A DNA stretch of 62,433 nt from a virus, in the IMG/VR virus record IMGVR_UViG_3300042562_001671, positions 1 through 62,433 of that record; one strand, written 5' to 3'. Shown one piece after another: positions 1-62,433 of this stretch (within the stretch, counting starts at the first letter, position 1; each line of letters opens with the position of its first letter). The position numbers and the translations under genes were made by a program. A model generated the notes under the pieces. That model saw only the letters and a list, made by a program, of their open reading frames with translations. It ran no database searches and was not told the origin of the DNA.

Positions 1-43
1 ACTCCCATATGGCAGCCGGTCCATTAACCCGGTGAAGTGGGGT
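1..43 (+). other. Compact two-helix element before the first tRNA
   Basis: The first 43 bases can fold as an outer helix (ACTCC-CA with TGGGGT) around an inner CCGG...CCGG hairpin. It has no T-arm, so it is not a normal tRNA. Similar compact elements lie between other tRNAs in this cluster. It may be cut by the window edge. Function unknown. Confidence 0.3.
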
Positions 44-49
44 AAAATT

Positions 50-121
50 GCTCTTGTAGTAGAATGGTTAGCACACATTCCTGATAAGAATGAAAAGAAG
101 GTTCAATTCCTTCCAAGAGTA
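50..121 (+). tRNA. tRNA-Ile (GAT)
   Basis: The acceptor GCTCTTG pairs with CAAGAGT (G1.U72 wobble). The anticodon stem CATTC/GAATG encloses loop CTGATAA, giving anticodon GAT. The T-arm is GAAGG TTCAATT CCTTC. Only CA follows the discriminator, so CCA is not fully encoded. Confidence 0.85.
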
Positions 122-124
122 CAA

Positions 125-223
125 AAACCTTAAATGTGGTATCCGATACTGACAGCTCTTTAGGAGTGATGGGTGTGAAAGCGGGTTGAAAAGGGTACAT
201 CTCAAACCCACATTGATAGGTTT
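125..223 (+). ncRNA. Structured spacer RNA between tRNA-Ile and tRNA-His
   Basis: About 100 bases are closed by AAACCT/AGGTTT and then AATGTGG/CCACATT, 13 pairs in two blocks. The interior lacks a TTC T-loop and a clear anticodon arm. It could be a processed spacer, a decayed tRNA or a small RNA. Confidence 0.35.
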
Positions 224-229
224 AAATAT

Positions 230-302
230 GGTGGCTATAGTGTAACGGTTAACACGATAGATTGTGGTTCTGTAAATGGGAGTTCGATTCTCCTTAGTCA
301 CC
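230..302 (+). tRNA. tRNA-His (GTG)
   Basis: The acceptor GTGGCTA pairs with TAGTCAC. An extra G at -1 faces C73, the hallmark of histidine tRNA. The anticodon arm is ATAGA TTGTGGT TCTGT with anticodon GTG, and the T-arm is GGGAG TTCGATT CTCCT. Confidence 0.88.
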
Positions 303-309
303 CTAAATT

Positions 310-412
310 GGTCAGGTGGCGGAATGGTAGACGATAAAATAGGTGAATGGGGAATAGTGTTAATCGCTCCTATTTGAATTCCCGGCAATACAGGTTCAAG
401 TCCTGTCCTGAC
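310..412 (+). tRNA. Oversized Leu-like tRNA gene, anticodon unresolved
   Basis: The acceptor GGTCAGG/CCTGACC and the T-arm ACAGG TTCAAGT CCTGT are perfect. The D-arm TGGCGGAATGGTAGAC is Leu-like. The 103-base span is about 18-20 bases longer than a normal Leu tRNA. The middle can pair as AAATAGG/CCTATTT or AATAG/CTATT but gives no standard seven-base anticodon loop. A small insertion, an intron or decay could explain this. Confidence 0.5.
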
Positions 413-420
413 CACAAATT

Positions 421-494
421 GTCTCCATAGTTTAATTGGAAAAATACTTGAATACGAATCAAGAGACGTGGGAGTTCGACTCTTCCTGGGGACA
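421..494 (+). tRNA. tRNA-Arg (ACG)
   Basis: The acceptor GTCTCCA pairs with TGGGGAC (one wobble). The anticodon arm is CTTGA ATACGAA TCAAG with anticodon ACG, and the T-arm is GGGAG TTCGACT CTTCC. An A34 anticodon normally needs deamination to inosine by host TadA. Confidence 0.85.
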
Positions 495-500
495 CAAAAT

Positions 501-586
501 GGAGAGTAAAACAATCAGGGTATTGTCACCTCCTGCTAAGAGAGTGGTTCTGTAAAAGGGATGGATTTCGAGTATTCTGCTCTCCG
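501..586 (+). tRNA. tRNA-Ser (GCT)
   Basis: The acceptor GGAGAGT/GCTCTCC is followed by discriminator G73, as expected for serine. The D-arm is CAAT/ATTG. The loop CTGCTAA gives anticodon GCT. A long class II variable arm precedes a T-loop TTCGAGT. The anticodon stem is weak (CTC/GAG core). Confidence 0.75.
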
Positions 587-596
587 CAGAAAAAAA

Positions 597-692
597 ATGA
601 ATATGGAAAAAGAAGAAAAATTTTGGTATGAAGTAGGGTTTTTCATAACTAAAAAAGGTATTAAAGTAACTCTGTATAGAGAAGTAAAATAA
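597..692 (+). CDS. Tiny ORF, 31 aa, inside tRNA cluster
   Basis: An ATG-to-TAA ORF fills the gap between tRNA-Ser and tRNA-Pro. It begins MNMEKEEKFWYEV and ends with a basic GIKVTLYREVK tail. The charged start followed by an alternating hydrophobic segment would suit a small beta-rich protein. No family is recognised. The gap would have no other content, which mildly favours a real gene; translation is unproven. Confidence 0.4.
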   Translation: MNMEKEEKFWYEVGFFITKKGIKVTLYREVK

Positions 693-697
693 AAATT

Positions 698-770
698 CGG
701 GTAGTAGGAAAGTTGGTAATCCGCTACATTTGGGATGTAGAGAACGCTGGTTCGAGTCCAGTCTACCCGA
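698..770 (+). tRNA. tRNA-Pro (TGG)
   Basis: The acceptor CGGGTAG/CTACCCG is perfect. The anticodon arm CTACA TTTGGGA TGTAG gives anticodon TGG. The T-arm is GCTGG TTCGAGT CCAGT, and discriminator A is followed by CA. Confidence 0.88.
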
Positions 771-777
771 CAAATGT

Positions 778-825
778 GGCTCACAGAGTTTGATTATTAA
801 GTTCAAATTAGTTATAATTTGAGCC
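778..825 (+). other. Two mutually exclusive hairpins before tRNA-Lys
   Basis: GGCTCA at 778 can pair with TGAGCC at 820. TCAAATTA at 803 can instead pair with TAATTTGA at 815 (loop GTTA). The two 3' arms overlap, so only one can form. No tRNA features are present. It could be a processing or attenuation element. Confidence 0.3.
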
Positions 826-852
826 AAATAACAGAACAAAATGAGCTCAAAC

Positions 853-923
853 GCCCTCTAGGCTTTAAAGTGAAGCACGATACTTTTAATATCGGGAAGA
901 AGGAGCATTACCTTCAGGGGGTA
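853..923 (+). tRNA. tRNA-Lys (TTT) with non-canonical T-loop
   Basis: The acceptor GCCCTCT/AGGGGGT, D-arm GCTT/AAGC and anticodon arm CGATA CTTTTAA TATCG (anticodon TTT) are clear. The T-stem GAAGG/CCTTC closes an AGCATTA loop instead of TTCRANY. A54 and U58 swap the usual U54-A58 pair. The same kind of loop occurs in the tRNA-Met at 2492. Confidence 0.75.
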
Positions 924-955
924 CAAAAAAATGTTTAACTAATAAATCAAAAGTC

Positions 956-1462
956 GTGAGTAAGTACGCAAAAACATTGGTTTTGGATTCAAGTTATATG
1001 CCAAGGTCTATCATAAACACTGAAAGGGCTTTTGTAATAACTTATAAGGGTAACGCGAGTGTTGTTGCCGAACATCCGGAATCATTTAATCTAATCAATC
1101 CTGAGTTAGATATAAAGAAACCATCAATTATCAGGGTTTTCAAATATGTGAATCAACCGATTCATAAAGTTCCTTTAAGTAGAGAGAATGTTTATCGTAG
1201 AGATAATTACTCCTGTGTTTATTGTGGGTGTGAGAATCGTAAGACATTGACATTAGACCACGTAATACCTCAGTCTAAAGGAGGTAAAGATGCTTGGGAC
1301 AACTTGGTAACCGCTTGTAAGAAATGTAATAGTGAGAAGTCAAATTTAACGTTGGAAGAATATGGTAAGGAAATCCCTCAACCAAGACGACCACATTATT
1401 TGATGATGATTAAACAAGTTCATTATGTTCCAAAAGAGTGGGAAGATTATTTGTTTTTCTAA
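956..1462 (+). CDS. HNH endonuclease
   Basis: A 168-aa protein with a zinc-type HNH domain: CVYCG and CKKCN supply the zinc cysteines, and LDHVIPQSKGG holds the catalytic His and the family's Asn/His region. The core lies at about residues 75-130. It is a stand-alone nuclease of the McrA/5-methylcytosine type fold, which also includes homing nucleases and packaging HNH proteins. The start is GTG; no ATG lies in a better place. It sits between tRNA-Lys and tRNA-Trp, where mobile HNH genes are common in phage tRNA arrays. Family assignment is secure; substrate is not known. Confidence 0.88.
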   Translation: MSKYAKTLVLDSSYMPRSIINTERAFVITYKGNASVVAEHPESFNLINPELDIKKPSIIRVFKYVNQPIHKVPLSRENVYRRDNYSCVYCGCENRKTLTLDHVIPQSKGGKDAWDNLVTACKKCNSEKSNLTLEEYGKEIPQPRRPHYLMMIKQVHYVPKEWEDYLFF

Positions 1463-1466
1463 AAAT

Positions 1467-1537
1467 GCGTGATACAGACGGGATGTCGTTCAGGTCTCCA
1501 AAACCTCGAAGGGTAGGTTTGACCCCTACATCACGCG
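1467..1537 (+). tRNA. tRNA-Trp (CCA)
   Basis: The acceptor GCGTGAT/ATCACGC is perfect with discriminator G73, as in Trp. The loop CTCCAAA between AGGT and ACCT gives anticodon CCA. The T-arm is GTAGG TTTGACC CCTAC. It begins four bases after the HNH stop codon. Confidence 0.85.
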
Positions 1538-1545
1538 CAGAAGAC

Positions 1546-1597
1546 GGAGAGTGAGTCAAGGGTAATTCCGTTATGGTTATCCCTCGAGGGTCTCTCC
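1546..1597 (+). other. Compact two-helix element after tRNA-Trp
   Basis: GGAGAG pairs with CTCTCC as an outer helix and GGGTAA pairs with TTATCCC inside. The element spans about 52 bases and has no T-arm or anticodon arm. It resembles the compact elements at 1-43 and 2313-2361 in layout but not in sequence. Confidence 0.35.
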
Positions 1598-1608
1598 TGA
1601 AGAAATAT

Positions 1609-1682
1609 GGATTTTGAAGCACAATTGGACGTGCGACCGGCGTAAGGCCGGGAGGATATAGGTTCGAATCCTATCAATATCC
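1609..1682 (+). tRNA. Atypical tRNA, anticodon position reads TAA (Leu?) but lacks U33
   Basis: The acceptor GATTTTG/CAATATC has one mismatch. The D-stem GCAC/GTGC and T-arm ATAGG TTCGAAT CCTAT are clear. The anticodon stem CCGG/CCGG closes loop CGTAAGG, which places TAA at 34-36 but G at position 33, where U is nearly universal. The variable loop is short, unlike a normal Leu tRNA. The identity is doubtful. Confidence 0.5.
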
Positions 1683-1709
1683 CAAATTAAAAATAAATCT
1701 TACCAATAC

Positions 1710-1739
1710 TTGACACTTTTTAAAAAAGGTGTATATTTA
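1710..1739 (+). promoter_or_regulatory. Promoter, TTGACA-N16-TATATTTA
   Basis: A TTGACA box and a TATATTTA box are spaced 16 bases apart, 24 bases upstream of the small ORF at 1764. The same arrangement stands before the lipoprotein gene at 5037. Confidence 0.6.
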
Positions 1740-1763
1740 TTAGAAATTTCAATAACACAACAA

Positions 1764-1838
1764 ATGCAAACTTTAAATACATTATCACTTACGATAGGAG
1801 CCGAGGGTAGAGATACAACTTGGACGGAGATGGTATGA
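1764..1838 (+). CDS. 24-aa ORF in its own transcription unit
   Basis: A short ORF (start MQTLNTLSLT, end TWTEMV, stop TGA) has its own promoter (1710) and a strong terminator (1868). The transcript would be about 150 bases. It may encode a micropeptide, or the unit may be a small RNA with a chance ORF. The terminator stem TCCATCTCC is complementary to the ORF end GGAGATGG, so the 3' end may also pair with the coding region. Confidence 0.4.
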   Translation: MQTLNTLSLTIGAEGRDTTWTEMV

Positions 1839-1867
1839 TGTATAGTTAAGTAATTACTAATATAATA

Positions 1868-1900
1868 AAATCCATCTCCAAAAGAGGTGGATTTTTTTTT
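1868..1900 (+). terminator. Rho-independent terminator
   Basis: AATCCATCTC and GAGGTGGATT form a 10-bp stem with loop CAAAA followed by ten T residues. Confidence 0.8.
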
Positions 1901-1909
1901 TATACTATG

Positions 1910-1940
1910 TTTGGTAAAATGAAAAAAAGTCTTATCTTTG
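1910..1940 (+). promoter_or_regulatory. Host-type promoter, TTTGG-N18-TATCTTTG
   Basis: The boxes match the Bacteroidota consensus (TTTG near -33, TAnnTTTG near -7). It lies 18 bases before the ATG at 1958. Confidence 0.7.
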
Positions 1941-1957
1941 TCAAAACAAATTTAAAG

Positions 1958-2074
1958 ATGGAAGAACAAGAAACAAACGATACAACGTATCAAAAATTAG
2001 AATTGGTTTATTCACCAATCTTAGGGTCAGAATACATTTTAGTTGATGTAGAAGAAACTGAAGAAAAAGAATAA
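1958..2074 (+). CDS. Small acidic protein, 38 aa
   Basis: An ATG-to-TAA ORF of 38 codons directly follows a host-type promoter. It begins MEEQETND, has a hydrophobic centre (LELVYSPILG), and ends in a Glu-rich tail (DVEETEEKE). No family is recognised. The promoter and codon use support expression, probably early in infection. It is followed by a second promoter for the next tRNA block. Confidence 0.5.
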   Translation: MEEQETNDTTYQKLELVYSPILGSEYILVDVEETEEKE

Positions 2075-2076
2075 AG

Positions 2077-2107
2077 TTTGGTAGATTAAAATAAAGTATT
2101 ATCTTTG
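2077..2107 (+). promoter_or_regulatory. Host-type promoter for the second tRNA block
   Basis: TTTGG, 18 bases, TATCTTTG. It is nearly the same as the promoters at 1910 and 3966 and lies 46 bases before tRNA-Glu. Confidence 0.7.
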
Positions 2108-2153
2108 TACCATCAAACAGAAACAAGTTATTTGAAATATTGGTAATACACAC

Positions 2154-2225
2154 GCTGCCATCGTCTAACGGTCAGGACATATGGTTTTCATCCATAAAAT
2201 CGGAGTTCGATTCTCCGTGGCAGTA
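2154..2225 (+). tRNA. tRNA-Glu (TTC)
   Basis: The acceptor GCTGCCA/TGGCAGT has a G1.U72 wobble. The anticodon arm TATGG TTTTCAT CCATA gives TTC, and the T-arm is CGGAG TTCGATT CTCCG. Confidence 0.87.
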
Positions 2226-2231
2226 CAAGAA

Positions 2232-2303
2232 GGGGTTATAGTATAACGGCAATTACTATGGTTTTGCAAATCATAAATTGGAGTTCGATTCTCCATAGCT
2301 CCA
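2232..2303 (+). tRNA. tRNA-Ala (TGC)
   Basis: The acceptor GGGGTTA/TAGCTCC carries the G3:U70 wobble that marks alanine tRNA. The anticodon arm ATGGT TTTGCAA ATCAT gives TGC, and the T-arm is TGGAG TTCGATT CTCCA. A Cys (GCA) reading would break the stem. Confidence 0.85.
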
Positions 2304-2312
2304 CAAAAAAAC

Positions 2313-2361
2313 AGAAAGACAGAATACGGGAAGTCACTACCCGGGAAACACGGTTCTTTCT
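2313..2361 (+). other. Compact two-helix element after tRNA-Ala
   Basis: AGAAAGA pairs with TCTTTCT, seven pairs like an acceptor stem, around an inner CGGG...CCCG hairpin. The element is 49 bases long without a T-arm. A second hairpin (TTCAATT/AATTGAA, 2364-2398) follows before tRNA-Asp. Confidence 0.35.
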
Positions 2362-2403
2362 CATTCAATTGTTATAGGATTGTCACCTTTGAATTGAAAT
2401 TTT

Positions 2404-2475
2404 GGTCTATTCGTTCAACGGCTAGGATGCTACCCTGTCACGGTAGAGATGAGAGTTCGATTCTCTCATAGACCG
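2404..2475 (+). tRNA. tRNA-Asp (GTC)
   Basis: The acceptor GGTCTAT/ATAGACC is perfect with discriminator G73. The anticodon arm CTACC CTGTCAC GGTAG gives GTC, and the T-arm is GAGAG TTCGATT CTCTC. Unlike its neighbours it is followed by an encoded CCA (2476-2478). Confidence 0.9.
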
Positions 2476-2491
2476 CCATAAATAATACATC

Positions 2492-2562
2492 GCGAGGGGG
2501 AGGTATAGTATCTCATCGGTCTCATAAGCCGACCAAAGCAGGAGCGTTACCTGCCCTACGCT
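2492..2562 (+). tRNA. tRNA with CAT anticodon (Met or Ile2), non-canonical T-loop
   Basis: The anticodon arm TCGGT CTCATAA GCCGA gives CAT. The acceptor GCGAGGG/CCTACGC has one A-A mismatch. The T-stem GCAGG/CCTGC closes loop AGCGTTA in place of TTCRANY, like tRNA-Lys at 853. The anticodon stem lacks the three G-C pairs of initiator tRNA. Confidence 0.65.
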
Positions 2563-2570
2563 ACAAAAGT

Positions 2571-2636
2571 GTCTCGGTCCGCTCTGACGAAAGTCAACGA
2601 CGAGGTCCCGGTAGACAGAACGCGTCTGATTCTACC
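2571..2636 (+). ncRNA. Structured spacer with GNRA tetraloop
   Basis: The hairpin TGAC GAAA GTCA sits within an outer GTCT...AGAC pairing. A second overlapping hairpin pairs GGTAGA with TCTACC (2610-2636). No T-arm or anticodon is present. Confidence 0.35.
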
Positions 2637-2643
2637 CAAATCT

Positions 2644-2715
2644 GCAGATATCGTATAGTGGTTATTACTCCAGCCTTCCAAGCTTGAGACGAGAGTTCGA
2701 TTCTCTCTATCTGCT
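2644..2715 (+). tRNA. tRNA-Gly (TCC)
   Basis: The acceptor GCAGATA/TATCTGC is perfect with discriminator T73, typical of bacterial Gly. The loop CTTCCAA gives TCC, with one mismatch in the stem CCAGC/GCTTG. The T-arm is GAGAG TTCGATT CTCTC. Confidence 0.85.
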
Positions 2716-2722
2716 CTAAACC

Positions 2723-2794
2723 GCCTTCATAGTTCAAGGGATAGAATAAGACACTTCTAATGTTTTGATATAGGTTCGAGTCCTATTGAGGGTA
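2723..2794 (+). tRNA. tRNA-Arg (TCT)
   Basis: The acceptor GCCTTCA/TGAGGGT and anticodon arm AGACA CTTCTAA TGTTT give anticodon TCT. The T-arm is ATAGG TTCGAGT CCTAT. A one-base shift of the loop would give CTA (amber), but it breaks the stem and D-arm spacing. Confidence 0.8.
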
Positions 2795-2802
2795 CAACAA
2801 TT

Positions 2803-2875
2803 GCCCCGGTGGTGGAACGGTAGACACGCTTGTTTTAGGCACAAGATTTTGAGGGTTCGAGTCCCTCTTGGGGTA
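2803..2875 (+). tRNA. tRNA-Leu (TAG) with short variable loop
   Basis: The acceptor GCCCCGG/TTGGGGT and anticodon arm CTTGT TTTAGGC ACAAG give TAG. The D-arm TGGTGGAACGGTAGAC is Leu-like. The variable region is only ATTTT, so the long class II arm expected of Leu is missing. The T-arm is GAGGG TTCGAGT CCCTC. Confidence 0.8.
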
Positions 2876-2879
2876 CAAC

Positions 2880-2971
2880 ACATTATCATAACTCGGTGTG
2901 ATACACCGCCCACTACCTCCTTAAACAACGTGGGAACTGCGGTTCTCCCAATGTGGCCGAAGTGATGATGT
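2880..2971 (+). ncRNA. Multi-branched structured RNA, about 92 nt
   Basis: ACATTATCA (2880) pairs with TGATGATGT (2963), then CTCGG with CCGAAG. Inside are hairpins GGTGT-GAT-ACACC, CCCAC...GTGGG and GGGA...TCCC. The segment between tRNA-Leu and tRNA-Thr is nearly all helical and is not a tRNA. It is the best non-tRNA RNA candidate in the cluster. Confidence 0.45.
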
Positions 2972-3042
2972 TAAAATAGTAGTTTAAGAGACAGAGTTGA
3001 CTTCTACTTTAAAAAAATACTCTGCGACAGGCTTCCGTCGCA
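2971..3042 (+). other. Alternative pairings running into tRNA-Thr
   Basis: TAGTAG (2977) can pair with CTAC (3004). CAGAGT (2992) in its loop can pair with ACTCTG (3019). TGCGAC (3023) can pair with GTCGCA (3037), which would open the 5' acceptor strand of tRNA-Thr. The overlaps could tune processing of the tRNA. Confidence 0.3.
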
Positions 3043-3113
3043 TAGAGGTTGATTGCACCTGATTTGTAATCAGGAACCGAAAGGTCACGTTGGTTCGAAT
3101 CCAATCGGAAGCT
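3031..3113 (+). tRNA. tRNA-Thr (TGT) with extended variable arm
   Basis: The acceptor GCTTCCG/CGGAAGC is perfect. The anticodon arm CCTGA TTTGTAA TCAGG gives TGT. The variable region is 14 bases (ACC-GAAA-GGT hairpin plus CAC), where Thr tRNAs normally have 4-5. The T-arm is GTTGG TTCGAAT CCAAT. Confidence 0.8.
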
Positions 3114-3342
3114 CGAGTCGTTTTTTTTGTTGGTTTAGTTGTTAATATGTTTTTTTTGTAGTTAAAAAAAAATCATTGTAAACAATAGGTTTTTAGAAGT
3201 TTCTTATCCTTAAAAGAAAGTATGGTGAGGTTTAAGATAAGATTAACATAACCTTAAATGGAAAATCTTTCAAAAAAACGGAAAAATGGTAAAGACAAAC
3301 TCAAGTCGAAGATGGTGAACGTGACCATCCGTTTTTCCAAAC
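3114..3342 (+). other. 229-base non-coding stretch with hairpins
   Basis: The stretch holds poly-T runs, a TCTTATC/GATAAGA inverted repeat (about 3200-3240), and a long hairpin at 3274-3336 where AAAAACGGA and TGGT pair with ACCA and TCCGTTTTT around a bulge. A 47-codon ORF from 3258 runs into tRNA-Leu and is probably chance. Confidence 0.35.
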
Positions 3343-3422
3343 ATCCCCGTGGTGAAACTGGTATACACGACAGGCTTAAGACTTGTTGCTCAGGCATGTG
3401 AGTTCGACTCTCACCGGGGATA
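3343..3422 (+). tRNA. tRNA-Leu (TAA)
   Basis: The acceptor ATCCCCG/CGGGGAT is perfect. The anticodon arm ACAGG CTTAAGA CTTGT gives TAA. The variable region is about 11 bases, and the T-arm is GTGAG TTCGACT CTCAC. Confidence 0.88.
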
Positions 3423-3500
3423 CTAATATTAAAAGTGTAAATTATCAATATGAAAAACCAAAATCCGAACTCCACGTAGTACTTGATTAGTTCAAGTATT

Positions 3501-3731
3501 ATGACTCAGAAATTGAGAATTTGGAGAGTAGTTCCCGTTAGAAACGGTGTTCAGGCTCCCACTTTTTTTGTGGAAACCACAGAAGAAGGACGTGAGAAGG
3601 CAGAGGAATCTGCGATTAAACAAGCAAGGTTAAAAACCGGCTTAGGAAAGTTCAAACAATGGAACTTTAGATTGGAGAAACTCTCTGTGAGGGTGGATAA
3701 ATTTGGTCGATACATTAAACATCACCAATAA
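3501..3731 (+). CDS. Unknown small basic protein, 76 aa
   Basis: The protein begins MTQKLRIWRVVPVRNG and is rich in Lys and Arg, with no membrane segment and no motif I recognise. A TTG six codons upstream in frame also opens, but the ATG at 3501 is the natural start. It sits between tRNA-Leu and tRNA-Met. The alternating charged and hydrophobic pattern suggests a compact fold. It may bind nucleic acid; this is a guess from charge alone. Confidence 0.6.
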   Translation: MTQKLRIWRVVPVRNGVQAPTFFVETTEEGREKAEESAIKQARLKTGLGKFKQWNFRLEKLSVRVDKFGRYIKHHQ

Positions 3732-3777
3732 GGTTCAATAAAAACCGCTGGGGGTTTCAAATTACTCAGTGTACTTT

Positions 3778-3817
3778 TTAGGTTAAAGTCATGTAGGGTG
3801 TTTACACCAAAACCTAA
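3778..3817 (+). other. Nested hairpin before tRNA-Met
   Basis: TTAGGTT pairs with AACCTAA, enclosing GGTG-TTTA-CACC. A run of five T follows, so it could be a terminator or another compact spacer element. Confidence 0.35.
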
Positions 3818-3822
3818 TTTTT

Positions 3823-3897
3823 GTCCTTGTAGCTAAATTGGTGAAGGCGCTCGGCTCATAACCGAGAGATATGCAGGTTCGATGCCTGCCGAGGACA
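3823..3897 (+). tRNA. tRNA-Met (CAT), elongator type
   Basis: The acceptor GTCCTTG/CGAGGAC and anticodon arm CTCGG CTCATAA CCGAG give CAT. The T-arm is GCAGG TTCGATG CCTGC. It lacks the GGG/CCC anticodon stem of initiators. It is the last tRNA of the array; an Ile2 identity cannot be excluded. Confidence 0.87.
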
Positions 3898-3937
3898 CAA
3901 TTTTTTTTGTATTTAATTGATATTTTTTGAATTTGTT

Positions 3938-3966
3938 AACCCTCAATGAAAATTGGGGGTTTTTTA
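3938..3966 (+). terminator. Terminator at the end of the tRNA array
   Basis: AACCCTCAAT-GAAA-ATTGGGGGTT forms a strong stem followed by T residues. The next promoter's -33 box starts at its end. Confidence 0.75.
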
Positions 3967-3997
3967 TTGGTTAGATTAAAAATAATGATTATCTTTG
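3966..3997 (+). promoter_or_regulatory. Host-type promoter, TTGG-N19-TATCTTTG
   Basis: A TTGG box and a perfect TATCTTTG box lie 18 bases before the ATG at 4015. This is the third copy of this promoter in the first 4 kb. Confidence 0.7.
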
Positions 3998-4014
3998 TAA
4001 AAAAATATAAAGAT

Positions 4015-4623
4015 ATGATAGATAATATTGACGTAGTAAAATCTTTATTGAACTTTACCGAACCGGGTGACTTCTATATGTTGTATGTATTCAAGAGAAA
4101 GAAGGACCAACCTGAAGGTGAGAGAGATAATCACCAATCAGTAAGGACTATTAAAACTTACTGCGTTGATAGTATCGAACATCTTGATAGGAGATATGAT
4201 GAGATTAAACAACTTTGTGAGATGTTTAAAGCTCGTGCATATATCCACGTTCAAAAACAAAATCATCGTGATGTATCTTTAGATATGTTGTCGACATTGG
4301 CGGAAAGAATTAAAAACGGAGCTCAAAACCAAAAAGGGTTATTTGATTCTGTTGTTGGGCAAATCAAAACTCAAGAAAAGAGATGGATTATTGATGTTGA
4401 TACTAAGGACAAAAAATTCCTTAGAGATATTACTATGGATTTAATGTATATTTTACCTTTAGGGGATAAAGTTGAAAAAGTAGTTCCAACTAAAAATGGG
4501 TATCATTTAATCACAAGTAAATTCAATGTGATGGAATTTAAAGACAAGTATCCGGATGTTGACATCCAAAAGAAAAACCCAACCTTATTGTATTACCCTA
4601 ACATATTAGATAATGGAAATTAA
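4015..4623 (+). CDS. Primase-polymerase-like (AEP-fold) small protein
   Basis: A 202-aa protein with a possible archaeo-eukaryotic primase core: WIIDVD with D127 and D129 as candidate metal ligands, and NGYHLIT with H164 as the sxH motif. This spacing suits the AEP order hDhD, then sxH, but the third acidic motif is not obvious. I chose the ATG after the promoter rather than one 23 codons upstream that lies inside the terminator. The stop overlaps the next gene by 11 bases. It could prime replication, but it is short for an active primase and could be a different nucleotidyltransferase-like fold. Confidence 0.45.
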   Translation: MIDNIDVVKSLLNFTEPGDFYMLYVFKRKKDQPEGERDNHQSVRTIKTYCVDSIEHLDRRYDEIKQLCEMFKARAYIHVQKQNHRDVSLDMLSTLAERIKNGAQNQKGLFDSVVGQIKTQEKRWIIDVDTKDKKFLRDITMDLMYILPLGDKVEKVVPTKNGYHLITSKFNVMEFKDKYPDVDIQKKNPTLLYYPNILDNGN

Positions 4624-4954
4624 AGAACCTGATTTCTTCAAACAGAGGAAAACAAAAATTAAAAAAATAGTTAAAGAATACAAGACTGCAAGTCGTATTG
4701 AAATCTTTGAAGGAGTTAGAGATAATTTTATATTTGGATTCCTTGGAGCTATGATGGTTGTGTTTATTGCGACAAGAGCGGATATTGCAGTTTTCTTAGG
4801 ATATCTTACATATTACTTCTTTATGGGTAAAATTGTAAACCGTCCAAAGTATGTAACTGACTTGGGTAAATTGATTGTATTTCCAATTCCATCTGCTCTT
4901 GGAGCGTTTACCGGGTATAAAATATCGTACCTTATACTACAAATGATACAATAA
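4613..4954 (+). CDS. Small membrane protein, 113 aa
   Basis: A basic N-terminal third (KQRKTKIKKIVKEYK) precedes two or three hydrophobic segments at about residues 38-58, 60-75 and 90-110 (FIFGFLGAMMVVFIATRA; GYLTYYFFMG; ALGAFTGYKISYLIL). It is therefore probably in the inner membrane with a cytoplasmic start. It overlaps the primase-like gene and should be co-transcribed. No family is recognised. Candidates for its job are a membrane anchor for replication or a lysis-related or exclusion protein. Confidence 0.65.
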   Translation: MEIKEPDFFKQRKTKIKKIVKEYKTASRIEIFEGVRDNFIFGFLGAMMVVFIATRADIAVFLGYLTYYFFMGKIVNRPKYVTDLGKLIVFPIPSALGAFTGYKISYLILQMIQ

Positions 4955-4965
4955 ATAAAAAATAT

Positions 4966-4996
4966 TTGACATATTGGAATGATTGTTGTATATTTA
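4966..4996 (+). promoter_or_regulatory. Promoter, TTGACA-N17-TATATTTA
   Basis: The boxes are like those at 1710, including the GTATATTTAT extension. The lipoprotein ATG follows 41 bases downstream. Confidence 0.65.
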
Positions 4997-5036
4997 TGGT
5001 CTGATAAATTAACATTAATTATTTAAAACAAAAAAA

Positions 5037-5213
5037 ATGAAGAAAATTTTCGTATTATTGACTGTCTTGACATTAGCATTAGTGTCTTGTAAAAAAGAAA
5101 TTAAAACTGAAACAACTACTGAAGTTGTTGATTCAACTGCCGTAGCTACGGATTCAATTGCAACAGACACTTGTTGTGTTGAAACAACAGAAGTTGTTGG
5201 AGAAAAAAAATAA
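5037..5213 (+). CDS. Small phage-encoded lipoprotein, 58 aa
   Basis: The protein starts MKKIFVLLTVLTLALVSCKKE, shown here only as a signal: a basic start, a hydrophobic core and the lipobox LVSC, with Cys18 as the lipidation site. The mature part is a Thr/Val/Asp-rich chain of about 40 residues with a CC pair (DTCCVE). Signal peptidase II would process it and it would sit in a host membrane. It has its own promoter and terminator, so it is an independent unit. Surface lipoproteins of phages often block superinfection, but that role is inferred only from its design. Confidence 0.75.
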   Translation: MKKIFVLLTVLTLALVSCKKEIKTETTTEVVDSTAVATDSIATDTCCVETTEVVGEKK

Positions 5214-5230
5214 TAACAGTTAGAGAAATA

Positions 5231-5260
5231 AAAAACCCATCATATGATGGGTTTTTTTTA
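5231..5260. terminator. Bidirectional terminator
   Basis: AAAAACCCATC-ATAT-GATGGG with T runs on both sides. It separates the plus-strand lipoprotein from the minus-strand gene that ends at 5261. Confidence 0.8.
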
Positions 5261-6451
5261 TTATAATAACTTTTTAATTCTCTCGATATTTTCGTCGATT
5301 TTTTTCTTTTTAAATTTATTTAAAATCCATGGGTCAACATCTTTTTTATCAGTACCATATCCAAGTCTTTTTTCAATCCTTTTACCCGATTTATCATATT
5401 TGTCTTGAAATGGTTTAAATGGAGCTTTAACTAACGCTGCAAGAATTGGGTCGTCATATCTTTGAGTTGAGTCATCTTTGTTTGAATTTGGTTCTTCCTC
5501 ATTATTATTACTAGTATCTATTGTAGTTTTTCCAATATTTAAATTTTCTCGATTAAACGACGAATCAAATAAAACCACTTCAACATCAGAATCAGTTTTC
5601 CCTAAAAGTTGTCCTGATGATATTGTATCACCATTATTTACCTGTGGACTACTGATACCACAAAATTGTAAATATTTTGGGGATTTACCACTTGTTTTAA
5701 TTGTTATTTGGTTTTTACAAGAAGGTGCATATTTTGAATTATCTACTATTCCTGAAACAGGGCTTTTGATTTTATTGTTTGAATCTTTTGGAATTAACAC
5801 AGTTCCATAATTATTTTGTACATCTCTTCCAAACGAAATTGACTCATTAACTTTTTTTCCACCAAATAATGCTTGGCTAAAATTTTTAACAATATCAAAC
5901 ATAATAGGGTCTTCTGATTGGGCGTCGAAGTCTGTAGGTAATGTTAATTCGGTTGACGAAGTCTTATCTGACGAAGTATCATCTTGAGAGTATTGTCCCG
6001 CATAGTTTTTCTCAATCCATTTTATTAATTCGGTTACTTTTTTAGGGTCTCCACTAATATCGACAGCCATACCAACTACAGGTGTTCCGGGAAAATTTTT
6101 GTAATGTAAACTACCGCTAGTGTGTTCCTTGTCCACTTTTTTATTAGGGTCTTTTTTGGCATATGGATTTTCAGTTGTTTTTAACCCCATAGAATCCGCC
6201 TTGTCAATAATGGCTATTGCGGTTGCTCTATTAGTAAACCCAATATGTAAATGATTGTCATGATTTGGCCAAGTGATACCTTTTTGTTTTTTTCCATCAT
6301 TATACCCATAACCAACTGTTCCACCTTCTTTTGTTGCTGGGTTATAAACTAATTCATCAACACCTTGAATATCTGCCTCAGATATTACTAAAGATTTTGT
6401 GGATAAGATATTTTCATATAATGATAATATATTTTCAATTTTTTTGTCCAT
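5261..6451 (-). CDS. Virion-type protein with M15-like and degenerate M23-like parts
   Basis: A 396-aa protein. Residues about 60-135 carry HLHIGF and then GSLHY...GMAVDIS, which are the two metal-binding motifs of M15 D,D-peptidases but in reversed order. Residues about 215-310 (IKSPVSGIV...YLQFCG...GDTISSGQLLGKT) look like the beta barrel of an M23/LytM peptidase without its full set of metal ligands. The N-terminus (IENILSLYENIL...SEAD) is helical, like other proteins here that may be capsid-targeted. A TATTTATA box lies three bases before the ATG. A role in cutting peptidoglycan is inferred. Confidence 0.5.
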   Translation of the reverse strand: MDKKIENILSLYENILSTKSLVISEADIQGVDELVYNPATKEGGTVGYGYNDGKKQKGITWPNHDNHLHIGFTNRATAIAIIDKADSMGLKTTENPYAKKDPNKKVDKEHTSGSLHYKNFPGTPVVGMAVDISGDPKKVTELIKWIEKNYAGQYSQDDTSSDKTSSTELTLPTDFDAQSEDPIMFDIVKNFSQALFGGKKVNESISFGRDVQNNYGTVLIPKDSNNKIKSPVSGIVDNSKYAPSCKNQITIKTSGKSPKYLQFCGISSPQVNNGDTISSGQLLGKTDSDVEVVLFDSSFNRENLNIGKTTIDTSNNNEEEPNSNKDDSTQRYDDPILAALVKAPFKPFQDKYDKSGKRIEKRLGYGTDKKDVDPWILNKFKKKKIDENIERIKKLL

Positions 6452-6454
6452 ATC

Positions 6455-6462
6455 TATAAATA
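6455..6462 (-). promoter_or_regulatory. Late-type box TATTTATA
   Basis: In the sense of the gene at 6451 the box reads TATTTATA and ends three bases before its ATG. It matches the box before many virion genes. Confidence 0.5.
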
Positions 6463-6488
6463 GTGCAATATTGAATAAAAAAATCCGA

Positions 6489-6950
6489 CTAATTGTCGGA
6501 CTTCTTTGTATATGTTAATCTTTTAATTTCAGGTAGTTCTGAAATACCCAATATAGATTCTTTAACCATTACAGGTTCTGTTTTAATAACTTTTTTAGGT
6601 TCAACACCTTCGTTTAATTGTACTCTATATTCAGGGGGAACAGTTGGGATAATTCTTGGTTTTGACACAGATGGAGAAGGTACTTTCTTCCCATATCTTG
6701 TGGTTTTTGTTTTAACCCTTCTAACCGGATTAACTTTAATTAAACCATAACTTATCCATCTATACCATATTCTTTCGTGAATGTAGTATTGTATTGGTTT
6801 ATAGAGTAATTCAATTACACCAAACGCGGCTCCAAACTCAATTTTACCTGTTACACCCCACATAATCAAAAATCCAATTAGAGTACTGATTATTCGATAA
6901 CTTATTGTTTTTGCTAAATGTCGTTTAGCCGATACTTTAATTTGACTCAT
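6489..6950 (-). CDS. DUF2061 membrane protein with C-terminal extension
   Basis: Residues 8-62 match the DUF2061 pattern: KTISYRIISTLIGFLIMW, then a short turn, GVIELLYKPIQYY and HERIW. These are two membrane segments in a bacterial family of unknown function. The remaining 90 residues are basic and Pro-rich and are not part of the family. The start overlaps the end of the HAD gene upstream by 14 bases, so the genes are translated together. The role in the phage is unknown. Confidence 0.8.
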   Translation of the reverse strand: MSQIKVSAKRHLAKTISYRIISTLIGFLIMWGVTGKIEFGAAFGVIELLYKPIQYYIHERIWYRWISYGLIKVNPVRRVKTKTTRYGKKVPSPSVSKPRIIPTVPPEYRVQLNEGVEPKKVIKTEPVMVKESILGISELPEIKRLTYTKKSDN

Positions 6951-7332
6951 ATGAATTAATATTTTCAGGGATTACAACATTTTTTAATCCCTCATCCCTT
7001 TTCAGGTTTATTCCAACAGCTCTTTGTATTTCCAAATTATCCGGGTCCAAATCATTTAAGATTATTCGACTACCTCGACCACAATTCATTATGATTTGGT
7101 TATGTTTTAATCCAATTACATTTAATTCATGTTCTGTGATTAATCGATAATTGTCAGGACGAGCAGTTGTAACAATAATTACCGCACCGTTTGTAAATTG
7201 TTCATTTAGATAGTCAATTACATCCTGAATTGGTTCAGGCTTGGTTTGTCCAAGCTCACTAAATTTTCGGTATTTAACTATGGTCCCATCAATATCGACA
7301 AAATACGTTGGGTTCTTAATTATTTTACTCAT
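6937..7332 (-). CDS. HAD-family phosphatase-like protein
   Basis: A 131-aa protein with FVDIDGT (nucleophile D13 and acid D15), VTTARP (motif II Thr) and a late NDLDP acidic motif. This is a cap-less or small-cap HAD hydrolase, like polynucleotide kinase phosphatase halves or capsular sugar phosphatases. It overlaps the DUF2061 gene and follows the PspC gene. With RmlC two genes upstream, a sugar-phosphate substrate is plausible but not shown. Confidence 0.75.
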   Translation of the reverse strand: MSKIIKNPTYFVDIDGTIVKYRKFSELGQTKPEPIQDVIDYLNEQFTNGAVIIVTTARPDNYRLITEHELNVIGLKHNQIIMNCGRGSRIILNDLDPDNLEIQRAVGINLKRDEGLKNVVIPENINSYESN

Positions 7333-7333
7333 A

Positions 7334-7528
7334 TTAATATTTTGGCTCTTTTGGCATAAAAATCCATAAAAGGAAGTATGTTAAAATAATTGGAAATGGT
7401 GTAAAAATTAATGCAAAAAATATTATTTTAACAAATACTTCATCAATATCAAAATAATCTCCTAATCCACTGCAAACTCCTCCTAAATCTGAAGGAGTTT
7501 TTCTTTCTAATTTTTTCTTGTTACTCAT
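7334..7528 (-). CDS. PspC-domain membrane protein
   Basis: A 64-aa protein that is almost wholly a PspC domain: LERKTPSDLGGVCSGLGDYFDID followed by one hydrophobic segment (VKIIFFALIFTPFPIILTYFLLWIFMP). Host PspC senses envelope stress in the phage-shock system. A phage copy could blunt or use this response during infection. It overlaps the gene upstream by 8 bases. Confidence 0.85.
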   Translation of the reverse strand: MSNKKKLERKTPSDLGGVCSGLGDYFDIDEVFVKIIFFALIFTPFPIILTYFLLWIFMPKEPKY

Positions 7529-7712
7529 TTTCGAAATTCTTTTTATTTAGTTCTTTGATTGTTATGTTTTTATTTTTCCACTCTTTCCAAGTTTCAAAAT
7601 CTAACAAATCTTCTAATGTCTTCTCATGGACCAAAACAAACCCCTCAGGAGCATTTCCTTCAAGTTTCCTAACTTGACCTTCTTTTTCCAAAATTTTTTT
7701 GATATCTATCAT
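7521..7712 (-). CDS. Unknown 63-aa protein
   Basis: A charged, mostly helical protein (MIDIKKILEKEG; LEDLLDFETWKEWKNK). No family is recognised. It overlaps the PspC gene downstream and the RmlC-like gene upstream by a few bases, so it belongs to the same operon. Confidence 0.55.
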   Translation of the reverse strand: MIDIKKILEKEGQVRKLEGNAPEGFVLVHEKTLEDLLDFETWKEWKNKNITIKELNKKNFENE

Positions 7713-8170
7713 TTTCCTATTGAATCTTTTTCTGATATTGTAATTGGGTTTTCATTTACGAAATAATGTACAAGTTTTTTTACTTCCTCATTGTTTGTCC
7801 AAACAATACTATGTTCGGAATCCGGATTATAATTACCCTCAACCAAATATACGACAATAGTGTTTGGTTCTAAAGTTAAAAACCCGTGTGCCTTATTATT
7901 TGGAATTAATACCGCGTCTGAATTAGATAATATTTCATAATCCGTTTTACCGGTTTCCAAATCAACTGAAAAATCAACAATTGAACCTTGTATTACTTTC
8001 ACATATTTTGTCTGTGGTGGATTTGTTTGATAATGTAGACCTCTAAACGTAAATTCTTTATCGTTGACACTAATTGAACACTGAGTCCATACTTGTCCTA
8101 ATTCTGTTATTGAAATAGGGGTATAGGAACCCCTATTATCTACAAATGTTTTATGTTCTATTTTTTCCAT
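7709..8170 (-). CDS. RmlC-like cupin (dTDP-4-keto sugar 3,5-epimerase or WxcM-type isomerase)
   Basis: A 153-aa cupin with FRGLHYQ (catalytic His), KYVKVIQGSIVDFSVDL, and LIPNNKAHGFLTLEP, which follow the RmlC order. RmlC epimerises dTDP-4-keto-6-deoxy-glucose on the path to dTDP-rhamnose. The length is shorter than the usual 180 residues and the rest of the pathway (RmlA, B, D) is absent from the window. It may act on host sugar nucleotides or be a related sugar cupin. It is co-transcribed with HAD and PspC genes. Confidence 0.75.
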   Translation of the reverse strand: MEKIEHKTFVDNRGSYTPISITELGQVWTQCSISVNDKEFTFRGLHYQTNPPQTKYVKVIQGSIVDFSVDLETGKTDYEILSNSDAVLIPNNKAHGFLTLEPNTIVVYLVEGNYNPDSEHSIVWTNNEEVKKLVHYFVNENPITISEKDSIGK

Positions 8171-8171
8171 A

Positions 8172-8738
8172 TTATTTAAGGTATTCTAACAATTTTTCTT
8201 TAATACCTGATTGTTTAATTCCCTCATTTTCTCTTGGTGTGTGAACAAAATTGGTTAATCCCCAATCTCGTTCAAATCCGTATGAGTCTGTTTTACCTAA
8301 TGATAGGTCATCAATACAAACCCAATGTGTTATTTCAGGATGGTCGGTCAGATATTGACTAACTTCAAAACATCTTTGTTGTAAGTGCATTGTTCCTCGT
8401 GACCATTGAACTTCAGGTAAATCACAATCAAAATATTGTTTGGTGACACCTATTGGTTTTTTGATAATCCCTTCTGAAAGGTAATAATCACCAAGTTCTT
8501 CTAAATTGGCATATAATCTCCAATCAGAGGAAACAACGATTTCTGTACCGGTTTCTTCCAATACTTGATTTAAAACCTTAACCGCCTTTTTATCGAAGTA
8601 ATCAAAACGATATTTTACCTCAACATCCGGGTCATTCATCACCAAAGATATATTGTCTTTTTTTCGTTTTTTTACACGACTTCCCCAATTATTTGCTAAA
8701 CAGATAACACCATCATTATCTAGAAATATCACTTTCAT
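8172..8738 (-). CDS. HAD-like hydrolase, 188 aa
   Basis: FLDNDGV gives the HAD motif I (D6 and D8) and VVSSDWRLY the motif II Ser. WVCIDDLSLG supplies the acidic motif IV pair. An insert between motifs I and II forms a cap. It could be a 5'-nucleotidase or a sugar phosphatase. It shares the operon with a second HAD gene (6937). Its start overlaps the next gene upstream by 23 bases. Confidence 0.7.
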   Translation of the reverse strand: MKVIFLDNDGVICLANNWGSRVKKRKKDNISLVMNDPDVEVKYRFDYFDKKAVKVLNQVLEETGTEIVVSSDWRLYANLEELGDYYLSEGIIKKPIGVTKQYFDCDLPEVQWSRGTMHLQQRCFEVSQYLTDHPEITHWVCIDDLSLGKTDSYGFERDWGLTNFVHTPRENEGIKQSGIKEKLLEYLK

Positions 8739-8907
8739 CTTCTAATTCTTTAAATATTTTTAACATTTCCGGGTCTGTCTCATTATAATATCTAACATTC
8801 ATATCATCCCAATTTTCTTTAATTTCATTTGGGTATAGACAACACCATCGCAAAAATACGAAAAATAATTTAATTCTTAATTTTAAATTTTTAATTATTG
8901 TTTTCAT
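8716..8907 (-). CDS. Unknown 63-aa protein with basic N-terminus
   Basis: The N-terminal half is basic and hydrophobic (LRIKLFFVFLRWCCLYP), possibly membrane-associated. The C-terminal half is acidic (ETDPEMLKIFKELEDES). No family is recognised. It overlaps genes on both sides in the minus operon. Confidence 0.5.
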   Translation of the reverse strand: MKTIIKNLKLRIKLFFVFLRWCCLYPNEIKENWDDMNVRYYNETDPEMLKIFKELEDESDISR

Positions 8908-9073
8908 TTTTTAATTTCTTGTGTTCTGAAATGAACTTTTTAAGTTTTTCTTTTTTCTCCTCGTTGAAGATGTCCTCAAGTTTTATTTCTTGGGATTCAT
9001 CATATAAACCCAATTCTTCATCGAATTTCATCATATCAATTAGATGATGTTTTTGTTCTTCTTTACCGTCCAT
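8891..9073 (-). CDS. Unknown 60-aa charged protein, first gene of operon
   Basis: A highly charged helical protein (EEQKHHLIDMMKFDEELG; EKKEKLKKFISEHKKLK). It is first in the 9.1-6.5 kb operon, 42 bases after a TATATTTG box. The function is unknown. Confidence 0.5.
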   Translation of the reverse strand: MDGKEEQKHHLIDMMKFDEELGLYDESQEIKLEDIFNEEKKEKLKKFISEHKKLKNENNN

Positions 9074-9087
9074 TTTTCACGCATATT

Positions 9088-9125
9088 TTACCTTGCAAAT
9101 ATATCCAAAAAAATTGAACATATCC
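9088..9125 (-). promoter_or_regulatory. Promoter of the 9.1-6.5 kb minus operon
   Basis: In the minus sense a TTTATGG box is followed after about 20 bases by TATATTTG, a TAnnTTTG element, and then the ATG at 9073. Confidence 0.55.
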
Positions 9126-9149
9126 ATAAAAAGATAAAATATTTATGTG

Positions 9150-10631
9150 TTAAAGTGCTGTTAGTTCTCCCCTAACAAAGTCCTCGAAGTTTGGACCTTT
9201 TTTGATGTAATATTTTGAACCTTCTTTATCGTAAGCGATAATTCCTGCCAAAACTGCCGAATTGAATAATGCGGAAAAATGACCTCTAAAATCTGAAGAT
9301 GGTCTAAACATCTTAGTGTCGGGAGTTGAATATAGAGTTTTTCCGTTTTCTTCTTTTTTCTCCAATTTCCCTGTATCAACTAAAAAATCTAATTTTGTCA
9401 TTTTTTTACCCGAGTTTAATGAATCGACCAATTTTTTGATTAAACCTTTATTTTGTTTAAATGTATAACCATAACTAGGTCTATTTGGTGTCCAAACTTT
9501 TCTTGGGTCTTTAAGTGTTAATGCGCGGAATTTGTTATCATTTTTTAATCTTTTTAAATAGTAAAAATAAACGGAATTCATTATAGCTCTAAATCCATCC
9601 TCTTGTGTTTTACTTTTAAAAAATTCTGTACCAAACTTTACTGAAACTAATTCACCGTCCATTTCAGTATCTATCTTTGTTCCGAAATCTTTCTCACCCT
9701 CTAATTCAATGTGCATTGTAATAAAATCATCATCATCAAATGATACTAAAATAAATAAAAGATATCTATCAACTATTTCACCATTAACGACTAAGTCCAT
9801 CATTACATTATAATGATTCTCGTCAAGGGTTCCTGGCCAACGAAATACGACAAAAACCGGTACATCTACCTTTAAATCTTTTGATACATCGAAAGATGCC
9901 GAAGTATTATTATCATCAAAAACATTATTTAATAAATCACTACCCTTTTCGTTTTTTAACTTTTCGTAATGGTTATTAATCGTTTGAATTATTTTTGGTG
10001 CACCCAAATTAAAAACTTCTTTTTCTCTTTTTGAAAAAGGTTCATCTTTTGCGTCATACCATTCATCTTCACTTGATGAAGATTTATGAATTGCAATTTT
10101 ATAAAATTTATTAGATTGGTCGAATTTTTTAAGAATTATGTAATATAAACCTTGAATTCCACTGGTGTATCTATCATAATGAGTTTCATCCTTATCTGTG
10201 GTGCACCATCTTGTTCCAGCACCATATTTACAAGAAGATTTGTGAGTTAAAGGTCGAACAATTAAAATGTTTGGGTCCTCATACACTTTTTCAGTTTCGG
10301 TCTCATCAATTTTTTTTGATTGATTCTTAGATTTGTAGTCGGAAAGTTCAATTGATAAATCAGATAAATCTTCATATTGATTAATGTCTTTTTTCTCAAG
10401 GTTTTTTGAGAGTTTGTCAAACTTTTTTAATAAAGAAATTGCATCCATAATTTCACTTTTAGCCGGATAGCTCAAGTTCTTTAAAAGGAAATCACCATAT
10501 TTGTAATTGGTTTTCTTAATAAAAGGGTCATTAAGGATATAATCTAACTGAGGTTGACCATATGATTTTGAATATTTCTTTTCTAAATCTTCCTTTCTAC
10601 CTTCAGTGATTAAAATATTAACTAATTTCAT
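9150..10631 (-). CDS. Large unknown protein with WCTT motif
   Basis: A 493-aa protein. The start MKLVNILITEGRKEDLEKK is a helical, targeting-like leader. At about residues 130-165 is SCKYGAGTRWCTTDKDETHYDRY, a Gly/Trp/Cys motif that I recall in unassigned proteins of large phages. It is followed by GLYYIILKK. The rest is acidic with no known domain. A TATTTATT box lies three bases before the ATG, as in virion genes. I infer an injected or structural protein; no enzyme activity is assigned. Confidence 0.5.
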   Translation of the reverse strand: MKLVNILITEGRKEDLEKKYSKSYGQPQLDYILNDPFIKKTNYKYGDFLLKNLSYPAKSEIMDAISLLKKFDKLSKNLEKKDINQYEDLSDLSIELSDYKSKNQSKKIDETETEKVYEDPNILIVRPLTHKSSCKYGAGTRWCTTDKDETHYDRYTSGIQGLYYIILKKFDQSNKFYKIAIHKSSSSEDEWYDAKDEPFSKREKEVFNLGAPKIIQTINNHYEKLKNEKGSDLLNNVFDDNNTSASFDVSKDLKVDVPVFVVFRWPGTLDENHYNVMMDLVVNGEIVDRYLLFILVSFDDDDFITMHIELEGEKDFGTKIDTEMDGELVSVKFGTEFFKSKTQEDGFRAIMNSVYFYYLKRLKNDNKFRALTLKDPRKVWTPNRPSYGYTFKQNKGLIKKLVDSLNSGKKMTKLDFLVDTGKLEKKEENGKTLYSTPDTKMFRPSSDFRGHFSALFNSAVLAGIIAYDKEGSKYYIKKGPNFEDFVRGELTAL

Positions 10632-10634
10632 ATT

Positions 10635-10642
10635 AATAAATA
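10635..10642 (-). promoter_or_regulatory. Late-type box TATTTATT
   Basis: In the minus sense it reads TATTTATT-AAT-ATG at the start of the gene at 10631. Confidence 0.45.
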
Positions 10643-10655
10643 CTCTGAATTTCCC

Positions 10656-11072
10656 TTATTTTAATAGTGTTTCTTTTATCTTATTAATTGACTTAGCAAC
10701 TGAATAGTAAGTACATTCATATGAACTACAAGTTTTAGGTCTAATATCATATACTATACATTTTTTTTCGTCAGTATCATAAAAAATACAAGGTAATTTC
10801 TTATGGTCTAATTTAACTCTGAATGCGGGATATGAAATTGGTGTTTGCCAAGAAGGTTTGTCAGGGAATAATTCTTTACCTTCTTCATATTCTATAAAAA
10901 TATCATTATAGTTTACTTTTTCTCCTAATTTTTCTGATAATTTTTCAATAAATTCGTGGCCATCATGGATTGCTCCCATAATCCAATCCCGGTTTTCTAA
11001 GGTACAACAACTTCCGTCATTACCTTCAATACCCCAACATTTATTACTACATACGTTACAATCTGTTCCCAT
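10656..11072 (-). CDS. YkgJ-type Cys-rich metal-binding protein
   Basis: A 138-aa protein with an N-terminal CNVCSNKCWG cluster and a C-terminal LPCIFYDTDEKKCIVYDIRPKTC motif followed by CTYY. The CxxF...C-x-IY-x-x-RP-x-x-C pattern marks the YkgJ / putative zinc-or-iron chelating family. Its role is not settled; members are proposed to handle metals or modify proteins. The 10 or so Cys residues suggest one or two metal sites. It lies just downstream of the tmRNA terminator. Confidence 0.8.
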   Translation of the reverse strand: MGTDCNVCSNKCWGIEGNDGSCCTLENRDWIMGAIHDGHEFIEKLSEKLGEKVNYNDIFIEYEEGKELFPDKPSWQTPISYPAFRVKLDHKKLPCIFYDTDEKKCIVYDIRPKTCSSYECTYYSVAKSINKIKETLLK

Positions 11073-11097
11073 GGTTTAATTATAATAAAAATTTTTG

Positions 11098-11127
11098 AAT
11101 AAAAAAACCCATTATTACAATGGGTTT
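11098..11127 (-). terminator. tmRNA terminator
   Basis: AAACCCATTG-TAAT-AATGGGTTTTTTT in the minus sense follows the tmRNA CCA end by five bases. Confidence 0.8.
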
Positions 11128-11131
11128 TATT

Positions 11132-11529
11132 TTGGTGGAAGTGCGGAGACTCGAACTCCGGTGTTACTTGTATTACCTATTAAGGACTACACGTTTAGGT
11201 CATTGTTTAAGCTAACAATCCGAAATTTCACAATTCCCTTATTTTTAAAGTGGTTCGGTTTACTGAGAACTAATCCTCCACTTGTTTCTTTTCGGGTAGA
11301 AACCACACCTTTGTAAAGTCTTCTGTTGCAAGGTTATATGACTACCGACCCCGTGTTGTGTTTCCGATTAGGCTACAGCAACTTCTTCAGTGCGAATAAA
11401 TCCAACAGCTGAAAGTTTGTCTAAAACGTTTCCGTCTAAAAGTTTGTCATCCATAGATTTAAGTGATAGGAAACTTCTCACTACGTGCCCCGAATAACTA
11501 TTACGAATAGTCAATTCCATGTCACTCCC
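11132..11529 (-). ncRNA. ssrA: Phage-encoded tmRNA
   Basis: The 5' end GGGAGTG and 3' end CACTTCC form an acceptor stem with the G3:U70 pair read by alanyl-tRNA synthetase. The T-arm is CGGAG TTCGAGT CTCCG, followed by an encoded A-CCA. The 5' segment TGACATGGAATTGAC resembles the conserved tmRNA start. The reading frame ends ...RTEEVAVA-stop at 11368, giving a degradation tag with a hydrophobic AVA end in place of the usual ALAA. The rest would form pseudoknots. It rescues stalled ribosomes and tags their products for proteolysis. It is about 398 bases long. Confidence is high for class, lower for the exact resume codon. Confidence 0.88.
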
Positions 11530-11542
11530 ATATTTTAACACC

Positions 11543-11573
11543 ACAAAGGTAAACATAAATATTGAAATTCCAA
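11543..11573 (-). promoter_or_regulatory. tmRNA promoter, TTTGG-N18-TACCTTTG
   Basis: In the minus sense TTTGG, 18 bases and TACCTTTG form a perfect host-type promoter, with the mature tmRNA starting 14 bases further on. The same TTTGTGGTGTTAAAA stretch follows the promoter at 38824. Confidence 0.7.
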
Positions 11574-11583
11574 ACAAAAAAAG

Positions 11584-11591
11584 TATTTATT
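11584..11591 (+). promoter_or_regulatory. Late-type box TATTTATT
   Basis: It lies 14 bases before the ATG at 11606, divergent from the tmRNA promoter. Confidence 0.5.
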
Positions 11592-11605
11592 GTAAAATCA
11601 TTTTA

Positions 11606-12742
11606 ATGAAGGTAATAAAATTAACCGAATCTGAACTTAATCGTATTGTTAAGAGGGTATTACAGACCGAACAAGAATCTGAGGAAGAACCGGATAAAAA
11701 TTTAGTTGTGGGTCTTAGAAACTTTTCTAAAGGTAGAATTACTAAAGATGAGTTATATCGTCTTGATGACAGCATATATGATATTGATGTAAACGAACCT
11801 TTGGGACAATCAATTATTACAATTCAATTTGAGGATGATAAAGAATTGTTTAAAGAATTGGATATTGATGAGCAGGACATTTGGTTTATGGGGGCCCTTA
11901 ATTCATATAATGGTTATGAATTTATGGATTCGTATCAGGTGGAACAGGATTTTAAAGATGGGTATGGAATATATTATGATTTAAATGATGAAAATGCAGA
12001 AACACTTAAAGGTATTGCAACCACAATTTTACCAAATAAGGAATTTAATATTGAGGATGATGAATACAAAAGAGAGTTATCTGAAATGTTACTTAATTTA
12101 TTCTATGATGAAATGGATTACATTTTTGGGGATTTTGCCGCTGAAAAAGACAGTGAAATGAATGCGGTTGCAAAAGAAGCAATAAAAGACGAATTTGAAA
12201 GACCGTTAGAGGAAAGTGGTATTAATCTTAATTATGATATGGATGAAGTTGATATTACCTTGGCAGATTTATATCTTGGGGCGTTACAATTAAATATGTT
12301 TAACTCAGATGCCAAAGAAATTGTTACCGCAATAATGAAAAGGGCGTTAGGTGATAGTGTTGGAGGATGGTATGAAAGTAGTTATGAGTTTCAAGATGAA
12401 AGTAAATTTGATTCCAAATCATTTAATAATTACGTAGCCACACAATTTGAAAAAATATCTAATAAATTGGATGAAAGAAGTGATGAGTTTTTTACAGTTC
12501 AAGATTTTGTTGAATTTAGAGACCGAGTTACATCAAAGTATAAATTAAAAACTTGGTATGCTAATCCTAAAGATGATAATATTATTTTTCTAATTGACTC
12601 ATTTGACCCTGGTAGTATGTCTGTTAGATTAAATGTTAAAACTAAAGATAATGGGTTATTTAAACAACTTAGATTAGATGAAGAACAATTTAACAATTTT
12701 TTATATCAATATTCGTTAGATGATTATGAAAATATGGATTAA
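11606..12742 (+). CDS. Acidic protein with LTES leader, 378 aa
   Basis: The N-terminus MKVIKLTESELNRIVKRVL is an amphipathic helix shared with the protein at 38919. The remainder is acidic (many Asp/Glu runs such as EDDKELFKELDIDEQD) with no family I know. The ATG at 11606 is preferred to an upstream one because it lies just after a late-type box and starts the conserved leader. The shared leader on an otherwise unrelated body suggests a sorting signal, for example packaging into the capsid as T4 internal proteins are. The body's function is unknown. Confidence 0.6.
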   Translation: MKVIKLTESELNRIVKRVLQTEQESEEEPDKNLVVGLRNFSKGRITKDELYRLDDSIYDIDVNEPLGQSIITIQFEDDKELFKELDIDEQDIWFMGALNSYNGYEFMDSYQVEQDFKDGYGIYYDLNDENAETLKGIATTILPNKEFNIEDDEYKRELSEMLLNLFYDEMDYIFGDFAAEKDSEMNAVAKEAIKDEFERPLEESGINLNYDMDEVDITLADLYLGALQLNMFNSDAKEIVTAIMKRALGDSVGGWYESSYEFQDESKFDSKSFNNYVATQFEKISNKLDERSDEFFTVQDFVEFRDRVTSKYKLKTWYANPKDDNIIFLIDSFDPGSMSVRLNVKTKDNGLFKQLRLDEEQFNNFLYQYSLDDYENMD

Positions 12743-12747
12743 TTTAT

Positions 12748-12755
12748 TATCTTTG
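12748..12755 (+). promoter_or_regulatory. TATCTTTG box directly before ATG
   Basis: A perfect TAnnTTTG element ends four bases before the ATG at 12760. The transcript would start at or near the A of ATG, so it would be leaderless or nearly so. Confidence 0.5.
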
Positions 12756-12759
12756 TCCC

Positions 12760-13602
12760 ATGACAAACGATATATTATTACTAAAAGAAGTTCTTAGTGT
12801 TCCAACCGTAACTTATCAAGAAGACCTTATGGTCGAGTTTTTACAGAATTGGTTGACCGAAAACAACATAGAACATTACGTTGATGAACACAAAAATGTT
12901 TATGCAACCAAACAAGAATTCGAAAAACTTCCTGAGGATTTTTACTTCCCTTGTGTTATTGCACATACCGACACTGTCCATAGATTGGATACTATTATTG
13001 TTCACGAAGAACAATTACCAAACGCCCAAGGTGAAATTAAAGATGCATTGAAAGCTTACAACTTAAATGGATTACCAACCGGAATTGGTGGTGATGATAA
13101 ATGTGGTGTGTTCGCTTGTTTAAAATTACTTAAAGAAGTTCCAAACTTAAAAGCCGCGTTTTTTGTATCAGAAGAAACAGGATGTCACGGTTCCAAAAAG
13201 GCGGACCCTGAATTTTTCACCAATGTTGGTTATGGAATTCAATTTGATGCACCTGAGAACTGGATGATTACCGAAAAATGTTTCAGTCAAGATTTATTCG
13301 ATAGAGAGTCAGAATTCTTTGAAGTTTGTGACCAAGTATTAACCGAAGGGATGCATAACGAAGATATGCAATACATGGTTCATCCATATACCGATGTTTA
13401 TGCGTTGAGAAGTAAATTTAGTTTTTCTTGTATCAACTTTTCAATTGGGTATTACGATTATCACACACCAAACGAATATGTGGTGATTGAGGATGTTTTT
13501 AAAGGGATTGAGATGGGAAGACAAATGATTGAAAAACTTGGAAATAAATTACACTACAAAGAAGTGGTTGAGATTCCAAGATATAATCACAGATTCTTCT
13601 AA
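12760..13602 (+). CDS. M20-family metallopeptidase
   Basis: A 280-aa peptidase of the M20 (PepT/ArgE-like) fold. The order of motifs is complete: AHTDT (His and Asp ligands), GIGGDDKCGV (bridging Asp), SEETGCHG (catalytic Glu and ligand Glu), QFDAPEN (Asp) and YYDYHTPNE (His). It is shorter than the host PepT (about 400) because the dimerisation lid is reduced. It would cut amino acids from small peptides in the cytoplasm. It sits between the tmRNA and the ClpC-like gene, so it may finish breakdown of Clp products. Confidence 0.88.
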   Translation: MTNDILLLKEVLSVPTVTYQEDLMVEFLQNWLTENNIEHYVDEHKNVYATKQEFEKLPEDFYFPCVIAHTDTVHRLDTIIVHEEQLPNAQGEIKDALKAYNLNGLPTGIGGDDKCGVFACLKLLKEVPNLKAAFFVSEETGCHGSKKADPEFFTNVGYGIQFDAPENWMITEKCFSQDLFDRESEFFEVCDQVLTEGMHNEDMQYMVHPYTDVYALRSKFSFSCINFSIGYYDYHTPNEYVVIEDVFKGIEMGRQMIEKLGNKLHYKEVVEIPRYNHRFF

Positions 13603-13608
13603 AATATA

Positions 13609-13634
13609 AAAGAGACCAAATGGTCTCTTTTTTT
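13609..13634 (+). terminator. Terminator of the peptidase gene
   Basis: AGAGACC-AAAT-GGTCTCT followed by T residues, six bases past the stop codon. Confidence 0.8.
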
Positions 13635-13651
13635 ATGCTCTATTTATAAAA

Positions 13652-13679
13652 CAAAAAAAAGGGGATTTTCATCCCCTTC
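13652..13679 (-). terminator. Terminator of the ClpC-like gene
   Basis: AAGGGGATGAAAATCCCC followed by eight T in the minus sense, next to the stop codon. Confidence 0.8.
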
Positions 13680-13683
13680 CTTA

Positions 13684-15699
13684 TTATCTACCTTTTTTAG
13701 TGATTTTGATATCCTCTCCATCCATTTTAATTTGGTAAGATTTACCTTCAATCATTTTACCGGTTAACACTTCTTCTGATAACAAATCCTCAATCTTATC
13801 TTGGATTGCTCTCTTCAATGGTCTTGCTCCGTACACTTCATCGAACCCAATCTTAGCCAAGTATTTTACTACTTCATCATTGTAGGTTACTGTGTATTTC
13901 ATATCACCAAGACGAGTCATTAATTTCTTTAACTCAATCTCTGTAATTTTTTCAATATCTTCAGCAGATAATGAATTGAAGACAATAGTGTCGTCAATAC
14001 GGTTAATAAACTCCGGAGAGAAGAAGTTTTTCATTTCTTTCATCAAGATTTGTTTTTTCGCCTCCTCATCTGCGTATGAGTTATTTGAGAAACCAATACC
14101 AGTACCGAAGTCTTGTAATTTCTTAACACCCAAGTTAGAGGTTAAGATAATCAAGGTATTCTTGAAGTTAATCTTTCTACCTAAACTATCGGTTACAAAC
14201 CCATCATCCAAGATTTGAAGTAAAACCGTGAAGACATCTTTGTGTGCTTTCTCCACCTCATCAAATAAGATAACAGAATATGGTTTGTTTTTAACTTTCT
14301 CAGTTAATAATCCACCTTCTTCATACCCAACATATCCCGGAGGTGCTCCAACCAATTTAGAGATTGAGTGTTTCTCTTGGTATTCTGACATATCCACACG
14401 GATAAGTGAATCTTCAGTTCCAAACATCTCTTTAGCCAATTGTTTTGCCAAGTGAGTTTTACCCACTCCGGTTGAACCTAAGAAGATAAATGAACCAATA
14501 GGTCTGTTAGGGTCTTTGATACCTAAACGGTTTCTCTTGATTGATTTGGCAATCTTAACAACAGCCGCGTCTTGACCAATTACTTTACCCATGATTGATT
14601 TATCTAAATTCATCAATGCTTTAGAGTCATCCGCGTCCATTTTATTCACAGGAATCTTAGTCATACTTGATACAACTTGATAAACAGTTTCAAGAACAAT
14701 AGTCTGTTTTTCCAAATCCATTTGTTTTGAAAACTTCTCTTTTTCCGCCTCAAGTTTGATTAACAATTTTTTCTCCTTATCTCTAAGTTGGGCAGCTTGT
14801 TCGTAGTTTTGTTTTTTAACTACTTCCATTTTCTCGATTTTAATCTCCGCAGCTTTCTTTTTCAATTCCTCAATAACTTCAGGAACTTTAATCTCGGTTT
14901 GCATACGAGCCCCAACCTCATCTAAGATATCAAACGCTTTATCCGGGAACTCACGGTCGGTGATATAACGGTCCGCCAATTTAACGCAAGTTTCAATAAC
15001 TTCATCACTATACAATACCTTGTGGTATGATTCGTATTTATCACGAACATTTTTAAGTATTTCGATTGTTTCCTCAACTGTTGATGGTTCCACCACTACT
15101 TTTTGGAATCTACGTTCCAATGCTCCGTCTTTCTCAATGTTTTTACGGAACTCGTCAAGAGTTGTTGCTCCGATACATTGAACCTCACCACGAGCAAGTG
15201 CTGGTTTGAAGATGTTTGAACCATCCATTGAACCTGATGAGTTACCCGAACCCACCAAAGTATGAATCTCATCAATAAACACGATGATGTTTGGATTAGC
15301 ACTTAGTTCTTCGATAATCACTTTCATTCTTTCCTCAAATTGTCCACGGTACTTGGTACCTGCAACAACTGAAGTTAAGTCAAGGTTTACGATTCTTTTG
15401 TCCACTAAGTTTCTTGGACATTCACCACTTACGATTTTCATGGCAAGACCTTCAACAAGTGCTGTTTTACCACACCCCGGTTCACCTAAAATAATAGGGT
15501 TATTCTTTTTTCTACGAGAAAGGATTTGTGCGATTCTCAAAATCTCGGCATCTCTACCAATTACAGGGTCTAATTTACCTGCCTCCGCTAGTTTGTTTAA
15601 ATCTCTACTGAAATTGTCTAATACAGGAGTATTTGTGTCCATAGCTTGTTTTTGTGCTCTGTTACCTGATTTGTCGTTTTCGTCCATTAAGTCGTTCAT
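13684..15699 (-). CDS. clpC: ClpC-type AAA+ unfoldase without N-domain
   Basis: A 671-aa protein with two AAA+ modules. D1 has GEPGCGKT (residues 72-79) and VFIDEIH. D2 has GSTGVGKT and VILFDEVEKA. TPVLDNFSRDLNKLAEAGKLDP and a UVR-like middle (NYEQAAQLRDKEKKL) identify ClpC rather than ClpB. The GTGIGFSN segment near residue 535 is the [LIV]-G-F loop that docks on ClpP, absent from ClpB. The double Clp-N domain at the start of host ClpC (about 840 aa) is missing. It should feed proteins to host ClpP. Divergent from it is a UVR-domain gene that could be its adaptor. Confidence 0.9.
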   Translation of the reverse strand: MNDLMDENDKSGNRAQKQAMDTNTPVLDNFSRDLNKLAEAGKLDPVIGRDAEILRIAQILSRRKKNNPIILGEPGCGKTALVEGLAMKIVSGECPRNLVDKRIVNLDLTSVVAGTKYRGQFEERMKVIIEELSANPNIIVFIDEIHTLVGSGNSSGSMDGSNIFKPALARGEVQCIGATTLDEFRKNIEKDGALERRFQKVVVEPSTVEETIEILKNVRDKYESYHKVLYSDEVIETCVKLADRYITDREFPDKAFDILDEVGARMQTEIKVPEVIEELKKKAAEIKIEKMEVVKKQNYEQAAQLRDKEKKLLIKLEAEKEKFSKQMDLEKQTIVLETVYQVVSSMTKIPVNKMDADDSKALMNLDKSIMGKVIGQDAAVVKIAKSIKRNRLGIKDPNRPIGSFIFLGSTGVGKTHLAKQLAKEMFGTEDSLIRVDMSEYQEKHSISKLVGAPPGYVGYEEGGLLTEKVKNKPYSVILFDEVEKAHKDVFTVLLQILDDGFVTDSLGRKINFKNTLIILTSNLGVKKLQDFGTGIGFSNNSYADEEAKKQILMKEMKNFFSPEFINRIDDTIVFNSLSAEDIEKITEIELKKLMTRLGDMKYTVTYNDEVVKYLAKIGFDEVYGARPLKRAIQDKIEDLLSEEVLTGKMIEGKSYQIKMDGEDIKITKKGR

Positions 15700-15872
15700 A
15701 GTTTTCTAATTTTATTTTACAAAGGTCCATCAAATTTTGTTCTTATCCTAATTTTTAGACAAATTGTCAGTAAATATTTTTTTTACCTGACATATTGACA
15801 TATTTATTCGAATGGTATATTATTTGAATACGACAAAGGTATAAAATAAATCTGAATTAAAAAAATTAAATT
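15700..15872. promoter_or_regulatory. Divergent promoter region between clpC and UVR gene
   Basis: On the plus strand TTGACA (15795) is followed by TATATTATTTG (from about 15816), facing the UVR gene. In the minus sense a weak GACCTTTG box lies close to the clpC start. Both genes may be switched on together. The ACCTGACATATTGACATATT stretch repeats GACATATT and could be an operator. Confidence 0.45.
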
Positions 15873-16250
15873 ATGTTTGGAAACGAAAAAAATTTTAATG
15901 ACATTTTAAGAGCGTTCGATGATATGTTCGCTCAGTTCGATTCTCGTTTAGGAGAATGGAAAGCGCAAACTAAAGTATCTGAAGATGGTACAATGAAAGT
16001 TACTACATATTATAGGAGTAATGAACCAAAAAAATCTAAAGAGAATACAGGTCTAAAACACCAATTAGAATTAGCTATTGAAAATGAAGACTTTGAAAAG
16101 GCGGTTGAGATTAGAGACCAAATTAAAAAATTGGAATCTAATCAAGAGGCAATCAATAAACTTGAAGAAGAATTAAAACAATCAATTAAAGAACACAACT
16201 TTGAAAGGTCGATTGAAATTCGTGACGAGTTGAAAGGATTAAGAAAGTAA
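15873..16250 (+). CDS. UVR-domain protein, possible ClpC adaptor
   Basis: A 125-aa protein with two UVR motifs: AIENEDFEKAVEIRDQIKKLE (about 70-92) and SIKEHNFERSIEIRDELKGLR (about 103-125). The N-terminal half is a helical segment (NDILRAFDDMFAQFDSRL). UVR motifs occur in UvrB, UvrC, ClpC and the ClpC adaptor McsA. The protein has no nuclease or zinc fingers. Because it is divergent from a ClpC gene with its own UVR motif, I infer that it binds ClpC and chooses substrates or controls assembly. It ends at a strong terminator. Confidence 0.75.
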   Translation: MFGNEKNFNDILRAFDDMFAQFDSRLGEWKAQTKVSEDGTMKVTTYYRSNEPKKSKENTGLKHQLELAIENEDFEKAVEIRDQIKKLESNQEAINKLEEELKQSIKEHNFERSIEIRDELKGLRK

Positions 16251-16253
16251 AAA

Positions 16254-16281
16254 GAAACCCCGCCCAATAGGTGGGGTTTTA
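16254..16281. terminator. Convergent terminator
   Basis: AAACCCCGCC-CAATA-GGTGGGGTTTT lies between the plus UVR gene and the minus sulfotransferase gene. Confidence 0.75.
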
Positions 16282-16953
16282 TCTTTCATATCCAAAATTA
16301 TCAAAATCTTCTGAAAATAAATTTTGAATAATTAATTTATTTTGAGGTGTTTTATGTGTTTCGTAATCAATATTCTCTGGGTTCAGATTAATTTGATATA
16401 AAGGAGATAGAGGTAAATTAATTAAATTACTTAACGGGGTTATATCGTTGGTTAAATCTTCTAATTTGAAATGATAGAAATTACAATCTACATTTTTCCA
16501 ACTACTTTGTGTTTGATAAAACCGGGTACCTCCCCATGACTTTTTATTCTCTATAACATAGTTAATGTGTGTTGAATTTCCATAAAAGTCCTCAATAAAA
16601 TTTTCAGAATTAATTGTTGAGTTTAGATGAACTAAAAATTGGTCAAAGGTATATCCACTAATTGGAACATTTGACTCAAAATCAGGTCGATTAAAAATTC
16701 TAATTTGATGGTAATATCCGGATATTATTTTATCATAAGGATTTCTAGTTACTTGTATAACTTTATATCCGTCAAGAGACTCAATATCGTAAGCAACCAT
16801 AATTTCGTCTAATTTTAAATGAAGTTTTGGTGTAAGATATGTGTTATTTTGAGAGTCTTCAATAAACCCATTATTATTTAAATTATTGCGTAAAGAATTA
16901 GACGCAGTTTTTGGAGGGTATAAAAATATTATTTTTTGTGTTTTAGATATCAT
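16279..16953 (-). CDS. Sulfotransferase-family protein
   Basis: IIFLYPPKTASNSLRN is the 5'-phosphosulfate loop (KTAS) and VIQVTRNPYDKIISGYY is the 3'-phosphate binding motif of PAPS-dependent sulfotransferases. The length of about 224 aa suits the compact carbohydrate-type enzymes. I place the start at the second Met because the first is deep in the upstream gene; the 11-base overlap still couples them. It would move sulfate from PAPS to a sugar or tyrosine acceptor. Its partner gene is an Asp/Asn hydroxylase, so both may modify the virion or host proteins. Confidence 0.8.
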   Translation of the reverse strand: MISKTQKIIFLYPPKTASNSLRNNLNNNGFIEDSQNNTYLTPKLHLKLDEIMVAYDIESLDGYKVIQVTRNPYDKIISGYYHQIRIFNRPDFESNVPISGYTFDQFLVHLNSTINSENFIEDFYGNSTHINYVIENKKSWGGTRFYQTQSSWKNVDCNFYHFKLEDLTNDITPLSNLINLPLSPLYQINLNPENIDYETHKTPQNKLIIQNLFSEDFDNFGYER

Positions 16954-17512
16954 ATGTTTCAAATAAAGATTCTTCAATCCAATCAACAATTAGATGTATT
17001 CTATCTGTGTTCCCAAAATTATCAACGGAATGTTTTTGTTTATCGTTGTTAATTTCCCATAGCTCACCTAATCTTAGATTTCTTTTATCATCACCTACCG
17101 TAAAAAAACAATCTTCATTTGTTTGTATTGGTATGTGAATTCTTCGACAAATAACTAAACTAAACCCCACAATATCAACATGAGGTCTAATAGATTCTTT
17201 GGCAGTTAACTTAACTAACAATGCTCTCATTATTCTACCATTCTCACCTGTGTTGAGTTTAATTATTTCCTCAATTTTGGTAATCTCTTCTTTAAATAAA
17301 GGATAATGATTTGTTGGCATTATTTTTAAATGGTTAAAATTGAATGACTTATCAAAAATAATCGGAATTGTTTTTGTGTGGACGTGTTCACTACCATACC
17401 TTTTTTGTCTATCACTAAATTCGTCCCAATCCAAATTATTGTCGATGATTATTTTTAAAATATTCTCGACATTGTAATCTCCGTGTTTAATAAATGTTTC
17501 AGTTACGTCCAT
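16943..17512 (-). CDS. Aspartyl/asparaginyl beta-hydroxylase-like 2OG-Fe(II) oxygenase
   Basis: RPHVDIVGFSLVICRRIHIPI holds the HxD iron ligands. ELWEINNDKQKHSVDNFGNTDRIHLIVDW holds the distal His and the Arg that grips 2-oxoglutarate. This is the catalytic core of the Asp/Asn hydroxylase family, about 189 aa here. I chose the Met at 17512, next to a TATTTATT palindrome. It hydroxylates a protein side chain or a free amino acid; the substrate is unknown. It is translationally coupled to the sulfotransferase. Confidence 0.8.
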   Translation of the reverse strand: MDVTETFIKHGDYNVENILKIIIDNNLDWDEFSDRQKRYGSEHVHTKTIPIIFDKSFNFNHLKIMPTNHYPLFKEEITKIEEIIKLNTGENGRIMRALLVKLTAKESIRPHVDIVGFSLVICRRIHIPIQTNEDCFFTVGDDKRNLRLGELWEINNDKQKHSVDNFGNTDRIHLIVDWIEESLFETYDI

Positions 17513-17517
17513 TGTTA

Positions 17518-17525
17518 TATTTATT
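17518..17525 (+). promoter_or_regulatory. Late-type box TATTTATT between divergent genes
   Basis: It lies 5 bases before the plus-strand ATG at 17530. On the other strand AATAAATA lies just before the minus gene at 17512. Confidence 0.45.
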
Positions 17526-17529
17526 AAAT

Positions 17530-17862
17530 ATGAGACCATTTGAAAATTTTTTAGTTAGTAGTGTTGGGTTACAACGCATAATCGAAATATATCTTAAAAT
17601 AAGGCAATATTTCCAATCAGAAGGGTGGAGTGAAAAGGATTTAGAAAGTCCACCATATTACTCGGCTCAATTAATGACTCTTCATGAAAAATTTGGTGGT
17701 GAAATAAGAGATTTACTTCGCCAGATGAAGGACTTAGGTTTTGAGGTAGAAAAAGAGGATTTTAATGAATACTTAAAACCTATTTTACAAAACATAAACG
17801 AACTAACACCGCTAAGCGATGGGGATTACAAGAGAGGAAATCAAGGGGACGAAGATTATTAA
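17530..17862 (+). CDS. Unknown 110-aa protein
   Basis: The protein starts MRPFENFLVSSVGLQRIIEIY and has helical stretches (KIRQYFQSEGWSEKDLES; LRQMKDLGFEVEKEDFNEYL). There is no recognised domain. The ATG at 17530 follows a late-type box. Its end overlaps the KTSC gene by 44 bases in another frame, which is unusually long and suggests tight coupling. Confidence 0.6.
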   Translation: MRPFENFLVSSVGLQRIIEIYLKIRQYFQSEGWSEKDLESPPYYSAQLMTLHEKFGGEIRDLLRQMKDLGFEVEKEDFNEYLKPILQNINELTPLSDGDYKRGNQGDEDY

Positions 17863-18061
17863 TGAAATAAAATCGTCAAACATTAAACGAACAGAATACG
17901 ATACTGAAACAAAAAAAATGATTGTTGAATTTAACAATGGATACAAGTATGAGTATGATGAAGTACCACACCAAACCTACACAAAATTTAGAGCAGCTGA
18001 GTCTCAAGGAAAATATTTTGTAACTGACATATCAAAAGCCTACAAGTATAAGAAACTGTAG
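17819..18061 (+). CDS. KTSC-domain protein
   Basis: An 80-aa protein matching the KTSC domain: SSNIKRTEYDTETKKMIVEF, NNGYKYEYDEVP and FRAAESQGKYF. KTSC domains are found alone or fused to lysyl-tRNA synthetase and phage proteins; their role is not settled. It overlaps the gene before it. It is one of two genes here that end in TAG, which shows TAG is used as a stop by this phage. Confidence 0.85.
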   Translation: MGITREEIKGTKIINEIKSSNIKRTEYDTETKKMIVEFNNGYKYEYDEVPHQTYTKFRAAESQGKYFVTDISKAYKYKKL

Positions 18062-18069
18062 TATTTATA
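18062..18069 (+). promoter_or_regulatory. Late-type box TATTTATA
   Basis: It starts directly after the KTSC stop codon and ends three bases before the ATG at 18073, so a transcript from it would be leaderless. Confidence 0.45.
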
Positions 18070-18072
18070 ATA

Positions 18073-18804
18073 ATGAGTAAATTACAACAAATACTTAATA
18101 GTTTCACTATTAAAGAAACGCTTAACCCAAAAGTATGGGAAAATCCTACTGACCCTAAAAAGTCAACTATGATTCCTAAAGTTAGAAAAGCTCTTGAGCG
18201 TATTGCTGAGGAATTTGTCAACTATTTGGGTGATGACGTATTTGTTGAGGACGTTGTTCTTACAGGGTCTCTTTCGAATTACAATTGGTCTGAATTTTCG
18301 GATTTTGATTTACATATTATTGTTGACATGGACGAATATGGAGATGAAGATGAATTATACAAAGAACTTTTTAACTTAAAAAAACAACTTTTTAACGACA
18401 AACATAATATTAAAATTTTTGGGTACGATGTTGAATTATACGCCCAAGATGCCGAAGAACCTCATATTAGTTCAGGTGTTTATTCTGTAATGAATAACAA
18501 ATGGATTAATGTCCCAAAGAAAATGAATCTTGAAATAGATAAAAAAGTTCTTGAGGATAAAATACAAAATTGGATTGAAAAAATTGATACTGCCGTAGAG
18601 AATGGTGATGTCAAAGTTCTTGAATCACTTAAAGAGAAATTAAAGAAATATCGCCAATCCGGATTGGATGGTGATGGGGAATTATCCTATGAAAATTTGG
18701 TGTTTAAATATTTGAGAAGGTCCGAACATATTGAAAAATTATTTAATTCAATAAATAAAGGTACCGACAAAGAACTATCCGTTGAAAGAAAAATGGAGGA
18801 TTAG
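18073..18804 (+). CDS. Predicted nucleotidyltransferase (pol-beta fold)
   Basis: VVLTGSLSNYNWSEFSDFDLHIIVD is the G-S-x(9)-D-x-D motif of minimal nucleotidyltransferases; GYDVELY would hold the third acidic residue. The first 60 residues form a helical leader (MSKLQQILNSFTIKETL) like other proteins here that may be sorted to the capsid. The C-terminal 90 residues are helical and charged. The family includes antibiotic-modifying enzymes, CCA-like enzymes and the MNT antitoxins. No HEPN partner is seen next to it. The stop codon is TAG. Confidence 0.75.
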   Translation: MSKLQQILNSFTIKETLNPKVWENPTDPKKSTMIPKVRKALERIAEEFVNYLGDDVFVEDVVLTGSLSNYNWSEFSDFDLHIIVDMDEYGDEDELYKELFNLKKQLFNDKHNIKIFGYDVELYAQDAEEPHISSGVYSVMNNKWINVPKKMNLEIDKKVLEDKIQNWIEKIDTAVENGDVKVLESLKEKLKKYRQSGLDGDGELSYENLVFKYLRRSEHIEKLFNSINKGTDKELSVERKMED

Positions 18805-18837
18805 TTGGTTAAATTTCAATAATTGTTAATAATCGTA

Positions 18838-18845
18838 TATTTATA
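18838..18845 (+). promoter_or_regulatory. Late-type box TATTTATA
   Basis: GTATATTTATAAATAA holds both the box and its reverse complement, 13 bases before the ATG at 18859. It may drive the long head operon. Confidence 0.5.
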
Positions 18846-18858
18846 AATAAAAAATTAA

Positions 18859-19704
18859 ATGGCATTCGTTACATATCTTATAGCACCTTGCGCGGGTGGT
18901 TCATCACTAACCGTAGAATTTAACAGTTCATCACTTCCAGCAGTGGGAGGAAATTATTATTTAACATTCACAGGTGTAACAACTCAGGGATGTTATGAGG
19001 TGGTTGATACTGCGGAGCCAGGAACAGGTTCAGATTATGTTGCAACAATGTCAACAAATTATGGTGATTGTTCAACTTGTTTTTCTGTAAATCCAACACC
19101 AACACCAACACCGACTCAAACTTCAACACCAACCAATACCCCAACTCCATCGGTAACTGCGACTAATACCTCAACTCCAACACCAACTCAAACTCCAACT
19201 CAAACTCAAACTCAGACTCAGACAGGTACACCAACAAATACTCCAACAAATACACCAACACCATCTGTAACGGCAACAAATACTCAAACTCCTACTCCAA
19301 CAAATACGCCAACTAATACGAGTACACCAACAAATACTCCGACTAACACAAGCACTCAAACACCTACACCTACAAACACACCGACTAATACAGGTACTCC
19401 AACTAGTACCCCAACAAATACACCAACAAATACGGGTACACCAACAAATACGCCGACAAACACACCAACACCAACACAAACTCAAACACCATCACCAAGT
19501 CCATATCCATTAACAGGATATAGTGTGGATAATCAATACGCGTATACTGTTGAAATATTAGGTAATTTTAGTGGTGGGTCAATTACTGAGGGAGGACCGG
19601 CAAATGGAATTGCACCACACCCTATCTATACCGACGCATATGGAGTACCATTTGCTCAGTTAAATGCAATTACGTTAGGTGGATTTAACGGATTAAATAA
19701 TTAA
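18859..19704 (+). CDS. Thr/Pro-repeat virion surface protein
   Basis: Residues 1-80 form a Cys-bearing beta-rich head ([17 protein letters not shown]). Residues about 80-215 are a stalk of [12 protein letters not shown] units. The last 65 residues form another folded part ([20 protein letters not shown]). A Thr/Pro stalk between two beta domains is typical of extended surface fibres or head decorations. Its many Thr residues could be O-glycosylated, which fits the phage's many glycosyltransferases. It opens the head operon after a late-type box. Confidence 0.65.
19098..19500 (+). repeat. In-frame 6-12 bp tandem repeats coding for Thr-Pro units
   Basis: Units such as ACACCAACA and AATACTCCA recur for about 400 bases. 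They encode the Thr/Pro stalk. Synonymous changes between units show that the protein repeat is under selection. Repeat length may vary between isolates. Confidence 0.8.
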
Positions 19705-19726
19705 AAACAAAACAAATTAATATACA

Positions 19727-21028
19727 ATGGGAAATTTAAAACCAATTGGTAGTGAAAAACTAACAGGGGACCAAAAATTAAAAAGAATTATGGAAATTGC
19801 TCGTTTCAATGAAGTAATTCCTAATCGTATAAACGAAAATGCAACATCAGAATATTCTATTAGTCTTGCAGATGGTAATAAATATGAAATTGTTAAAGAG
19901 AGACAAGGTTATATCATTAAGAAAACTATCTCAGAATCTGAAACAGATTATATGGAGCCAATGAAAAATAGAAAATACTATTCTTCATATTCACAAGCAT
20001 TCAAAAGATTAAACTTAGTTGCTGGTGAGTTAAATAGACTTAACGAAAATGAAGAAGGTTTGTCTTTATATGGTGAACAAAAAAAATTCACATTAAAAAC
20101 CCCAAAACCACAAATAGATGCTCCGGCACCGGCAGCGGTTCCTTCAGCACCACCAGCAGTCCCATCTCCGGAATTACCACCATCACCAATGGATGATATG
20201 GGTATTGAAGACGATATGGAAATGGATGACATGGGAATGGAAGACGATATGGAAATGGATGACATGGAAATGGATGATACTGAATCTGACGATTCAAATG
20301 AAACTGTTACTTTTAAATCTATTCAAAAATTAACAGGTAAATTGACTCAAAAAATTAGAACATTAGAGTCTCAAGAAGGTATGACTTCTGAGAATATCAA
20401 ATACGTTATCAATATGGTATTATCTTCGTTTGATTTAACTGAATTAACAGAAGAGGATAGAGAAGATATTTTATCTAAATTCGAAGACGAAACTGAAGAT
20501 TTAGGTGGAGACGATATGGATGGTGAAGACTTAACTGACGATAGTGAAGTTGAAGATATCCAAGCTGATATGGATGTTGCTGTTGAAGGTGATATGGGAG
20601 AAGGTTATGAGTACGACGATGTTAATGATGTTAATCCTGATGATTTTTATAATGATGAGGATTCGTACAAATATTCTAAATTCAAGAAAAAAGATTCAGA
20701 TTACGGAAACGGAGCTATCTTTGATAGTATTTTTGGAGAGTCTAAAGTAGATAAAGTATTATCAAAATATTTTGAAGTTTCTAAAAAAGAAATTGTTGAG
20801 AATAGACAAAAAACTGCGGAAAGAAAAACCAAAACAATTACTGAGGTTAGAAGACAAATGAAATCAGTTGTTAAATTAACTGAAACTATTGAACAAGAAT
20901 TAGCTTCTCAAAAATTTTTAGAAGAAAACTTAGGAGCAAAAATTATAGGGAAAACTAATAAAAATAATTTAGTTTTTGAAAATAAAGGAAAAGAAATTAA
21001 AATCACACCTGAAGGATTATTGTCATGA
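19727..21028 (+). CDS. Acidic virion-type protein, 433 aa
   Basis: The centre has an Ala/Pro linker (APAPAAVPSAPPAVPSPELP) and Met-Asp repeats (DDMEMDDMGMEDD). Two helical regions flank a second acidic stretch, and a coiled coil (IVENRQKTAERKTKTITEVRRQ) lies near the end. This makeup resembles scaffold or internal head proteins rather than an enzyme. It lies in the block before TerL, where T4 places neck and terminase small subunit genes, but I see no clear homology. Its stop overlaps the next start by four bases. Confidence 0.6.
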   Translation: MGNLKPIGSEKLTGDQKLKRIMEIARFNEVIPNRINENATSEYSISLADGNKYEIVKERQGYIIKKTISESETDYMEPMKNRKYYSSYSQAFKRLNLVAGELNRLNENEEGLSLYGEQKKFTLKTPKPQIDAPAPAAVPSAPPAVPSPELPPSPMDDMGIEDDMEMDDMGMEDDMEMDDMEMDDTESDDSNETVTFKSIQKLTGKLTQKIRTLESQEGMTSENIKYVINMVLSSFDLTELTEEDREDILSKFEDETEDLGGDDMDGEDLTDDSEVEDIQADMDVAVEGDMGEGYEYDDVNDVNPDDFYNDEDSYKYSKFKKKDSDYGNGAIFDSIFGESKVDKVLSKYFEVSKKEIVENRQKTAERKTKTITEVRRQMKSVVKLTETIEQELASQKFLEENLGAKIIGKTNKNNLVFENKGKEIKITPEGLLS

Positions 21029-21420
21029 GTTATTTGATTTACGTAAATGGTTTAGGTCCTAACTATAAAGGGGATAATCTTTACGAATTCGTATTCTCGG
21101 ACACTTTAGACGTGTGGGGTGAATCGTGGGATAATCGACCATCTAATGGATATCCTCAACCACCCGATTTAAAATATATTAAAAAAGTAGGAGTTTTGAG
21201 AGATACTGATGTAAAATTGGAATTGATTCAAAACTCCGATTTTTTTTCAGTGATGGATGCAATGGATGACATAATTGCATTAGCATGGGAAACTGATGAC
21301 GAAAACATTAAGAAAAGAATGGTATTTAGATTTGGAGTTCCGGAACAAGAAATAAAAGACAAACTATACGAAAGAGATTTGGTATTAGAATTTGAAAAGA
21401 AAGTTATTTATGAAAATTAA
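21025..21420 (+). CDS. Unknown 131-aa protein of head operon
   Basis: The protein starts MSYLIYVNGLGPNYKGDNLYEF and has a WGESWDNRPSNGYPQPP loop. No known domain. It overlaps both neighbours (ATGA at its start, 11 bases at its end), so it is part of the virion operon. A neck or head-completion role is a position-based guess. Confidence 0.6.
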   Translation: MSYLIYVNGLGPNYKGDNLYEFVFSDTLDVWGESWDNRPSNGYPQPPDLKYIKKVGVLRDTDVKLELIQNSDFFSVMDAMDDIIALAWETDDENIKKRMVFRFGVPEQEIKDKLYERDLVLEFEKKVIYEN

Positions 21421-22246
21421 TATTAAAGCATTAGAACTTATCGAAAAAGGGTTATCCTCAAAAACTGTTGGGAAATTAACAGAATCGCAAATTAATGTAT
21501 TACATAGTAAACTTGTTAATGAACAAGTAACCGAAGTTCCTGCTAAAAAAACTTATAAAGTAGGTCCATCAGGTGGTAAGGTTGGTAATTTAAATATTAC
21601 ACAAGACCCAAACACTAAAGAAGTTATGGTTACAGCAACAGAATCTGAAATGTCTGAAGATGATGATTTTGATTTAGACGCTGACCAAGCATATACAGGG
21701 CAACAAGGTTCTCATGACGAATATCAAGCGTCTGATGATGGGATGGACGATGACACTTCACCTGAAAATCACGATAGTAAAATGATTGGTATGTCCGAAG
21801 AGAAAAAGAAGTCTAAAAAAGATGAAGATAATCCATGGGCCATTTGTACATCACAATTAGGTAAAGAATTTGGTACTAGAGAAAGACACTTATGGAGTGC
21901 TAAAGAAAATAATAAATATGAGAGATGCGTTAAGGATGTAAAAAAATCTTTGAAAGAACAAAAAAATCCCGTATCTTTGTTCCTTGAGAATGAAATTATT
22001 AAAATTGTGGAAAGAAATTTACCACCAAAAATAACTAAAAAGGAACTTATGAATTATTTAAACGAGGCAGGTACTGAGACCGCACCGACGAGAACAAAAC
22101 CGACAACAAAACCTGGTACAAGACCAAATCATCCTGGTAAGAATCCAAATCCGGGAACTAATCCGGCACCGAAGGCTAATAGACCATCACCTGAGGAGTC
22201 TAAAGACAAAATTATGGATGTGATTATGCAAATCTTAGAAAAATAA
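21410..22246 (+). CDS. Virion-type protein with KLTES motif, 278 aa
   Basis: The N-terminal 50 residues include VGKLTESQINVLHSKLVNEQ, a variant of the leader helix seen at 11606 and 38919, but here inside the chain. An acidic region and a Pro/Thr/Asn-rich part (TRTKPTTKPGTRPNHPGKNP) follow, and a final helix (KDKIMDVIMQILEK). I chose the Met at 21410 over one six codons upstream because the upstream one is deeper in the previous gene. Function unknown. Confidence 0.6.
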   Translation: MKINIKALELIEKGLSSKTVGKLTESQINVLHSKLVNEQVTEVPAKKTYKVGPSGGKVGNLNITQDPNTKEVMVTATESEMSEDDDFDLDADQAYTGQQGSHDEYQASDDGMDDDTSPENHDSKMIGMSEEKKKSKKDEDNPWAICTSQLGKEFGTRERHLWSAKENNKYERCVKDVKKSLKEQKNPVSLFLENEIIKIVERNLPPKITKKELMNYLNEAGTETAPTRTKPTTKPGTRPNHPGKNPNPGTNPAPKANRPSPEESKDKIMDVIMQILEK

Positions 22247-22248
22247 TA

Positions 22249-23547
22249 ATGGCAAAGAAAATTAAAGAACAATTAGATTACGGGGATAGACCTGAAAGAA
22301 TGGACCCAAATTTGGAAAGAAAACTTGCAAGTCCTGAAGGTTTATATGCTCAGAATCCCGCAATGAAAAAGAAAGAGGGTGACGTTCAAAGATTAGTTAG
22401 TAATCGATTTCAAAAAGTTGCTGAAAAATTAAGTGATGTTACAGGTATTCAAAATTTAAGTTCTCAACAAACTCAAGGTATGATATACCAAGAGATGATG
22501 AGAAAATTACCTAACATCATGAGAATTGAGGCGGCACATAGGGATGAACTTGAAGAATTAGCAATTGAGGCGGCGTTAGAGGAATCTGAAGTACCTGTTG
22601 ATTGGTATAAAATTGAAGCTTATTTAAATAGAGAACCGATTGATACGTCTAACTTTAGAATGAAACCTGAAGAAGAGGATGATGAAGAGGAAGAAGATGA
22701 GGAAGAAGAAATGGAAATTCCGTCTTTTGATATTGAGGATTTAACTGAGGACGAAATTTTTGAATTAGAAAAACATAAAAGAAACATAATTAATGCAATT
22801 ATTCAGGGTGCTGCGAAAAAAGGTCATTATATTTTTCAAAAACCGGATATTAAAGCAAGACTTGACGAAATTGACCCATCTCTTTATGGTGATTACTTAG
22901 GTATTATGGCAATTAATGATTTCTTATACTTTAGTATGGAACAAATGATTGAAATGATGAGTCAAACAGGTCAAGGAATTGCGGGAAAAGTTGAATTAGA
23001 TGATAATGACGAAGAGGGTGAAGAAGGAGAAGAAGGAGAAGAAACTCCGGACACAGTGATAAAAGCGTTTGGTTTAATCTTCCCAATTTTATGTCATGAA
23101 ATAATCAAAGGATTAGAAGAGGCGAAAGGTAGACACGGATTACCTAAAGACCCTGAAATGGCTCAACGAGTTATGGGACAAACTGATACATTAAGTAATG
23201 AACCAATGCAGTTGAGAATAGGTCCGGAAATCGTGGAAAGAATAAGGTTTGCATTACCTGATAAAATGTACGAACCTGAGAACAAAGGTTTGATAAACTG
23301 GTTTCATACTTTGTTATACCAAATTGAAGCCCAAGAGTTTTTAGAAATTATCGGAAACGCAATCTCTGAAGATTCTTCAAAAGTGGCGAAAGCGACCTCA
23401 AAATTTGATGAAATTATGAGAGAGGCAATCAAAATTAAAGAAGAGTTTGAAGATTACAAAGAAGAAGAAGGGATTGATTCTGATGAAGACGAAGACGACG
23501 GATTAGATGATTTCTTGGGTAGTTTAGGTATATCGAGACCTAAATAA
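22249..23547 (+). CDS. Acidic virion-assembly protein, 432 aa
   Basis: It follows the previous stop by two bases. A helical domain (residues 40-140) is followed by a Glu run, a second helical domain (170-260), a second Glu/Gly run and a helical C-terminus with SDEDEDDGLDDF. No family is recognised. Its place immediately before TerL fits a terminase small subunit or head-tail connector, but no helix-turn-helix is evident. Confidence 0.55.
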   Translation: MAKKIKEQLDYGDRPERMDPNLERKLASPEGLYAQNPAMKKKEGDVQRLVSNRFQKVAEKLSDVTGIQNLSSQQTQGMIYQEMMRKLPNIMRIEAAHRDELEELAIEAALEESEVPVDWYKIEAYLNREPIDTSNFRMKPEEEDDEEEEDEEEEMEIPSFDIEDLTEDEIFELEKHKRNIINAIIQGAAKKGHYIFQKPDIKARLDEIDPSLYGDYLGIMAINDFLYFSMEQMIEMMSQTGQGIAGKVELDDNDEEGEEGEEGEETPDTVIKAFGLIFPILCHEIIKGLEEAKGRHGLPKDPEMAQRVMGQTDTLSNEPMQLRIGPEIVERIRFALPDKMYEPENKGLINWFHTLLYQIEAQEFLEIIGNAISEDSSKVAKATSKFDEIMREAIKIKEEFEDYKEEEGIDSDEDEDDGLDDFLGSLGISRPK

Positions 23548-23560
23548 CCAAAAATGACTT

Positions 23561-24781
23561 TTGAATAATAAAGAACAATTAATAATTGAGATAACGAAGT
23601 GCATGAGGAATACACCCTACGCACTTCGTACTTATTTACAGACATACGATAATACGGTATCAAAATACGTACCGTTAGATTTATTCCCCGACCAAGTATC
23701 CTTGATTGAGGATTACGATAAATACAATGAAAATATTGCCCTTAAGTACAGACAGGCAGGTGTATCTACTGTGACAGCTGCTTGGGCATCTAAAAAACTT
23801 GTATTTGCAAAAAAAACTAAGCCTGAAAAAATTCTAATCATCGCCAATAAATTGGATACGTCCATGGAGATGGCAAATAAAATTAGAAGTTTTACCGAAC
23901 AATGGCCTAGTTGGGTTGGAGTAGGTTTTTCAAACGAAAAAAATGCACAACGACATTTTAAACTAACAAATGGGTGTGAGGTAAAAGCAGTTGCGACATC
24001 TCGAGATGCATTGAGGGGTTATACCCCAACTATTCTTATCTTTGATGAGGCGGCGTTTATTGAGGCTGACGGAGATTTTTGGTCAGCGTGTATGGCATCC
24101 CTATCTACCGGGGGTAAAGTAATTGTAGTTTCCACACCAAATGGTTATGATGCAATTTATTATGAAATTTATGACCAGTCACTTAGAAACATGAATGACT
24201 TTAAAATTTCTGAAATGTTTTGGTACCGTGACCCTCGATATACAAAAGATTTGTATATGGTTAAAACACACGATTTAGTTCACTTTTTATTAAATAGGGA
24301 AGAATATAACCTTGATGAGGTCATTATTGACTTATCAATGACTAATCCATTTGAAAGAGACCATTCAATTGTAACCAAATATATTGAAGATGGGTACAAG
24401 CCATGTTCTGCTTGGTTTGAAGGAATGGTAAAAAAATTAAAATATGATAGACGTAAGGTTGCTCAAGAGTTAGAATGTAACTTCTTAGGTTCCGGAGATA
24501 ACGTATTTGATTCTGATTTGATGCAAGACATTGCCAAAAATCAAGTTAAAGAACCAATGGCTAAAATGATGGGTGGTGGATTATGGATATGGAAAGAACC
24601 GGAAAATGGACATAAATATGTTATGGGTTGTGATGTATCTCGTGGTGATTCTGAAGATTTTTCAAGTGTTGAGATTATTGATTTTGATACTAGAGAACAG
24701 GTGTTAGAATATGTTGGAAAAGTTCCTCCGGACATTTTAGCGGAGATTGCATATAAGTGGGGTACTATGTATAGTGCTTAG
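23561..24781 (+). CDS. terL: Terminase large subunit, N-terminal part (ATPase and first nuclease motif), ends at in-frame TAG
   Basis: T4 gp17-like packaging motor. RQAGVST stands in the Walker A place, lacking the usual Lys after Gly. ILIFDEAAF is Walker B, and VIVVSTPNG the coupling motif. VMGCDVSRGDSEDFSS at about residues 355-370 gives the first nuclease Asp. Translation stops at TAG (24779-24781) after MYSA, although the same frame continues with CVVDITGG. The ORF opens at a TTG; the first ATG is at 23600. If read through, the whole protein would be about 586 aa, close to T4 gp17 (610). Confidence 0.85.
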   Translation: MNNKEQLIIEITKCMRNTPYALRTYLQTYDNTVSKYVPLDLFPDQVSLIEDYDKYNENIALKYRQAGVSTVTAAWASKKLVFAKKTKPEKILIIANKLDTSMEMANKIRSFTEQWPSWVGVGFSNEKNAQRHFKLTNGCEVKAVATSRDALRGYTPTILIFDEAAFIEADGDFWSACMASLSTGGKVIVVSTPNGYDAIYYEIYDQSLRNMNDFKISEMFWYRDPRYTKDLYMVKTHDLVHFLLNREEYNLDEVIIDLSMTNPFERDHSIVTKYIEDGYKPCSAWFEGMVKKLKYDRRKVAQELECNFLGSGDNVFDSDLMQDIAKNQVKEPMAKMMGGGLWIWKEPENGHKYVMGCDVSRGDSEDFSSVEIIDFDTREQVLEYVGKVPPDILAEIAYKWGTMYSA

Positions 24782-24787
24782 TGTGTT

Positions 24788-25321
24788 GTGGATATTACAG
24801 GTGGTATGGGAGTTTCAACAGCAAGAAAACTACAAGAAATGAACTATCAGGGTGGATTATATGTTGATGGTGTTGATACAACCAATAAGTGGAAGTATGA
24901 CCCAAAAATAAATGAAAAAATCCCGGGAATTAACTTTAATTCAAAAAGAGTTCAGATTATTGCAGCGTTTGAAGAAGCGATGAGACATAAGTTTAGAATT
25001 TATTCAAGTCGTCTTTATAACGAAATGAATACGTTTGTTTACATTAATGGACGACCTGACCATCAAAAAATGCATCATGATGACTGTATTATGAGTATTG
25101 CGATGGCAATATATGTTGCGGAAAAATCATTCCAATCATTAGAAAAAGTTACCAACCATACCAGAGCAATGTTAAATTCTTGGTCTACTGCGGTAAATGA
25201 AAATAAAAACTCATCTGAGTTTTTTAATCCAATGGTACCTCAAATGGGTAGACAACATCCAATAAACCAAGGAGCCACTAGGGAAGATTACCAAAAATAT
25301 GGGTGGTTATTTGGTGGGTAA
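24788..25321 (+). CDS. terL: Terminase large subunit, C-terminal nuclease part
   Basis: Same frame as the upstream part, separated only by TAG-TGT-GTT. VVDITGGMGVSTARKL carries the second acidic nuclease residue and MHHDDCIMSIAMA the third, so the nuclease site is split across the stop. A GTG at 24788 could restart translation to give 177 aa. The alternatives are readthrough, a real knockout in this genome or a sequence error. The rest of the part is intact, which suggests recent or tolerated interruption. Confidence 0.8.
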   Translation: MDITGGMGVSTARKLQEMNYQGGLYVDGVDTTNKWKYDPKINEKIPGINFNSKRVQIIAAFEEAMRHKFRIYSSRLYNEMNTFVYINGRPDHQKMHHDDCIMSIAMAIYVAEKSFQSLEKVTNHTRAMLNSWSTAVNENKNSSEFFNPMVPQMGRQHPINQGATREDYQKYGWLFGG

Positions 25322-25324
25322 TAC

Positions 25325-25332
25325 TATTTATA
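25325..25332 (+). promoter_or_regulatory. Late-type box TATTTATA
   Basis: It lies in the 39-base gap between terL and the portal gene, 28 bases before the portal ATG. Confidence 0.5.
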
Positions 25333-25360
25333 TTACTGAGGAAACAAGTAAATTTATATC

Positions 25361-27223
25361 ATGAGTGAACAACAAAATAATATGACGGTATGGCAGAGAT
25401 TGTCCCAAACATTTGGGCCAAATTCTTTATTAAATCAAGATTATCCAACTTTTAAGTTTGATAAGAAGGAGTTATTACGTACCAAAAGTAAGGAAGAATA
25501 CGAAAAAGAGAAGTTACAGGCACAACAAACCTTTTACTTAACAAACCAATGGGCGAAAGTTGAGAATAATTTATATTCACAAGCAATCTATTACGAACCA
25601 TCAAGATTATCTGCACAATATGATTACGAGTCAATGGAGTATACTCCTGAGATTTCGGCTGCATTAGATATCTACGCGGAAGAATCAACAACAACAAATG
25701 AAGATGGTTTTATTTTACAAATTTATTCTGAATCAAAAAGAATAAAAGGAGTATTAGCAGATTTATTTAATAACTCACTTGATATTAACACTAACTTACC
25801 AATGTGGACAAGAAACACTTGTAAGTATGGTGATAACTTTATTTATTTAAAATTAGACCCTGAAAAGGGTATTGTTGGTGTACAACAATTACCTACCATT
25901 GAAATTGAACGTCATGAAGTAGGTGTTAGTGCAAAAATCTCAACAGATATTACTAAGGAAATGGATAAAGATAAAAAATCACTTCATTTTACTTGGAAGA
26001 ATAAAAACATGGAATTTCAATCATGGGAGATTGGTCACTTTAGATTATTAGGGGACGACCGAAAACTTCCTTATGGTACGTCTATGTTAGAAAAAGCAAG
26101 ACGTATTTGGAAACAATTATTATTATCTGAGGATGCGATGTTGATTTATCGTACATCAAGAGCACCTGAGAGAAGAATGTTTAAAGTATTCGTAGGTAAT
26201 ATGAACGATGATGATGTTGAGGCGTATGTACAACGTGTTGCGAACAAATTCAAAAGAGAACAAGTAGTTGATAATAAAACAGGTAACGTAGATATGAGGT
26301 TTAATCAAATGGCGGTTGACCAAGATTACTTTATTCCTGTGAGAGACCCATCAGCACCGGACCCTATTACAACATTACCGGGAGCAACAAACCTTTCTGA
26401 GATTGCGGATATTGAATACATCCAAAAGAAATTATTAACCGCTCTTCGTGTTCCTAAGGCGTTCTTAGGATTTGAAGAAGTAGTTGGAGATGGTAAAAAT
26501 TTATCATTACAAGATATTCGTTTTGCGAGAACTATTAATCGAATCCAAAAAAGTATGGTTGCGGAATTAAATAAAATCGCGATTGTACATTTATTTTTAC
26601 TTGGGTTTGAAGATGAATTAGATAATTTTACATTAGGATTATCAAACCCTTCAACACAAGCCGATTTATTAAAAATTGATGTTTGGAAAGAAAAAGTGTT
26701 ATTGTATAAAGATTTAGTATCTGACCCAGGAAATGGTATTCAAGCAACATCATCTACTTGGGCTAAGAAACATATATTTGGATGGTCTGACGAAGAGGTT
26801 CGTTTAGATTTACAACAACAAAGAATTGAAAGAGCAGTTGGTGAAGAACTTAAAGCAACTGCGACTGTTATAACTAAAACAGGTTTATTTGATAATATTG
26901 ATAAACTTTATGGTAATACTTCAGGAGGAACTGCGTCTGCAACTGCTACTGAAACATCAGAACCGGAGACATCATTTGGTGGAGGTGGATTTGAAACCGC
27001 TGATTTAGGTGGAGGAGAAGAATTACCGCCAGCGGGTGAGGAAACTGTTGCACCACCACCGGCGGGAGGTGAGGCTGAAATAACTCCGGAATCACGAATG
27101 AATAACTTAAATATGTTAGTTGAAAATAACCTAATTGATGGTGCTCAAATGATTAATTTAGGTCATGGTCAAGATTCTTTAGGAGAAATTTCAAAAGAAT
27201 TGGATAAGTTACTAAATTCCTAA
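25361..27223 (+). CDS. Portal protein (T4 gp20-like)
   Basis: A 620-aa protein. YEPSRLSAQYDYESMEYTPEISAALDIYAEE, GDNFIYLKLD, GTSMLEKARRIWKQL and the RRMFKVFVGNM-to-VRDPS region follow the T4 portal pattern. FLGFEEVVGDGKNLSLQDIRFARTI is also typical. It forms the dodecameric ring through which DNA enters the head. A Gly/Pro/Glu-rich stretch (about 545-590) near the end is an extension beyond T4 gp20 (524 aa). It follows terL and precedes the protease, as in T4. Confidence 0.92.
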   Translation: MSEQQNNMTVWQRLSQTFGPNSLLNQDYPTFKFDKKELLRTKSKEEYEKEKLQAQQTFYLTNQWAKVENNLYSQAIYYEPSRLSAQYDYESMEYTPEISAALDIYAEESTTTNEDGFILQIYSESKRIKGVLADLFNNSLDINTNLPMWTRNTCKYGDNFIYLKLDPEKGIVGVQQLPTIEIERHEVGVSAKISTDITKEMDKDKKSLHFTWKNKNMEFQSWEIGHFRLLGDDRKLPYGTSMLEKARRIWKQLLLSEDAMLIYRTSRAPERRMFKVFVGNMNDDDVEAYVQRVANKFKREQVVDNKTGNVDMRFNQMAVDQDYFIPVRDPSAPDPITTLPGATNLSEIADIEYIQKKLLTALRVPKAFLGFEEVVGDGKNLSLQDIRFARTINRIQKSMVAELNKIAIVHLFLLGFEDELDNFTLGLSNPSTQADLLKIDVWKEKVLLYKDLVSDPGNGIQATSSTWAKKHIFGWSDEEVRLDLQQQRIERAVGEELKATATVITKTGLFDNIDKLYGNTSGGTASATATETSEPETSFGGGGFETADLGGGEELPPAGEETVAPPPAGGEAEITPESRMNNLNMLVENNLIDGAQMINLGHGQDSLGEISKELDKLLNS

Positions 27224-27231
27224 TATTTATT
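27224..27231 (+). promoter_or_regulatory. Late-type box TATTTATT
   Basis: It follows the portal stop codon and lies 17 bases before the ATG at 27249. Confidence 0.45.
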
Positions 27232-27248
27232 TAATAAAATTAAGTGTA

Positions 27249-27947
27249 ATGACCTTCGGAAACCTAAAATCCATAATCGAAAAAAATCTACTTGAGTCAT
27301 ATAGTGACGAGAAAGATTTCAAAAAATCTTTAAGAGAGTTCAAACATAATGTTCTGAACAATAAATCTATGTCAAAGGCTTATGCATTATATGACCAATT
27401 AAGTACGCCTCAAGGTTTATCTGAACAGGATGCTAAAGAATTTTTAGAAGAAGGAATTAGTTTATTACATAAAATTTTACCAACAATAAAATCACCAAAA
27501 AGTCTATCAGAAACAATTAAAAATAATTATTCTGATTTAGATGTATTGGCGTATTCGAACAAATTAAATTTACTTGAAAGAGTAAACGCTAAGAAGAACA
27601 TAATTAAAGTTTTAACTACTAAAAAAGAAACGGTTAAAGAATCAATTAATATTCCAATTAAATCGATGGTTAGTATTGCCAACCAAACATTAAGAGGATA
27701 TATTGAAAACTTAGATGAAAACTCTAAAAAAGAATTTTTTCAATTAATATCTGAAGACACTAAAACTCTTGAAACTAAATTTGAGACTTTACGTGAGAAT
27801 ACAATCACAAAACTTAAAGGGATGTTAGATACTGAACAAGAATCTGAAATAAAAACAAAAATTTCTGAAACTATCGATAGATTAAAAGATGAAAAGTTTG
27901 ACCAAATGAATTTTTTAAAACTTAAAAATTTAGAAGAATCTATTTAA
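27249..27947 (+). CDS. Helical head protein, 232 aa, between portal and protease
   Basis: It is almost wholly helical and Lys/Glu-rich (LREFKHNVLNNKSMSKAYALYDQL; TKISETIDRLKDEKFDQMNFL). It stands where T4 has gp67 and gp68, the prohead core proteins, and may be their counterpart; no sequence match is claimed. The leader MTFGNLKSIIEKNLLES is a helix of the type seen on other candidate internal proteins. It ends at a terminator. Confidence 0.6.
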   Translation: MTFGNLKSIIEKNLLESYSDEKDFKKSLREFKHNVLNNKSMSKAYALYDQLSTPQGLSEQDAKEFLEEGISLLHKILPTIKSPKSLSETIKNNYSDLDVLAYSNKLNLLERVNAKKNIIKVLTTKKETVKESINIPIKSMVSIANQTLRGYIENLDENSKKEFFQLISEDTKTLETKFETLRENTITKLKGMLDTEQESEIKTKISETIDRLKDEKFDQMNFLKLKNLEESI

Positions 27948-27973
27948 TTTAACATATTACATTATAATTCAAT

Positions 27974-28015
27974 AAGTGTTTTTGCTATTCAAACGGTAAA
28001 AACACTTTTTTTTTT
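27974..28015 (+). terminator. Terminator after 27249 gene
   Basis: AAGTGTTTTT pairs with TAAAAACACTT, followed by ten T residues. It overlaps the following TTGACAT promoter box. Confidence 0.75.
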
Positions 28016-28045
28016 GACATACACAATAATTTCAATTATATTTTT
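28013..28045 (+). promoter_or_regulatory. Promoter, TTGACAT with TATATTTTTATT
   Basis: TTGACAT is followed after about 17 bases by TATATTTTTATT, resembling the 1710 and 4966 promoters. It precedes the gene at 28082. Confidence 0.45.
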
Positions 28046-28081
28046 ATTATAACCAATAAACATTTATAATGAAAAACATTA

Positions 28082-28522
28082 ATGAAAAAAGGAAAAAGTG
28101 TAAAATTAAATTTATACAATCCAATTAAATCGGTCTATGGTACCGTAGATTCAAAAAACTTAAAATCAGTTTACATAAACATTCAATCATGGGTAACCCC
28201 AAAAGAAGAATACGATAATTGGAATCGAGTTGTTTCCAATTTAAGTCGAGAGATTAAACATTCTGTTTATAAATCCATTAACACCAATTTATTCCAAAAT
28301 AAAAGTATTGTGGATTTAGATTTAAGGACCAGTGGAATATCTCACGGTAAAAAATCATTCTTTAATTTAGAAATAAATCTATACACGACAAATGAATTAG
28401 ATTTTAAATCCATAGAAATTAAAGACTCCGTAAAAAATATAGTCCAATCTATCTATGATAATAACATCACAACAAACAAATATTTTGAATTTTCAACCAC
28501 AAAAAAAGAGGTTATCTTGTAA
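28082..28522 (+). CDS. Unknown 146-aa protein between head genes
   Basis: The protein starts MKKGKSVKLNLYNPIKSVYG and ends FSTTKKEVIL. Its mixed strand/helix pattern (VYINIQSWVTPKEEYDNW; FFNLEINLYTTNELDF) does not match a family I know. It has its own terminator upstream and a TTGACA-type promoter, so it may be expressed separately from the head operon. Its insertion between gp67-like and protease genes suggests an added gene. Confidence 0.55.
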   Translation: MKKGKSVKLNLYNPIKSVYGTVDSKNLKSVYINIQSWVTPKEEYDNWNRVVSNLSREIKHSVYKSINTNLFQNKSIVDLDLRTSGISHGKKSFFNLEINLYTTNELDFKSIEIKDSVKNIVQSIYDNNITTNKYFEFSTTKKEVIL

Positions 28523-28538
28523 AGTATCATAATTGATA

Positions 28539-28546
28539 TATTTATC
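28539..28546 (+). promoter_or_regulatory. Late-type box TATTTATC
   Basis: It lies 13 bases before the protease ATG at 28560. Confidence 0.45.
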
Positions 28547-28559
28547 TTAAAAAGAATTA

Positions 28560-29276
28560 ATGAAACAATTAAGAATATTAGAGGCAACCGAAACCGGACA
28601 CGGTATATTAGTTGAGGCAGACGCAGGTTGGGTTTCACCAAAAGACAAACATAATGAAAAAGTTTTAAAAGAGGCGAAAGAAATGGATTATAGAAACCCA
28701 TTTGAATTTTATGCTGTTTTACAAAAATATGACACACCTAATAGAAACGGTAGAACATATCCTGAAAGGATATTAAAAAGAGAGGCCGACAATTATAAAA
28801 TTGCAATCGAAAAAGGGTTATCAACATCAGAGTTAAATCACCCTGAATCATCTTTAATTGATTTAGACCGAGTATCTCATATCATTACTGACGTATGGTG
28901 GGACAGAAACATATTAATGGGAAAACTTAAATTGCTAACTTCCCCGGGATTTCATGAAAGAGGAATTGTTTCAACCAAAGGAGACCAAGCGGCAAACTTA
29001 ATGAGACAAGGGGTTACTTTAGGTATTTCTTCTCGTGGGGTTGGTTCACTTAAAAAAGTTGGTGAAAGGAATGAAGTTCAAGATGATTTTGAATTAATTT
29101 GTTTTGACTTAGTATCATCACCATCAACACCGGGAGCGTATTTGTTTACAAATGCTGATGATAGAGACAAGTATGAAGAAAATCTTGAAGAAGAAAAAAA
29201 ATATAAACAAAAAGACGATTATGTAGAGAAGTCAGTTGACTTAATGAAAAAATTAAACGACTTTTTAGGAAAATAA
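28560..29276 (+). CDS. Prohead maturation protease (T4 gp21-like)
   Basis: A 238-aa serine protease of the T4 prohead type. NRNGRTYPERIL, ELNHPESS (catalytic His) and LGISSRGVGSL (catalytic Ser) are in family order. DLVSSPSTPGAY closes the core, and the acidic/basic tail may be removed. It cleaves scaffold, capsid and internal proteins in the prohead, usually after (L/I)-x-E. The start MKQLRILEATETG may itself hold such a site (ILE|A). It lies just before the scaffold gene as in T4. Confidence 0.92.
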   Translation: MKQLRILEATETGHGILVEADAGWVSPKDKHNEKVLKEAKEMDYRNPFEFYAVLQKYDTPNRNGRTYPERILKREADNYKIAIEKGLSTSELNHPESSLIDLDRVSHIITDVWWDRNILMGKLKLLTSPGFHERGIVSTKGDQAANLMRQGVTLGISSRGVGSLKKVGERNEVQDDFELICFDLVSSPSTPGAYLFTNADDRDKYEENLEEEKKYKQKDDYVEKSVDLMKKLNDFLGK

Positions 29277-29284
29277 AAAAACAC

Positions 29285-29494
29285 ATGGAAGAAAAGTATT
29301 TCGTAGCAAAAATTCAGTATGACTTACCTGATGATAAAACAGGTAAAATTAAAAAAATTAGAGAAGAAAAACTTGTAGAAGGGTATTCAGTAACAGATGT
29401 TGAAGCCAAAGTTACAAAAAAATATGAGGGGTTTTCACATGAGTGGAGAATCACTTCAGTCTCTGAAAGTAAAATTGATGAAGTAATTCAATAA
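29285..29494 (+). CDS. Unknown 69-aa protein
   Basis: A small alpha/beta protein (YFVAKIQYDLPDD; EKLVEGYSVTDVEAKVTKKYEG). No family is recognised. It follows the protease by eight bases and ends 20 bases before a terminator, so it shares the protease transcript. Confidence 0.6.
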   Translation: MEEKYFVAKIQYDLPDDKTGKIKKIREEKLVEGYSVTDVEAKVTKKYEGFSHEWRITSVSESKIDEVIQ

Positions 29495-29514
29495 TTGTTT
29501 TAATCCAATTTAAC

Positions 29515-29545
29515 AAAAGTGGTCATATTTGACCACTTTTTTTTT
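29515..29545 (+). terminator. Terminator after protease unit
   Basis: AAAGTGGTCA-TATT-TGACCACTTTT followed by T residues. Confidence 0.85.
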
Positions 29546-29609
29546 ACTCTAAATTAAGGTTTATTTTGTCTAATAGTTAGATAAAATAAACTTTTTTTGC
29601 TTTTGGTAA

Positions 29610-29617
29610 TATTTATA
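29610..29617 (+). promoter_or_regulatory. Late-type box TATTTATA
   Basis: It lies 22 bases before the scaffold ATG at 29640. Confidence 0.5.
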
Positions 29618-29639
29618 ATGAAAATAACAATAATTTTTC

Positions 29640-31220
29640 ATGCAAGAAAATAACAAATTAGTACAAGAGGCGCTTATTCAAATGAGACAAGTTGAAGAAG
29701 CTATTGCCGAGAATGCAAAAGGAATACTTGCTTCAACTATGAAGGAAGAAATCAATCAGCTAGTAAAAGAATCTCTTTCTGAACAAGATTTAGAAGATGA
29801 TGAGGTTGAATTAGATGTTGACATGGATGATGAAATGGACTCTGATGAAGAGGAAATGGATTTTGACATGGATGCTGATAATGAAGACGAAGATGAAATG
29901 GACATTGAAATGGATTTTGATATGGACATGGATTCAGACGAAAGTCCAATCGACTTAACAGGTGCATCAGATGAAGAAATTCTGAAAGTATTTAAAGCTA
30001 TGGGTGAAGAAGATGGAATCATTGTAAAAAAAGACGGTGATGATATCCACTTAACTGATAATGATACTGATGAAGAGTATTTAGTTAAACTTGGTGAATC
30101 TGAAGACGATATCTATGAGTATAATATGGATGAAGAAATGGATGACACGGAATTTAATTTTGAAGAATTAGGTGAAATGGATGACCAAACAACTGATGAC
30201 GTTATTGATGCAATTTTTGCTGACGGTGATGTTGACGATATCGAAGATTCTGAAGATTCTGAAGGAATTATGTTCGAAATTGTATTTGAAGACGATGAAG
30301 AAGAAAAATTTATCGACGAAGAAGACGGTGAAGACATGGTGGACTTAGAGGACGGAGAGGACTTAGGAGAGTCTTACAACCCAAGAAGAGCTGTGAGAGA
30401 AGGAAAATCAACAGTTAAACCTAAAGGTATAGTTGGCTCAGGACCTAAATTTACTTACAAAGATAAAGCCGGTGGTGGATTCGATGAAAATAAAAAAGAA
30501 GGTCCAAAATCTGTAGGTACAGGTAAAGCTAAATTCGAATACAAAGAGGGTGGAAATATGGAAGGAAAATCCAAAGTTGTAAAGGCAGAAACAAAAGAAG
30601 GTGATTACGGAATGAATAAGGGTGAAAAATCTAAAACCATGAAAGGTAAAGAAGATTACACTACTAAAAAAGGTGATACTTTAAAAAGAAAAGCTTTTGA
30701 AAAAGAAGAAACAAAAGAAGCTGCTAGAACATACGGAATGGGTTCCAAAGAAGGTAGAGGACTTAGAAAAGCGATTACTAATAACAGAAATTATGTTTAC
30801 GGTAAAAATGGAGTAAAAGTAGAATCTACTCAAGAGGTGACTATGTTAAGAGAAAAAAATGAAGAATACAGAAAAGCGTTAAATGTTTTCAGAGAAAAAC
30901 TTAACGAAGTTGCAATCTTCAATTCAAACTTGGCATATGCAACTAGATTGTTTACTGAACATTCGACTACTAAAAAAGAGAAAATTAATATCTTAAGAAG
31001 ATTTGACGATGTTGAAACTTTAAAAGAATCTAAAAATCTTTATCAGTCAATTAAAGGTGAATTATCTAAACCGGAAATTAAAAAATCACTTAGTGAATCA
31101 GTAGAAAACAGAATTCAAAAAACAGTATCTACAGGTTCATCGACTACTTTAATTGAATCAAAAACTTACGAAAATCCGCAATTCATGAGAATGAAAGATT
31201 TAATGAGTAAATTAGGGTAA
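29640..31220 (+). CDS. Prohead core scaffold protein (T4 gp22-like)
   Basis: A 526-aa protein. The N-terminal 50 residues are helical; residues 50-240 are extremely acidic with Met-Asp repeats (EMDFDMD, MDIEMDFDMDMD). A basic Gly/Lys linker follows. The C-terminal coiled coil MLREKNEEYRKALNVFREKLNEVAIFNSNLAYATRLFTEHS matches the pattern of myovirus core scaffolds. It lies between protease and capsid genes as in T4. It is nearly twice as long as T4 gp22 (269 aa), mainly through the acidic region. The prohead protease would destroy it during maturation. Confidence 0.85.
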   Translation: MQENNKLVQEALIQMRQVEEAIAENAKGILASTMKEEINQLVKESLSEQDLEDDEVELDVDMDDEMDSDEEEMDFDMDADNEDEDEMDIEMDFDMDMDSDESPIDLTGASDEEILKVFKAMGEEDGIIVKKDGDDIHLTDNDTDEEYLVKLGESEDDIYEYNMDEEMDDTEFNFEELGEMDDQTTDDVIDAIFADGDVDDIEDSEDSEGIMFEIVFEDDEEEKFIDEEDGEDMVDLEDGEDLGESYNPRRAVREGKSTVKPKGIVGSGPKFTYKDKAGGGFDENKKEGPKSVGTGKAKFEYKEGGNMEGKSKVVKAETKEGDYGMNKGEKSKTMKGKEDYTTKKGDTLKRKAFEKEETKEAARTYGMGSKEGRGLRKAITNNRNYVYGKNGVKVESTQEVTMLREKNEEYRKALNVFREKLNEVAIFNSNLAYATRLFTEHSTTKKEKINILRRFDDVETLKESKNLYQSIKGELSKPEIKKSLSESVENRIQKTVSTGSSTTLIESKTYENPQFMRMKDLMSKLG

Positions 31221-31261
31221 TCAAAATAAATAAATAAAAATTAAAAACAAAATATTTTAAA

Positions 31262-33094
31262 ATGGGAGCATTATTAGAATCAGGATTAGTTGGTAACATC
31301 GGGTTGAAACACCTTAAAGTTATCAAAGAAGACACAATCAACAAATGGGACAAATTAGGATTCTTAGAGGGTCTTAAAGGTCACATGAGAGAAAACGTTG
31401 CACAATTATATGAAAACCAAGCATCGTATTTAATTAACGAAGCATCATCTACATCTGATACAGGTGCATTTGAAACAGTGGTTTTCCCAATTGTTAGAAG
31501 AGTATTCTCTAAATTATTATCTAACGACATCGTTTCTGTACAAGCTATGAACTTACCAATTGGTAAATTATTCTACTTCGTACCAAACATTCAAGCGTAT
31601 ACTGAAGATTCAACATCTACTAATGGTATTCACCGTAAACCTTACGGAGCACCTGGGTATGATAACGCAATTGACGGTCCTGATGGACCAGGAAGTGGTT
31701 ACGACTACAACAACACTAAAGACCTTTACGATAGATTCTATGAAGGTAATGAACCAGCTTTAGACCCACCAGGTTTATATGACTATTCAAAAGGACAATT
31801 CTCAGCAGTTACACATTTAAGTACTAATGGGACTAAAGTCTCTACTGTTGCATGGGCTGGTGACCAATTAGTTGTTTCAGGATATGGAACATCTGATTAT
31901 AGAAAAGTATTAATTGTTATGTCAGGTTTCGCAAGTAATGGGGCAGGTAAATTAATCGGTCCTGATGGTCAACCAATGGATAACGAATCTTTCTTAGCTG
32001 ATTTAACAATTAAAGGTATTTCTACAAACCCAACAACTGCAGCAAATGCAAATAACGCTTACTTATTTAGAGTTGTGACTCAAAGATACGGTAAAGGAAT
32101 TGTTGAGTACGGAAATAATAACCAGAGTTTATTATTCCCTGAAAGTAAAACAGGTGGTGGTCAATATGACGACTTATGTGATGCTGAAGGAAAAATTTAC
32201 TTAGAGGTTGATTTACAAGTACCAGTATGTATTACTTGTGGTGGTTCAATGGACGGTTACACAGGTTCAACATTCTCAAGTAACACAGAAACTAACAACG
32301 CATTCGTTGCAAGTTATAGAATCTACAGAAACTTAGAGTTTGAAGATAGAATCGGTGAAGTTTCTTTTGACTTAATGTCAGTAACTGTTTCTGTAACAGA
32401 AAGAAAATTAAGAGCACAATGGTCTCCTGAAATGGCTCAAGACGTTGCTGCATTCCACAACATCGATGCTGAAGCTGAATTAACAGCTTTATTATCTGAG
32501 CAAGTTGCGGCTGAAATCGACCGTGAAATCTTAAGAGATTTACGTAAAGGTGCGGCATGGAACTTACGTTGGGATTACAATGGTTGGAAACGTTTAGGGT
32601 CTTCTGCAGTTCCTTATACTCAAAAAGACTGGAACCAAACGCTTATCACAGCGATTAACCAAATTTCTGCTCAAATCCACAAATCTACATTAAGAGGTGG
32701 AGCGAACTGGATTGTAGTTTCTTCTGAAATCTCAGCTATCTTTGACGATTTAGAATACTTCCACGTATCAAACGCTTCTCCTGAGCAAGACCAATACAAC
32801 ATGGGTATTGAAAGAGTTGGTACTCTTGCAGGACGTTACCAAGTTTACCGTGACCCTTACTTCCCACCAAACCAAGTGTTAATGGGACACAAAGGAACAT
32901 CATTGTTAGACACAGGTTATATCTACGCACCATACGTACCATTACAATTAACTCCAACAATGTATAACCCATTCAACTTTACACCTATCAAAGGTATTAT
33001 GACACGTTACGCTAAGAAAATGGTTAATAACCGTTTCTACGGACGTATCACAGTTGATGGTGTTAGAACATTCGACTTAAGAGAATTGAGATAA
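31262..33094 (+). CDS. Major capsid protein (T4 gp23-like)
   Basis: A 610-aa protein. LYENQASYLINEAS, VVFPIVRRVFSKLLSNDIVSVQAMNLPIGKLFYF, EVSFDLMSVTVSVTERKLRAQWSPEMAQDVAAFHNIDAEAEL and LREL at the end follow the gp23 pattern. The stretch LINEAS fits a prohead cleavage site (L-x-x-x-x E|A) that would remove about 60 residues. Extra loops after GIHRKPYGAPG explain the length over T4 gp23 (521). Codons are more regular and C-richer than the neighbours, as expected for the most abundant protein. It ends at a strong terminator. Confidence 0.93.
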   Translation: MGALLESGLVGNIGLKHLKVIKEDTINKWDKLGFLEGLKGHMRENVAQLYENQASYLINEASSTSDTGAFETVVFPIVRRVFSKLLSNDIVSVQAMNLPIGKLFYFVPNIQAYTEDSTSTNGIHRKPYGAPGYDNAIDGPDGPGSGYDYNNTKDLYDRFYEGNEPALDPPGLYDYSKGQFSAVTHLSTNGTKVSTVAWAGDQLVVSGYGTSDYRKVLIVMSGFASNGAGKLIGPDGQPMDNESFLADLTIKGISTNPTTAANANNAYLFRVVTQRYGKGIVEYGNNNQSLLFPESKTGGGQYDDLCDAEGKIYLEVDLQVPVCITCGGSMDGYTGSTFSSNTETNNAFVASYRIYRNLEFEDRIGEVSFDLMSVTVSVTERKLRAQWSPEMAQDVAAFHNIDAEAELTALLSEQVAAEIDREILRDLRKGAAWNLRWDYNGWKRLGSSAVPYTQKDWNQTLITAINQISAQIHKSTLRGGANWIVVSSEISAIFDDLEYFHVSNASPEQDQYNMGIERVGTLAGRYQVYRDPYFPPNQVLMGHKGTSLLDTGYIYAPYVPLQLTPTMYNPFNFTPIKGIMTRYAKKMVNNRFYGRITVDGVRTFDLRELR

Positions 33095-33115
33095 TCAATA
33101 TCTTATGATATACCA

Positions 33116-33149
33116 AAAAGAGGACAAATATTTGTCCTCTTTTTTTTTT
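33116..33149 (+). terminator. Terminator after major capsid gene
   Basis: AAAGAGGACAAA-TATTTGTCCTCTTT followed by nine T residues. Confidence 0.88.
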
Positions 33150-33154
33150 CGAAG

Positions 33155-33162
33155 TATTTATA
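33155..33162 (+). promoter_or_regulatory. Late-type box TATTTATA
   Basis: It lies just past the capsid terminator and 14 bases before the ATG at 33177. Confidence 0.5.
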
Positions 33163-33176
33163 GTAAAACAATAGAA

Positions 33177-34283
33177 ATGATTAAACAGAATTGGAATATA
33201 AATGAGGATGAAAAAAATAGAATTTTAAATCTTCATGAGAGTGCAACTAAAAGATTGTACTTATCAGAACAAGAAAACGAAGAAGTAATAGATGATTCTT
33301 ATTATCAAATAGTTAATACTCCACTATATTTTAAAATTAACGAAGGTTACTTATACTGTTCAGTATGGGATGATAGAAAAAATAAAGAGGCGACTCCTTG
33401 GACTTATATAGGTGGTGATTTATATAATTTTAAAGTTAATTATAAATCAGGGGAGTTAATTTCCGATAAAGGTTGGGGTTTAAATTTTAAAATTACTGAC
33501 GAATATTGGAATGAAATTGGTGCAACTTCGTTATCCTCACAAGGTATTAGACCTATGCAATATAATAATGTTGAATATAAACTTATTGCTATGTCACCCC
33601 CATTCTCAGACAAAAGACTTCCACATGCACTTGACAAAACAAAAGTTGGAGTACCAACAGTTTATACCGCAAAAATAGTGGCGATGGATATAACTTTATT
33701 AGAAGGTAGGTATGAAGAATCTGAAGATGATACAATATCACCAGTAATGTATGTTAAAAAAGGTAATAAAGGAATTTTAATACAATTGTTTCCTGGTGTT
33801 AGTGCTAAATATTTTTCAAATAAACCTACACCTGAAACACCTGAAGACATACCAACAGATATACCATTTGAATTAAATATTGAAAGTCCATTTAGATTTA
33901 ATGAGACTAATTTAACAGATGAGGCTAAACAAGAATTTAAAGATTTTATCAAATCAATTAAAACTAATTATTCTGATGCTACAGGAGATGTAGAAGTAAT
34001 ATCATCAGCATCTATCGATGAAGACCCTGAAGGTAAACTTAAAACAGGTCAAAAAAGAAAAGATTATAATATGGATTTATCTAAAAAAAGAGCAGAAACA
34101 ATTGCTTCACTTCTTAAAAATAGTTTACCGGGAATTAAATTAAATTTTATACCTAAAGGTATTGGAGAAACTGACCAATTTGCTAAGGGTAAAAAATGGC
34201 CTGACGTAACAGATGAAAATCAAACGGCACCTAATAGAAGATTAATTATTAAACTTCCTCAAATAATGAAACAACAACAATAA
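33177..34283 (+). CDS. OmpA-C-like protein with sorting-type leader, 368 aa
   Basis: The C-terminal 130 residues match an OmpA-like peptidoglycan-binding domain: FRFNETNLTDEAKQEFKDFI, ASIDEDPEG, NMDLSKKRAETIASLL, GIGET and APNRRLIIKL. The N-terminal 30 residues (WNINEDEKNRILNLHESATKR) are almost the same as those of the gene at 34798, although the bodies differ. There is no signal peptide, so it is not a host-type outer-membrane protein; it may be a virion protein that binds the cell wall. The chosen ATG follows the late box; an upstream ATG at 33105 lies before the terminator. Confidence 0.75.
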   Translation: MIKQNWNINEDEKNRILNLHESATKRLYLSEQENEEVIDDSYYQIVNTPLYFKINEGYLYCSVWDDRKNKEATPWTYIGGDLYNFKVNYKSGELISDKGWGLNFKITDEYWNEIGATSLSSQGIRPMQYNNVEYKLIAMSPPFSDKRLPHALDKTKVGVPTVYTAKIVAMDITLLEGRYEESEDDTISPVMYVKKGNKGILIQLFPGVSAKYFSNKPTPETPEDIPTDIPFELNIESPFRFNETNLTDEAKQEFKDFIKSIKTNYSDATGDVEVISSASIDEDPEGKLKTGQKRKDYNMDLSKKRAETIASLLKNSLPGIKLNFIPKGIGETDQFAKGKKWPDVTDENQTAPNRRLIIKLPQIMKQQQ

Positions 34284-34316
34284 AAAAAAGGGTCTTAATA
34301 GACCCTTTTTTTTTTT
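34284..34316. terminator. Bidirectional terminator
   Basis: AAAAGGGTCTTAATAGACCCTTTT flanked by A and T runs, between convergent genes. Confidence 0.85.
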
Positions 34317-34317
34317 A

Positions 34318-34707
34318 TTAAAATACCTTAATATTAATAATTTTACTGTCAGTATAATTATCAAAACAATAAACCATAACATATTTGTTAGGTTTTGGTA
34401 TTTTATTTACGTGAGGAATTGATTCCATAGTGACAACACCTGTTTTCTTGTCTAGTGCATAAACATATGTTGTGTAAGAGTAGTTATCGTGTAATTCTTG
34501 ACTTAATTCAAAATCGCCAAAAAATTTAACATAAACTAAATTAGAGATATCTAATTTGTAGGTATCCATTAATTGTTTAACTGATATGGAATCACGTTTC
34601 CACAAATCATTTAATTCATAATAGTTCCCCGCTTTTACGGCTTGAATTTGACCAAATGATAAATTTGAAATAAAAATAAAAAGAATGATGGTAATTAAGT
34701 TTTTCAT
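34318..34707 (-). CDS. Secreted protein, antisense among virion genes
   Basis: A 129-aa protein with a Sec signal peptide (MKNLITIILFIFISNLSFGQ; cleavage likely after SFG or GQ). The mature part has an unknown fold (YYELNDLWKRDSISVKQLMDTYKLD). FGQ and FSQ ends of signals are common in Flavobacteria. It faces the structural genes and has a host-type promoter, so it looks like an independently expressed cargo gene. It may act in the host periplasm. No family is recognised. Confidence 0.65.
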   Translation of the reverse strand: MKNLITIILFIFISNLSFGQIQAVKAGNYYELNDLWKRDSISVKQLMDTYKLDISNLVYVKFFGDFELSQELHDNYSYTTYVYALDKKTGVVTMESIPHVNKIPKPNKYVMVYCFDNYTDSKIINIKVF

Positions 34708-34726
34708 ATGTGTAGATGTTTTAATA

Positions 34727-34764
34727 TTTGTACAAATATAAATATTTTTTAATTACCCACAAAA
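34727..34764 (-). promoter_or_regulatory. Host-type promoter of secreted protein
   Basis: In the minus sense TTTTGTGG is followed by about 18 bases and TATATTTGTAC (a TAnnTTTG match), with the ATG 20-odd bases on. Confidence 0.6.
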
Positions 34765-34775
34765 TTTTTTGGTTA

Positions 34776-34783
34776 TATTTATT
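34776..34783 (+). promoter_or_regulatory. Late-type box TATTTATT
   Basis: It lies 14 bases before the ATG at 34798, at the same spacing as at 33155. Confidence 0.5.
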
Positions 34784-34797
34784 ATAAAATAGTTGAA

Positions 34798-35970
34798 ATG
34801 ATTAAACAAACATGGAATATAGATGAAGATGAGAGAAATAGGATATTAAATCTTCATGAATCTGCAACAAATAGACAATACTTAACTTTAGAACAAGCAG
34901 TACAACCAATTGTGACTAAAACAACTACATCATCTGATAATACGGTATTTCCAGAACAAAAAATTGGAAATCAATTTAAATTTGGTGAATATCAATCTGA
35001 TGTTGTTAAAAATTCCATTGTTGCGTTAAAACCTAAAATTGAAGAATTTATTAAAAAAAGTGGTGGTAACGAATTTATTGTAAACATTAGTGCGGGAGAA
35101 TCAAATGTTACAAATCCAAAAGGGTTTGAAGAAAAAGGAAGTTTAGCTTTGGCAAGAGCCAATTCGGTTAAACAATATTTTCAAGAAATATTTCCTGAGT
35201 TAATTGAAAACGGTACTTTAATTATTGAAGGACCTAAGGATGTTAGCCAAGTTGTTTTAGGTAAAACACCATATGATAAAACTAAAGGTGACAGTAAAAA
35301 TCCTGAATTAATTAAATTATACAAACAGGAACAATTTGTTAATTTCGATATTAAAGGAACTGGAGAGGTTAGAGATTCGGATTCCCAAAATATTTGTCAA
35401 TGGCCCGGTAGAAAAATAAACGCAGGACAAGGTGAAGAAAGGTATGATTATGTGTTAACCAATGAAAAATTATTTGGTAAAGGTGTTATAACTTTTGATA
35501 CCGGAAGTATTCCTGATAGATTAATTGTTACTAATAAAAATAATGTAATAACTCAAGACACCGGATATGTTACAACACGTGCTCATGTATATAGAAATTT
35601 TAAATGGGTTCCATTATATGTTTACCAATTAACACTTATTAATTTAAAAAATAATGTATCGGTTAGTGGTAGTAAAATTATTAAAATAACTGCCAATAGT
35701 TATGAAGAATTATTTAAACAACTTTTAATAGACCCAACAAAAAGTTTTGGTGGAGGAAATGATGAAGTTGGTGACCCATTAGACGACCTTAAACGTTTAT
35801 GTGAACAAGGTGTTAAAGAATTTGTTGTTTATACACAACAAACAGGCCCAGTAACTTTAAATTTTAATGGACCTTCTGGAGAATCAGGACTTAAAGTTTA
35901 TTCACCAATTGGAACATATAAGATTAAAACCGGATATAGTGTCACCGCAAACTGTAATAAAACTATTTAA
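34798..35970 (+). CDS. OmpA-like protein sharing leader with 33177 gene, 390 aa
   Basis: Residues 1-30 (MIKQTWNIDEDERNRILNLH, then ESATNR) nearly repeat those at 33177. Residues about 55-180 look like an OmpA-type domain (FKFGEYQSDVVKNSIVALKPKIEEFI; SLALARANSVKQYFQEIFPELI), while the rest (YDYVLTNEKLFGKGVITFD; HVYRNFKWVPLYVYQL) is unassigned. In the 33177 protein the OmpA part is at the end, so the domain order differs. There is no signal peptide. The pair probably are virion proteins that contact the cell wall. Confidence 0.65.
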   Translation: MIKQTWNIDEDERNRILNLHESATNRQYLTLEQAVQPIVTKTTTSSDNTVFPEQKIGNQFKFGEYQSDVVKNSIVALKPKIEEFIKKSGGNEFIVNISAGESNVTNPKGFEEKGSLALARANSVKQYFQEIFPELIENGTLIIEGPKDVSQVVLGKTPYDKTKGDSKNPELIKLYKQEQFVNFDIKGTGEVRDSDSQNICQWPGRKINAGQGEERYDYVLTNEKLFGKGVITFDTGSIPDRLIVTNKNNVITQDTGYVTTRAHVYRNFKWVPLYVYQLTLINLKNNVSVSGSKIIKITANSYEELFKQLLIDPTKSFGGGNDEVGDPLDDLKRLCEQGVKEFVVYTQQTGPVTLNFNGPSGESGLKVYSPIGTYKIKTGYSVTANCNKTI

Positions 35971-36239
35971 TAGTTGCCAAATATATTTCTTTTTGTTGGG
36001 TTTTTTTCTGTTTGAATAACTTTGTAGGTTAATTCATCGTTTTGATAATAGGCAATTGACGTGACTCTTAAATTAGGATAATCCTCAACAATAACTGAAC
36101 CAACTTTTACTTTATAGACTTTAGATAATGAATCTAATAAGACATTGATATCCTTATCGATGTCTTTTGTTTTTGGTTTAGTTTGAGAAAATGTTAATGT
36201 TCCAACAAGTAATACTAAAGTAATAAATAATTTTTTCAT
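35967..36239 (-). CDS. Small secreted protein, 90 aa
   Basis: The start MKKLFITLVLLVGTLTFSQ is a clear Sec signal peptide. The mature part is charged (KPKTKDIDKDINVLLDSLSKVYKV). It overlaps the plus-strand gene's end by four bases. It is the second antisense secreted gene in this block, with a nearly identical TATATTTG promoter. No family is recognised. Confidence 0.65.
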   Translation of the reverse strand: MKKLFITLVLLVGTLTFSQTKPKTKDIDKDINVLLDSLSKVYKVKVGSVIVEDYPNLRVTSIAYYQNDELTYKVIQTEKNPTKRNIFGNY

Positions 36240-36249
36240 AATTTATAAA

Positions 36250-36293
36250 TTTTCTACAAATATAAATAGTTTTTACTACACTGCAAAATTTTT
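36250..36293 (-). promoter_or_regulatory. Host-type promoter of second secreted protein
   Basis: In the minus sense TTTTGCAG is followed by about 19 bases and TATATTTGTAG. It resembles the 34727 promoter in both boxes. Confidence 0.6.
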
Positions 36294-36411
36294 TCACATA
36301 TATTTATTCATAGATTTTAGATTATTGGTCCCGAGTCATTTTGACTTTTGAGTATTCACGGACACGAAGGTATCAGTAACATAGTCATTAACTATTATAA
36401 AATTAAGTAAA

Positions 36412-37380
36412 ATGAATTACACAACTGCGGTGAGCAAACCAAATGCTCACATCACAAAGAAAAAATCGCGTCTAAAAATCTACAATGGACACGTAGTCTT
36501 CATGGAAGACCAAGACAATTTCGAATTCGAAATTCATAACCCAACAAGAAAAACAGTACTTTGTAAAATTAAATTGAATGGAGATTACATCTCTCAAAGT
36601 GGTTTAGTTTTAAGACCGGGTGAAAGAATCTTTTTAGAGAGGTTTTTAGACACTAATAATAAATTTCAGTTCAGTACCTACTCTGTTAATAATACTTCCG
36701 AAAATCAATCGGCAATAACGTTAAACGGGGATGTGAGGATAGAGTTCTACGATGAAAGAGTTATTCAGATGAATAACCTTGTTGGTGGTTATTCAGACAC
36801 ATATCGTCCATGGAATAATACTTTAATTAGTACAAACATTAATCACACAGGTGGTTATGTTTCTCCAACCACATTTACAACTAATACTGCAACTTTTAAT
36901 GGTGGTACAAATGCTTATTACACAAACACATCATCAGTTGATTTAAGTGTACCTCGTACTCGTAGTAAAAAATCAATCGAAACAGGTAGAGTTGAAAAAG
37001 GTGGAGAATCTGACCAAAATTTCCAAAATTCATATGAGGAATTTAATTCTTACACTTCTCATCAAATATTGTATAAGATACAACCACTAACAACTAAAAA
37101 TAAGACATCTCAGGATATCAGACAATATTGTGAAGAATGTAATACAAAAGTAAAATCTAATTTTAAATTTTGTCCAACTTGTGGTAATGATTTAACAAAA
37201 CCGAAAGAAACTAAAATTAAATACACTGATGAAATTGGAATAAACGTTAATGGGCGTAGTTTGATAATGACCACATTTAAAATAACCTTAGATAAATTGA
37301 TTGAAAAAAATCAAGGTAAAACAATTGTGATTCACAAACCTTCATTATCAGAAGAATTTATAAGAGCAATAATATATTAA
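36412..37380 (+). CDS. Beta-domain protein with C-terminal zinc ribbon, 322 aa
   Basis: Residues 20-120 form a beta-rich domain (LKIYNGHVVFMEDQDNFEFEIHNPTRKTVLCKIKLNG; LRPGERIFLERFLD). A Thr/Asn-rich region follows (GGYVSPTTFTTNTATFNGG). Near residue 240 CEECNTK...FCPTCG makes a zinc ribbon. The final part is helical. The leader of about 100 bases has a TATATTTATT box at about 36298 and no other clear signal. I recall the beta domain from marine phage and bacterial proteins of unknown role. Confidence 0.6.
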   Translation: MNYTTAVSKPNAHITKKKSRLKIYNGHVVFMEDQDNFEFEIHNPTRKTVLCKIKLNGDYISQSGLVLRPGERIFLERFLDTNNKFQFSTYSVNNTSENQSAITLNGDVRIEFYDERVIQMNNLVGGYSDTYRPWNNTLISTNINHTGGYVSPTTFTTNTATFNGGTNAYYTNTSSVDLSVPRTRSKKSIETGRVEKGGESDQNFQNSYEEFNSYTSHQILYKIQPLTTKNKTSQDIRQYCEECNTKVKSNFKFCPTCGNDLTKPKETKIKYTDEIGINVNGRSLIMTTFKITLDKLIEKNQGKTIVIHKPSLSEEFIRAIIY

Positions 37381-37384
37381 CAAT

Positions 37385-37418
37385 AAAAAAAAAAGGTCCC
37401 GTGAGACCTTTTTTTTTT
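37385..37418. terminator. Bidirectional terminator
   Basis: AAAAGGTC-CCGTGA-GACCTTTT with A and T runs, between convergent genes. Confidence 0.8.
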
Positions 37419-37665
37419 ATTCTGTTGTTTCGGATTCGTTGGGATTATCCGATATTACCTTATGTAACATTCTTAATGACTTTGAAACCAATTCTGTTTC
37501 TTGCATTGTGAATAATCTAGTTTTGTGAACATAATGTAATGCTTCAGTTAAAAGGTAAAAAGATTGAGTGATTGTCATTTCATCCGTTAATTTATCTACA
37601 TCATCAGGTGAATTGTACCCCACACTATCAAATAATAATCCAATTGGTTGTCTTTCGTGTTCCAT
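37417..37665 (-). CDS. Unknown 82-aa helical protein
   Basis: A small, mostly helical protein (SFYLLTEALHYVHKTRLF; VSKSLRMLHKVISD). No family is recognised. It is transcribed from the minus strand, divergent from the gene at 37703, with 37 bases between. Confidence 0.55.
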   Translation of the reverse strand: MEHERQPIGLLFDSVGYNSPDDVDKLTDEMTITQSFYLLTEALHYVHKTRLFTMQETELVSKSLRMLHKVISDNPNESETTE

Positions 37666-37680
37666 TATTGTTAAATTGTA

Positions 37681-37688
37681 TATTTATT
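37681..37688 (+). promoter_or_regulatory. Late-type box TATTTATT
   Basis: It lies 14 bases before the ATG at 37703, the same spacing as at 33155 and 34776. Confidence 0.5.
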
Positions 37689-37702
37689 AATAAGTTAAAT
37701 AT

Positions 37703-38389
37703 ATGAAAAAGAATAAGATTAGTGAAGCAACCGGTTCCGGAAATTCAGGTTCAATTAAAGTTCCAATAGTATTAGCTCCTCAAATTTGGGGGGAAAAACA
37801 ATTAGGTCCATTTACTGATAGTGTTTATCATTATTCAAATGCTGAATTGGCGTATGAGGAGGCTGATGGTGATTATAAAGAAACTCCACAAAAAAGAAAA
37901 GAAATTGAAAACAGAACAATAAAAATTTCAAAAAGGTTAATGAAACAAAAACAAAGTTATCAAGGTCAAAATGATGAAGAAGGTTCTGCGATTAACCCTA
38001 CCTTAGATGGTAAGCCTATTAAAGAAGATTTATTAAGAGAGGATTTAGCGGTTTGGTTTGGTACTAAGAAAAAACCAAAAGGGTCTAAACAACCAAAAGG
38101 TCCTTGGGTTAATATTTGTCGCAAAGTTGATGGAAAACATCCACCATGTGGTCGACCTGATGCAAGTCCAAAAAGTTACCCAAAATGTCGAGCAGCTGGT
38201 GTTGCGGGAAAAATGAGTGATAGTCAAAAAAAATCTGCTTGTTCACAAAAACGTAGAGAAGAAAAGAAAGACCCTAAAATTGGTAAAGGTAACAAACCAA
38301 CAATGGTTAGTTATAAACCAAAAAAACCTCAAAACGAATCGTTAAGAGGTTTAATCATCAAAATAATTAAGGAACAATATAAAAATTAA
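37703..38389 (+). CDS. DUF5872-like protein with C-terminal helix, 228 aa
   Basis: Residues about 115-195 (DLAVWFGTKKKPKGSKQPKGPWVNICRK...HPPCGRPDASPKSYPKCRAAGVAGKMSD) resemble a small Cys-bearing domain common in phages of large size (DUF5872). The N-terminus (MKKNKISEATGSG) has an S-E-A site that could be a protease cleavage point. The C-terminal NESLRGLIIKIIKEQYKN is an amphipathic helix like the leaders elsewhere, here at the end. It is probably packaged in the virion. Confidence 0.65.
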   Translation: MKKNKISEATGSGNSGSIKVPIVLAPQIWGEKQLGPFTDSVYHYSNAELAYEEADGDYKETPQKRKEIENRTIKISKRLMKQKQSYQGQNDEEGSAINPTLDGKPIKEDLLREDLAVWFGTKKKPKGSKQPKGPWVNICRKVDGKHPPCGRPDASPKSYPKCRAAGVAGKMSDSQKKSACSQKRREEKKDPKIGKGNKPTMVSYKPKKPQNESLRGLIIKIIKEQYKN

Positions 38390-38390
38390 A

Positions 38391-38801
38391 TTAGGTTAAT
38401 TTTCCAAGTATGGTGGTTAATGAATGTTTAATTTGACTTTTAATTTCAGTTTCAAATTCTAAACGTAAAGCCTCCACTTTTTTATCAAAAATACCATTTA
38501 GTTTATCGGAAATAGTTTGATTTAAATTAACGTCGTAATTATAAACGTGATTGGTAATGTTAATTCTATTGTTGGATAAAACAATAAACACACCTAAAGA
38601 ATCATTTTTGATGTATCTTTTCTGAGATAATGGTGCAATTAAAAAAGTTGAATCCGGATGTGCAATTAATTTTCTACAAATCGCGGAGGACTTAATTTCA
38701 TTTGCATCAACAGACGACATATTAGTTCTTGATATGCTTTTAAATCTTAAATAGATTCTTAAACATAATCTCTTAAATAATCTTTTAAAATATCTTCTCA
38801 T
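38391..38801 (-). CDS. Unknown 136-aa protein with basic N-terminus
   Basis: The N-terminal 25 residues are strongly basic and hydrophobic (MRRYFKRLFKRLCLRIYLRF). The rest has strand-like parts (TFLIAPLSQKRYIKND; GVFIVLSNNRINITNHVY). I chose the ATG at 38801, after a host-type promoter, rather than the one 12 codons upstream inside the promoter. The basic start could bind nucleic acid or membranes. No family is recognised. Confidence 0.55.
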   Translation of the reverse strand: MRRYFKRLFKRLCLRIYLRFKSISRTNMSSVDANEIKSSAICRKLIAHPDSTFLIAPLSQKRYIKNDSLGVFIVLSNNRINITNHVYNYDVNLNQTISDKLNGIFDKKVEALRLEFETEIKSQIKHSLTTILGKLT

Positions 38802-38823
38802 TTGTTTAGTATTTTTTAACACC

Positions 38824-38858
38824 ACAAAGATAATCATATTTTTGATATTACCAAAACA
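38824..38858 (-). promoter_or_regulatory. Host-type promoter, TTTTGG-N18-TATCTTTG
   Basis: The boxes match those at 1910, 2077 and 3966 in the minus sense. The 15 bases after it (TGGTGTTAAAA) repeat those after the tmRNA promoter at 11543. Confidence 0.65.
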
Positions 38859-38883
38859 TAATAAAAAAATAATTTATAAAATA

Positions 38884-38914
38884 AAAAAACCTCCAAGTTT
38901 GAAGGTTTTTTTTA
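38884..38914 (-). terminator. Terminator of the 39380-38919 gene
   Basis: AACCTTCAAACTTGGAGGTT in the minus sense, followed by T residues. Confidence 0.7.
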
Positions 38915-38918
38915 GTTT

Positions 38919-39380
38919 TTAACAATATGCTCCTGAACAATGTTTTTTACCATCAAGTCCTTTTATTTTACCTTTACATACTTGAATAGCATGTCCATTC
39001 GCATAAGCTGAGGGGTACACGTCATATTTAGCTTTGGCGGATGCCATACCTCTTGCACATAATTTAGTTCCGGTTTTCTTTCTACCTTCAGTAATGTCTT
39101 CGTAATCAATGTATTCTTTTTTAGTTTCGTTCATTAAAAAATCGAATACTTGGTCCATGTTATTTTTAGCTTCAGTTACGTGGTCATCAGCCCAATCATG
39201 TCCTCCTTCATTAATAATTTCATCAATTTGTTGAGGGTCCATTTCTAACAATACTTCACATTGTCTTTTAATTTGTTGTAGATTACTGAAGAACATATAG
39301 TCAGCTACTTCTTGTTCTTTGAGAACTTTCTCAACTAATCTTGTTAAATCTGATTCTGTTAATTTTACTATTCTTGTCAT
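38919..39380 (-). CDS. Internal-protein candidate with LTES leader, 153 aa
   Basis: The N-terminus MTRIVKLTESDLTRLVEKVL closely matches the gene at 11606. The middle is helical and acidic. The C-terminal part (LCARGMASAKAKYDVYPSAYANGHAIQVCKGKIKG) is a Cys-bearing domain I know from cyanophage and other T4-like proteins of unknown role. An LKE|Q or LTE|S site after the leader could be cut by the prohead protease. I infer that it is packaged. Confidence 0.65.
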   Translation of the reverse strand: MTRIVKLTESDLTRLVEKVLKEQEVADYMFFSNLQQIKRQCEVLLEMDPQQIDEIINEGGHDWADDHVTEAKNNMDQVFDFLMNETKKEYIDYEDITEGRKKTGTKLCARGMASAKAKYDVYPSAYANGHAIQVCKGKIKGLDGKKHCSGAYC

Positions 39381-39381
39381 A

Positions 39382-40884
39382 TTATTTTGTATTTACGATA
39401 TTAAATGTTAATTGTTTCTTATAAGTATCTTTCTCACCTGAAGTGTTCACTTGAATGTCAACATAATATTGATTTGGTATTTTATCTCTCATATCAAACA
39501 TAAAGTAATATTCATTTGGAGTTCTATTAATAGGTGTCCAATCTTGAACTAAAACTTCAGTAGTTCCCTCTTTAACGTATACTCTATAGAAAGATGAAAC
39601 GTCCAACAATAATTGCTGTCCGGTGTATGCCTTTTTAATTGTCACACCAACTTTTCTAATATCCGAATTAAGAATTTGTTCATTTTGTAAAATACCATAG
39701 AAATCAAATCCGTATTTTTGAGGTTCTCTTGATGTTGAACCAATTTGGATTCCTGCGTTGTATTCTTGAAGAATAAATTGATTTTGGACATTAGGTATTG
39801 CCTGACCATTAATTGTCAAACCTGACCATATATCGTAGAATAGACAAGGTGTTGGACTTCCACTAAACCCATTAGGTACTATAACTTCATAAACTCCTTT
39901 TGCCCTTAAACAAGTGTTTAGTGATGCCATACCACTAACCACATCACCATTTCGGTCTTCAATTCTAACAAACGGGTCTGAATCTAAATTAACTAAATCC
40001 CCATTTTGATAAATGTATAAAAACAATTTATTTTCTTGGTTCTTTAAAAATATATTTCTATCGTCTTGAATTAAATCATCATACGTTGTTTGTAGAAATG
40101 GTTGGTAAAAAGTTTGTGTGTGTCTTGAAAAGAATGCGACACTATAACTATCGGTAAGACCGGATATGTTTTCAAGTTGAGGTAGATATGCTAATCCCCA
40201 TCCTGTAACACCGGTTATAGTTCCATTTAACACACCATTAATTTCATTGGACATATCCATGTTTAGGTCTTCATTACCTAACTCAAAATGTTGTCGGGCA
40301 ACAATTGTTAATCCTGAATAATTTACAACCCCTTGGTTATTATTATCGTAGATTCCCGGTTGAGACCAATTACTAATTGTTGTTGTTTGATACCAGTTTG
40401 ATGGTCTTGATGAATATGCTCGACTATCGACAAATGTTAATGGGGTTGATGTCCCATTGGCACTTCCTTGAGATAAATTAAAATTATTATAATCATATCC
40501 AACACCTTCATCCCATCCTTGAGCTCCTCCGGTAGTTCCGGAAATTTGAGGTATTCTGAATAAGATTAAATCAAATGAGGTCGCCCTTCTTCGTTCGTTA
40601 GACATGAAAGTATTTAACAGTTCATTATCAAACGAAGATGTGTTGGTCATGTTTAGTGTATGAGTCATCCCCGTAGTACAACCTGTTGATATTACTCCGG
40701 ATTGGATGTTTTGGCGTAGTAGTGATAAATCTAAATCAAAGATGAATCTTGTATAACCAAAGTTGGGAACTATTAAATCAGACGCACCAAAATTTAACTC
40801 AATAACAGGGTTCCTTCCTGTATTAACATAAGAGTTTGAAATGATGGTGTTGTTTTTATCTATGTAAGACCTTAAAATTGACAT
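39382..40884 (-). CDS. Virion structural protein, 500 aa
   Basis: A beta-rich, Asn/Thr-rich protein (NPVIELNFGASDLIVPNFGYTRFIFDLDLSLL; WSGLTINGQAIPNVQNQF) without signal or membrane segments. Its size, composition and late-type box place it among tail or baseplate parts. It is last in the minus-strand structural unit that includes the OB-fold baseplate protein. No family is recognised. Confidence 0.6.
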   Translation of the reverse strand: MSILRSYIDKNNTIISNSYVNTGRNPVIELNFGASDLIVPNFGYTRFIFDLDLSLLRQNIQSGVISTGCTTGMTHTLNMTNTSSFDNELLNTFMSNERRRATSFDLILFRIPQISGTTGGAQGWDEGVGYDYNNFNLSQGSANGTSTPLTFVDSRAYSSRPSNWYQTTTISNWSQPGIYDNNNQGVVNYSGLTIVARQHFELGNEDLNMDMSNEINGVLNGTITGVTGWGLAYLPQLENISGLTDSYSVAFFSRHTQTFYQPFLQTTYDDLIQDDRNIFLKNQENKLFLYIYQNGDLVNLDSDPFVRIEDRNGDVVSGMASLNTCLRAKGVYEVIVPNGFSGSPTPCLFYDIWSGLTINGQAIPNVQNQFILQEYNAGIQIGSTSREPQKYGFDFYGILQNEQILNSDIRKVGVTIKKAYTGQQLLLDVSSFYRVYVKEGTTEVLVQDWTPINRTPNEYYFMFDMRDKIPNQYYVDIQVNTSGEKDTYKKQLTFNIVNTK

Positions 40885-40897
40885 TTACCTTTTTAAT

Positions 40898-40905
40898 TAT
40901 AAATA
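40898..40905 (-). promoter_or_regulatory. Late-type box TATTTATA
   Basis: In the minus sense GATATTTATA lies 13 bases before the ATG at 40884. Confidence 0.5.
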
Positions 40906-42405
40906 TCAATTAAGTCGAATAGTTGTATTAAGTATTTTAGTATACGCATTTTGTAGTTCTTGTAAGAGGTTTGAAACGTTTGAACCGTCTTCTGTTATAG
41001 TAACTGGCGCTAATCCAGGATAAGCATGGGTATGACTAACTAAAAATCTAACAATCAAATTAATTAATTCTAAAAGTTCTTCACCACGAACCATACTTGA
41101 AGTATTTGGTATTATTTCATTTGAAAATGTATCAGCAGAAATTCCATATAATGTGTCTTTTAAATTAATTTTGTTTTTACCCGGAATTTGAGAAGTATTT
41201 GAAAGTAAAAATAAAACATCACTACCTAATGCTCCATAAGTTGTCATACCAACAATTTCTTTTGATTGAGGTACTACTACTTTTACAGGAGTCAATGGTG
41301 TTGTTAAACTAACTACATCTTGACTTAAAATAATACCATAACCTCCTTGGTCCGCACTATTCAATTTTATCGACTTATATATTTCTGAAATATTTTTAAC
41401 TTCAGTTGAATTAGTCGATTTTAACTTATTATACATTAAGTTTGTCGGTCTAAAAAATATTGGAAATTTTGTACCAACAACTGGAAATAATCTATCACCG
41501 GTAGAACTAACATTTTTAGAATTACAAGTTTTAATAAAATCATTTATAAATTTTATTGTGTCAGTTTTTGATAATAACGCAAATGATTGTGTGTAAACTA
41601 ATCTTTTTAAATTTTCGTTTACAATACTTCCCACCGTTAAATTTTTGGTGTTAACCGATGAATCAGGCTTTAATTGATATAAATAAACTGACCCAGTAAA
41701 TTTATTTTGAGTGTTTTCAGGGTTTGATAATGTCCATTCAATTAAATAATTATTTAAAATTACTTGGTCTTTAAATTCAAAATAAGTTTTAGGTGATAAA
41801 CTTTCTTTAGTACTACTAAAACGAGTCAATTGTAAATAACCTCTATTTTCGTTACCTATTGGAGGTATTGTTGGTTGTAAAGTATTATCAGTAAATTTGC
41901 CGGCTCTTAATAAAACCTCATCTTGTTTTACAATTAAATCAGCACTACCACGACCTAATATTGCATTATCACCTGGTTCAGGAAAAACCCCATTAGATAT
42001 TGGGGTAGATAAACTACCATTTTTATTTTTTAAATCTTGAGGGTTCGCAATTTGTAATCCTGTTCCGGTATGTACATTCGCACCAAAATTATATTCACCA
42101 TATGACGCTCTTGGGCTTGAAAAACTATTTTGTATGTAATATTGATTTTGATATTTAAAATCTCTATTTACATAAAAAACTTGAATTAACTCATTTATTT
42201 TTGGTACTTGATAAACAAAATAAGGTAATAATGTATTAAAAACTAAAGGGTCTTTAGGGGACCAAGGGTCAATTTCTGGGTTCCAACCCACACTTTTAAG
42301 TGTGTCTTCATAATTTTCGGTTGATATTCTAGCACGAACACGACCTAACATTAATGGGTCTTGATTATCTATTACAATACATTGAAAAAATAGTGGTCTA
42401 CTCAT
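40906..42405 (-). CDS. Baseplate hub/spike protein with gp5-like OB domain
   Basis: The first 60 residues (CIVIDNQDPLMLGRVRARI...WSPKDPLVFNTLLPYF) match the OB-fold start of T4 gp5 and other spike proteins, where DPxxLGRVRxRI is the hallmark. The rest is a beta-rich body and ends with helices (ELLELINLIVRFLVSHTHAYPG). There is no lysozyme domain as in T4 gp5. It should form part of the central baseplate. It overlaps the small gene upstream by eight bases. Confidence 0.75.
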   Translation of the reverse strand: MSRPLFFQCIVIDNQDPLMLGRVRARISTENYEDTLKSVGWNPEIDPWSPKDPLVFNTLLPYFVYQVPKINELIQVFYVNRDFKYQNQYYIQNSFSSPRASYGEYNFGANVHTGTGLQIANPQDLKNKNGSLSTPISNGVFPEPGDNAILGRGSADLIVKQDEVLLRAGKFTDNTLQPTIPPIGNENRGYLQLTRFSSTKESLSPKTYFEFKDQVILNNYLIEWTLSNPENTQNKFTGSVYLYQLKPDSSVNTKNLTVGSIVNENLKRLVYTQSFALLSKTDTIKFINDFIKTCNSKNVSSTGDRLFPVVGTKFPIFFRPTNLMYNKLKSTNSTEVKNISEIYKSIKLNSADQGGYGIILSQDVVSLTTPLTPVKVVVPQSKEIVGMTTYGALGSDVLFLLSNTSQIPGKNKINLKDTLYGISADTFSNEIIPNTSSMVRGEELLELINLIVRFLVSHTHAYPGLAPVTITEDGSNVSNLLQELQNAYTKILNTTIRLN

Positions 42406-42610
42406 TGTTATTTCTTTCTTGGTATACTTTTAAAGTGTTATTATATAATTCTTCTAATTTATCTAAATAACGAGTTGAGTTAATAATATTCTCTTTAGTA
42501 CCTTCAAAATCTGAAGATAATAAATCCATAAATTCAACTAACTTTTGATTAGGTAAATTTTTAAGATTTGGTTGTTCTTTAATTATATTTTCAAATTCTT
42601 CTTTTTTCAT
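42398..42610 (-). CDS. Unknown 70-aa helical protein
   Basis: A small charged helical protein (EEFENIIKEQPNLKNLPNQKLVEFMDLL). It is coupled to the spike gene by overlap and two bases from the 704-aa structural gene. It may be a chaperone or a small baseplate part, judged only by context. Confidence 0.55.
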   Translation of the reverse strand: MKKEEFENIIKEQPNLKNLPNQKLVEFMDLLSSDFEGTKENIINSTRYLDKLEELYNNTLKVYQERNNNE

Positions 42611-42612
42611 AT

Positions 42613-44727
42613 TTAAAATGGTTTTCCGATTCCTGTAAATGGTGTTTTCATAACTACCTCAACTTTTTCGTTTTCTGCTCTTTCCTTAGTGACACCTCTA
42701 TTTGACGCTAAATTATATATTAACATTAAATTTGGGGTACCGTCAGGTAAGGTTCCTGTAGGGATTCCGACCGCTTGTAAAAGTTGAATTGTGTTAATAG
42801 TTGCTCTTTCAGGAGAAAACCCTGGAAGAAAATCTGCGAATCTAATTAATGCTTCAGGTATTTCTGAACGTGAAATTAGTGGTTTAATTCCAATATTATT
42901 TACAGCATCTAATAATGCGAGTATATTACTCATTAAAGATTTACATTTTCGATAGTCATTTACTAATTGAGCAACTATTAAAACAATTTGTATTAATTTT
43001 AAAATAGTTGTATATTTTTTTAGTCGACTAGATTGGTTAACATCTTTAATAATAATTGAGACTAAATTTAAAATATCTCTTTTTAATTCTTGAAATAATA
43101 TTTTTAAAAATTCATTACTAATTAAAGATATTACTTGAATTGAAAAAGTTCTATATTTGTTTAAAAAATCTACCCCACTTGTAACAACATTGCTTGCACT
43201 ACCACCAACTGTGTTACCGGATTGAATTATGGTATTAGCACTTGTAATATTTTGATTATACGTATATGTCGCTGCGGATTGTACCGTTGCTAATAGTGTG
43301 TATAACGGTAATAAAACTTTAGGTGATAATACCGCTGACGCAACAGCCAATGGTATTTGTTTAATAACATTTTTATCAATGGCGACAGACGCATTAAAAT
43401 TGGAAGGTATTAAAGGGTCCCACTTAGGGTTTTGTGAGATTGAGTCAATAATATTTGACATCGAAGCAACTTGTTGTTGAGTAGTTTGACCGCTCAACTC
43501 GTCTCTAAAATTAATAAGTTGGTCAATTAATACTTGAGTATCTACAGGTAATTTTACGTTCTCACAATCTTCAAATTCCATAACCCCATTTTGAACATTA
43601 GAAATTTCGTTATCAATATTTCTTAAGTCAATTTCAGTAAATTCAAAAAAACTATCATCGACACCATCTAGTTCAGCGATTTTAGCAGAACCACTAACAT
43701 CAATTTCTTGCCTTGAATCAAAACATAAACCTAAAATTCTTTGTGCTATTATATAGAATTTTGATTGTGATGACAATGGACCACTACCAATTTGCGAATT
43801 AATACTAATTGCTCCTGATAATAAATTGATTAATCTCATTTCAATATCGGTTGAATCAACTAATTTGATTGTACTATAATAATCAGATAAAAACTCACCA
43901 ACATTATTTGAAATATTACCATTGTTATCTAACCTATCAATTAATGCAACACGATAAAAATCACCGGTTAACCCTAAATTATTTGTTCTGGTGTATTGTA
44001 AATCAAATAAATTTCTACCGGATTTACCTTTATATGTTTGACCGTTAATCTGACCAAACGATTGATTAGAATATTGAGATTCCGTTAAAATATATAATTG
44101 TTTATTCATCGGAAACGCTTTAGTACCACCATAAGGTCTAAAAATTGGACTGGCAGACGGTTCTTCAGTTTCATAAAAAATCTGACCAAAAGGAGTTTTT
44201 GGGGATAATTTTAAACTTGATGCTAAGTCAATTGATTGTATTGGTATGTATATTCCTTCCCCTGCCGGTAATGTTGATAATGGTGTTATATTAGGATTAA
44301 AATTAACCGAAAGTCCTTTATATGTTTGTTCTTGAGAACAACCTAACGCCTTTATTGTTTGTTCTTTAACAATACCCGCTATTTTTGGTTCTATTTTTGC
44401 GGCAACTTCTAATACTTTAGTTCTAAGGTATTTTGTAGTTTCATTACCATTACCTCGTGTTTCCCCCAAAAAATCTAACAACTTATCTGTTGAATTTGGA
44501 GGGTCTTTTAAATAACGTTTTTGAAGGTCTTTTATTTTATCAAGTTGTGTTGCTAATTGCGAAGTAGACTTAGATAATGCATCTCCACTTGTTTTTCTTA
44601 AGTTTTTTTCGGCATCAGATACCTCCCTATAAGTTTTATAGGACTTTATTCTTGCGGTTATGGATTCTTCCGAGTTATTTAAATCAATACTTCCACTACT
44701 TCCTCCTCCGGATGGTACGCTCTGCAT
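42613..44727 (-). CDS. Large structural protein, 704 aa, baseplate region
   Basis: The N-terminal part is helical (SDAEKNLRKTSGDALSKSTSQLATQLDKIKDLQKRYL). The centre is mixed and contains GKSGRNLFDLQYTRTNNLGLTGDFYRVALIDRL. A hydrophobic stretch (about 470-510, IPLAVASAVLSPKVLLPLYTLLATV) and helical parts follow. It lies between the spike protein and the small gene before the late sigma factor. It may be a baseplate wedge or a short tape-measure-like protein, but it lacks long heptad repeats. Confidence 0.55.
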   Translation of the reverse strand: MQSVPSGGGSSGSIDLNNSEESITARIKSYKTYREVSDAEKNLRKTSGDALSKSTSQLATQLDKIKDLQKRYLKDPPNSTDKLLDFLGETRGNGNETTKYLRTKVLEVAAKIEPKIAGIVKEQTIKALGCSQEQTYKGLSVNFNPNITPLSTLPAGEGIYIPIQSIDLASSLKLSPKTPFGQIFYETEEPSASPIFRPYGGTKAFPMNKQLYILTESQYSNQSFGQINGQTYKGKSGRNLFDLQYTRTNNLGLTGDFYRVALIDRLDNNGNISNNVGEFLSDYYSTIKLVDSTDIEMRLINLLSGAISINSQIGSGPLSSQSKFYIIAQRILGLCFDSRQEIDVSGSAKIAELDGVDDSFFEFTEIDLRNIDNEISNVQNGVMEFEDCENVKLPVDTQVLIDQLINFRDELSGQTTQQQVASMSNIIDSISQNPKWDPLIPSNFNASVAIDKNVIKQIPLAVASAVLSPKVLLPLYTLLATVQSAATYTYNQNITSANTIIQSGNTVGGSASNVVTSGVDFLNKYRTFSIQVISLISNEFLKILFQELKRDILNLVSIIIKDVNQSSRLKKYTTILKLIQIVLIVAQLVNDYRKCKSLMSNILALLDAVNNIGIKPLISRSEIPEALIRFADFLPGFSPERATINTIQLLQAVGIPTGTLPDGTPNLMLIYNLASNRGVTKERAENEKVEVVMKTPFTGIGKPF

Positions 44728-44728
44728 C

Positions 44729-45094
44729 TTATTTCATTTTATAATTTTCTAAATCTTCAGAAACATCTTTGTCAATAAGATTATTTAATAAATCTTCATC
44801 CAAATCTGCCATTGAAAATGATTCAGTATTATTGTTAGATTTTTCCCAAATACTTGATTGTAATTTAGAAAGACTAATTTTCTTTTCAACACAATCATTA
44901 ACGATTTTTTGTTGTTTTTCAATTACCGGTCCAATAGTTATCATATCCGAAGGGTCTTTCAACATAGCCAACATTTTGTTTTGAATTCTAATTGCAGTTT
45001 GTCTTTGCTCAACAAGTTCATTATAGATTTCTTGCATAAGCGATAATATAGAATCTTTTGAAAAATTGATTTCTTTTCTTGTAGGTCTTGCCAT
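44729..45094 (-). CDS. Unknown 121-aa helical protein
   Basis: An all-helical chain (SILSLMQEIYNELVEQRQTAIRIQNKMLAML; KQQKIVNDCVEKKISLSKLQSSIWEKS). The start MARPTRKEINF is basic. A TATTTATT box lies three bases before the ATG. It is one base before the 704-aa structural gene and may be a baseplate or tail-assembly helper. Confidence 0.55.
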   Translation of the reverse strand: MARPTRKEINFSKDSILSLMQEIYNELVEQRQTAIRIQNKMLAMLKDPSDMITIGPVIEKQQKIVNDCVEKKISLSKLQSSIWEKSNNNTESFSMADLDEDLLNNLIDKDVSEDLENYKMK

Positions 45095-45097
45095 AAT

Positions 45098-45105
45098 AAT
45101 AAATA
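45098..45105 (-). promoter_or_regulatory. Late-type box TATTTATT
   Basis: In the minus sense GTATTTATT-ATT-ATG stands at the start of the gene at 45094, in the gap after the sigma-factor gene. Confidence 0.5.
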
Positions 45106-45113
45106 CTTTCCGT

Positions 45114-45860
45114 TTAGTTTTTCATCTTTACCTGAATAATTAGATAAAGTTTTTTAAATCGTTTAATTGAACTACGAATTTCTTTAGTACTTAAATTAGT
45201 CATTTCTCTTAGTGATAAAAGGATGACATTTTTATTGAATTTATTATTATCGGCACCCGAAAAAATTTCCTCATAATTATCAAATAAATCAATAAGAGCA
45301 TAACCTAATTTTTTTTCATTATCATTCAAGGATTCTTTATCTATGAATAATTTTAATTCTTTTAAATATTCATTGATGACGGCATTTGTATCTACAATGT
45401 CGTCATCAATTCTATATATCATATCAGGTCTTTCTTCAATACTCGCGGAAATATCTTCATAAGACACTTTCCTATTTGTTTCTTTTTGGTCTTTAATAAT
45501 TTGACCCATTAGATAATTTTTACAAATAGTACCAAAATACGAATAAGCTTTCTTTTCTTTTGACGGTTGAAATTTATCAACTTTTGTCATTAAAAAAGAA
45601 TGAGTGTCGGTATGAATTTCAATAAAATTCATATCTTTACGATATAATTTGTATCGTCTAATAATAGAAGATATCATCTTATCGAGAGGTGCTCTTAAAA
45701 ATTCATTATAAATTTTATTTTTTTCCTCAAAGGTTTCGGCGATTAAAAAATTCCTTACAGCTAATTCTTCTTTTTCTGCAAAATAGTTTAAGTTAACGGT
45801 TTTCCTACCTCTTTTTTTTGATAAAACATCTTCTGTTGACGCAGATAGAGTTTCTTGCAT
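45114..45860 (-). CDS. Late-transcription sigma factor (T4 gp55-like)
   Basis: A 248-aa protein. LDKMISSIIRRYKLYRKDMNFIEIHTDTHSFLMTKVDKF and KKAYSYFGTICKNYLMGQII follow sigma region 2 as in T4 gp55 and its cyanophage relatives, where AYF...NYL is typical. The second half is helical with FNKNVILLSLREMTNLSTKEIRSSIKRF, which resembles a region 4 helix-turn-helix that T4 gp55 lacks. It would direct host RNA polymerase to late promoters, here probably the TATTTAT(A/T) boxes. It follows the GT2 gene by one base. Confidence 0.75.
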   Translation of the reverse strand: MQETLSASTEDVLSKKRGRKTVNLNYFAEKEELAVRNFLIAETFEEKNKIYNEFLRAPLDKMISSIIRRYKLYRKDMNFIEIHTDTHSFLMTKVDKFQPSKEKKAYSYFGTICKNYLMGQIIKDQKETNRKVSYEDISASIEERPDMIYRIDDDIVDTNAVINEYLKELKLFIDKESLNDNEKKLGYALIDLFDNYEEIFSGADNNKFNKNVILLSLREMTNLSTKEIRSSIKRFKKLYLIIQVKMKN

Positions 45861-46667
45861 TTACTCATTAGATGGTTCATACTTTATGGCTCTATCCTCA
45901 ACGAAGAAATATTCTCGTTTTGCTGTTTGAATCCAAAACTTAACCTCATCTTCTGTCATTACAGACTCTCCAAACTTATAATTCCAAAATATTGAACCTT
46001 CCCTCATATTAGTATGTTTATAACCAAGTTTAGGGATAGTCATAATTGAAACTGAATTATACGTTAATCTTAATAAAAATTCGTAAATAAATGTTAATTT
46101 AATTGATGATTTGAAACCACCAAAATCTTCAATAATTTCTTTTTTAAACACTGAACCGGCAGTTTGAAAATTCTGATAATTTTGTAATGTGTCATTAGTT
46201 AAAAATCCAACTTCTTGAGTAAAGTTAGCGGCAAATGTTGCTTCATTTGTAAACCCTGCAAATACCCCTTTATCGTCAGTTTCAACAACTACAGGTAAAA
46301 ACATTTGTATTTCAGGATAAGCCTCGGCATATGTTTTAACATTTTTAAACCAAATTGATGAGTACTCGTCATCAAACTCAAACAATGAAACCCATTTACC
46401 TTTAGCGTTTTTAATTCCGTAATTAACTTGGTCCATATAACTTGGGTCTTTATCCCAAAGTAATTTAGTAACGGTTAAGTCTCCAAAATCATACCCATTT
46501 AAATGAGAGACTAACGACTCTTCCGAAGTATGTATTATAATTAATTCCTCAATACCAACTTGTTGGTTTTTAATAGACTCAATTGCTTTGTTAAAATAAT
46601 CTTCAAAATCTTTTGCTTTTGAAGATTTAATTGGTAATATAATTGAAAGTGATAATTTGTTTTCCAT
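45861..46667 (-). CDS. Glycosyltransferase family 2 protein
   Basis: A GT-A fold with LSIILPIKSS at the start, SLFEFDDEYSS as the metal-binding DxD-type motif, and ...QTAGSVFKKEIIEDFGGFKSS in the acceptor half. It would transfer a sugar from a nucleotide donor. It is the last gene of the glycan cassette before the sigma factor. 268 aa is normal for the family. Confidence 0.8.
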   Translation of the reverse strand: MENKLSLSIILPIKSSKAKDFEDYFNKAIESIKNQQVGIEELIIIHTSEESLVSHLNGYDFGDLTVTKLLWDKDPSYMDQVNYGIKNAKGKWVSLFEFDDEYSSIWFKNVKTYAEAYPEIQMFLPVVVETDDKGVFAGFTNEATFAANFTQEVGFLTNDTLQNYQNFQTAGSVFKKEIIEDFGGFKSSIKLTFIYEFLLRLTYNSVSIMTIPKLGYKHTNMREGSIFWNYKFGESVMTEDEVKFWIQTAKREYFFVEDRAIKYEPSNE

Positions 46668-46668
46668 A

Positions 46669-47721
46669 TTATTCTTCTGTTTTTGTTATTTGTTGTTCGA
46701 ACGCGTCAGCTCTTGTGTTTAAATAACCTTCAAATAAGGTAACTACAGTTGATTCGAATTTTTGTTTATCTGAAAATTGTTCTGAGGTTTTTTTCATTTC
46801 TTGATAAACTTCAGGTTTAATGTTATCTTCTAACCAATTTTGGATAAAATCTGCAACAACATCCGCAAGTAACGTTTGGTCTGTTATCCATATTCCATTA
46901 TCTTCATTCATCCAACTAGGTGGTAAATTAGGTACTTTACCAATGACCGGTACATTACATTTCATAGATTCCAATGGGAATGTTCCAAAACCACTTTCAT
47001 TATCAACCCAAACACTTACAAAACAATCTTTAAGTGAATTAGCAAATTCAGTTTCAGATAAACCTCGTAAATCTCTAAATGTAAACCAACGATATTGTGG
47101 GAATTTTAGATAGAACGTCTTAATTAAATTAACGGCATCACTTTGGTCTTTAGTGTGAATACCAATGATTGGCATTGGAGGTAAAGATTTAGGTTCGAAC
47201 GACTCACTAATATAAGGTTCAAGAATATCAAAAGAACAATTTCTCATAACTTTCTCGATATAATCTTTTTGTTTGTTATTAGTTGTAATACACTTCATAA
47301 ACCCAAATTGTGCCCAAGTTTGACCTGGTTGTAATGTCTCCAACATATATGCGTAAGATTGTGTTAAAACAATTTTGGCACACGGTAATTGTTTTACTTG
47401 GTCCATAACGTAACCAAATATTTCAGGTATAACTAAAAAGTCTTCGGGAGATATTTCCAAGTTTTGACCTTCAATAGATTTATGTGGTAACTCCATATAC
47501 TCTTCACTTAACCATGCGACAACACCCGCATAATCAGCCTTTTCATGAAGTATAATTGGGTTAAACCCATTGTCTTTTAATGTTTTACCCATTTGATACA
47601 TATAACGGACAGATGCTCTTGCGTTACCTTTAGTATCTTGAACTAATAGGTAAATTCGGGCTTGTTTGTCTCTTAATGTTAGGATAGATTGTTTTACTTT
47701 TTCTTCTAACGAATTTTCCAT
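46669..47721 (-). CDS. GT-B-fold glycosyltransferase
   Basis: A 350-aa protein. The N-terminal half (RIYLLVQDTKGNARASVRYMYQMGKTLKDNGFNPIILH) and the C-terminal half with ESGFGTFPLESMKCNVPVIG give the GT-B layout; E-x-FG-x-x-x-LE is the donor-binding motif of GT4-like enzymes. It follows the gene upstream by three bases. The donor and acceptor are unknown. Confidence 0.75.
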   Translation of the reverse strand: MENSLEEKVKQSILTLRDKQARIYLLVQDTKGNARASVRYMYQMGKTLKDNGFNPIILHEKADYAGVVAWLSEEYMELPHKSIEGQNLEISPEDFLVIPEIFGYVMDQVKQLPCAKIVLTQSYAYMLETLQPGQTWAQFGFMKCITTNNKQKDYIEKVMRNCSFDILEPYISESFEPKSLPPMPIIGIHTKDQSDAVNLIKTFYLKFPQYRWFTFRDLRGLSETEFANSLKDCFVSVWVDNESGFGTFPLESMKCNVPVIGKVPNLPPSWMNEDNGIWITDQTLLADVVADFIQNWLEDNIKPEVYQEMKKTSEQFSDKQKFESTVVTLFEGYLNTRADAFEQQITKTEE

Positions 47722-47724
47722 ATT

Positions 47725-48003
47725 TTAATAGTGATTTATAAGTTTTTTATTTAATAAGCTGTTGAATGCGATTCTAAACGGAATACTTGTGTTTGATGAT
47801 TGTTTCATCCCCAAAGTTTCATCTCCATCTTCATGTTCAGTTAATACTGTGTCTAATAACATTTTAACTAAGTCAAACTTAATAATGTTTATTTTCATTT
47901 CAGATGTTTCACCTGACATTGACACTTCGTTGTTCGGTATTCCAATATACTCTTCAACTAAGTCTAAGTCAACATAATAAGTTTCTCCTAATACATTAAT
48001 CAT
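47725..48003 (-). CDS. Unknown 92-aa protein
   Basis: A small protein (MINVLGETYYVDLDLVEEYI; IIKFDLVKMLLDTVLTEHEDGDE). No family is recognised. It overlaps the HAD-like gene by eight bases and precedes the GT-B gene by three, so it belongs to the same operon. Confidence 0.55.
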   Translation of the reverse strand: MINVLGETYYVDLDLVEEYIGIPNNEVSMSGETSEMKINIIKFDLVKMLLDTVLTEHEDGDETLGMKQSSNTSIPFRIAFNSLLNKKLINHY

Positions 48004-48592
48004 AAATTTCTGATATTTTAGATTTGAGCTCTTTAATACTTGATATTGAATGCTCGATGTTAATTTCTGAGTTGTAATTGGTGTTGAATTTAATCACCGT
48101 TTTATTCTCAGGATGCTCTAATAATAGTTTAGGATTTGCAGTAAGTAAAACGTCTATTGAATCCCACATAGAATTTATTGTGGTTTCACTGTAAAATTTT
48201 ACTGTTTCTACCAAACACCCAAATTTTGAGATAAAAAATAATGATGCTGGTTTTGATTTACCCATCTCATCCGAGACAATTAAAATGTCATGATTATCCC
48301 TAACATCCAAATAAAACTCATTAAAATCCATCATACTTGATACTTCGACAGACCCTGCATGCCCAAAAATTTCCATAGTATGTTCTTTGTATAGAAAATT
48401 ATACAATTCATCTTCATCTTTAAATTTTAAATGGTTTGTTATATCTAAACTTTTAAGTTCTGAAATAACTTGGTATTCAAATTCTTCGTCAGGGTCAGTG
48501 AATGGATTTTCTAAATACCATTTTTCATATTCCTGTTGTATTTTTTTTAAAGTGTCTCTCAATACCCCATTTAATTCTATTGCAATCCTCAT
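47996..48592 (-). CDS. HAD-like protein with altered nucleophile motif
   Basis: A 198-aa protein whose start MRIAIELNGVLRDT aligns with the HAD motif I hhhDxDGhhhD, but the two catalytic Asp positions read E and N. ILIVSDEMGKSKPASLFFISKFG resembles motif II to III. It is probably a non-catalytic HAD fold. It overlaps PhoH upstream by one base. A structural or regulatory role is inferred. Confidence 0.55.
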   Translation of the reverse strand: MRIAIELNGVLRDTLKKIQQEYEKWYLENPFTDPDEEFEYQVISELKSLDITNHLKFKDEDELYNFLYKEHTMEIFGHAGSVEVSSMMDFNEFYLDVRDNHDILIVSDEMGKSKPASLFFISKFGCLVETVKFYSETTINSMWDSIDVLLTANPKLLLEHPENKTVIKFNTNYNSEINIEHSISSIKELKSKISEIYD

Positions 48593-49332
48593 TATTCGTA
48601 TCTTTTTAATATTTTAGATATTAGTGGATTTCTTACCACATCTTCTGGGTTAAATTCAAATGTCCCAACATCGTCTAAATCTTGGAACTTTTTTAACGCA
48701 TCCCATAATCCGGTCTGTGTTTTATCTTTATGTCTGTCAAATTGTTCTAAATCTCCTGAAATGAAAAATTTTGAATTAAATCCAATTCTTGTTAGAAGAA
48801 GTTTCATTTGACTAGGTGTTGAATTTTGAGCTTCTTCAAAAATCAATATTGAATTGTCAATATTCATTCCTCTCATATATGCCAATGCAAAAACTTCAAT
48901 TGCCTCAATTTCTTTTAATTTTTCTCTTGTTTCTTTACCGATTATTTTATTTAAAAGATAGTATGATGGAAAAATGTAAGGGTCTAATTTTTCTTCAACA
49001 CCTCCGGGTAAACTCCCAAGTTTTTCTTCTGCTTCAACCGCTGGACGCACAATGATTATTTTTTCATATGCATTGTTCTCGTCTAATAATAAGTCCACAG
49101 CTGCTTTCATTGCTATGTAACTTTTACCTACCCCTGCAGGTCCTGAACAAATTGTGATTTGATTATTATTGAGAATATCGTAATATTTTCTTTGACTCTC
49201 CGATAGAAACTTTTGTTTAGTTTTCTTTTTGACCAAAGAACAAATTAGTTGTTTTTTTGTTCTTGTATCAACTTTATCACTTAATGGTGTTGAAGTTGGT
49301 TTTGGTCTTGTACCTCTTGTCGGTTTTTGCAT
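48592..49332 (-). CDS. phoH: PhoH-like ATPase
   Basis: A 246-aa protein. CSGPAGVGKSYIAMKAAVDLL is Walker A and SILIFEEAQNSTPSQMKLLLTRIG is the PhoH Walker B region. IIVRPAVEAEEKLGSLPGG is the family signature. PhoH is common in large phages; a link to RNA metabolism or phosphate stress is proposed but unproved. It lies next to the GDP-mannose dehydratase gene. Confidence 0.92.
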   Translation of the reverse strand: MQKPTRGTRPKPTSTPLSDKVDTRTKKQLICSLVKKKTKQKFLSESQRKYYDILNNNQITICSGPAGVGKSYIAMKAAVDLLLDENNAYEKIIIVRPAVEAEEKLGSLPGGVEEKLDPYIFPSYYLLNKIIGKETREKLKEIEAIEVFALAYMRGMNIDNSILIFEEAQNSTPSQMKLLLTRIGFNSKFFISGDLEQFDRHKDKTQTGLWDALKKFQDLDDVGTFEFNPEDVVRNPLISKILKRYE

Positions 49333-49334
49333 TT

Positions 49335-50330
49335 TTAATTTTTATTTAATTTATAATGGTTTAACCAATATTCAACCATTTCGTCCAACATACTTTCAAA
49401 AGTGTATTCAGGTGTCCATCCTGTTAACTTTTTTAATTTTGTTGAATCTCCTTTAAGGTTATGTAATTCCTCAGGTCTTAAAAATTTATTATCTAATTTA
49501 ACGTAATCTTTATAATTTAATTCTAATTTGTTGAAAACATATTCACATAAATCTTTAACCGAATGTGATATTCCAGTTGAACAAACAAAATCATCTGATG
49601 TGTTTTCTTGTAATATTAACCACATAGCTTCAACGTAATCCTTTGCATGACCCCAATCTCTTGTTGCATCTAAGTTACCTAATTTTAATTCGGTGGATAA
49701 TCCTAATTTAATTTTTACGGCCTCTTTACATACTTTGTTCGTTACAAAATTTGTTCCTCTTCTTGGTGATTCATGATTGAATAAAATACCATTTGAAATG
49801 AACATATTGTATGAATTACGATAATTTCTACATATATTATAACTAAATACTTTTGCGCATCCATATGGAGATACAGGATTCATTGGGGTTGTTTCTCTTT
49901 GATACCCGTCATCATCAATTGAATTGCCGAACATTTCAGAAGAAGATGCTTGATAGATTTTAGTATTTGGTTTAATTAATTTAACCGCCTCCAACATATT
50001 CAATGTACCAATACCTGTAACGTTTGCAGTGTACAATGGTTGGTCAAAAGATATTCTAACATGAGATTGTGCTGCCAAATTATAAATCTCGTCCGGATTT
50101 ACTTTTTGAATAACACTGATTAATGAAGATAAGTCAGTTAAATCGGCGTAGTGTAGATTAACTTTATTATAAATGGATTCTAATCTTGATGTTTGATTTT
50201 CCGCAACAGAATTACGTTTTAAAGTTCCATGAACTTCATAACCTTTTTGTAGTAAAAATTCTGATAAATAAGAACCATCTTGACCGTTAATTCCTGTTAT
50301 TAGTGCTATTTTATTTTCTGGCATTTTCAT
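49335..50330 (-). CDS. gmd: GDP-mannose 4,6-dehydratase
   Basis: A 331-aa extended SDR. ALITGINGQDGSYLSEFLLQKGYEVHG is the NAD(P) loop typical of GMD, NLAAQSHVRISFDQP is its family motif, and SSSEMFG plus SPYGCAKVFSYN give the catalytic Thr/Ser-Glu and YxxxK (Y of PYGCAK). It converts GDP-mannose to GDP-4-keto-6-deoxymannose. It overlaps fcl by 20 bases, and the two form a complete route to GDP-L-fucose. Confidence 0.93.
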   Translation of the reverse strand: MKMPENKIALITGINGQDGSYLSEFLLQKGYEVHGTLKRNSVAENQTSRLESIYNKVNLHYADLTDLSSLISVIQKVNPDEIYNLAAQSHVRISFDQPLYTANVTGIGTLNMLEAVKLIKPNTKIYQASSSEMFGNSIDDDGYQRETTPMNPVSPYGCAKVFSYNICRNYRNSYNMFISNGILFNHESPRRGTNFVTNKVCKEAVKIKLGLSTELKLGNLDATRDWGHAKDYVEAMWLILQENTSDDFVCSTGISHSVKDLCEYVFNKLELNYKDYVKLDNKFLRPEELHNLKGDSTKLKKLTGWTPEYTFESMLDEMVEYWLNHYKLNKN

Positions 50331-51213
50331 AATTTGTTATAAACCAATTTACGGTTTCTTTTATTCCTTCTTCAATTGGAGTGAATTGAAAATCGGGTAA
50401 ATACGATTTTAATTTACTATTGTCAGATGGTTTCCTAAATTGACCATCAGGTTTTGATGAATCAAATGTGACCCTACCTTTAAAATTAAATTCTTTCACT
50501 AATAAATCAACCAAATCTTTAATACTAATCTCTTCAGATGTGCTAAATATTATTGGTTCTGATTCGTCATAATGATTGACAGCCCATTCAGATAGTTTTG
50601 CAATGTCTTTTGAAAAAATAAATTCTCTCAATGGATTTCCTGACCCCCATACTGTAAAATCTGTATTATTTTTTTGAGCTAAATAAAGTTTATGAATTAA
50701 CATTGGCATTACGTGTCCATGAGTTAATGAAAAATTATCATTTGGTCCGTATATGTTTGTTGGAATTACTGAAACATAATTTAATCCGTATTGTTCTCTA
50801 TATGCTCTGATTTGGACATCGGCCATTCGTTTAGCATATGCGTAAGGATAGTTTGAATTATGAGGTTCTCCTAAATGGATTTTTGATTCAGTCAACGGAT
50901 ACTCAACATTATCCGGGAAAACACAAGTAGATAAAAAGGATACCAATTTCTCGACTCCATTTTTTCTTGCGGATTCTATTACGTTAGTGTTAATCATAAT
51001 ATTATCATAAAAGTATTCTCCTTTGTGATTCATATTTCCACCAACTCCACCGACTTTACCAGCACAATGAATTACTTGAGTTGGTTTATATTTCTCGAAC
51101 ATTTTTTGAGTTTCTTCAAAATTAATTAAATCAAACTCTCGACCAATTTTATATTCAGAGTTTATTGAAGACCCTACTAATCCTTGACCTCCGGTAACTA
51201 ATAACTTTTTCAT
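50311..51213 (-). CDS. fcl: GDP-L-fucose synthase
   Basis: A 300-aa SDR. LVTGGQGLVGSSI is the NADP loop. VIHCAGKVGGVGGN and FLSTCVFPD match GDP-fucose synthase, with YPYAYAKRM giving YxxxK. PTNIYGPNDNF follows. It epimerises and reduces the GMD product to GDP-L-fucose. The pair suggests that the phage makes fucose for its own glycosyltransferases. Confidence 0.93.
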   Translation of the reverse strand: MKKLLVTGGQGLVGSSINSEYKIGREFDLINFEETQKMFEKYKPTQVIHCAGKVGGVGGNMNHKGEYFYDNIMINTNVIESARKNGVEKLVSFLSTCVFPDNVEYPLTESKIHLGEPHNSNYPYAYAKRMADVQIRAYREQYGLNYVSVIPTNIYGPNDNFSLTHGHVMPMLIHKLYLAQKNNTDFTVWGSGNPLREFIFSKDIAKLSEWAVNHYDESEPIIFSTSEEISIKDLVDLLVKEFNFKGRVTFDSSKPDGQFRKPSDNSKLKSYLPDFQFTPIEEGIKETVNWFITNYENARK

Positions 51214-51219
51214 ATTGTT

Positions 51220-51984
51220 TTATTTATAAATTTCATAAAAATTTTTAACAGAATCCATAATGTTTTCGCATTTCATTACTTCGTATGTGATTGTTTTATT
51301 GTATCCCAATTCTTTTATTTGACTTGAAAATTTTAAGTGAAAATTTGGATTGTTAATTGGGGATAATTTTTTTTCTGAAATATGAATATGATTGATATAT
51401 TCATAATTGTCTTCAAGCTCTTTTATAGGGTCTAAGTCTTCCAAAATAATGTTATGGGTGTCAATCATTGTTTTAATATTCTTCAATTGATTAAGGGTAA
51501 TAAAATCAACAATTTCAGAAACTGTAAAGAAATATTCTCCACCATATATTTTTGAATTTGGTTCAATTGATATTTGGATTCCGGTACCATCAAGTAGTAT
51601 GTCTAATTTTTTAAAAATTGACGGTAATAGTACATCCCACCCTGTTGATTTTTTTCTAAGAGACGGTGAACCAAAAACTAATACATTTACGGAAAGTAAT
51701 TTAGAATATTCAATTAATTTTGAGAAATGAGTAATGAAAATATTTTCATCTAATATACTATCACATTTAACCCCATAAAATAATGATTGAAGTGACAATA
51801 TTGAAATACCCTGTGAGTCTAATAATGATTTATATTCGGTAATTTTATCATTAGATAATTCTTCCCAAGAATTTAACTTAGATAAAACACCTTCAATTGA
51901 GGTAATACCTATTTTTTTTAGGGTGTCAAATGTTTCTTCAGATTCTTGAGTATCCCATGCAAAATTACTTAATGCTAAGTTCAT
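51220..51984 (-). CDS. Sugar-phosphate isomerase/epimerase-like TIM barrel
   Basis: A 254-aa protein of the xylose isomerase-like AP-endonuclease 2 fold: SNFAWDTQESEETFDTLKKIGITSIEG, ISIEPNSKIYGG (metal Glu), TMIDTHNI (Asp/His) and INHIHISEKKLSP (His). Such enzymes rearrange sugars. It overlaps the SDR gene upstream and is in the GDP-fucose operon. Substrate unknown. Confidence 0.75.
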   Translation of the reverse strand: MNLALSNFAWDTQESEETFDTLKKIGITSIEGVLSKLNSWEELSNDKITEYKSLLDSQGISILSLQSLFYGVKCDSILDENIFITHFSKLIEYSKLLSVNVLVFGSPSLRKKSTGWDVLLPSIFKKLDILLDGTGIQISIEPNSKIYGGEYFFTVSEIVDFITLNQLKNIKTMIDTHNIILEDLDPIKELEDNYEYINHIHISEKKLSPINNPNFHLKFSSQIKELGYNKTITYEVMKCENIMDSVKNFYEIYK

Positions 51985-52732
51985 TTATTAATTCTTTAAT
52001 TTCTGTTAATATTTCTTCTTTAGTTGAAATATAATCATTATTAGATAATTTTGTAGTAAAATCATAAACGATTTTGTTTTCCGAAAAATTAACTTGATTA
52101 GATAGAGATGGGAATAGATTTATAATTTCTAATGAATTGATAGGTTCTGGAAATAAATTAAACACCGTCTCGTTTGGATATTTTTCTGAATATTTGATAA
52201 TATCATTTGATAAGTTATTTAAATTATACCATTGGAAAGATGAATTTGAATTAATCGATTCAACATTATTGTTGTTAATTAAATCAAATAGTATATTCTT
52301 TTTAATGTGTCGATTAAATAAAGCCGGTAATCGAAATATTTTTAACTCTTCAGTTTGTAGGTATTCTTTAATAAGAACTTCAAATAAGTAACGATTATTC
52401 CCATAGTTAAGATTTTGAACTAAAGGGGATGTATTTTCATTTGATTTTAATGGAGAATTATTGTAAACATCAATTGTTGATATTAAAATAACTTTAGAAT
52501 ATTTTTTTTGTTTGATAACATTCAAAATGTTTATTAAATTTTCAAAATCTCCTGTCACATTTTTATTTACCATCCATTTTGTTGCCGGTAAACAAGTTAA
52601 ATATAATTCAGACCCATCCTCAACAATGTTTGGAAAATCTGGTAAATTTGTGCTATTAAATTTTAAATCAAAATTAATTGATTCGCATAGTGTTGTCCCA
52701 ACTAATCCCGTGTTTCCTATAATAATTTTCAT
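51965..52732 (-). CDS. NAD-dependent epimerase/dehydratase-like SDR
   Basis: A 255-aa protein with IIGNTGLVGTTL (nucleotide loop) and VILISTIDVYNNSP as the SDR serine region. The YxxxK motif is replaced by NYGNNRYLFE (Y-x-x-x-R), so activity is uncertain. It overlaps both neighbours by 20 and 4 bases. It may reduce or epimerise a nucleotide sugar. Confidence 0.7.
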   Translation of the reverse strand: MKIIIGNTGLVGTTLCESINFDLKFNSTNLPDFPNIVEDGSELYLTCLPATKWMVNKNVTGDFENLINILNVIKQKKYSKVILISTIDVYNNSPLKSNENTSPLVQNLNYGNNRYLFEVLIKEYLQTEELKIFRLPALFNRHIKKNILFDLINNNNVESINSNSSFQWYNLNNLSNDIIKYSEKYPNETVFNLFPEPINSLEIINLFPSLSNQVNFSENKIVYDFTTKLSNNDYISTKEEILTEIKELINELSIK

Positions 52733-53667
52733 CGAACTAAATTTAATTTTACTTTTTTTGATTGAATCAACATATATTTTTTTAAATGAACTTGAAGTAC
52801 TCTTTCAGGATATGAACAATTAAAATAATAACAAGAATCAATGTGTCCTTCATAACCTTGCATCATATAATTACCATTTTCAAATACCACATTTTCACCA
52901 TTAGTTTTTAATGATTCCATATTCTCATCAATAAATGATTTATTAATGTTATCATAATGATTATAAACGTCACAATAATCTTTCATTGATTTATAACTAC
53001 CATATGCAAACAAATCGCAAATAATTGTTGTATGTGCAAAAATATGAACTTTTTTTAATCCGTATTTGTAGTACATAGTATCACATGCATGACAGGAAGT
53101 ACCATAATCACTATGAATATGATTATTATCTCCATTTGGTACAAAGATAATATTATTTTCAATAATATCTTTGATTAAATCATCATCTAATATAAAAGTG
53201 TCAATATTGGTGTCAAATCTAAATTTAAAAATAATGTCATACTTAGTTTTAGTTTTTTCAGAGTATTCCTCAAGTAGTTTAAATGATTGGTTAATTGAAT
53301 ATAGTTGTGACTTAATAAAAACCTCAGGAGACGAGTAATTAAAATATCCATTAATTGTTTTAATTTTACTTATTACTTTTTTATTATTTTCAATTAAAAC
53401 TGATTTAACATTAGGTATTTTAGATATTTCAAAATTTACTTTATCCATCTCTAAAACATCATTTAAATTAGTCTCATTATTTTTTTTACCGATATTGTCC
53501 CATGTATGAATGAATACATCATAGTCTAATTTTTTAATTTTTCTTAAAATACCTTGTAAAATATCATTATTTCTAATATGCCCGGTGAGTAATATTCCAA
53601 TTTTAAATCTGTCATCAATTTTTGATGTGTTATGGTATTCTTCACAATTTCGTAATTCGTGTTCCAT
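52729..53667 (-). CDS. Glycosyltransferase-like protein (capsule-type)
   Basis: A 312-aa protein. IGILLTGHIRN, DVFIHTWDNIG and IIFKFRFDTNID form a pattern seen in putative phage and capsule glycosyltransferases with a GT-A fold. Its N-terminus ELRNCEEYHNTSK looks like the end of a helical domain whose start lies in the other frame at 53732. The overlap with that ORF is 124 bases, which is odd. See finding on a frameshift. Confidence 0.65.
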   Translation of the reverse strand: MEHELRNCEEYHNTSKIDDRFKIGILLTGHIRNNDILQGILRKIKKLDYDVFIHTWDNIGKKNNETNLNDVLEMDKVNFEISKIPNVKSVLIENNKKVISKIKTINGYFNYSSPEVFIKSQLYSINQSFKLLEEYSEKTKTKYDIIFKFRFDTNIDTFILDDDLIKDIIENNIIFVPNGDNNHIHSDYGTSCHACDTMYYKYGLKKVHIFAHTTIICDLFAYGSYKSMKDYCDVYNHYDNINKSFIDENMESLKTNGENVVFENGNYMMQGYEGHIDSCYYFNCSYPERVLQVHLKKYMLIQSKKVKLNLVR

Positions 53668-53732
53668 TCGTAATCACTAAAATCTCTTTTAAGGTAAGTG
53701 TCAAATAATTGTGTTAATTCTTCTCTTGTCAT
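53544..53732 (-). CDS. 62-aa ORF that may be the displaced N-terminus of the next gene
   Basis: The start MTREELTQLFDTYLKRDFSDYEW resembles the helical RD-motif domain often fused in front of such glycosyltransferases. After about residue 25 the frame goes on to ...YSPGILEIMIFYKVF, while the likely continuation (ELRNCEEYHN) is in the other frame. It overlaps the stop of the FAD oxidoreductase upstream by four bases, so its start is in normal operon order. Confidence 0.5.
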   Translation of the reverse strand: MTREELTQLFDTYLKRDFSDYEWNTNYEIVKNTITHQKLMTDLKLEYYSPGILEIMIFYKVF

Positions 53733-54715
53733 AAATTATATTGTTCTTTTAGGTAATCCTCTATTAAATAAATTCCTTGTATTTTACCCGTAAAACAATT
53801 AATTAAATTTCCATCAATACTGATAATAGGAGACCTATCATCAGATAAATTTTCTATTTTTGATTTTGTTGATAAAAAATAAGATTTATATTTAAAATCA
53901 TTGGTGAAATCAATATAGTATTTTTTAATACGAGATTCAATTAAATCCCGTTTTTCTTTAATTATATCTGTGTTAAACTCAGATATAAATTTATTTAATT
54001 TTTTAACTGACTTAAATTTTTTAATTGGAGTATGTTCAACATCTGTAATAGTATATTCATTATTTTGATATGGATAAATTGAAAATAATTTCCCATCGAC
54101 CAATGTTAATGCATCAAATGATGTTTCATTAATTTTTTCATAAATTAATGTAATAGTTGGTTCATAAAACGAATTGGATTGGTTTTTGTCTTTTATGTGA
54201 TTATTAGTACAATTAATTACTAAATCATATTCTGTTTGAAGTTTTTTTAACTTTAATTTATCGACAGTTTCATTAATTACCAAATCTTTTAATTCTTGAT
54301 TAAAGAATGAATTGGCATGTTTAAAATTAATAAATCTTTCATCTGTGTTAACACAACCCTCAATGTTTTTTAAATTGGTAGAAACCTCTTCAATGTTGTA
54401 TTTGTTAAATATTTCTTTAAATGTACCATAATCAATTATTGATTCATTTTGAGGGATACAATATAAATTTTTAGGTAACTCTTTAGTTAGAAATGAATAA
54501 TCATCTAAAAATCTATTAAATGTATTTAAACATAAATTCCTTGTTTTAGAATTCCTTGAATAGTGAAATCCGATATGTAATCTATTTTGATTATTATATG
54601 AAGTTTCTTCAAATAAGTTTTTATTTTTTTCGTATAGTGTAACACTATGTGTATTTTTTAGTTTGACCGCTAAATGACATCCAATCCATCCACCTCCAAT
54701 AATTGCTATATTCAT
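53729..54715 (-). CDS. FAD-dependent oxidoreductase (DAO-like)
   Basis: A 328-aa protein. NIAIIGGGWIGCHLAVKL followed by VTLYEKN is a complete Rossmann dinucleotide site (GxGxxG plus acidic end). NRLHIGFHYSR resembles the FAD-holding region of the DAO family. DLVINCTN marks the second nucleotide strand. It may oxidise an amine or sugar. It lies among the glycosyltransferase genes and may prepare a special sugar. Confidence 0.75.
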   Translation of the reverse strand: MNIAIIGGGWIGCHLAVKLKNTHSVTLYEKNKNLFEETSYNNQNRLHIGFHYSRNSKTRNLCLNTFNRFLDDYSFLTKELPKNLYCIPQNESIIDYGTFKEIFNKYNIEEVSTNLKNIEGCVNTDERFINFKHANSFFNQELKDLVINETVDKLKLKKLQTEYDLVINCTNNHIKDKNQSNSFYEPTITLIYEKINETSFDALTLVDGKLFSIYPYQNNEYTITDVEHTPIKKFKSVKKLNKFISEFNTDIIKEKRDLIESRIKKYYIDFTNDFKYKSYFLSTKSKIENLSDDRSPIISIDGNLINCFTGKIQGIYLIEDYLKEQYNL

Positions 54716-54720
54716 AATTT

Positions 54721-55422
54721 TTAGTATTCTATTATTCTATATTTGGTCATATTATTTGGAGTGTGATTTCTAAAATGAAAAATTTTGAATAGTGTGTCAT
54801 CGATTGTAACTTCTTTACCATAATTAACCTGTAAAAAATTAACATGCTCAATTTTAAATTCTCCTGAAATTCTACCGTCAGTTCTCATGAAATGATGAGC
54901 ATCCATACACTTTACAAAATTTTTTGGTTTAATTATTGATTTTCCTCTCCATCTATAATCCGAATTAAATCTTTGTTCATCGGTCCAAACTAAATTTGAT
55001 TGACCAATAATTGGAAGATTTTCGTCAAACCCTCCTTTAAAATCCCATGAATTAATATACAAACATTCACTATCTAACGATTCTAAAAATGGTTTAAATC
55101 CAACATTTGTTTGAGGGTATATAAATTCATCAACTTCAATAAAACAAATCCAATCTAAATCAGAGTAGTTTTCTAAGGTAAAATCATACATTTTATGGCT
55201 ACGAAGAATCCAAGAATCAACAACTTGATTTGGTTTAATTTCTGAAGTTAAATAAATGTCAATATCTATATTTTTAATTTCAGACAATATTAGATGAGAA
55301 TCATCGGTACAATTGTCTAAAAAAAATATAAATTTTTCGACACCTAAATTATTATGATATGTAACCCATTCTTTTAATCTTGACCCTTGATTTTTGGTCA
55401 TTGTTGATAATCCTAATTTCAT
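54721..55422 (-). CDS. Family 92-like glycosyltransferase
   Basis: A 233-aa protein. KEWVTYHNNLGVEKFIFFLDNCTDDS, DWICFIEVDEFIYP (DxD-type EVDEF) and CMDAHHFM follow the GT92 / DUF23 pattern. It should transfer a sugar, often galactose in known members. It is preceded by a 38-base AT-rich gap after the next gene. Confidence 0.78.
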   Translation of the reverse strand: MKLGLSTMTKNQGSRLKEWVTYHNNLGVEKFIFFLDNCTDDSHLILSEIKNIDIDIYLTSEIKPNQVVDSWILRSHKMYDFTLENYSDLDWICFIEVDEFIYPQTNVGFKPFLESLDSECLYINSWDFKGGFDENLPIIGQSNLVWTDEQRFNSDYRWRGKSIIKPKNFVKCMDAHHFMRTDGRISGEFKIEHVNFLQVNYGKEVTIDDTLFKIFHFRNHTPNNMTKYRIIEY

Positions 55423-55460
55423 GTGTTTTTTTATATTATAATTATACTAACTTAATTATT

Positions 55461-56141
55461 TTATTTAAGAATGTTATAAACCATGTTGGTGTATAACTCA
55501 TCTTGATTTCCTGACCTGATTTTTATTCTGGTATGTGAATGAGATTTAACCATTTCTTCATTAACCGTTGTATTATCTTTATCAATATCAAACCTTGTCA
55601 ATAATGGACATGGACGTATATTATTTAAGTCATTTAATATAAAACCAATAAAAATATCATCGGTCCATGATTCATTTAAATGTTCTTTACTGTTTAATAC
55701 TAGATTAACAGATTTTTTGTTTAATAACATTCCGGCTCCGGAACAAAACAAATATCCTTGATAATTACCGACAACTCCATCATAAACAAATTCCCTTGTT
55801 TCAGGAATTTGTTCACAGTATTCGTAAAATTTTTCAAAATTAATAATAGTTGAAAGATTGGTTTTAAAAACTAAGTCAAAATCATTTTTAATGAAATAAT
55901 CAAACCCACTCATAACTTTTAAAATTAAAGAGAACCAATAATTTTCATAACATCGAGTAATCAAATTATTACCCTGAATTAAGTATTCTTCAGATATTTC
56001 ATTATTAGAATATAAAAATTTAAATTCTATATTAAATCTTGAAGTATCTAATTTTGAAATTTGTTCATCCCATACTCTCTTATAATTAACAAAATTACTA
56101 TCAGTTGTTTCATGAGACATTATTAATACTAATATCTTCAT
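55461..56141 (-). CDS. Putative GT-A glycosyltransferase, GT31-like
   Basis: A 226-aa protein. YFIKNDFDLVFKTNLSTII is the donor strand (DLVFK in the place of D-D), CSGAGMLLNKKSVNLVLNS and NESWTDDIFIGFILND match the pattern of beta-galactosyltransferases (GxGyxls, EDVxxG). The metal-binding DDD is not intact. It lies in the glycan cassette. Confidence 0.6.
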   Translation of the reverse strand: MKILVLIMSHETTDSNFVNYKRVWDEQISKLDTSRFNIEFKFLYSNNEISEEYLIQGNNLITRCYENYWFSLILKVMSGFDYFIKNDFDLVFKTNLSTIINFEKFYEYCEQIPETREFVYDGVVGNYQGYLFCSGAGMLLNKKSVNLVLNSKEHLNESWTDDIFIGFILNDLNNIRPCPLLTRFDIDKDNTTVNEEMVKSHSHTRIKIRSGNQDELYTNMVYNILK

Positions 56142-56148
56142 TTTTTTT

Positions 56149-56784
56149 TTATTTTAAATAATCATTTAAAACCCATATACTATCAGACTGTAAAGTGCCT
56201 CCGGAACAATACTGAAAATAAACTTGAGTATAATTTTTATCGATTAAGAATTTGGCAACATCATCATATAATTTTTGATTTTTCCAAACTTCACGATGTT
56301 CGCATTCTAAATGGAAAGATTTAATTTTAGTGATAAATTCTAAAAAACTACTTAAAACTTCAATTGTTAATCCTTCAACATCAACTTTACAAATATCAAC
56401 TTCTCGGTTTATTTTATCTAACAACTGTTTACCGGTTATTGTTTTTACTTTTATTATATTTGTTTTTGATTTATACCAATCATCATTACGATTAATTAAT
56501 GAACTAGTACCCACATCATTAGGGTCGTTTCCAATAACTTGATAAAAATCATGTTCAGTTTCTTCACTAAAAATCGCGTTTGGTATTAAATTAAAATTAG
56601 GGTGAGAATCTTCAATAACTTTAATTTGATTCGGGTTAGGTTCCACTACCCACACATCTTCATTATTTAATTGAAAATATTTCATTAATTCATCTGCGTC
56701 ATTACCGTCTCTTGACCCAATTTCTAAAATTGTTTTAGGTGAAATTGTTGTTTTTCCAACAATGGTATCGTAATAATCTTTCAT
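56149..56784 (-). CDS. FkbM-family methyltransferase
   Basis: A 211-aa protein. TILEIGSRDGNDADELMKYF is the SAM motif I, VWVVEPNPNQIKVIED motif II, and DICKVDVEGLTIEVLSSF the typical FkbM core. FkbM enzymes methylate sugar hydroxyls. It is one base from the next gene in the operon and probably caps a glycan. Confidence 0.87.
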   Translation of the reverse strand: MKDYYDTIVGKTTISPKTILEIGSRDGNDADELMKYFQLNNEDVWVVEPNPNQIKVIEDSHPNFNLIPNAIFSEETEHDFYQVIGNDPNDVGTSSLINRNDDWYKSKTNIIKVKTITGKQLLDKINREVDICKVDVEGLTIEVLSSFLEFITKIKSFHLECEHREVWKNQKLYDDVAKFLIDKNYTQVYFQYCSGGTLQSDSIWVLNDYLK

Positions 56785-57510
56785 TTAATTCATATAATTT
56801 ATTAATTTATTTATTTCTTCTGAATATTCACTATAAGGTCTTAAAGAATGAGAATCAATGTAATACCCCTCTGAAACTTTAATTGGGTCGTAACTCCAAG
56901 CCGCTCTATCAATTCTTTTGTTAGCCATTCCGGACCATCCTCTATCTAACAAAATAACATCATTTGTATTTTTTTTAAAGTCATTTATTTTTTCAAATAA
57001 ATATTTTTGGTCAGTTGCCCATCCTTGATTTCGTGATTTCATTAAATTAACAAATGATACCCAATCAATATCCAAATTAAAAATATTTTTAAAAGATTCA
57101 CTATGCGCCGAAACATAACACATAGGATACTCATTATTTCTTAAACATTCAGGGTGGTCAGATGAATATACAACAATATTAGTTTCAGTTAGATGACTAG
57201 CACAATTTTCAAAATAATTAACTGAAAGAGGTATAATATCTATATCGCTAATTAAACAATATCCGTTTAACTCTTTTGGTATGAATAGTCTAACAATTTG
57301 AGATTGTAGACCGGTATCAATACCATCAATTGATTTAAATTTTTTAACTAATCCATATTCAGATTCTTCAAATCCTGAATCTTCGTCACTAATTAATCCC
57401 AATACGGGAGTTATGTTAAATTTTTCTTTCCATACTTTGGAAATTATTGGCCAAAAATCCAAATAATATGGATTATTATTTGACGATACAATAACGTAAT
57501 CTATTTTCAT
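56785..57510 (-). CDS. GT-A-type glycosyltransferase-like protein
   Basis: A 241-aa protein. DYVIVSSNNNPYYLDFWPIISKVWKEKF and YCLISDIDIIPLSVNYF (DxD in SDIDIIP) give a GT-A fold. MKSRNQGWATDQKYLFEKI matches the acceptor region of similar phage proteins. It overlaps the gene upstream by four bases. Confidence 0.7.
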   Translation of the reverse strand: MKIDYVIVSSNNNPYYLDFWPIISKVWKEKFNITPVLGLISDEDSGFEESEYGLVKKFKSIDGIDTGLQSQIVRLFIPKELNGYCLISDIDIIPLSVNYFENCASHLTETNIVVYSSDHPECLRNNEYPMCYVSAHSESFKNIFNLDIDWVSFVNLMKSRNQGWATDQKYLFEKINDFKKNTNDVILLDRGWSGMANKRIDRAAWSYDPIKVSEGYYIDSHSLRPYSEYSEEINKLINYMN

Positions 57511-58163
57511 TCTTTAATAAATTTATAATATTCCGGGTGTCTATTTTCATTTTCGTCAAAAACGTCACCGACAAATTCTTTGTTTATGCTTTTAGATGGG
57601 AATTGTTTTGAATTGGTATTATAATTCAAATAAGTATCATGTGTAAAACTATTATTAACAACTAATGGGTATATTTTTTCTCTTAAAAAATTTTGGTCAA
57701 CTTGCCAAAAATCACCCTTGGTATAATCATTAATTAATTGTTTCATGTTTTTTAATAAACCATTTCTTACTCCCCACATACCACCTAAAATTTCTGTATT
57801 ATGATAAGGATGGTCTCTCATAATGTGAAAGTCTTTATCTGATTCTAACCATTCATCTACTGCTAATTTTTCTCTATTGGATAATCGACTATCAGTATCT
57901 CTTGACAACATTATGTCTGAGTCTTCACAAGCATAAAATCTCCAAAACATACCAGTCCAATCTCCGTCAACATCCATCATAACAACTTCAGTGTTTGGTA
58001 AAGAAATTAATGTTTTAATAATATCGGTTGGTACGGACTCACCACAATAAAATCTTGAAATCCATCCGGGATAAATAATTGGTGTTAATTCCGCATTTCT
58101 TATTGCACCTATTGTATACTTAGGGTTATCACCCCAAAGAGAAAAACTAATTATTTTTTTCAT
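57507..58163 (-). CDS. Putative glycosyltransferase, SRDTDSR type
   Basis: A 218-aa protein. ISFSLWGDNPKYTIGAIRNAEL, FWRFYACED, MLSRDTDSRLSNREKLAVDEWLES and HIMRDHPYH...ILGGMWGVRNG are a recognisable set found in polysaccharide gene clusters. The DTD is the likely metal site. The overlap with both neighbours shows co-translation. Confidence 0.75.
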   Translation of the reverse strand: MKKIISFSLWGDNPKYTIGAIRNAELTPIIYPGWISRFYCGESVPTDIIKTLISLPNTEVVMMDVDGDWTGMFWRFYACEDSDIMLSRDTDSRLSNREKLAVDEWLESDKDFHIMRDHPYHNTEILGGMWGVRNGLLKNMKQLINDYTKGDFWQVDQNFLREKIYPLVVNNSFTHDTYLNYNTNSKQFPSKSINKEFVGDVFDENENRHPEYYKFIKE

Positions 58164-58825
58164 AGATAAAAGTTATTTTGTTTTCTACTCATAAATAAGT
58201 TTCTATCATGACTTTCATTTAATAAATTTACTTGATGAATATTATCTCGTTTACCATACCCCCAATCAGGATGTTCATGTTCAATTATAACTTCATCAAA
58301 ATAAGTTTGTTTTTGTAAAAGATTACCAACTAACATAAACTCATTATCTGACCAAACTGATTTGTATTCAGGGTGGTAAATATAATTAAATCTTTCGTAG
58401 TATTTTTTACCTAAAATACATAGAGTGTTTAGATTGTTTCCTTGGTGACCATCATTAAACCATAAAACACCATCAGTGTCGGGATAATGTTCTTTCATTT
58501 TATTACGAATAATATTATCATATCCTTTAACTTTTGGGGTCATATCATCAGAAGCCAATAATACGATGTCCCATTCATCTACAGTTTCAATGTCTCTATT
58601 TACCGCATGAATTTTAGAAATACTATTTCCATAAACATATTTTATATTCTTGAATGTACTAAAAATATCTGCGACCTCAGGTGAATTCATTTCATCATCA
58701 TTATTATCTAAAGTTATTAGAAAAAATGTGTTCTCAATATCTTCACATAATCTTTGATATTGTTTTAATACTGTAAAAAATTTATTCTTACGATTTCTTG
58801 TTGGGAATTTAATTAATAATTTCAT
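58160..58825 (-). CDS. GT2-like glycosyltransferase
   Basis: A 221-aa protein from the internal ATG (LLIKFPTRNRKNKFFTVLKQYQ). WDIVLLASDDMTPKVKGYD gives the DD metal site, and GVLWFNDGHQGNNLNTLCILGKKYYERF follows. I chose the second Met because the first four residues are not part of the family. The operon continues downstream by four-base overlap. Confidence 0.72.
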   Translation of the reverse strand: MKLLIKFPTRNRKNKFFTVLKQYQRLCEDIENTFFLITLDNNDDEMNSPEVADIFSTFKNIKYVYGNSISKIHAVNRDIETVDEWDIVLLASDDMTPKVKGYDNIIRNKMKEHYPDTDGVLWFNDGHQGNNLNTLCILGKKYYERFNYIYHPEYKSVWSDNEFMLVGNLLQKQTYFDEVIIEHEHPDWGYGKRDNIHQVNLLNESHDRNLFMSRKQNNFYL

Positions 58826-58845
58826 TAATAATATCAATCTTTATT

Positions 58846-60471
58846 TTATAATATTTTAATATATTCTTCTTTTATTTGTTTTGCAACATTTGAGGAATAA
58901 TATTTTTCTAAATCCATTGGGACCTCAAATTTTGTTTTATCTAAAATAAACCCCGATGAATCAACTTTATAAATCCATCCTGGCTTTCCACATAACCAAC
59001 CTTCAATAGTTGTTCTTCCTAATTGAATACCTGCCGTTTCAGAACATTTGGAAATAAATGATTCTACATTCCATGTTGGCGGAAAATGTTTTACATGAGG
59101 TTCAAACAACACTTGTTGTAAATAATTTCCTTTATCTTCACCAACTAACCATAATTCTTTACCCTCTTCCTTAGTTCGTTCCATTAAATCTATGATGGTT
59201 TCTTTTCTTAGATAATCAATTGTTCCAACAAAAAGAACACTATTTTCTTCTTTAATTGGGTTTGGTTTAAATTTTTCATTATCAATTGGGTTATAAATAA
59301 CTTCAATATTTTCATCAGGTATTTGGAAAAAATCAATTAGATAATCTTTAATTTCAGGTCTAATTGCGATGTATTTTTTAATTGATTCATGTTCGATTGG
59401 GTTTTCCAATTGAATCACTTCTGAATGGATTGAATAAATTTTATCAATTTCAGGATAAAATTGAATCATTCTTTCTGCAACAGGTTTATGTTGCATATGG
59501 ATTAAATCAAAATTAACTTCTGACACTCGGTACATTACATTTGGTTGAGATGGTTGAAACCCTTTATCTGTATTATGCCCCCATTTTCCGTCACCCATTT
59601 TAAACCCGGGAGCGTCTTCAAAAGAAACACATTTAATACCTTGTTTTTTTGCCATGTCCGTTAACAGACCTCCAATTTGGGACATTACGGTTACATCACA
59701 ATTTTGTTTTATTAAATTTTTAGCTAATTCATAAACATAAAGCTCTGAACCAGTAAATGTTTTAAAGAATAAGCAAGATAATAATACTTTTAGTTTTCTT
59801 TTTTCATTATATGGTAATTTTACCGGCAAGTTTGATTTATACTTTTCTGCAAATAATTTTTTATTTTCTTCCCATTGTTCATTAGTTTGACCAATAGATT
59901 TGTGAGTTATTCTGATGTTTGTTATAACACCTACTTTAACACCTTCCAAATAGTTATCAAAACAAAATGGTATATCATAGAAGTGAAACCCTTTAAAGTC
60001 TTCATTAAAGTTTTTCTTAATTCTTTTTTTATTGATTGCCATAAAAAGTCCATCCACAATTATAGTTTCAAGAATATCATTACCAAGACTATCTGAGTAT
60101 TTTGATTCCCATTTTTTTCCTTCATGTTCGTGGTTAACAATACCCACCATTTTTTTTCTGTTTTCCCACCACATACCACTTTCAGGCATATCAGTAGTCC
60201 CGGCCATTCCAATGATACCGAAATCAGATTTTTCAAAATGTTTAATTAATTTGGCATACCAAGCATTAGTATCAAAATAAATGTCGTCATGACATAAAAC
60301 AACAATATCCGTTTTTGACTCGGATAGTATTTCGTTGTAAACCTCGGACAGAGATTTTTCTCCATTATTTATTTTTTCAATAACCTCAATTTTTTTGAAA
60401 CCTGAACTTTTTTTCAAGTACTCAATGAACTCTGGGTTGTGAGTCCTTGTCGAATATCCTACTGTTATCAT
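58846..60471 (-). CDS. Two-domain glycosyltransferase, GT2 plus GT4
   Basis: A 541-aa fusion. Residues 1-220 are a GT2 domain (VVLCHDDIYFD as the DD site; FHFYDIPFCFD in the acceptor half). Residues 230-541 are a GT-B domain (KVLLSCLFFKTFTGSELYVYELAKNLI; VIYNPID; VLFVGTIDYLRKETIIDLM; IQLGRTTIEGWLCGKPGW with E-x-x-x-x-G-K). It can add two sugars. It is two bases from dut. Confidence 0.85.
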   Translation of the reverse strand: MITVGYSTRTHNPEFIEYLKKSSGFKKIEVIEKINNGEKSLSEVYNEILSESKTDIVVLCHDDIYFDTNAWYAKLIKHFEKSDFGIIGMAGTTDMPESGMWWENRKKMVGIVNHEHEGKKWESKYSDSLGNDILETIIVDGLFMAINKKRIKKNFNEDFKGFHFYDIPFCFDNYLEGVKVGVITNIRITHKSIGQTNEQWEENKKLFAEKYKSNLPVKLPYNEKRKLKVLLSCLFFKTFTGSELYVYELAKNLIKQNCDVTVMSQIGGLLTDMAKKQGIKCVSFEDAPGFKMGDGKWGHNTDKGFQPSQPNVMYRVSEVNFDLIHMQHKPVAERMIQFYPEIDKIYSIHSEVIQLENPIEHESIKKYIAIRPEIKDYLIDFFQIPDENIEVIYNPIDNEKFKPNPIKEENSVLFVGTIDYLRKETIIDLMERTKEEGKELWLVGEDKGNYLQQVLFEPHVKHFPPTWNVESFISKCSETAGIQLGRTTIEGWLCGKPGWIYKVDSSGFILDKTKFEVPMDLEKYYSSNVAKQIKEEYIKIL

Positions 60472-60472
60472 A

Positions 60473-61096
60473 TTATATCAATCCTGTACTACCAAATCCG
60501 TTATCTCCTCTATCACCATCAGTAATATTATTAACTTGAATTAAGTTAACAAATTTTCCATTAACTACTGGACATAAAACCGCTTGAGCAATTTTAGTTC
60601 CTTTAGGAATTAATACCGATATGTTATTTGTGTTAAAAATAATTACTTTAATTTCACCATTATATCCTGAATCCACAGTTCCTGGCGTGTTTAATACGGT
60701 TAACCCTTGATTGATTGCCAAACCACTTTTAGGTCTAACTTGAATTTCAAATTCTTCAGGTATTGACAATTTAATACCAGTTGGCACAAGTGCTCTACCA
60801 AATGGTTGTAATATTATTTCTTCTGTTGAGAATAAATCAAATCCTGAATCACTTGGGTAGGCGTATTCCGGGAATGATATTTCATCATTAAGTAATTCCA
60901 CTTTAAGTGTTTTACTTTTTAGGGCTAACATCATATCCTCATTCATTTCTTCATAAGTCATACCAATTAATTTTTCTAATTCTTTTTGGTATTCATCATC
61001 AATTTCAACATCGGCTTCTTCTTGAAGGTCTTCTAATTGTTTTTGAAAACTTGCCATCATTTCGGGGTCAAACCCTAATCCATCTAAATTTTGCAT
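60473..61096 (-). CDS. dut: dUTPase with N-terminal extension
   Basis: A 207-aa protein. Residues 65-207 hold the five dUTPase motifs: PSDSGFDLF, RPKSGLA, NTPGTVDSGYNGEI, KIAQAVL and RGDNGFGSTG. The first 60 residues (FQKQLEDLQEEADVEIDDEYQKELEKLIG) are a charged helical part absent from common dUTPases (about 140-150 aa). It removes dUTP and supplies dUMP. The stop overlaps the exonuclease start by one base. Confidence 0.92.
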   Translation of the reverse strand: MQNLDGLGFDPEMMASFQKQLEDLQEEADVEIDDEYQKELEKLIGMTYEEMNEDMMLALKSKTLKVELLNDEISFPEYAYPSDSGFDLFSTEEIILQPFGRALVPTGIKLSIPEEFEIQVRPKSGLAINQGLTVLNTPGTVDSGYNGEIKVIIFNTNNISVLIPKGTKIAQAVLCPVVNGKFVNLIQVNNITDGDRGDNGFGSTGLI

Positions 61097-61797
61097 TATA
61101 CTAATTCTTTTAATTTTTTAATTACTTCTATCAACACTTCAACATCTTTTTCACAATACTCAACAATTCCTTTAATGTCTTTTTTATCCCAAAAAGCTTC
61201 GTGAACTTTGTTTCCTGTTACTTCCATATTTTTTGAAGATTCAACTCCTAAACAAACACACATCAATTCTAATGATGCAATTGACCCATAACCACCATAT
61301 TGCCAAACTTCTTTGGTATCAAGAGCTTTAATCTCCCAAGGTTTAGTGTCATGACCTGGTAATATTTTTGGAGGTAATAATCCATTCATAATCATTCTTT
61401 TTGCAAGAACGGGAATATCAAACCCTTTAACATTATGACCACATAGAAAGAATCCTAATTCACCGGTACGATGAAGCATTTTCTGAACATCTTTTAATAG
61501 TTCTTTTTCGTCCACATTACTATATGATTCCATTTTTGTAGTACCATCAGGTGCCACAAACGCAACACTAACACATGCAATTCGTAAAAATTCAGGAACT
61601 AATGCCGCTCTGTTTACAAACATTTTACCCGGACCCTCATCCGCATCTTCCGGAAATCTTTTTTGGAACCAATCAAAATATTTTTCAAATTGAAATGAAA
61701 GTTCCGGTCTATTTAAACACAATGATTCCCATGTTGGTTCAATACCAACAGTTTCAATGTCTAAAAATAAAATCTTGTTTAATGGTATGTTTATCAT
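61096..61797 (-). CDS. DEDDy 3'-5' exonuclease
   Basis: A 233-aa protein. LFLDIETVG (D and E), GHNVKGFDIPVLAKRM (second D) and YCEKDVEVLIEV (Y and last D) are the DEDDy exonuclease motifs, as in PolB-type proofreading domains. The protein has no polymerase domain. It may act in replication or repair. It lies next to dut and a glycosyltransferase. Confidence 0.87.
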   Translation of the reverse strand: MINIPLNKILFLDIETVGIEPTWESLCLNRPELSFQFEKYFDWFQKRFPEDADEGPGKMFVNRAALVPEFLRIACVSVAFVAPDGTTKMESYSNVDEKELLKDVQKMLHRTGELGFFLCGHNVKGFDIPVLAKRMIMNGLLPPKILPGHDTKPWEIKALDTKEVWQYGGYGSIASLELMCVCLGVESSKNMEVTGNKVHEAFWDKKDIKGIVEYCEKDVEVLIEVIKKLKELV

Positions 61798-62433
61798 AGT
61801 ATTGATTTATAAAATTCTGCTCTGTCTTTTGTTACGATATTTAAATCGTATTTGTCTTTAACTGTCTCATACAATCTTTCCCCCATATCTTTTGCCATAT
61901 TAGGGTTCTTAATTAATTTTTCCATGTATTTTGCCCAATCAGAATGATTTCTAACCTCATCAACTAATAACGCATTTCCGTCAACTAATTCTCCATTTTT
62001 TAAACAATGTTTTAAATCTAAACTATAAGGACCTACATTAGAGGCAATTAACGCTTTTTTATAGAATCCCGCCTCAATTACTTTTAATTGCGATTTCATT
62101 CTATTAAACATATGGTTTTTAATTGGTGCCAAAGATACATCAAATTTTGAATAATTCTTTGCGTAAGATGTAACTGGTTTTGTCCAAACTCTTAAGTAAG
62201 ATTCTGTCATCTCATTAGGGAATATATCTTGATTGTATAATAGTAAATGTTTTTTATAATCGTCTGAAACTATTTTATAATCTTGTGTGAAGATTTTTTC
62301 ATATTGAGCCCAAACAGTTTCGTCAGGTTTAATATTTCGTTTTACGTGTTCTCCGGTTTGTGAATTGATTTCAGTTACCGTACCTCTAGTGTCAAAACCA
62401 CAAAGAACATATTGTACTTTATCTTGGTATTTT
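61794..62433 (-). CDS. GT-B glycosyltransferase, 5' part outside window
   Basis: The frame is open to the window's right edge, so the start is missing; at least 212 residues are present. VRTWTK-like and LAPIKNHMFNRMKSQLKVIEAGFYKKALIASNVGPYSL hold the GT4 donor motif (K-x-x-E-A-G). NALLVDEVRNHSDWAKYMEKLI completes the C-terminal domain. It overlaps the exonuclease gene by four bases. It is one more member of the glycan cassette. Confidence 0.75.
   Translation of the reverse strand, partial: KYQDKVQYVLCGFDTRGTVTEINSQTGEHVKRNIKPDETVWAQYEKIFTQDYKIVSDDYKKHLLLYNQDIFPNEMTESYLRVWTKPVTSYAKNYSKFDVSLAPIKNHMFNRMKSQLKVIEAGFYKKALIASNVGPYSLDLKHCLKNGELVDGNALLVDEVRNHSDWAKYMEKLIKNPNMAKDMGERLYETVKDKYDLNIVTKDRAEFYKSIL

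Follow-up and report, generated by a model that had tools for sequence, protein, structure and literature searches.

Genes at the clpC locus and features of the ATPase

The window, meaning the whole stretch of DNA analysed here (62,433 nucleotides), is a 62 kb fragment of a larger phage genome. The phage is large and its host is probably a member of the Bacteroidota; similarity of the MCP was found to Flavobacterium phage immuto and LR756508. On the minus strand of the window lies a gene for a ClpC ATPase without the N-terminal domain (NTD), which is convergent with an M20-family peptidase gene and divergent from a gene for a small protein with two UVR motifs. A pair of candidate palindromic operators separates the two divergent genes (Table 1). 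The peptidase may belong to the same module as clpC. Two ORFs beside the UVR gene, one sulfotransferase-like (16279-16989) and one Asp/Asn beta-hydroxylase-like (16943-17539), occur in 3 and 6 of 80 loci, respectively. The ORF at 18859-19704 contains a long Thr/Pro-rich repeat (TPTPTNTPT) and perhaps codes for a virion surface or fibre protein.

Table 1. Position of genes, motifs and candidate regulatory sites in the window
Feature	Position	Strand	Basis
M20-family peptidase, convergent with clpC in 75/80 loci	12760..13602	+	PHROG 4191 peptidase
NTD-less ClpC ATPase, 671 aa, two AAA+ rings and M-domain	13684..15699	-	Pfam, PHROG and PDB matches, no Clp_N, conserved start
ClpP-docking loop GIGF, residues 534-537 (IGF 535-537)	14089..14100	-	motif and alignment
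Walker A of D2, GSTGVGKT, residues 408-415	14455..14478	-	motif and alignment
M-domain UVR motif, residues 280-312	14764..14862	-	Pfam; alignment including 6em8
Walker A of D1, GEPGCGKT, residues 72-79	15463..15486	-	motif and alignment
N-terminal tail, residues 1-24, in place of bacterial NTD and linker (~160-200 residues)	15628..15699	-	tail kept in relatives; bacterial lengths
Candidate palindromic operator, copy 1, AGACAAATTGTCA / TGACAATTTGTCT	15757..15769		conserved position
Candidate palindromic operator, copy 2, TGACATATTGACA / TGTCAATATGTCA, 31 bp from copy 1	15788..15800		conserved position
UVR protein, 125 aa, N-terminal helix, beta-hairpin and two UVR motifs, divergent to clpC	15873..16250	+	Pfam UVR twice, family alignments, linkage, AlphaFold2
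UVR repeat 1, residues 61-88; F74, R81, D82	16053..16136	+	family alignment
UVR repeat 2, residues 97-124; F110, R117, D118	16161..16244	+	family alignment

Comparison with Pfam identified D1 (AAA, AAA_lid_9), the UVR motif, D2 (AAA_2) and ClpB_D2-small in the ATPase, while no match to Clp_N was obtained. The best solved relatives are the ClpC proteins of S. aureus and B. subtilis, with nearly full-length alignments (E values 1e-221 to 1e-213) that begin at about residue 147 of these proteins, just past their NTD. Two AAA+ modules, a short M-domain with UVR motif and a GF loop in D2 are typical of ClpC and are all present; the double repeat of Clp_N is absent, and the protein is hence classed not as a standard ClpC but as a derivative of this lineage without NTD. 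Assignment to ClpB/Hsp104, which are marked by a long M-domain and the lack of a ClpP loop, was rejected, since the best alignments are with ClpC, the GF loop is present and the TIGR03346 score is under the cut-off.

Essentially all of the 83 aligned phage sequences retain the Walker A and B motifs, the pore loops KYRG and GYVG and the arginine fingers. The M-domain tip residues Y299, R306 and D307 correspond in the alignment to F436, R443 and D444 of S. aureus ClpC, with Y/F, R and D each found in 83/83 sequences. The first-pass annotation had expected the IGF loop near residue 535, where it was indeed found, and all 80 aligned sequences that reach this site keep a hydrophobic residue followed by GF. 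Compared to bacterial ClpC (B. subtilis, S. aureus, Bacteroidota), the phage protein shares the two AAA+ rings, the UVR M-domain with its F/Y-R-D tip, the pore loops and the GF loop, and is 56-60% identical to ClpC of Bacteroidota. It differs from them in the lack of Clp_N, in its short acidic/Lys-rich tail, in being encoded by a phage and in forming a long-branch clade of its own.

Loss of the N-terminal domain

The 80 closest bacterial ClpC proteins all belong to Bacteroidota, are 842-906 aa long and carry ~160-200 residues in front of the region shared with the phage protein. In the phage relatives, this part is replaced by an acidic/Lys-rich tail (MNDLMDxxDK...), which is conserved together with its ATG. 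The complete ORFs among the best 80 relatives in IMG/VR (66-96% identity) code for 664-719 aa, the longest of them because the mechanical start sits upstream of the conserved ATG. Upstream of the ATG in the window, the frame is filled with stops and contains no start that would restore Clp_N, and a separate or split Clp_N gene was found in none of 37 phage records, including records of 309 and 321 kb. Judged from these sequences, the absence of the NTD is real and old, and not an artefact of truncation. The description of the protein in the first-pass annotation as a ClpC without NTD, for which no upstream start could bring the domain back, is thereby borne out. Its placement of the start at TPVLDNFSRDL was right in that the protein sets in directly after the position of the NTD, but 23 residues precede TPVLDNF.

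In the phylogenetic tree, the phage proteins fall together in a single, long-branched clade (support 100/100), which adjoins the sampled ClpC proteins of Bacteroidota and does not fall within them. Recent capture from a flavobacterial host, an origin that the first-pass annotation had raised for checking, is not supported by this position. The huge phages LR745206 and LR756502 likewise encode ClpC proteins without NTD (701 and 707 aa, 57% identical). These group with ClpC of Bacteroidota and not with the present clade, indicating a probably independent loss of the domain, although a tree joining them with this clade was only marginally rejected (p-AU 0.046). NTD-less ClpC-like ATPases of 648-707 aa were also observed in huge uncultured phages (L180, L181, L182 and L185; records of 484-642 kb).

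The exchangeable slot beside clpC and the palindrome pair

Both repeats of the UVR protein carry the F/Y, R, D pattern of the ClpC M-domain tip. The AlphaFold2 model shows a helix, a beta-hairpin and the two repeats at weak confidence (pLDDT 61-65); it yielded no significant fold match, and a deeper alignment did not improve it. UVR motifs are also present in UvrB, UvrC and BFN-type proteins. No cysteine is present in 52/58 members of the family, and the zinc-binding cysteine motifs of McsA are lacking, whereas a C-terminal UVR motif as in McsA is found in the form of two repeats, with a weak match to the NCBIfam McsA model (42/210 bits). Neither a YccV nor a DUF151 domain was detected with Pfam. 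A cellular orthologue was sought in 270 Bacteroidota genomes and not found: the matches were confined to single UVR motifs, located inside BFN-type proteins in the two cases examined. The search among named phages gave no match either.

When the UVR protein alone was used as query, 80 loci were obtained. In all 75 of them with the flank present clpC is divergent, with a gap of 169-218 bp between the two genes. Since all loci stem from one phage clade, part of this linkage is inherited. The wider gene order is conserved as well, the M20 peptidase and KTSC each being found in 75/80 clpC loci.

The position divergent to clpC does not always hold a UVR gene. Across 80 clpC loci this slot contains UVR in 39, Hsp20 in 20 and DnaK in one (L079); no partner was recognised in 18, and two loci are cut. 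Three examples of Hsp20 or DnaK in the slot were confirmed with Pfam. UVR and Hsp20 never occur together in any of the 80 loci, all 7 Hsp20 genes detected in whole records are located in this slot, and at least 12 changes of slot content were counted on the ClpC tree. The strongest hint at a role of the slot for ClpC is this repeated exchange of proteostasis genes at a single position, while the 18 loci without recognised partner indicate that a partner is dispensable in some phages. Tip residues switching with the type of slot were looked for and rejected, as the M-domain tip is constant in the 83 phage sequences.

Between clpC and the slot gene, a palindrome with the consensus TGACA-N3-TGTCA is usually found twice; the two copies in the window deviate from it by one mismatch each. 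Within the window alone, matches to such a palindrome are no commoner than expected by chance, so that the case for an operator rests on position and conservation. With at most one mismatch, the palindrome was found in 36/36 loci with UVR, 18/20 with Hsp20 and 1/1 with DnaK, compared to 0/18 with an empty slot (55/57 occupied versus 0/18 empty), while about 0.16 loci were expected from shuffled sequences. The 13.5 kb upstream of clpC contain 59 exact sites, the remaining 899 kb of the loci none. The spacings of the copies cluster at 20-22, 29-32 and 38-43 bp, corresponding to two, three and four helical turns. Slot and palindrome change together in 5/5 independent pairs on the tree (p 0.0625, which is the minimum for five pairs). 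These values point to paired operators for a putative binding protein, through which clpC and its partner gene would be co-regulated.

A regulon extending over the phage genome was rejected, as 14 of the 16 exact sites in 16 large records lie upstream of clpC and the other two within clpP ORFs. The classic Bacteroidetes promoter TAnnTTTG was rejected for clpC: it was found 19 times compared to 6.7 expected, but only in a quarter of the loci. Weaker similar palindromes were observed 56-172 bp upstream of hsp20 in Bacteroidota loci (L281, L286, L298, L299 and L306). Of 28 host hsp20 upstream regions, 5 contain a site with at most one mismatch, compared to 0.3 expected; a palindrome shared with heat-shock genes of the host is possible and is regarded as a lead.

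The protease partner and the proposed control of ClpC

No ClpP is encoded within the 62 kb window. Record G316 overlaps the first 16.6 kb of the window, is 99.88% identical to it across 16,593 bp and encodes a ClpP of 248 aa about 7.8 kb past the left edge of the window; this virus encodes its own ClpP. Among large relatives, ClpP was found in 27/42, namely in 15/30 of a first set and in 12/12 of a second set that was picked through the UVR gene. In the 15 records of the first set, the gene always lies 12-30 kb downstream of clpC and on the same strand, and most records of this set without ClpP end short of that distance. Four relatives with 68-70% identity (L042, L068, L074 and L078) lack ClpP despite 30-47 kb of downstream sequence, showing that an own ClpP is not universal. 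The catalytic triad S/H/D is intact in 15/15 relatives aligned, and the ClpP of G316 has the same GMCASMG, MTHMV and RNDKW segments with its Ser-His-Asp triad.

ClpP of the window subclade (L099, 1366-2109; G316/L334) shares only 52-60% identity with its counterparts in sister phages, the ClpC proteins of which are mostly 75-87% identical. It also has unusual residues around the histidine (MTHMVSHG compared to MLHQSSG). On one reading, clpP of this subclade may have been replaced or may be evolving fast.

In S. aureus, ClpC with an engineered NTD deletion (dN-ClpC) loses the resting state and binds ClpP without an adaptor (PMC12583610). The deletion mutant forms head-to-head rods via its M-domain tips, and these contacts limit its activity: casein and GFP-ssrA are degraded only once the tip carries the F436A mutation (PMC12583610). 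The phage protein resembles dN-ClpC in the same domain cut, with a residual linker followed by D1 and an intact M-domain, but it is natural and conserved throughout a clade, is accompanied by its own ClpP and has a UVR or Hsp20 gene adjoining. Lacking the NTD, phage ClpC should neither be locked in the resting state that this domain stabilises nor be subject to adaptors that act through it. The first-pass annotation had predicted a changed choice of substrates, which captures a part of the effect, whereas the deletion in S. aureus mainly destroys the resting state (PMC12583610). Since the M-domain tip is retained, head-to-head contacts would, by analogy with dN-ClpC, have to break before degradation. 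Phage ClpC would form planar hexamers that dock via GIGF on ClpP, most probably that of the phage, and would serve as unfoldase in a ClpCP protease encoded by the phage. We consider it probable that the phage runs such a ClpCP, in which the M-domain contacts are under the control of a co-regulated helper.

Alternatively, NTD-less rings paired head to head as in ClpL, together with an sHsp, DnaK or the UVR protein, could hold or disaggregate proteins for virion assembly independently of ClpP. The ring-pairing tip residues are kept, dimers of dN-ClpC rings have been likened to ClpL (PMC12583610), and the slot swaps with Hsp20 and DnaK, both of which are disaggregation partners. Against this stand the ClpP loop in every sequence that reaches it and the presence of an own clpP in most large records, and we regard a ClpP-independent chaperone as rather unlikely. 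To our knowledge, ClpL and ClpB have no ClpP-docking loop, which counts further against it.

The GF loop of the phage protein matches those of host ClpC (GVGF/GIGF) and is also kept in the relatives without ClpP in 30-47 kb downstream, as would be expected if phage ClpC hijacked the ClpP of the host and the phage ClpP were a separate or mixed partner. The ClpP of this virus and of 27/42 large relatives, with the triad intact in the 15 aligned, argues against such hijacking, as does the short length of most ClpP-less records, which do not reach clpP; we consider it unlikely. The earlier expectation that the protease partner is kept holds with regard to the intact loop, but it had assumed host ClpP for a virus with a ClpP of its own.

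For a phage-run ClpCP, the UVR protein with its two tip motifs is most likely an activator or adaptor that binds the M-domain; it would engage the tips and thereby switch on or load the protease. Its relevance to ClpC, suspected from the outset, is in line with the strong enrichment of chloroplast UVR-domain proteins and ClpF among CLPC1 interactors, which supports UVR as a ClpC-binding module (PMC8889267). In sister phages, Hsp20 or DnaK takes its place and probably delivers unfolded substrates. Candidates for such substrates are misfolded proteins of the capsid and tail, or proteins of the host. In a tentative version of this model, favoured less than the general one, NTD-based control of ClpC was replaced by a separate protein with two tip copies under a paired operator, which competes for the head-to-head contacts and switches ClpCP on or couples substrates to it. 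We know of no cell in which ClpC is controlled in this manner.

Mimicry of the M-domain tip suits capping or cross-linking equally well, and host ClpC has the same tip, so the UVR protein might instead act as a brake on phage or host ClpC, inhibiting or timing it by capping or locking its M-domains; the shared candidate operator and the replacement by chaperones suit a helper better, and a brake is doubtful. A neighbour without any relation to ClpC, such as a UVR protein of DNA repair that is linked by inherited gene order like the likewise conserved M20 peptidase and KTSC genes, is very unlikely, because the slot content changes, and does so to proteostasis genes, and the palindromes track its occupancy.

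Clp ATPases, ClpP, ClpS, Hsp20 and DnaK are known from large phages (PMC7824862; PMC12619734), including ClpA/ClpP in jumbo phages (PMC7824862) and the ClpA-type VOG02072 in the shared VOG set of moraphages (PMC12619734), and sHsps are known from cyanophages (PMC3827213). Like the present phage, the moraphages and jumbo phages are large and aquatic with predicted Bacteroidota hosts, and some encode DnaK/DnaJ/HSP20; the available parts of these descriptions contain neither NTD loss nor pairing with an own ClpP, a UVR protein, slot swapping or an operator (PMC12619734; PMC7824862). McsA, ClpF, EXE1/2 and other UVR partners of ClpC are likewise small UVR-motif proteins linked to ClpC, from which the phage protein differs by almost no zinc cysteines, no YccV/DUF151 by Pfam and two UVR repeats. 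SPO1 Gp53 is also a ClpC adaptor on the phage side, but it acts on ClpC of the host B. subtilis, whereas the present phage brings ClpC itself (PMC6873191). In the literature searched, no description was found of the missing NTD, of the UVR protein as partner, of the exchange of genes in the slot or of the paired palindrome.

Taken together, with its own ClpC and ClpP and a clpC control region shared with a swappable helper, the phage seems to carry out and regulate protein quality control by itself while it infects the cell. As recent structural studies have shown, engineered removal of the NTD unlocks the resting state and leaves the M-domain contacts as the last brake. The phage clade has kept that very cut over a long evolutionary time, alongside an own ClpP and a small protein bearing the motif of the brake, and is thus a natural system in which to test how ClpC becomes active when the NTD is missing. 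This suggests that large phages run a self-contained, regulated proteolysis and chaperone module inside their hosts.
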